Shown here: in pieces, positions 1-17,174 of the stretch
Position numbering within the stretch: the first letter of the stretch is position 1
How the letters are laid out: the number at the start of each line of letters is the position of its first letter
Assembly (NCBI GenBank): GCA_024278555.1
Contig: JAJRSX010000088.1
Location: forward strand, 1 to 17,174
Reading direction: 5' to 3'
DNA from: a bacterium
Lineage (GTDB): Bacteria > CG2-30-53-67 > CG2-30-70-394
DNA length: 17,174 nucleotides
Notes under the pieces: generated by a model
What the model was told of the DNA's origin: nothing
Database searches by the model: none
Seen by the model: the letters and a program-made list of their open reading frames with translations, nothing else
Position numbers and translations under genes: made by a program

Positions 1-35
1 GAGAAGCCGATGGCCACAATCGACAAAATGATCTG

Positions 36-101
36 TTGGCCGCACAGCGGCCAACCATCCCTAACCCCTAGTCCCTAACCCCTGGCGAGCGCAGCGAGCC
101 C
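36..101 (+). repeat. Start-codon leader module, copy 1 (hairpin + C-rich tract + direct repeat)
   Basis: TTGGCCGC-ACA-GCGGCCAA (36-54) forms an 8-bp hairpin with a 3-base loop. A tract of CCCTAACCCC-like units follows, then GCGAGC-GCA-GCGAGC (85-99) ending two bases before the SpoVR ATG. There is no purine-rich ribosome binding site. The same three-part arrangement precedes four other genes here. Bases 1-35 show nothing I can assign. Confidence 0.8.
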
Positions 102-1643
102 ATGGACAGCCAAACCAAATTCCCCACCGAGGTGAAGGAGTACAAGTACCGGATCGAGGCGATCGCCCGCGACTACGGCCTCGACTTCTTCGACACCATC
201 TTCGAGATGGTCTCGTACGAGAAGATGAACGAGATCGCCAGCCAGGGGGGCTTCCCCACCCGCTACCCCTACTGGCGCTTCGGCATGGAGTACGAGCAGC
301 TCTCCAAGGGGTACGCCTACGGATTGCAGAAGATCTACGAGATGGTGATCAACAACGACCCGTGCTACGCCTACCTCCTGGACTGCAACACGGTCACCGA
401 CCACAAGGTGGTGATGGCCCACGTCTTCGGCCACTGCGACTTCTTCAAGAACAACGCCTGGTTCGCCCCCACCAGCCGCAAGATGATGGACGAGATGGCG
501 AACCACGCGGTGCAGGTCCGCGCCCTGATCGCCAAGCACGGCCTCGACACGGTGGAGTCGTTCATCGACACCTGCCTCTCCATCGACAACCTCGTCGACT
601 ACCACCTCCCCTTTGTGCGCCGTGACAACACCGCCCCGGAGGAGGACGAGCCCGCCAAGCCCCACCGCCACGCCTTCACCGCCAAGCCGTACATGGAGGG
701 GTTCATCAACCCCGCCGCGAACAACGATGGCGAGGAGGAGGCGGGCGAGGAGCACAAGGAGCGCGCCGCCGGCCCGTTGCCCGACCCCACCCGCGACGTC
801 ATGGGCTTCCTCCTCGACCGGGCGCCCCTGGCCGGCTGGCAGCGGCAGATCCTCTCCATCCTCCGGGAGGAGGCGTACTACTTCGCCCCCCAGGCACAGA
901 CCAAGATCATGAACGAGGGGTGGGCCTCCTTTTGGCACGCGAAGATCATGACCGGCTCCGACCTCACGGACGAGTACCAGCGGGGGTCCGCCCACCCGCC
1001 GGTGCTCACCGCCGCCGAGATCATCGACTTCGCCGACCACCACTCGGGCACCCTGGCCACCTCACCCGGCCACCTCAACCCGTACAAGCTCGGCATCGAG
1101 CTCTTCCGCGACATCGAGCGGCGGTGGAACCAGGGCCAGTTCGGCCCCGAGTGGGAGCAGTGCGACGACATGCGCGAGCGCGCCGCCTGGGACACCCACG
1201 TCGGGCTCGGGCGCGAAAAGATCTTCGAGGTGCGCCGGGTCCACAACGACATCACCTTCATCGACGCCTACCTCACCCGCGAGTTCTGCCTGGAGCAGCA
1301 CCTCTTCGCCTTCGACTACAACAAGTTCACCAAGCGCCAGGAGATCTCCAACCGCGACTTTGCGGTCATCAAGCAGCGGCTGCTCGCGAGCCTCACCAAC
1401 TTCGGCCAGCCGATCATCTCCGTGGTCCACGCCAACTACAAAAACCGTGGCGAGCTCCTCCTCCACCACCACCACGAGGGGCAGGACCTGCAGGTGAGCT
1501 ACGCCACCGACACCTTGAAGAACCTCCACACCCTCTGGCGCCGCCCGGTCCATATCGAGACCATCGTCGACGACGAGGAGATCCTCCTGAGCTACGACGG
1601 CGACGAGCTCAACCACAGCCAGGGCCGCGCCGCGGCGGCGTGA
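102..1643 (+). CDS. SpoVR family protein (YcgB-like)
   Basis: The 513-residue product matches the SpoVR/YcgB family along its whole length, and E. coli YcgB is about 510 residues. Hallmarks seen are YPYWRFGMEYEQL near residue 57, HVFGHCDFFKNN near 107, EEAYYFAPQ and MNEGWASFWH near 268-280, and a C-terminal half with REFCLEQHLF. The biochemical role of the family is not established. In Bacillus SpoVR affects spore cortex, but in Proteobacteria the gene usually travels with the kinase gene prkA/yeaG and yeaH in a stress or stationary-phase set. Those partners would lie left of this window, so that context is inference. The ATG at 102 is chosen because homology begins almost at once and the leader module abuts it. 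It converges on the NorR-type regulator, with a 54-base gap. An odd acidic and lysine-rich linker occurs near residues 205-225. Confidence 0.95.
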   Translation: MDSQTKFPTEVKEYKYRIEAIARDYGLDFFDTIFEMVSYEKMNEIASQGGFPTRYPYWRFGMEYEQLSKGYAYGLQKIYEMVINNDPCYAYLLDCNTVTDHKVVMAHVFGHCDFFKNNAWFAPTSRKMMDEMANHAVQVRALIAKHGLDTVESFIDTCLSIDNLVDYHLPFVRRDNTAPEEDEPAKPHRHAFTAKPYMEGFINPAANNDGEEEAGEEHKERAAGPLPDPTRDVMGFLLDRAPLAGWQRQILSILREEAYYFAPQAQTKIMNEGWASFWHAKIMTGSDLTDEYQRGSAHPPVLTAAEIIDFADHHSGTLATSPGHLNPYKLGIELFRDIERRWNQGQFGPEWEQCDDMRERAAWDTHVGLGREKIFEVRRVHNDITFIDAYLTREFCLEQHLFAFDYNKFTKRQEISNRDFAVIKQRLLASLTNFGQPIISVVHANYKNRGELLLHHHHEGQDLQVSYATDTLKNLHTLWRRPVHIETIVDDEEILLSYDGDELNHSQGRAAAA

Positions 1644-1684
1644 TCCTGCAGCCGCCACACTGGAAGCCGGCCGAGGACAAGGTC

Positions 1685-1718
1685 CACCACTTTGACCCTA
1701 CAGTGGTGAGCTTTTCTT
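1685..1718 (+). terminator. Possible weak terminator after SpoVR
   Basis: CACCACT (1685-1691) pairs with AGTGGTG (1702-1708) around a 10-base loop, and AGCTTTTCTT follows. It lies downstream of the SpoVR stop and overlaps the last codons of the converging regulator. The stem is short and the loop large, so efficiency is doubtful. Confidence 0.4.
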
Positions 1719-3248
1719 GCGGTAACGCGACGCCTCCAGCCCGAGCCGCTTCATCCGGCTGCGCAGGGTCGAGGGGTTGAGGCCGAGGAGGTCGGCGGCG
1801 CCGCCGGGGCCATGGATGCGGCCGTCGCAGCCGCGCACGACCCGGTCGATGTGGGCGCGTTCCACCGCCTCCAGGGTGGCCGGCGGCCCCTCTTCCACCG
1901 CCGGTGGCGGGGCGAGCTCTTCCTCCTCCACCGCCACGTGGAGCTCGGGACCACGGGCGAGGATGGTGGCGCGCTCCAAGGCGTTGACCAGCTCGCGCAC
2001 GTTGCCCGGCCACCGGTAGCGCTGGAGGCGGGCGATCTCCGCGTCGCTCACACTCCACGGGCCGGAGCCGGTGCGCCTGGCCAGCGAGGCGAGGACATCG
2101 GCGGCGATCCGCGGGATGTCGTCTTTCCGCTCGCGCAGGGGCGGCACCTCGATGGGAAAGACGTGCAGCCGGTAGTAGAGGTCCTCGCGAAAACGGCCGC
2201 CGGCCACCGCCCTGGCCAGGTCCACGTGGGTGGCGGCGATCAGCCGCACGTCGACGCGCACGGTGCGATCAGAGCCCACCGGCTCGAAGGTTCCGTCCTG
2301 GACCACCCGCAACAGCTTCGCCTGCAATCCCAGGGGGAGCTCGCCCACCTCGTCGAGGAAGAGGGTGGTGCCGTTGGCCGCCTGGAAGCGGCCCATGCGC
2401 TTGCCCGTGGCCCCGGAGAAGGCCCCCTTCACGTGGCCGAAGAGCTCCGATTCGATCAGCGTTGGCGGCAGGGCGGCACAGTTCACCGACACCATCGGCC
2501 GGCCGCCGCGCCGGCTCCAGCCGTGGATCGCGTTGGCCACCACCTCCTTGCCGCTGCCGGTCTCGCCGGTGATCAGGACCGGCGTCTCGGTGGGGGCCAC
2601 CTGCCGGGAGAGCTCCACCACCCGCTGCATCGCCGGCGAGACCGCGCGGGTGAGGAGCTGGCCGGCGTCGGCGCGACCGGCGACCGACTCGGCCAGCAGC
2701 CGGTTGTGCTCCGCCCACTGGTCACGCATCCGCCTCAGCACCGCCGACTGGTGCTCGTAGCGCATGGCGTGGGCGAGCAGCCTCCCGTAGACCCGGGCGA
2801 GCCCCAGGGGCCCCTCGCCGTACGGCCGACACACCTGCTGGTCGAAGGTGACCAGCCCCATGCGGCGGCCCTCGGCGACCAGGGGGACGACCATGCAGGC
2901 GTGGCCGTGGGGGAGGTCGAGGACGCCGTCGAAGGGGTCGCCGTCGCCGTCGGCGTGGTCGTGCTCGGTAAACAGCCGCGCCTCGCCACGGTCGATCGCC
3001 GCCCGCAGGGAGGGGAAGCGGTCGAGCTCCAGGTGGTGGCGATGCACCCGGTCGTCCGCCAACGGCCCGCGCGCCATGCGCACGGTGAGGCGATCGCCGT
3101 CCAGGAGCATCACCGTGGCGAGGTCGTAGGGGATCACCGGCCGCAGGGCGTCGAGGGCGTCGGCCAGGAGCCGGTCGGTGGAGCCGGCGGAGGTGGCCAG
3201 GTGGGCCGCCTCCTTGAGATCGGCGGTGAGGTCGAGGTCGATGGCCAT
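1698..3248 (-). CDS. NorR-type sigma-54-dependent transcriptional activator (GAF-AAA+-HTH)
   Basis: The 516-residue protein has the NorR layout. A GAF domain spans about residues 20-165. The AAA+ domain spans about 205-440, with Walker A GETGSGKE (228-235), GAFSGA (275-280, the loop that contacts sigma-54, Thr to Ser) and Walker B FLDE (297-300). A Fis-type helix-turn-helix lies at the C-terminus (GGAADLLGLNPSTLRSRMKR). In the GAF domain DPFDG (D104, D107), HAC (H116, C118) and TFD (D136) line up with E. coli NorR D96, D99, H111, C113 and D131, proposed non-haem iron ligands for NO sensing (numbering from memory). The ATG at 3248 is chosen because homology starts there and a leader module abuts it. 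The frame stays open to 3638, but that stretch has no domain and covers the divergent promoter. The stop is TAG. It probably controls the divergent peroxiredoxin. The signal could be NO or another oxidant; that part is inference. Confidence 0.9.
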   Translation of the reverse strand: MAIDLDLTADLKEAAHLATSAGSTDRLLADALDALRPVIPYDLATVMLLDGDRLTVRMARGPLADDRVHRHHLELDRFPSLRAAIDRGEARLFTEHDHADGDGDPFDGVLDLPHGHACMVVPLVAEGRRMGLVTFDQQVCRPYGEGPLGLARVYGRLLAHAMRYEHQSAVLRRMRDQWAEHNRLLAESVAGRADAGQLLTRAVSPAMQRVVELSRQVAPTETPVLITGETGSGKEVVANAIHGWSRRGGRPMVSVNCAALPPTLIESELFGHVKGAFSGATGKRMGRFQAANGTTLFLDEVGELPLGLQAKLLRVVQDGTFEPVGSDRTVRVDVRLIAATHVDLARAVAGGRFREDLYYRLHVFPIEVPPLRERKDDIPRIAADVLASLARRTGSGPWSVSDAEIARLQRYRWPGNVRELVNALERATILARGPELHVAVEEEELAPPPAVEEGPPATLEAVERAHIDRVVRGCDGRIHGPGGAADLLGLNPSTLRSRMKRLGLEASRYRKKSSPL

Positions 3249-3312
3249 GGGGGCTCGCTGCGCTCGCGGGGTGGGGGGTGGGGGATGAGGGGAACGTCGG
3301 CCCTGCGGGCCG
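3249..3312 (-). repeat. Start-codon leader module, copy 2 (upstream of the NorR-type gene)
   Basis: Read on the minus strand, a CGGCCC-GCA-GGGCCG hairpin (3298-3312) is followed by a CCCCTCATCCCCCACCCC-like tract and GCGAGC-GCA-GCGAGC (3253-3267), then four C and the ATG at 3248. No Shine-Dalgarno sequence is visible. Confidence 0.8.
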
Positions 3313-3361
3313 GTCACCGTGACGAAATGCGGCGCTATCCTCTGGACGGGCCGGCGGGGTC

Positions 3362-3413
3362 GCGGAATACCGCAAGTTGTGAGATATCGCCACCAGCCTA
3401 CGCGAAATGTCGC
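3362..3413. promoter_or_regulatory. Three dyad sites, candidate upstream activator sequences for the NorR-type protein
   Basis: Three 12-base dyads of form GYGR-N4-YCGC lie together: GCGGAATACCGC (3362-3373), GTGAGATATCGC (3379-3390) and GCGAAATGTCGC (3402-3413). The second matches the others best in inverted orientation, and all three extend to a 14-mer GCGRWATNYCRCAA. They sit about 110-150 bases upstream of the expected start of the -24/-12 promoter, where enhancer sites of sigma-54 activators normally lie. E. coli NorR also uses three sites upstream of norV, though with a different core. The rest of the 310-base divergent region holds the leader module and the promoter. A weak AT-richer stretch near 3455-3475 might bind IHF, but I see no good consensus. 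Confidence 0.7.
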
Positions 3414-3490
3414 AACAACGCCACCCGACCTCCCCTGCGCAAAGCATGTAACCCATTGGGGAATCTTGGTTTTCTCGGCTCTCCGCAGAG

Positions 3491-3507
3491 TTGGCACGCG
3501 ACCTGCA
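3491..3507 (+). promoter_or_regulatory. Sigma-54 (-24/-12) promoter of the peroxiredoxin gene
   Basis: TTGGCACG-N4-CTGCA matches the RpoN consensus TTGGCACG-N4-TTGCA at all but one base. The invariant GG (3493-3494) and GC (3505-3506) have the correct spacing. Transcription should start near 3517, giving a leader of about 42 bases before the ATG at 3559. Confidence 0.87.
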
Positions 3508-3558
3508 ATGTCTCTGGCATTCGAACGTTGTTCAACCCCCCTTCTGAAGGAGCACACC

Positions 3559-4158
3559 ATGGAAACCATCGTCACCAAGCCCGCCCCCGACTTCGCCGCC
3601 CAGGCGGTCATGCCCGACAACTCCTTTGCCGAGCTCAAGCTCTCCGACTACCGCGGCAAGTACACCCTCCTCTTCTTCTACCCCCTCGATTTCACCTTCG
3701 TCTGCCCGAGCGAGATCATCGCCTTCGACAAGCACCTCGCTGACTTCAAGGAGCGCGGCTGCGAGGTGATCGGCTGCTCCGTGGACAGCCACTACACCCA
3801 CCTGGCGTGGAAGAACACCCCGGTGGAAAAGGGCGGCATCGGCAACGTCCAGTACCCCCTGGTCGCCGACCTGTCGAAGCAGATCGCCCGCGACTACGGC
3901 GTCCTCTTCAACGACGCCGTCGCCCTGCGCGGCCTCTTCCTCATCGACCCCGAGGGGACCGTGCGCCACGCCCTGATCAACGACCTCCCCCTCGGTCGCT
4001 CGATCGAGGAGGCGCTGCGGATGCTCGACGCCCTCAAGTTCGTCGACACCCACGGTGAGGTCTGCCCGGCCAACTGGCACGACGGCGAGGAGGCGATGAC
4101 CCCGACCCCCGAGGGCGTCGCCGACTACCTGGCGAAGCACGCCACCCAGAACGCCTAA
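3559..4158 (+). CDS. Typical 2-Cys peroxiredoxin (AhpC/Prx1 type)
   Basis: This cytoplasmic thiol peroxidase reduces hydrogen peroxide, organic peroxides and, in this family, peroxynitrite. The 199 residues carry the peroxidatic site FTFVCPSE (C49) with the upstream YPLDF and the resolving site EVCPANW (C169), which defines the typical 2-Cys dimer-forming class. GGIGN near residue 92 resembles the GGLG motif linked to over-oxidation sensitivity, but no C-terminal YF motif is present, so the enzyme is probably robust. The ATG at 3559 is chosen because GAAGGAG lies just upstream and homology begins there. The frame stays open further upstream, but that stretch runs through the promoter. Expression should depend on sigma-54 and the divergent NorR-type activator. 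Its electron donor is not evident. The flavoprotein at 12338-13414 lacks the disulfide needed to serve as AhpF. Confidence 0.95.
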
Positions 4159-4200
4159 GCTCGGCAGGCTCCGGCCACGGGGCCATACCCGCCGCAGGTC

Positions 4201-4236
4201 GAGGGGGCTACCATCCGGTAGCCCCCTCTCTTTTTT
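4201..4236 (+). terminator. Rho-independent terminator or attenuator between peroxiredoxin and rubrerythrin
   Basis: A perfect 12-bp stem, GAGGGGGCTACC (4201-4212) with GGTAGCCCCCTC (4217-4228), has a 4-base loop followed by TCTTTTTT. Only 38 bases separate its end from the rubrerythrin ATG, so partial read-through or a promoter before the hairpin would be needed to express that gene. Confidence 0.9.
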
Positions 4237-4274
4237 CCAACCCCACTTTCCAACCCCGACAAAGGAGCCTCCCC

Positions 4275-4853
4275 ATGGCCAAGCCCCTCCGCGGCACCCA
4301 GACCGAGAAGAACCTCATCACCGCCTTCGCCGGCGAGTCGCAGGCGCGCAACCGGTACACCTACTTCGCGGGCGCGGCGCGCAAGGAGGGGCTGATGCAG
4401 ATCGCCGCCATCTTCGCGGAGACGGCGGACCAGGAGAGGGAGCACGCCAAGCGGTTCTTCAAGTTCCTCGAAGGGGGCGAGGTGGAGGTGGCCGCCGCCT
4501 TCCCCGCCGGCACCATCGGCTCCACCCTGGAGAACCTCCACGCCGCCGCCGCCGGTGAGGAGCACGAGTGGACCGATATGTACCCCGGCTTCGCCAAGGT
4601 GGCGCGGGAGGAGGGGTTCGAGCAGGTGGCCAAGGCGTTCGAGGCGATCGCCATCGCCGAGAAGCAGCACCACAAGCGGTACCGGGACCTCGCCGACAAC
4701 CTGGAGGCGGGGCGGGTCTTCAAGCGCAACGGCAAGGTGGTGTGGCGGTGCCGCAACTGCGGCTACCTCCACGAGGGCGACGAGGCCCCCAAGGTCTGCC
4801 CCGCCTGCCTCCACCCCCAGTCCTACTTCGAGCTCCTCGGCGAGAACTGGTAG
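4275..4853 (+). CDS. Rubrerythrin
   Basis: This is a peroxide-reducing non-haem iron protein of anaerobes and microaerophiles. The 192 residues comprise a four-helix ferritin-like di-iron domain and a C-terminal rubredoxin domain. Seen are E21 in [12 protein letters not shown], the ExxH pair in DQEREHAKR (E54, H57), GEEHEW, and a second ExxH in AEKQHHKRY. The rubredoxin-type iron site is CRNCGY plus CPACLHP near the C-terminus. Length fits the family (about 190). AAAGGAG precedes the ATG at 4275, and the stop is TAG. It sits 116 bases after the peroxiredoxin stop with a strong terminator-like hairpin between. I infer it is co-regulated by read-through from the sigma-54 promoter, with the hairpin setting the ratio, but a separate promoter near 4159-4200 cannot be excluded. 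Confidence 0.96.
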
Positions 4854-4897
4854 GGACGGACGTGGACAGCCGACGACAAAGGACGACCTAAGCCACG

Positions 4898-4933
4898 TTG
4901 ACACGAACCTCGCGTAACACTAGGTTCGTGTCA
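4898..4933 (+). promoter_or_regulatory. Promoter/operator of the toxin-antitoxin pair, probably giving a leaderless mRNA
   Basis: TTGACA (4898-4903), 17 bases, then TAGGTT (4921-4926) forms a sigma-70-like promoter whose expected start falls on the A of the antitoxin ATG at 4933. A perfect 12-bp inverted repeat TGACACGAACCT (4899-4910) / AGGTTCGTGTCA (4922-4933) covers both promoter elements and the start codon. It is well placed for autorepression by the antitoxin or the antitoxin-toxin complex. Confidence 0.75.
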
Positions 4934-5175
4934 TGAAGAACGTCACGGTCACCCTCGACGAAGAGGTGGCGCGGTGGGCACGGATCCGGGCCGCAGAGGC
5001 GGAGACCAGCCTCTCCCGCTACCTTGGCGACCTCCTTCGCCGCCATATGGAGGAGAACGATGGATATGAGGCGGCCATGCGCGCCAACCTCGCCCGGCCA
5101 CCGGTCACGCTGAAGGAGGGCGGCGGCTATCCGAGCCGGGAGGAACGCCATGGACGGCCTCTTCTTCGTCGATAG
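4933..5175 (+). CDS. Ribbon-helix-helix antitoxin (VapB-like)
   Basis: The 80-residue protein starts MKNVTVTLDEEVARWARIRA, a beta strand followed by helices typical of ribbon-helix-helix DNA-binding antitoxins. SLSRYLGDLLRRHME completes the second helix. The remaining tail, rich in charged residues, should wrap and inhibit the toxin. It overlaps the PIN gene by 26 bases, a common antitoxin-toxin arrangement. No Shine-Dalgarno sequence precedes the ATG; instead the start codon is the expected transcription start. Neutralising the PIN toxin and repressing its own promoter through the 12-bp inverted repeat are inferred from the family. The exact antitoxin family is not certain. Confidence 0.8.
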   Translation: MKNVTVTLDEEVARWARIRAAEAETSLSRYLGDLLRRHMEENDGYEAAMRANLARPPVTLKEGGGYPSREERHGRPLLRR

Positions 5176-5596
5176 CAACCTCCTCCTCTACCGGCGTGAT
5201 GCAGGTGAGCCGGACAAGCAGCCCCGTGCGGCGGCGTGGCTCGCGGCCCTGTGGCAGACACGGCGCGGCCGGCTCAGCGTCCAGGTGGTGGAGGAGTTCT
5301 ACCACGTGGCGACCCGCCGTCTCCGTCCCGGCCTGCCACCCGCCGAAGCACAGGAAGAGGTACGCGAGCTCTTCACCTGGCAGCCGCTCCCCATCACCCC
5401 GAGCCTGATCACCGCCGCCTGGGCGGTCGAAGGCCGCTACGGCTTCTCCTTCTGGGACAGTCTGATTGTCGCCGCCACCCAGCGGACGGGGTGTCGCTAC
5501 CTCCTCACCGAGGACCTCCAGGCCGACCAAGAGCTCGATGGCGTGCGTGTCATCAACCCGTTCGACCACCCACCGGAGGCCTTCGGTCTCCGGTGA
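5150..5596 (+). CDS. PIN-domain ribonuclease toxin (VapC-like)
   Basis: The 148-residue PIN domain carries the four acidic positions expected for Mg2+-dependent RNA cleavage: D8 (FFVDSN), E48 (QVVEEF), D103 (SFWDSL) and D122 (LLTEDL). VapC toxins typically cut tRNA or a ribosomal RNA loop; the target here is unknown. GGGAGGAA lies just upstream of the ATG at 5150, inside the antitoxin gene, which supports this start and coupled translation. Length fits the family (about 130-150). All catalytic residues are intact, so the module looks functional. Its place between the peroxide genes and the phosphate genes gives no functional link. Confidence 0.9.
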   Translation: MDGLFFVDSNLLLYRRDAGEPDKQPRAAAWLAALWQTRRGRLSVQVVEEFYHVATRRLRPGLPPAEAQEEVRELFTWQPLPITPSLITAAWAVEGRYGFSFWDSLIVAATQRTGCRYLLTEDLQADQELDGVRVINPFDHPPEAFGLR

Positions 5597-5675
5597 CCGT
5601 CGGGAAGGGGGCCCCGCCGCCGCTCGGTTGCGCCACCCGCCGCGAAGAAGACATGGAGACGGCAACCCCGCACAT

Positions 5676-5703
5676 CGTGACCCCGGCGTGACGCGGGTGT
5701 AAC
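5676..5703 (+). promoter_or_regulatory. Candidate PHO box (11-base direct repeats)
   Basis: CGTGAC (5676-5681), CGTGAC (5687-5692) and TGTAAC (5698-5703) recur exactly every 11 bases, the spacing used by PhoB/OmpR-family dimers. The site is 64-91 bases upstream of the PhoB-like start. The sequence is only loosely like the enteric PHO box, so the call rests on periodicity and context. Confidence 0.5.
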
Positions 5704-5711
5704 AACCGCAG

Positions 5712-5740
5712 GCGATGGTGCAACTCTGCACCGCCGTCGC
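5712..5740 (+). promoter_or_regulatory. Hairpin in the presumed phoB leader
   Basis: GGTGCA-ACTC-TGCACC (5717-5732) forms a 6-bp stem and 4-base loop. Flanking GCGA (5712-5715) and TCGC (5737-5740) can extend it across a small asymmetric interior loop. No T-run follows, so it is not an obvious terminator. It ends 26 bases before the ATG, and its role is unknown. Confidence 0.4.
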
Positions 5741-5766
5741 TTGCTTCGCCCACCCTCAACCCCCCC

Positions 5767-5955
5767 ATGGCCAAGACGATCCTCGTAGTCGACGACGAGC
5801 CCGACCTCGTGGAGGTGGTGCGCTACAACCTGGAGCAGGCCCACTACCGGGTGGTGACCGCCGCCAGCGGCTCCGCGGCGCTGCGCCGGGCGCGCAGGGA
5901 GGCCCCGGACCTGATCGTCCTCGACATCATGCTCCCGGACCTCTTCGGCACCTAG
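5767..5955 (+). CDS. phoB: PhoB-like response regulator, N-terminal receiver part, cut by an in-frame TAG
   Basis: Residues 1-62 give the first half of a CheY-like receiver: VVDDEP (D9, D10) and the phospho-acceptor in VLDIMLPD (D53). The TAG at 5953-5955 stops translation where this family usually has Glu, as in LPDLDGxEVCR. The same frame then continues without a break to 6462. Joined, the two parts make 231 residues, the usual PhoB length (229 in E. coli). A single G-to-T change (GAG to TAG) explains the break. Phe60 is also unusual where Asp is common. TAG ends four other reading frames here, so reassignment is unlikely. This is either a pseudogene in formation, a strain mutation or a sequencing or assembly error. 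The fragment alone cannot fold as a full receiver or bind DNA. The ATG at 5767 has no clear ribosome binding site. Confidence 0.85.
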   Translation: MAKTILVVDDEPDLVEVVRYNLEQAHYRVVTAASGSAALRRARREAPDLIVLDIMLPDLFGT

Positions 5956-6462
5956 GTGTGTCGCACCCTGCGCGGCGATCCGCGCACCCGCGCCGTCCCC
6001 ATCCTCTTTCTCTCCGCCAAGAGCGAGGAGGTGGACCGGGTCGTGGGGCTGGAGCTCGGCGCCGACGACTACCTCACCAAGCCGTTCTCGCCGCGCGAGC
6101 TGGTCCTGCGGGTCGGGGCGATCCTCCGTCGCACCGCCGCCGGCGACGCCGCCAACACCGGGTCGGTAGTGGCCTCCGGGTCGATCCGCCTCGACCCGGA
6201 GGCGCACCAGGTGTGGGTGGCGGGGGCGGAGGTCGACCTCACCGCCACCGAGTTCCGCCTCTTAGAGACGCTCCTGCGCCACCCCGGCCGGGTCTTCTCC
6301 CGCGACCAGCTGCTCGACCGGGTGTGGGGGATCACCGCCGAGGTCACCACCCGCACCGTCGACACCCACATCAACCGCCTGCGCGACCGCCTCGGGCCGC
6401 AGGCCGAGCAGGTGGAGACAGTGCGCGGCGTCGGCTACCGCCTGCGTACGAAGGAGGGGTAG
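5956..6462 (+). CDS. phoB: PhoB-like response regulator, C-terminal part (rest of receiver + winged-helix DNA-binding domain)
   Basis: This continues the receiver in the same frame immediately after the TAG. It carries the conserved switch segment FLSAKSEE and the Lys of DDYLTKPFSPREL. An OmpR/PhoB winged helix follows (TEFRLLETLL, RVFSRDQLLDRVW, RTVDTHINRLRDRL, VRGVGYRLR). The first codon after the stop is GTG, so termination-coupled reinitiation could yield a 168-residue protein with an intact DNA-binding domain but no phospho-acceptor. No Shine-Dalgarno sequence precedes that GTG. The gene ends in TAG, overlapping the GTG start of the kinase by one base, so the two are translationally coupled. 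As a whole it would bind PHO boxes and activate phosphate-starvation genes. Confidence 0.85.
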   Translation: MCRTLRGDPRTRAVPILFLSAKSEEVDRVVGLELGADDYLTKPFSPRELVLRVGAILRRTAAGDAANTGSVVASGSIRLDPEAHQVWVAGAEVDLTATEFRLLETLLRHPGRVFSRDQLLDRVWGITAEVTTRTVDTHINRLRDRLGPQAEQVETVRGVGYRLRTKEG

Positions 6463-7838
6463 TGGAGTCCGCCCCGCGCCTCGCCGCCGCCCTCCTGGTG
6501 CCGGTCGCCGTCGCCCTGGCGGTGGTCGCCGCCCTCGGCGATGCCACCGCCGCCCACCTCGCCCACGCCGGCGGCATCGGGGTGGTCGCGGCGATCGTCG
6601 CCGGCCGCCTCCTCGCCCGCGCCGCCCACCGCCCCCTCCACGCCCTGCGCACCCACCTGGAGGCGGTGGGGCGCGGCGAGAGCCCGCCGTCGCTGCCGCC
6701 CAGCAGTGGCGAGGCGGCCGAGATCGCCGCCTGCGCCGCCCGCCTCTGCCGCACCCACGAAGAGCGCGAGGCGACCCTCCAGCGCGAGCGCGACGCCCTC
6801 GCCCAGGTGCTGGACCGGATGGCCGAGGGGGTGATGGTGGTCGCCCGCGACGGCCGGGTGGCGCGCACCAACCCGGCCATCGAGCGCCTCGTGCCGCGCC
6901 TCGCCGACGAATCCCAGCCGACCCCGGGCGAGGCCACCGGCAGCCACGAGGTGCAGCTCGCCTGCTCGCGGGCGATCACCACCGGCCAGGTACAGGAGGC
7001 ACGGCTGACCACCGACGGCGGCCGCACCCTCCTGGTCACCGCGGCGCCTGCCGGCGGTGGCGCGGTGGTGGTCTTTCACGACATCACCGAGATGCACCGC
7101 GCCCTGGAGGTGCGCCGCGACTTCGTGGCCAACGCCTCCCACGAGCTGAAGACGCCGGTGGCCGCCATCCTCGGCGGGGCCGAGACCCTCGCCAACGGCG
7201 GCCTCGCCGACCCGGTGGCCGCCGCCCGCTTCACCGACACCATCCACCGCCACGCCAAGCGGCTCGCCCGGCTCATCGACGACCTCCTCGCCCTGTCGCG
7301 CCTGGAGGCGGGCACCACGGTGGAACGGCGGCCGGTGGCGCTCGCCGAGGTGGTGGCCGAGGTGTGCGACCTCATGGAGGAGCCGTTTCGCACCGCCGGT
7401 GTCGCCCTCACCTGGCACGCCGACCCCGACCTGCCGCCGTGGCGCGGCGACCGGCGGAGTGTCGAAGAGATCCTCACCAACCTGCTGGATAACGCCCGCG
7501 CCTACACCCCCAAGGGGGGTGAGGTGGAGGTGCGGGTCACCCGAACCGCGGACGGCCTCGCCCTCGCCGTGGGCGACACCGGCATCGGCATCGGCGCCGA
7601 CCACCTCGACCGGATCTTCGAGCGCTTCTACCGCGTCGACCCGGCCCGCTCCCGCGCCGCCGGCGGCACCGGCCTGGGGCTGGCCCTGGTGAAGCACCTC
7701 GTGGAGAGCCTCGGGGGGCGGATCGAGGTGGCGAGCGAGGTCGGCGTGGGCTCCACCTTCACGGTGGAGCTGCCGGGGGATGAGGGATGGGGGGTGGGAG
7801 GTGGGGGTAGGACGGCCCTGCGGGCCGAACGAATGTAA
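6462..7838 (+). CDS. phoR: PhoR-like sensor histidine kinase
   Basis: The 458-residue membrane kinase starts at GTG 6462, overlapping the regulator's stop, with AAGGAGGGG just upstream. Two hydrophobic segments (about 8-25 and 33-48) with almost no periplasmic loop match PhoR, which senses through partners rather than an outer domain. A HAMP-like region (49-100) and a PAS domain (about 105-205) follow. The HisKA domain has H227 in NASHELKTPV. The HATPase has TNLLDNA, GDTGIGI, FERFYR and GGTGLGLALV. The order kinase then phoU supports PhoR over other kinases. The last 20 residues (439-458), Gly-rich, have no counterpart in kinases and are encoded by an inverted piece of the leader repeat, so the original stop was probably lost or displaced. 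The frame is open further upstream, but that is an off-frame reading of the regulator gene. Confidence 0.92.
   Translation: MESAPRLAAALLVPVAVALAVVAALGDATAAHLAHAGGIGVVAAIVAGRLLARAAHRPLHALRTHLEAVGRGESPPSLPPSSGEAAEIAACAARLCRTHEEREATLQRERDALAQVLDRMAEGVMVVARDGRVARTNPAIERLVPRLADESQPTPGEATGSHEVQLACSRAITTGQVQEARLTTDGGRTLLVTAAPAGGGAVVVFHDITEMHRALEVRRDFVANASHELKTPVAAILGGAETLANGGLADPVAAARFTDTIHRHAKRLARLIDDLLALSRLEAGTTVERRPVALAEVVAEVCDLMEEPFRTAGVALTWHADPDLPPWRGDRRSVEEILTNLLDNARAYTPKGGEVEVRVTRTADGLALAVGDTGIGIGADHLDRIFERFYRVDPARSRAAGGTGLGLALVKHLVESLGGRIEVASEVGVGSTFTVELPGDEGWGVGGGGRTALRAERM
7777..7827 (-). repeat. Inverted partial leader module within the phoR 3' end
   Basis: On the minus strand the hairpin CGGCCC-GCA-GGGCCG (7813-7827) is followed by a CCCACCCCCCATCCCTCATC-type tract. 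This is the same hairpin and C-rich parts found before the start codons, but without the GCGAGC direct repeat. It encodes the Gly-rich tail of the kinase in the plus direction. Confidence 0.7.
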
Positions 7839-7867
7839 CGGTGGAAGCTGCACACGAAACCAATCGC

Positions 7868-7985
7868 TGGCCGCGCAGCGGCCAACCTCCCCCTCACTCC
7901 CCATCCCCCACCCCGCGAGCGTAGCGAGCCCATCCCCCTGGCCGCAGGCCAGATCACCCCCCCCCGCGAGCAAAGCGAGCCCCCC
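7868..7985 (+). repeat. Start-codon leader module, tandem double copy (upstream of phoU)
   Basis: The first unit is hairpin TGGCCGC-GCA-GCGGCCA (7868-7884), a C-rich tract, then GCGAGC-GTA-GCGAGC (7915-7929). The second is hairpin CTGGCC-GCA-GGCCAG (7938-7952), a C-run, then GCGAGC-AAA-GCGAGC (7966-7980), five C and the phoU ATG. These fill most of the 147 bases between phoR and phoU. Confidence 0.8.
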
Positions 7986-8675
7986 ATGTCCCCCCACCTC
8001 CGCCACCGCCTCGACGACGACCTCCGCGCCCTCTCCGACGACCTCCTCGCCATGGGGGCGGTCGCCCGCAAGATGATCCACGACGCCCTCGACGCCCTCG
8101 TGCGCCGCGACTCCGACCTCGCCCGCGCGGTGATCGCCCGCGACAAGGAGGTCGACCGCCTGGACACCGACCTCGACGCCAAGGCGGTCGAGATGATCCT
8201 CCGCCACCAGCCCATGGGGAGCGACCTCCGCTACATCATCGGGGTGATCGAGATGGTTACCGACCTGGAGCGGATCGGCGACGAGGCAAAGAACATCGCC
8301 GAGCGGGTCGTCGTCCTCAACGAGGAGGCGCCGCTGAAGCCGTACATCGACCTCCCCTCCATGGCCGCCACGGTGGAGCGGATGGTGGGCGCCGCCCTCG
8401 ACTGTTTGGTACGCCGCGACGCCGACGGCGCCCTGGCGGTGATCCGCGAAGACGACGCGGTCGATGCCCTCCAGGACCAGGTCCAGCGCGAGCTCCTCAC
8501 CTACATGCTCGACGACAAGGGCGCCATCACCCGCGGCCTCCACCTCACCTTCCTCGCCGCCCACCTGGAGCGCATCGGCGACCACGCCACCAACATCGCC
8601 GAGACCACCTACTTCCTGGTGAAGGGGCAAAACATCCGCCACACGGATGGGCTGCGGGGAAAGGGGAGCGGCTGA
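7986..8675 (+). CDS. phoU: Phosphate signalling regulator PhoU
   Basis: The 229-residue all-helical cytoplasmic protein links the Pst phosphate transporter to PhoR and holds the Pho regulon off when phosphate is plentiful. Two PhoU repeats are visible, each with its metal-binding helix: TDLERIGDEAKNIAE (92-106) and HLERIGDHATNIAE (near 195-210). Length is close to E. coli PhoU (241). No pst transporter genes lie in this window. The ATG at 7986 is chosen because homology begins there (LDDDLRALSDDLLAMG). No Shine-Dalgarno sequence is present, only the leader module. It follows the kinase by 147 bases of repeat sequence, so co-transcription with phoB-phoR is likely but not certain. Confidence 0.95.
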   Translation: MSPHLRHRLDDDLRALSDDLLAMGAVARKMIHDALDALVRRDSDLARAVIARDKEVDRLDTDLDAKAVEMILRHQPMGSDLRYIIGVIEMVTDLERIGDEAKNIAERVVVLNEEAPLKPYIDLPSMAATVERMVGAALDCLVRRDADGALAVIREDDAVDALQDQVQRELLTYMLDDKGAITRGLHLTFLAAHLERIGDHATNIAETTYFLVKGQNIRHTDGLRGKGSG

Positions 8676-8713
8676 ATGGGATCTAAACGGTCTTGTTTGG
8701 CTCTCTAGCCTCC

Positions 8714-11056
8714 ATGGCCACTCACCGTCCCGCGCCCCCCTCCCTCCTCGTCCTCCTCCTCCTTGCGGTGGCCGCCTGTGGCGGCGGCGGGGGTAGTGCG
8801 GAGCCCCCGAGATGGGCGGCGAGCCAGGCGGCGTCTACCCCGCAGGTGGTGGCGCTGCATGTGAGCCCGCCGCGGGTGGTGGTGGCGGTGGACGGGCAGG
8901 TGGCGGTGGCGGTGATCGCCGAGCTCGACGACCACACGGCGCGGCCCCTCCTCCCCGGCGAGGCGACCCTCACCCTCGACCGGCCGGCCATCGCCTCCCT
9001 GGCGGGGACGGTGGTCAGCGGCCGCGCCGAGGGCACGGCGACCCTCACCCTCCACCCGGCCGACCCCACCATCCCCACCCGCACGGTGCCGGTGGTGGTG
9101 GCCCCGCGCACCCCGCCGGTGGTGGCGCGCCTCGGGGTGGACGAGGCGAGCCCCGGAGACCTGCTCCCCATCTTCGGGGACCACCTCACCTCGCCCCTTG
9201 GGGAGACCACCGTGCAGGTGGCCGGTCTCGACGCCCCGGTGGCGGAGGCGGGGGAGCACATCCTCGTGGTGCGGCTACCCAACGACCTGGTCGAGGGGGG
9301 TGTGGCGGTCTCGGTGGCCGGCCTCGACGCCCGCGACCGCCCCTGGCTCCACGTGGTAGCGCCGGTGGAGGACGACCCGGCGGCCGGACGCTACACAGTG
9401 GCCACCGGCACGACCCCGGGGGAGGTGAACATAACCTTCGAGATCAGCCTTCCGGACGGCGCCCTCGTGGCGGCGACCGCCGCCAACAACGGTGCCAACT
9501 GGCAGGGCCACCGCATCGAGTCGGCAGGGGGTGAGATCCTCGCCGGCACGCCGGCGGTGGGGGAGGGGTACGGCTACTTCTCGGACCTTCCGGGTGACCT
9601 CTACCGTATCCTCTCGGTCTCCGGCGGCGAGGTGGTGGTTCCGTACGCCACGGGCGAGCTCATGGTGCCGCCTACCGGGCGGCAGGTGGCGCGCATCTCC
9701 CTCCTACCGGCCACGGCCGACGGCCGGGTAGCAAGCCGCTTCGCCCTCGACTTCGCCCAGGTAGACCTGGTGGGGGCGAGCCGCGCCGCCTTCCTCCTCG
9801 ACGACGTGGAGGTCGTGGCCAACGGCAGCGGTGACACCCTCCACTTCCGCCTCACCGACCTGCGTGACGGGGCCGGCCGGCCCCTCCCCGACGGCACCCG
9901 CGTCGCCATCACCGCGGTCAACAACGGCAGCGACTGGCGCGGCCACCGGATCGAGTCGTGGGGCGGCCGGATCCTCGGCGGTGAGCCGGCGGCCGGCAGC
10001 GGCTACGGCTACTTCTCCGACCTCGACGGCGGCGCCTACCGCCTCTTCACCGTGCACGACGGCGTGGCCGAAGGTGGCTACACCCCCGACCCGGTGACCG
10101 TGCGCGCCGGCGCTACCGGCCGCGCCATGCTCCAGGCCCTCCTGGCGCGCGCCGACGGCACCGTTGCCGGCCGCGGTGCCCTCGCCATCTCCCCCATCAC
10201 CCTGGTGGCGCCGTCGGCGACGGAGGCTCGGGCCACGGTGGAGCCCGCCGCTCTCCTCGCCGACGGCGGCGACCACCGGGCGGAGATCACCATCACCGGC
10301 CTCGCCGGCCCGGGCGGCCGTCCCCTCCCGGCCTCCAGCCGGGTGGCAGTGACCGTAGCGGACAACGGCTCCGACGGTGGCGGCTACCGGGTCCGCTCCG
10401 ACGGTGGCGCCATCGTGGGGGGGGCGCCCATGGCGGGAAGCGGCTACGGCTACGCCGGCAACCTCGACGGCGGCGCCTATCGCCTCTTCACCGTCGTAGA
10501 GGGCGGGGTGAAGGTGATCTACACGGACCGGGCCCTCACCCTCGGCGCCGGGGAGCGCGCCACGGCCCGGATTCAGCTCCTCCCCGCTGACGGCGACGGC
10601 GTGGTCATCGACAACGACGCCATCCTGGTCGCCGAGGTCGCCCTCGCCGGGGCCACCGCAGGTCGATTCGAGGCGGCTGGACAGGGAACGGCGGGGCAGG
10701 TGATCCCCTTCACCGCCACCGACCTCACCGACGCCCTGGGCCGGCCCCTGCCGGACGCCACCCGTCTAGCGGTCACCGTGGCCGACCACGGCACCGAGTA
10801 CCGCGGCAACGCCATGGCCTCCACCGGCGGCACCCTCTTCGGCGGTGAGGCCGCGGCCGAGGGGCGCTACGGCTACCGCGGCGACCTCACCGCCGACGCC
10901 TACCAGATCTACACGGTGGCGGGGGGGGCGATCCACGGCTGGCTGCAGCTCCCCACCACCCGTGGCACCGCCCTCCTCCAACTCCTCCCCGCCACCCCCG
11001 ACGGTCGACCCATCGGTCGCCGCGCCATGGCGATCCACGCGGTGGTGGCACAGTAA
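8714..11056 (+). CDS. Large lipoprotein with Big_2-like, IPT/TIG-like and four unrecognised ~145-residue repeats
   Basis: The 780-residue protein begins with a short basic segment, a hydrophobic stretch (11-21) and the lipobox VAAC (C22), followed by Gly-rich GGGGG, so it should be a lipid-anchored envelope protein. About residues 35-130 resemble a bacterial Ig-like Big_2 domain (PAIASLAGTVVSGRAEGTAT), and about 135-215 resemble an IPT/TIG domain. Four repeats follow, with a shared core VNNGsdWrGHRIES-GG-I-GG, then GYGYfsdLdGgaYrlfTV; their GYGY motifs are at 9569, 10004, 10445 and 10868. I do not recognise the repeat. Surface adhesion or envelope structure is only a guess. ATG 8714 is preferred over TTG 8693 because it gives a normal signal peptide. 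It lies 38 bases after phoU, with no clear ribosome binding site or terminator between. It converges on the HD-GYP gene across a long palindrome. Confidence 0.88.
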   Translation: MATHRPAPPSLLVLLLLAVAACGGGGGSAEPPRWAASQAASTPQVVALHVSPPRVVVAVDGQVAVAVIAELDDHTARPLLPGEATLTLDRPAIASLAGTVVSGRAEGTATLTLHPADPTIPTRTVPVVVAPRTPPVVARLGVDEASPGDLLPIFGDHLTSPLGETTVQVAGLDAPVAEAGEHILVVRLPNDLVEGGVAVSVAGLDARDRPWLHVVAPVEDDPAAGRYTVATGTTPGEVNITFEISLPDGALVAATAANNGANWQGHRIESAGGEILAGTPAVGEGYGYFSDLPGDLYRILSVSGGEVVVPYATGELMVPPTGRQVARISLLPATADGRVASRFALDFAQVDLVGASRAAFLLDDVEVVANGSGDTLHFRLTDLRDGAGRPLPDGTRVAITAVNNGSDWRGHRIESWGGRILGGEPAAGSGYGYFSDLDGGAYRLFTVHDGVAEGGYTPDPVTVRAGATGRAMLQALLARADGTVAGRGALAISPITLVAPSATEARATVEPAALLADGGDHRAEITITGLAGPGGRPLPASSRVAVTVADNGSDGGGYRVRSDGGAIVGGAPMAGSGYGYAGNLDGGAYRLFTVVEGGVKVIYTDRALTLGAGERATARIQLLPADGDGVVIDNDAILVAEVALAGATAGRFEAAGQGTAGQVIPFTATDLTDALGRPLPDATRLAVTVADHGTEYRGNAMASTGGTLFGGEAAAEGRYGYRGDLTADAYQIYTVAGGAIHGWLQLPTTRGTALLQLLPATPDGRPIGRRAMAIHAVVAQ
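9398..11056 (+). repeat. Four in-frame tandem repeats within the large lipoprotein gene
   Basis: Units run approximately 9398-9805, 9806-10255, 10256-10675 and 10676-11056. The distance between equivalent TAC codons is 435, 441 and 423 bases (145, 147 and 141 codons). Units 1 and 2 are most alike at DNA level around 9484-9535 and 9919-9970, which points to the more recent duplication. Unit 4 has diverged most (YRGNAMAS in place of WRGHRIES). Confidence 0.8.
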
Positions 11057-11074
11057 CCTCGAAATCACCGGACT

Positions 11075-11174
11075 AGAGGACTTTGGGGTCACAGAGGATT
11101 TTGGGGTCAGGTCTTTCATCGCCACATTTCTTCAAGAAATGTGGCGATGAAAGACCTGACCCCAAAGTCCTCTG
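11075..11174. repeat. Long palindrome between converging genes
   Basis: Arms of 41 bases (11092-11132 and 11134-11174) pair around a single central base with one mismatch. The outer 17 bases of the left arm are preceded by a second copy (AGAGGACTTTGGGGTCA, 11075-11091) that matches the right arm perfectly. The GGGGTCAGGTCTTTCATC part resembles sequences often seen at the ends of REP-associated transposase (RAYT) elements, from memory. It could end transcription from both sides, but it has no good T-run. Confidence 0.85.
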
Positions 11175-11186
11175 CTCCGCTGGACC

Positions 11187-12056
11187 TCAGATCACCAACC
11201 GGTCCACCAGCTCCCGGAAGTGCTCGTCGGCACCGATGAAGGCGGCGACCACGACCGGGTCGTAGAGGCGGCACACCCCCTTGGCGATGATCGCCTGTGC
11301 CTCGTCGAAGGAGAGGGCCTTGCGGTAGGGGCGGTCGACGGTGAGGGCGTCGAGGGCGTCGCACACCGCGAAGATCCGCGCCCCCAGGGGGATGTCCCGC
11401 CCCTTCAGCCTCTGCGGGTAGCCCGAGCCGTCGTAGTGCTCGTGGTGGCCGTAGACGATGTCCACCGCCCCGGCGAGCTCGTGGACGTTGTGGAGAATGT
11501 GGCGGCCGATCTCCGGGTGGCCCCGCATCACCTCCCACTCCTCCGGGGAGAGCTTGCCCTCCTTGAGGAGGATGGCGTCGGGGATGCCGATCTTCCCGAG
11601 GTCGTGGAGCAGCGCCCCGCAGTAGATGGAGACCAGCGGCCGGCCTGTGATGTGCATCTGGTGGGCGAGGACGGTGGCGAACTGGGCGACCCGGTAGGAG
11701 TGGTCGCCCACCTCGTGCTCGCGGGCATCCAGTGACGCGACGAACGCCTCCACCATCGCCAGGTACGGCCCCTCGATGCCCTTCAGGGCGTCGCCCAGGT
11801 AGCGGTCGCGAAAGGCACACCGCTCGCAGCAGTAGGGGCCGCGGCCGTCGCGGTAAAGGCCGTCGGCGACCCGGTTGGTGCAGGCGATACAGGCCACCGT
11901 GTCGGTCACCTCGGGGGCCAGGTAGCGCTCCGGCGCCCCCTGAAAGAGCTCGCGGCAGCCGGTGGAGCAGAAGTAGTAGGTGGTGCCGCGGAAGTCGACG
12001 GAGAGGGCGTGGCGCTCCTCATCCACCTCCATGTGGCACACAGGGTCGGTAGTCAT
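11187..12056 (-). CDS. YHS/TRASH - zinc ribbon - HD-GYP fusion protein (putative c-di-GMP phosphodiesterase)
   Basis: The 289-residue cytoplasmic protein has three parts. Residues 1-47 are a YHS/TRASH metal-binding module: DPVCHMEV (C7) and YYFCSTGC (C30, C34). Residues 55-81 are a small zinc ribbon with CIAC (C56, C59) and CERC (C77, C80). Residues about 97-285 are an HD-GYP domain with HDLGKIGIP (H151, D152), GHPEIGRHIL (H180) and HHEHYDGSGYP (204-214), complete for the metal site and the GYP signature that distinguish c-di-GMP phosphodiesterases. By inference, metal binding to the N-terminal modules would tune c-di-GMP breakdown. ATG 12056 is preceded by the leader module, not a ribosome binding site. 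It follows the YHS-flavoprotein gene on the same strand, 281 bases away; that gap holds a palindrome and the module. The stop lies 12 bases from the other palindrome. Confidence 0.88.
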   Translation of the reverse strand: MTTDPVCHMEVDEERHALSVDFRGTTYYFCSTGCRELFQGAPERYLAPEVTDTVACIACTNRVADGLYRDGRGPYCCERCAFRDRYLGDALKGIEGPYLAMVEAFVASLDAREHEVGDHSYRVAQFATVLAHQMHITGRPLVSIYCGALLHDLGKIGIPDAILLKEGKLSPEEWEVMRGHPEIGRHILHNVHELAGAVDIVYGHHEHYDGSGYPQRLKGRDIPLGARIFAVCDALDALTVDRPYRKALSFDEAQAIIAKGVCRLYDPVVVAAFIGADEHFRELVDRLVI

Positions 12057-12134
12057 TTGGGGCTCGCTTTGCTCGCCGGTAGAAAGTCGGCAGTAGAACG
12101 TAGAAAGGGGCTGTGGGTTCCGGCCTGCGACCGG
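12057..12134 (-). repeat. Start-codon leader module, copy 4 (upstream of the HD-GYP gene)
   Basis: On the minus strand, hairpin CCGGTC-GCA-GGCCGG (12120-12134, one G-T pair) is followed by a tract with TTTCTAC, GTTCTAC and TTTCTAC, then GCGAGC-AAA-GCGAGC (12062-12076), CCCAA and the ATG. The middle tract differs from the C-rich tracts of other copies, while the two ends are kept. Confidence 0.75.
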
Positions 12135-12169
12135 CGATGGAGGTTGGCCGTTCCCGTGGATGGCGATGG

Positions 12170-12254
12170 GTAGGAGCCGCGTCTCGCGGCGATCCCGCCC
12201 CGGAGGGGCGGCCGCCCCTCCGGGGCGGGATCGCCGCGGGGACGCGGCTCCTAC
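12170..12254. repeat. 85-base GC-rich palindrome (REP-like)
   Basis: Arms 12170-12211 and 12212-12254 begin and end with GTAGGAGCCGCGTC and its complement, and meet at GGGGCGG/CCGCCCC with no loop. One one-base bulge and one mismatch interrupt about 42 pairs. The GTAGGAGC edge is reminiscent of REP elements in gammaproteobacteria. It lies in the 281-base gap between the two YHS-fusion genes. Bases 12255-12337 show nothing I can assign. Confidence 0.85.
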
Positions 12255-12337
12255 CGCGTGGGTGGCCGCTGGGGGCTCGTCGTGGTGGTTTCCATCGACA
12301 TCTCATCAGCCCGAAGGGCTGTCCATTCTCTGTCTCC

Positions 12338-13414
12338 TCACCTCCGCGCCTTGGCCTCGCGACGGAGCTGGAGGATGTGCTGGCGCGCCGCCAGGGCCGC
12401 CTTGGCCCCCTCACCGCTGGCGATGATGATCCGTTTGCCGAAGGCGTCGGTGCAGTCACCGGCGGCGAAGATGCCGGGCTGGGTGGTGGCGCAGTCGCCG
12501 CCGATACGGATCTCGCCGCGATCGTTGGTCTCCACCAGCTCCATCACCAGGCCGGTGTTGGGCTTGAAGCCGATGGCGATGAAGGCGCCCTCGGCCGGAA
12601 GCTCGCGTACCTCGTTGGTGCCGATGCGCCGCATGGTGATTCCGCGTAGCCCGTCGTCGCCGTGAAAAGCGGTCACCTTGTGCCCCTCGTAAAGGGTCAC
12701 CCGCGCCTGGCGGCGAACCCGCCCGACGATGGTGGCGTCGCCGGTGAGCTCGGTGTCGGAGATCAGGGCGATGGCGGCGGCGACACGGTCGAGGCTCTCC
12801 ACCATCTGCAACGCCGAGTTGCCGCCGCCGATCACTACCACCGCCTTGTCCTGAACGAAGGCGAGGTCCTGGACGTTGCCGTAGAAGATGCCGCGGCGCT
12901 GGAGCTGCTCCTCCCCCTCCACGCCGAGACGCCGCCGGGTCATGCCGGTGGCGAGGAGGATGGTGCGGCTGGTGAACCGCTCGATCTCCGCGGTGGTGAT
13001 CGCAAAGCCGCCGTCGATCGCCTCGATCCGCTCCACCTCGCTGATCAGGTGCTCCACGTAGTGGGAGTGGAGGAGCTGGTCACGGAATTTTTCTACCAGC
13101 TCGGGGCCGGTGATGAAGTCGAACCCCATGTAGTTCTCGATCTTGCGACTGTCGATCGCCTGGCCGCCGAGGTCGCGGGTGATGAGCAGGACGTCCATCT
13201 TCAAGGTGGCGGCGTAGACCGCGGCGGTGAGGCCGGCTGGGCCGCCGCCGATGATCACCAGGTCGTAGGCGGTGCGGGTGAGGCGAGCTCCCTCGTCGGT
13301 GAGGAAGCGGTCCTTGCACCCCTCGGAACAGAAATAGACCGTCGCGCCGTCGGCCTCGGTGGTGAGGGCACTCGCTTCGTCTACCTCCATGCGGCAGATA
13401 GGGTCGATCTTCAT
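12338..13414 (-). CDS. YHS domain fused to a thioredoxin-reductase-like flavoprotein lacking the CxxC
   Basis: The 358 residues join a YHS/TRASH module (1-45: DPICRMEV with C7, YFCSEGC with C29 and C33) to a two-Rossmann pyridine nucleotide-disulfide oxidoreductase. The FAD-binding part has GGGPAGLTAAVYAA (56-69) and, near the C-terminus, IFAAGDC. The NAD(P)H part has VVIGGGNSALQ (193-203). In thioredoxin reductase the active CxxC stands just before the second Rossmann motif. Here that place reads GIFYGNVQDLAF (175-186) with no cysteine, so it should not reduce thioredoxin in the usual way. Electrons might go to the YHS metal or thiols, or to an external partner; this is inference. ATG 13414 follows the leader module. 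The upstream Met-rich lipoprotein gene ends 74 bases away on the same strand. Annotation pipelines would probably call it thioredoxin reductase. Confidence 0.9.
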   Translation of the reverse strand: MKIDPICRMEVDEASALTTEADGATVYFCSEGCKDRFLTDEGARLTRTAYDLVIIGGGPAGLTAAVYAATLKMDVLLITRDLGGQAIDSRKIENYMGFDFITGPELVEKFRDQLLHSHYVEHLISEVERIEAIDGGFAITTAEIERFTSRTILLATGMTRRRLGVEGEEQLQRRGIFYGNVQDLAFVQDKAVVVIGGGNSALQMVESLDRVAAAIALISDTELTGDATIVGRVRRQARVTLYEGHKVTAFHGDDGLRGITMRRIGTNEVRELPAEGAFIAIGFKPNTGLVMELVETNDRGEIRIGGDCATTQPGIFAAGDCTDAFGKRIIIASGEGAKAALAARQHILQLRREAKARR

Positions 13415-13481
13415 GGTATGCTCGCTGTGCTCGCGGGGGTGGGGGGTGAGGGATGAGGGGTGGTGCCGGCCTGCGGCCGGC
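13415..13481 (-). repeat. Start-codon leader module, copy 5 (upstream of the YHS-flavoprotein gene)
   Basis: On the minus strand, hairpin GCCGGCC-GCA-GGCCGGC (13465-13481) is followed by a CCCCTCATCCCTCACCCCCC-like tract and GCGAGC-ACA-GCGAGC (13420-13434), then ATACC and the ATG. It begins 7 bases after the upstream lipoprotein's stop. Confidence 0.8.
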
Positions 13482-13488
13482 GCAATTA

Positions 13489-14460
13489 CTAATCACAGAA
13501 ATCCTGTGACACGGGGCCGTCCAGGTGGACCGTCGTGCCGCCGGCTGGGGTGACGTCGACGCTGCCGTCACTGCTGAAGGTGACCTGGTGGGCGGTCCCC
13601 TCGGCGGTGACGGTCATCTGGCCGCTAACCACGTTGCCGTCTCCGTCGAGGGTGAGGCCGCCCGGCTCGGTGGCCATCGTCATCGGGTAGGCCTGGCCGC
13701 TGCAGCGCACCGTCAGGGTGCCGTTGATGTCTCCCGTGTTGGTGGTGTCGTCGAAGTGGAAGGCGAGGTGGTCCATCTCCATGTCGACGGTGGGGAAGCC
13801 GGAGCCGGCCATCTGCATCCGGCCGTTCAGGGTCATGGTGGCCGCGGTGATGTCGAAGTCGGCGGGGTCACCGTTGAAGGTCATGTTCCCCATCCCCACG
13901 GTGAAGTCACCGGAGAGGGTCCCGTCGGGGGTGGTGACCGTCACCCCGGAGAAGTCCATGTCGATCGCCGTCGGGTCACAGGTGGTGCCGGCGATCGTCA
14001 TTCCCATGGTCCCGTGCATCGATTGGTCTGCGGTGTCGGCGCACTGGTTGAAGTCGAGGGTGGCCTTCAGGCCGTCGACGCAGCCGGTGGTGGAGTCGGA
14101 TGCGCTCCAGCTCGCGTCCATGTCCACCGTCCCGGTCTCGCCACAGCTCGTGTCGTGGAGGCTGAACGAGCCCCGCCCCATGTCCATGGTCCCGCTGCTC
14201 CCCATCATCCCATCGCCCATGGCGGCGGCACGGACACTCGTGGCGGCGACGCTGGAGGTCGTGACACCGCCGGTGGAGGTGTCGCTGGCGGCGGAGACGC
14301 CGTTGATCGACGCGGTGGCCACCAGGACCGCCTGGGCCACCTGGGCGGAGGAGGCGGCGGCGGTGGTGGCACCGCCTCCTCCGCCGCCGCCCCCACAGGC
14401 GAGGGGGAGGGCGAGGAGGGCGGCGGCGGGGAGGGCGCGGAGGAGGAGAGTCGCGTTCAT
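13489..14460 (-). CDS. Met-rich, Cys-containing lipoprotein of unknown function
   Basis: The 323-residue protein has a hydrophobic signal (about 5-21) ending in LPLAC (C22) and a run of Gly, so it is probably an envelope lipoprotein, although Pro at -3 of the lipobox is atypical. Residues 81-94 hold five Met (MGDGMMGSSGTMDMG), and further Met clusters occur at 148-154 (MHGTMGM) and later (MQMAG, MEMDHLAFHF, MTMAT). Such Met/His patches bind Cu(I) or Ag(I) in periplasmic copper proteins. Six further Cys could form three disulfides. The body alternates short beta-like strands with Asp/Gly/Thr turns. I do not recognise the family. It is in line with the membrane protein and RND permease genes upstream (57-base gap), which supports a metal-related role, but this is inference. 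A weak GAAAGG precedes the ATG, and the stop is TAG. Confidence 0.8.
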   Translation of the reverse strand: MNATLLLRALPAAALLALPLACGGGGGGGGATTAAASSAQVAQAVLVATASINGVSAASDTSTGGVTTSSVAATSVRAAAMGDGMMGSSGTMDMGRGSFSLHDTSCGETGTVDMDASWSASDSTTGCVDGLKATLDFNQCADTADQSMHGTMGMTIAGTTCDPTAIDMDFSGVTVTTPDGTLSGDFTVGMGNMTFNGDPADFDITAATMTLNGRMQMAGSGFPTVDMEMDHLAFHFDDTTNTGDINGTLTVRCSGQAYPMTMATEPGGLTLDGDGNVVSGQMTVTAEGTAHQVTFSSDGSVDVTPAGGTTVHLDGPVSQDFCD

Positions 14461-14517
14461 GGGGGGGCCTTTCGAGAGAGGGGGCGGCGGGGATCGCCGC
14501 CCCCAGGGTCATCGTCG

Positions 14518-15066
14518 TCAGTGCTGGTGGGTGTGGCCGTCACCGGCCGCGCCGCCGTGGGGGGGGACTCCGGCCCCGTTGCCGGGGCCGGAGTGGGCGT
14601 GGGGGCGGTCGTCCGGCTCGGCGGCCGGGAGGGATCGAACGCCGAGGCCGTAACGATAGACGAGCTCACCACCACGCCACGCGGTGGAGCCGAGGACCAG
14701 GGAGGCAACCACCAGGGCCCCAACGAAGGGGGCACTGGCCGTCCGCCCGGCCCGGGCCCGCATGAGGGACCACGCCGTGAGGAGAAAAAAGAGGACGAGG
14801 GTCGCTACCGCCCAGTTGCGGTGGTCGGTCATCGCCGCATGGGACGGGGCGTCGTGGACCACCGTGTTGAAGGCGTAGAGGCCGGTGAGGGCGGTCCCCA
14901 CGGTGGCCGCCGCGCCGAGCCACAGATCCCAGCGGGCGACGGTCAGCCACTGCGATCGCCGGGTCCCATCGACCCAGGCGAGGAGGTGGAAGAGGGTGGC
15001 CACCAGGAGTAGTGCCACGCTGAAGTGGACGAACAGGGGGTGGAGGTTGGGGGGGAGCTGAATCAT
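14518..15066 (-). CDS. DUF2231-like four-helix membrane protein with His-rich tail
   Basis: The 182-residue inner-membrane protein starts MIQLPPNLHPLFVHFSVALL, with the HP-x-x-VHF motif and membrane topology I associate with DUF2231 proteins. Hydrophobic segments lie at about 9-30, 45-65, 85-104 and 114-131. The C-terminal tail beyond residue 150 is hydrophilic and His-rich (HAHSG near 156, ending GDGHTHQH), a likely metal-binding segment. The molecular function of DUF2231 is not known. The gene begins 29 bases after the RND permease stop, so they are probably one operon. GGAAAA is a weak ribosome binding site before ATG 15066. The frame is open well upstream, but that is an off-frame reading of the permease gene. 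Confidence 0.85.
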   Translation of the reverse strand: MIQLPPNLHPLFVHFSVALLLVATLFHLLAWVDGTRRSQWLTVARWDLWLGAAATVGTALTGLYAFNTVVHDAPSHAAMTDHRNWAVATLVLFFLLTAWSLMRARAGRTASAPFVGALVVASLVLGSTAWRGGELVYRYGLGVRSLPAAEPDDRPHAHSGPGNGAGVPPHGGAAGDGHTHQH

Positions 15067-15095
15067 TGGATTTTCCAGTGCAAATGGGAGGGTGC

Positions 15096-17174
15096 TCAGC
15101 CGTGGGGGGCCGCCGTGTTCGCCTCTCCGGCCTTCGCCGCGGCGCGCCACGCGCCGCGGAGCTGGAACCGCTTCACCAGGAGGTAGACGGAGGGGATGAT
15201 CAGCAGGGTGAGGATGGTCGAGGAGATGAGGCCGCCGACCATGGGCGCGGCGATACGTTTCATCACCGCGGAGCCGGTCTTGGTGCCGATCATGATCGGG
15301 ATGAGGCCGATGAGCGCCACGGAGACGGTCATCAGCTTCGGCCGCAGCCGCCCCACGGCCCCCTCGGTGATCGCCGACTTGAGGTCGGCGAGGCCCTTCA
15401 TCTCGCCGCGCGCGCGGTGCTCCGCGTAGGCGATGTCGAGGTAGACGAGCATCACCACCCCGGTCTCCGCCGCCAGTCCGGCGAGGGCGATGAAGCCCAC
15501 GATCACCGCCACCGACAGGTTGTAGCCGAGCCAGTAGAGGAGCCACACGCCGCCTACCAGGGCGAAGGGGAGGGTCGCCATGACGATGAGGGTGTCGGAG
15601 AGGTTGCCGAAGTGGACGTAGAGGAGGAGGAAGATGAGCGCCAGGGCGATGGGGACCACGATCGAGAGGCGTGCGCGGGCCTGCTGGATGTACTCGTACT
15701 GGCCCGACCACATGAGGGAGTAGCCGGCGGGCAGCTTCACCTGCTCGGCGACGATCTTCTGGGCGTTCTTCACGTAGGTACCCACGTCGATCCCGGTGAG
15801 GTCGACATAGATCCACGCGGAGCGCCGGCTGTTCTCGCTCTTGATCGCCGGCGGCCCCTTGCGGAAGTGGATCCGCGCCACCTGGCCGAGGGGGATCTGG
15901 GCGCCCGGCGGCGTCGGGATGAGGATGCGCTCCAGGTCCGCGGCGGAGCTCCTGAGCTCGCGCGAGTAGCGCAGGTTGACCGGGTAGCGCTCCAGCCCCT
16001 CGACCGTCTCGGTGACGTTCATGCCGCCGATGGCCGACTGGATCACGTCCTGCACGTCGCCCACGGTGAGGCCGTAGCGGGCGGCGGCCTCGCGGTCGAT
16101 GTCGAAGTCGAGGAAGTTGCCGCCGGTGACCCGCTCCGAGTAGACCGATAGGGTGCCGGGGATGTTGCGCACCACCGCCTCGACCCGCTCGCCGATCTTC
16201 GACAGGGTCTCCAGGTCCGGCCCCATCACCTTGATCCCCACCGGCGTCTTGATGCCGGTGGAGAGCATGTCGATGCGCGTCTTGATCGGCATGGTCCAGG
16301 CGTTGGTGACCCCGGGGAACTGGATCGCCAGGTTGAGCTTGCTGATCAGCTCGTCCGGGGTGATCGGGCGCTCCAGGGGCCACACCTTGGCGAGCCAGCC
16401 GCGCAGGGGCTCGGGCCAGGAGGAGAAGAAGCGGTCCACCGACTTCGTGCGCCACGTCTCTTCCGGCTGGAGCTGGATCACCGTCTCCACCATGGAGAGG
16501 GGGGCCGGGTCGGTGGCGGTCTCAGCGCGACCGATCTTGCCGAAGACCCGCTTGACCTCCGGGAAGGTCTTGATGATCTTGTCGGTCTGCTGCAACAGCT
16601 CCCGCGCCTTGGTGATCGAGATCCCCGGCAGGGTGGTGGGCATGTAGAGGAGGTCCCCCTCGTAGAGGGGCGGCATGAACTCGGTCCCCAGCTTCTCCAC
16701 CGGCACCACCGTCAGGGCGAGGATGCCGAGGGCGATGGCGATCATCAGCCACGGGAAGCGGAGGACCACGCGGATCATCGGGCGATAGGCCCACTGGGTG
16801 GCGCGGTTGATCCAGTTGCGGTCGGCGTTGGGGATGCGACCGCGGATCAAGTAGTACATGAGGACCGGGATCACCGTCACCGAGAGGATCGAGGAGGCGG
16901 CGATGGCGAAGGTCTTGGTGTAGGCCAGGGGCTTGAAGAGGCTGCCGCTCTGGCCGGTGAGGGCGAAGACCGGCAGGAAGCTCACGGTGATGATGAGCAG
17001 GGAGTAGAAGAGCGCCGGCCCCACCTCCTTGCTCGCCTCGATGATCACCTCGGCGCGTGTGAGCCCGCCCACCCCCTCCGGTTTCTCTCCGGGGGCGGGA
17101 GGGTCATCGCTCCCCCCGGCCGCGTGCCACGCCTCCAGGTGTTTGTGGACGTTCTCCACCAGCACCACCGCCGC
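15096..17174 (-). CDS. cusA: CusA/CzcA-family heavy-metal RND efflux permease (5' end outside window)
   Basis: This is the inner-membrane pump of a tripartite metal export system, driven by the proton gradient and working with a CusB-like adaptor and CusC-like outer-membrane channel, neither of which is in the window. The visible 692 residues are the C-terminal two thirds of a protein that is usually about 1040 long. The first residues, AAVVLVENVHKHLEAW, match the CusA segment just after the TM4 Asp. Close CusA matches are EGDLLYMPTTLPGIS, GRAETATDPAPLSMVET, RIDMLSTGIKTPVGIKV, SWIYVDLTGIDVGTYV and FIALAGLAAETGVVML. The relay Glu (AAETG) and Lys (RPKLMT) of later helices are kept. These motifs favour the Cu/Ag (CusA/SilA) branch over CzcA, but the segment TPPGAQIPLGQVA differs from E. 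coli CusA (TPMKQQITLADVA), so substrate is not certain. The frame is open through the last base of the window. Confidence 0.93.
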   Translation of the reverse strand, partial: AAVVLVENVHKHLEAWHAAGGSDDPPAPGEKPEGVGGLTRAEVIIEASKEVGPALFYSLLIITVSFLPVFALTGQSGSLFKPLAYTKTFAIAASSILSVTVIPVLMYYLIRGRIPNADRNWINRATQWAYRPMIRVVLRFPWLMIAIALGILALTVVPVEKLGTEFMPPLYEGDLLYMPTTLPGISITKARELLQQTDKIIKTFPEVKRVFGKIGRAETATDPAPLSMVETVIQLQPEETWRTKSVDRFFSSWPEPLRGWLAKVWPLERPITPDELISKLNLAIQFPGVTNAWTMPIKTRIDMLSTGIKTPVGIKVMGPDLETLSKIGERVEAVVRNIPGTLSVYSERVTGGNFLDFDIDREAAARYGLTVGDVQDVIQSAIGGMNVTETVEGLERYPVNLRYSRELRSSAADLERILIPTPPGAQIPLGQVARIHFRKGPPAIKSENSRRSAWIYVDLTGIDVGTYVKNAQKIVAEQVKLPAGYSLMWSGQYEYIQQARARLSIVVPIALALIFLLLYVHFGNLSDTLIVMATLPFALVGGVWLLYWLGYNLSVAVIVGFIALAGLAAETGVVMLVYLDIAYAEHRARGEMKGLADLKSAITEGAVGRLRPKLMTVSVALIGLIPIMIGTKTGSAVMKRIAAPMVGGLISSTILTLLIIPSVYLLVKRFQLRGAWRAAAKAGEANTAAPHG

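Follow-up and report, generated by a model that had tools for sequence, protein, structure and literature searches.

In a review of bacterial H2O2 responses, OxyR and PerR are covered and NorR is named only as an NO sensor (PMC8115020). OxyR, a thiol-based H2O2 activator of the LysR family, works at sigma70 promoters, and PerR, an Fe-based H2O2 sensor of the Fur family, is a repressor whose targets include peroxidases, Dps and catalase. The enhancers of NorR are three GT-N7-AC repeats (PMC1274295), and its residue Arg75 is the postulated sixth iron ligand, Tyr98 and Arg81 having also been named (PMC2941729). In part of a 2025 survey of sigma54 regulons, peroxiredoxin COG0450 appears among the sigma54 targets of Proteobacteria, with no sigma54 or NorR-like regulator dedicated to peroxide genes described alongside it (PMC12316311). 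A search of the open-access literature likewise found no such regulator, which is weak evidence of novelty.

The locus analysed here lies in a window of 17,174 nucleotides (assembly GCA_024278555.1, contig JAJRSX010000088.1) and centres on a gene for a sigma54-dependent regulator of 516 aa (1698-3248, minus strand). Pfam identified Sigma54_activat (4.9e-68), GAF_3 (6.4e-10) and HTH_8 (5.6e-5) in the protein, giving the order GAF, AAA+, HTH_8. Its sensor domain (residues 25-162, 2763-3176, minus strand) was confirmed as a GAF fold by structure prediction, the AlphaFold2 model having a mean pLDDT of 82.6 and a pTM of 0.76 and its Foldseek matches being GAF domains such as 3eea; a sequence search of the PDB with the same domain gave no relative. 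The locus has in common with NorR this domain order, five iron-ligand positions, a divergent target, a sigma54 promoter and three tandem enhancer-like sites. The family to which the regulator belongs differs from NorR in its clade, in the loss of Arg75, in an extra Cys140 and His98, in its HTH sequence, which by eye looks nearer that of FhlA, and in a shorter loop between the DPxDG and HxC motifs; it also combines the palindrome CACCGAAATTTCGGTG with peroxide targets, whereas NorR combines GT-N7-AC with NO targets. The domain architecture and AAA+ motor are common to NifA, FhlA and other GAF sigma54 activators, which lack the iron-ligand set, as checked in one of them (L002). The regulator would resemble PerR in the mononuclear-iron oxidation sensing proposed here and in its targets, but PerR has an unrelated fold and represses; Pfam found only GAF, AAA+ and HTH_8 in the regulator, and no Fur fold. 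Similarly, it would resemble OxyR as an activator of peroxide genes, possibly with a cysteine pair taking part, but OxyR is of unrelated fold, and neither a LysR-type HTH nor a LysR-type substrate-binding domain was found in the regulator by Pfam. One Fur-family protein was found in the window's genome, and a query with E. coli OxyR returned an empty answer there, which is weak evidence of its absence.

Relatives of the regulator were present in four bacterial phyla. A scan of named genomes placed them in Nitrospirae bacterium CG2_30_70_394 (hereafter the sister genome), Geothrix rubra, other Holophagaceae and Planctomycetota, with a further relative in a metagenome-assembled genome titled Proteobacteria bacterium. 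Family members occurred in at least 44 of 377 genomes sampled from the phylum of that last genome, and in at least 4 of 396 and at least 17 of 392 genomes in samples of the relatives' other phyla, all of these being minimum counts, as scoring was confined to the eight best candidates of each genome. The 82 loci collected gave 75 distinct family members, 70 of which were aligned. For comparison, 11 NorRs were used, namely E. coli NorR and ten plasmid-borne NorRs gathered with it as query; the same kind of plasmid search with the regulator's GAF domain gave no match. A maximum-likelihood tree grouped 68 relatives of the regulator in one clade and the NorRs in another, each with a support of 99, while two divergent members (L142 and L159) fell outside the 68-member clade. 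The best NCBIfam model for the regulator was nonetheless NorR, at 376.3 bits, below the curated cut-off of 476. Judged by its sequence, then, the regulator is not NorR but part of a distinct clade with strong support. The preliminary description of the locus had tentatively placed it in a NorR circuit, a view abandoned here in light of its position outside the NorR clade, its score below the NorR cut-off and its loss of Arg75.

The divergent neighbours had been described as a peroxiredoxin and a rubrerythrin, and domain searches bore this out: prx (3559-4158, plus strand) encodes an AhpC/TSA-type peroxiredoxin (Pfam AhpC-TSA 4.5e-39, 1-cysPrx_C 1.2e-12) and rbr (4275-4853, plus strand) a rubrerythrin (NCBIfam RuberyRbr, 307 bits against a cut-off of 200). 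Across the family, a gene for a peroxiredoxin, rubrerythrin, catalase, KatG, cytochrome c peroxidase or Dps lay within 3 kb in 56 of the 75 loci, as opposed to none of 40 loci of other sigma54 activators from the same genomes, searched with the same probes, and none of the 11 NorR loci; the family loci share descent, so a Fisher test on these counts overstates their independence. The catalase, KatG, cytochrome c peroxidase and Dps probes were themselves taken from family loci. A stricter count, with the window's own peroxiredoxin and rubrerythrin as sole probes, still gave a match at 33 of the 71 loci that come from other genera than the window's, and again 0/40 and 0/11 among the two sets of controls. 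The remaining 19 of the 75 loci had no peroxide gene within reach, some of them lying at contig ends. At 44 loci the peroxide gene was the divergent neighbour, within 600 bp: peroxiredoxin (17), rubrerythrin (12), cytochrome c peroxidase (4), Dps (3), and two each of peroxiredoxin-glutaredoxin, catalase, KatG and a cytochrome c peroxidase-like protein. Pfam confirmed the main partner kinds in representatives (AhpC-type peroxiredoxin, peroxiredoxin-glutaredoxin, rubrerythrin, catalase, KatG, CCP_MauG and Dps); the cytochrome c peroxidase-like genes belonged to no Pfam family (L025 tested), their reference protein having two CxxCH haem motifs. A second family member in the sister genome, lying on two contigs whose overlap falls within the gene, was also divergent from such a cytochrome c peroxidase-like gene. 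At least 16 changes of partner were counted on the family tree, indicating that partners were swapped repeatedly and yet remained peroxide enzymes.

Alignment with E. coli NorR placed D104, D107, H116, C118 and D136 of the regulator (codons at 2937-2939, 2928-2930, 2901-2903, 2895-2897 and 2841-2843, together spanning 2841-2939 on the minus strand) opposite the NorR ligands D96, D99, H111, C113 and D131. These five residues had been singled out in the preliminary description as counterparts of the NorR ligands, with an alignment of the two GAF domains named as the check, and all five indeed fall on ligand positions. D104, G115, H116, C118, D136 and C140 were invariant in all 70 aligned family members, the regulator included, and D107 was kept in 63, with His or Ala in the other seven. 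Given this conservation, and with all five ligand positions invariant in 11/11 NorRs, the match between the regulator and NorR is not due to chance. A NorR-type iron site coupled to peroxide enzymes is thus strongly supported for the regulator, and the coupling is, on these comparisons, a property of the family as a whole. Two further residues set the family's sensor domain apart: Cys140 (codon 2829-2831, minus strand), which is never Cys in the 11 NorRs, and His98 (codon 2955-2957, minus strand), kept in 68 of 70 members. The AlphaFold2 model pairs strands 118-125 and 128-136 in a hairpin that, from its strand register, would put C118 opposite D136 with H116 and C140 nearby. The reading that we favour, with a probability of roughly 0.7, is that the regulator, as a sigma54 activator, detects peroxide through this NorR-type iron site, probably with the involvement of Cys118 and Cys140. 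The two cysteines could instead constitute a thiol switch, H2O2 making a Cys118-Cys140 disulfide and the metal being absent or structural only, as might be expected from their full conservation and from the restriction of Cys140 to the family; this is unlikely, however, as D104, H116 and D136 show the same invariance and would be needless for a thiol switch alone.

The NorR residues Arg75, Tyr98 and Arg81 were replaced in the regulator by Ser80 (codon 3009-3011, minus strand), Phe106 and Asp86, respectively. The Arg75 position was occupied by HPR in 11/11 NorRs, and Arg was lost from it in 68 of 70 family members, 54 of which had Ser or Thr. The two members that keep Arg (L132 and L142) both have peroxide partners, and the loss of Arg75 is consequently no strict marker of the signal.

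The DNA between the regulator and its partner also separated the family from NorR. Motif discovery in the family's intergenic regions yielded the palindrome CACCGAAATTTCGGTG, apparently a previously undescribed family motif, at 128 sites compared with 2.3 in shuffled sequence. Three or more copies were present in 29 regions, and the steps between copies were concentrated at 16-19 and 22-24 bp, often as three copies 16-24 bp apart. Seven NorR regions were scanned and contained GT-N7-AC two to five times each, with the family motif absent. Conversely, neither TGT-N7-ACA nor GATGT-N7-ACATC was found in the window's intergenic region, and TGT-N7-ACA occurred in one of 73 family regions. The window has three tandem palindromic enhancer-like sites (3363-3412; shuffle p 0.001) with cores CGGAATACCG (3363-3372), TGAGATATCG (3380-3389) and CGAAATGTCG (3403-3412), whose steps of 17 and 23 bp follow the spacing of the family peak; the sister genome also has three cores, with steps of 23 and 17 bp. 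The palindromes of both genomes have variant flanks relative to the family consensus and score below the threshold of the family matrix, and because those of the window vary in this way, a search of the whole genome for the tandem-site pattern found nothing. A sigma54 -24/-12 promoter, TGGCACGCGACCTGCA (3492-3507, plus strand), lies upstream of prx and scored 21.5 of 22.5, a value reached in 0 of 100 shuffles. Such an element faced the partner gene in 38 of 73 family loci (shuffle p ≤ 0.02), with almost none directed towards the regulator.

Peroxiredoxin and rubrerythrin are also able to reduce peroxynitrite, and the five NorR ligand positions are conserved, so that the regulator could in principle sense NO, as NorR does, and drive the peroxide enzymes to remove peroxynitrite, or be a joint sensor of NO and peroxide, as the preliminary description had suggested. 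This reading is improbable on several grounds. Homologues of NorB, NorV, NorW, NorC, Hmp, YtfE and NnrS were found near 0 of the 75 family loci, in contrast to the NO genes found by tblastn at all 11 NorR loci, that of E. coli included; the annotated plasmid-borne NorRs adjoin norB, ytfE, hmp or NnrS. The family's partners extend to catalase, KatG, cytochrome c peroxidase and Dps, Arg75 is almost always lost, NorR-type GT-N7-AC sites were absent from the windows scanned, and the regulator lies outside the NorR clade. Moreover, the window's genome has norC and a COX1-family, NorB-type gene divergent from another GAF sigma54 activator (L002, L205; contig C173), next to which a multihaem cytochrome gene is also found. 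That activator, which has no equivalents of D96, H111, C113 and D131, is a separate candidate for regulating the nor genes, possibly a different kind of NO regulator. The earlier proposal of NorR-like ligands in a peroxide-coupled regulator accordingly survives as to the ligands and the coupling, and is not supported as to a role in NO or peroxynitrite detoxification; by gene content, the common denominator of the family's partners is H2O2 and not NO. A sensor of O2 or iron status, whose site would respond to free Fe(II) or O2 and which would control O2-exposure genes, is just as improbable, for although iron handling links the rubrerythrin, Dps and ferritin-like partners, what catalase, KatG, peroxiredoxin and peroxiredoxin-glutaredoxin have in common is H2O2.

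It is thus peroxide, and not NO, that the regulator probably senses, which would make it a kind of peroxide sensor not recognised before. Iron binding, H2O2 as the signal, its chemistry and a repression-relief logic are what we infer for the regulator. By analogy with NorR, a mononuclear iron held in the GAF domain by D104, D107, H116, C118 and D136 would keep the AAA+ motor off in resting cells. H2O2 would react at the iron, at the Cys118/Cys140 pair or at both, and the altered site would free the AAA+ domain, which, positioned on the three tandem palindromes, would open the sigma54 promoter of the divergent prx, with rbr made by read-through beyond it. We would put at about even odds the broader proposition that, next to OxyR and PerR, bacteria have in these proteins another class of H2O2 sensor, made up of multi-phylum sigma54 activators in which a NorR iron site was re-tuned from NO to H2O2 by the loss of Arg75 and the gain of Cys140, with an enhancer motif of their own and a regulon of peroxiredoxin, rubrerythrin, catalase, KatG, cytochrome c peroxidase and Dps. 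If true, Geothrix, large-genome bacteria and other carriers would gain a described route for sensing H2O2, the tuning of one iron site between NO and H2O2 would be shown, and the contrast of Arg75 with Ser/Thr plus Cys140 would offer a natural comparison open to mutation.

The expression of rbr is likely to be less direct than that of prx. A strong intrinsic terminator with a 12-bp stem and a T tract (4201-4228, plus strand) occupies the gap between the two genes and is kept in the sister genome (L014). As rbr starts 46 bp past this stem, it is probably expressed at a lower level through read-through, and a plain prx-rbr operon read as a single transcript was considered and has to be qualified. 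Beside rbr, a small ORF is followed by a gene for a PIN-domain protein (Pfam) in a layout like that of VapBC toxin-antitoxin systems (4933-5596, plus strand).

Several other gene arrangements were observed among the family loci and in the window. At two loci from different phyla, rubrerythrin was followed by a CCG-domain (GlpC-like) Fe-S protein (L016, 3678-5195; L018, 3788-5188; Pfam CCG confirmed in L016), perhaps its electron donor. A pyridine-nucleotide disulfide reductase, perhaps the reductase of peroxiredoxin-glutaredoxin, was encoded between the regulator and the peroxiredoxin-glutaredoxin gene at four loci (L113, L104, L120 and L122). At two more (L145 and L146), the divergent neighbour encoded an undescribed ferritin-like protein of 147 aa without a Pfam match, with rubrerythrin further on. 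Elsewhere in the window, a gene for a PhoB-like response regulator (5700-6462, plus strand), with a sensor-kinase-like frame and phoU downstream of it, carries an in-frame TAG at 5953-5955 and otherwise matches PhoB, the interruption being either a pseudogene or an assembly error. Two tandem YHS-domain fusions were also seen on the minus strand, one resembling a YHS-HD_5 phosphodiesterase (11187-12056) and the other a YHS-thioredoxin reductase (12338-13414).
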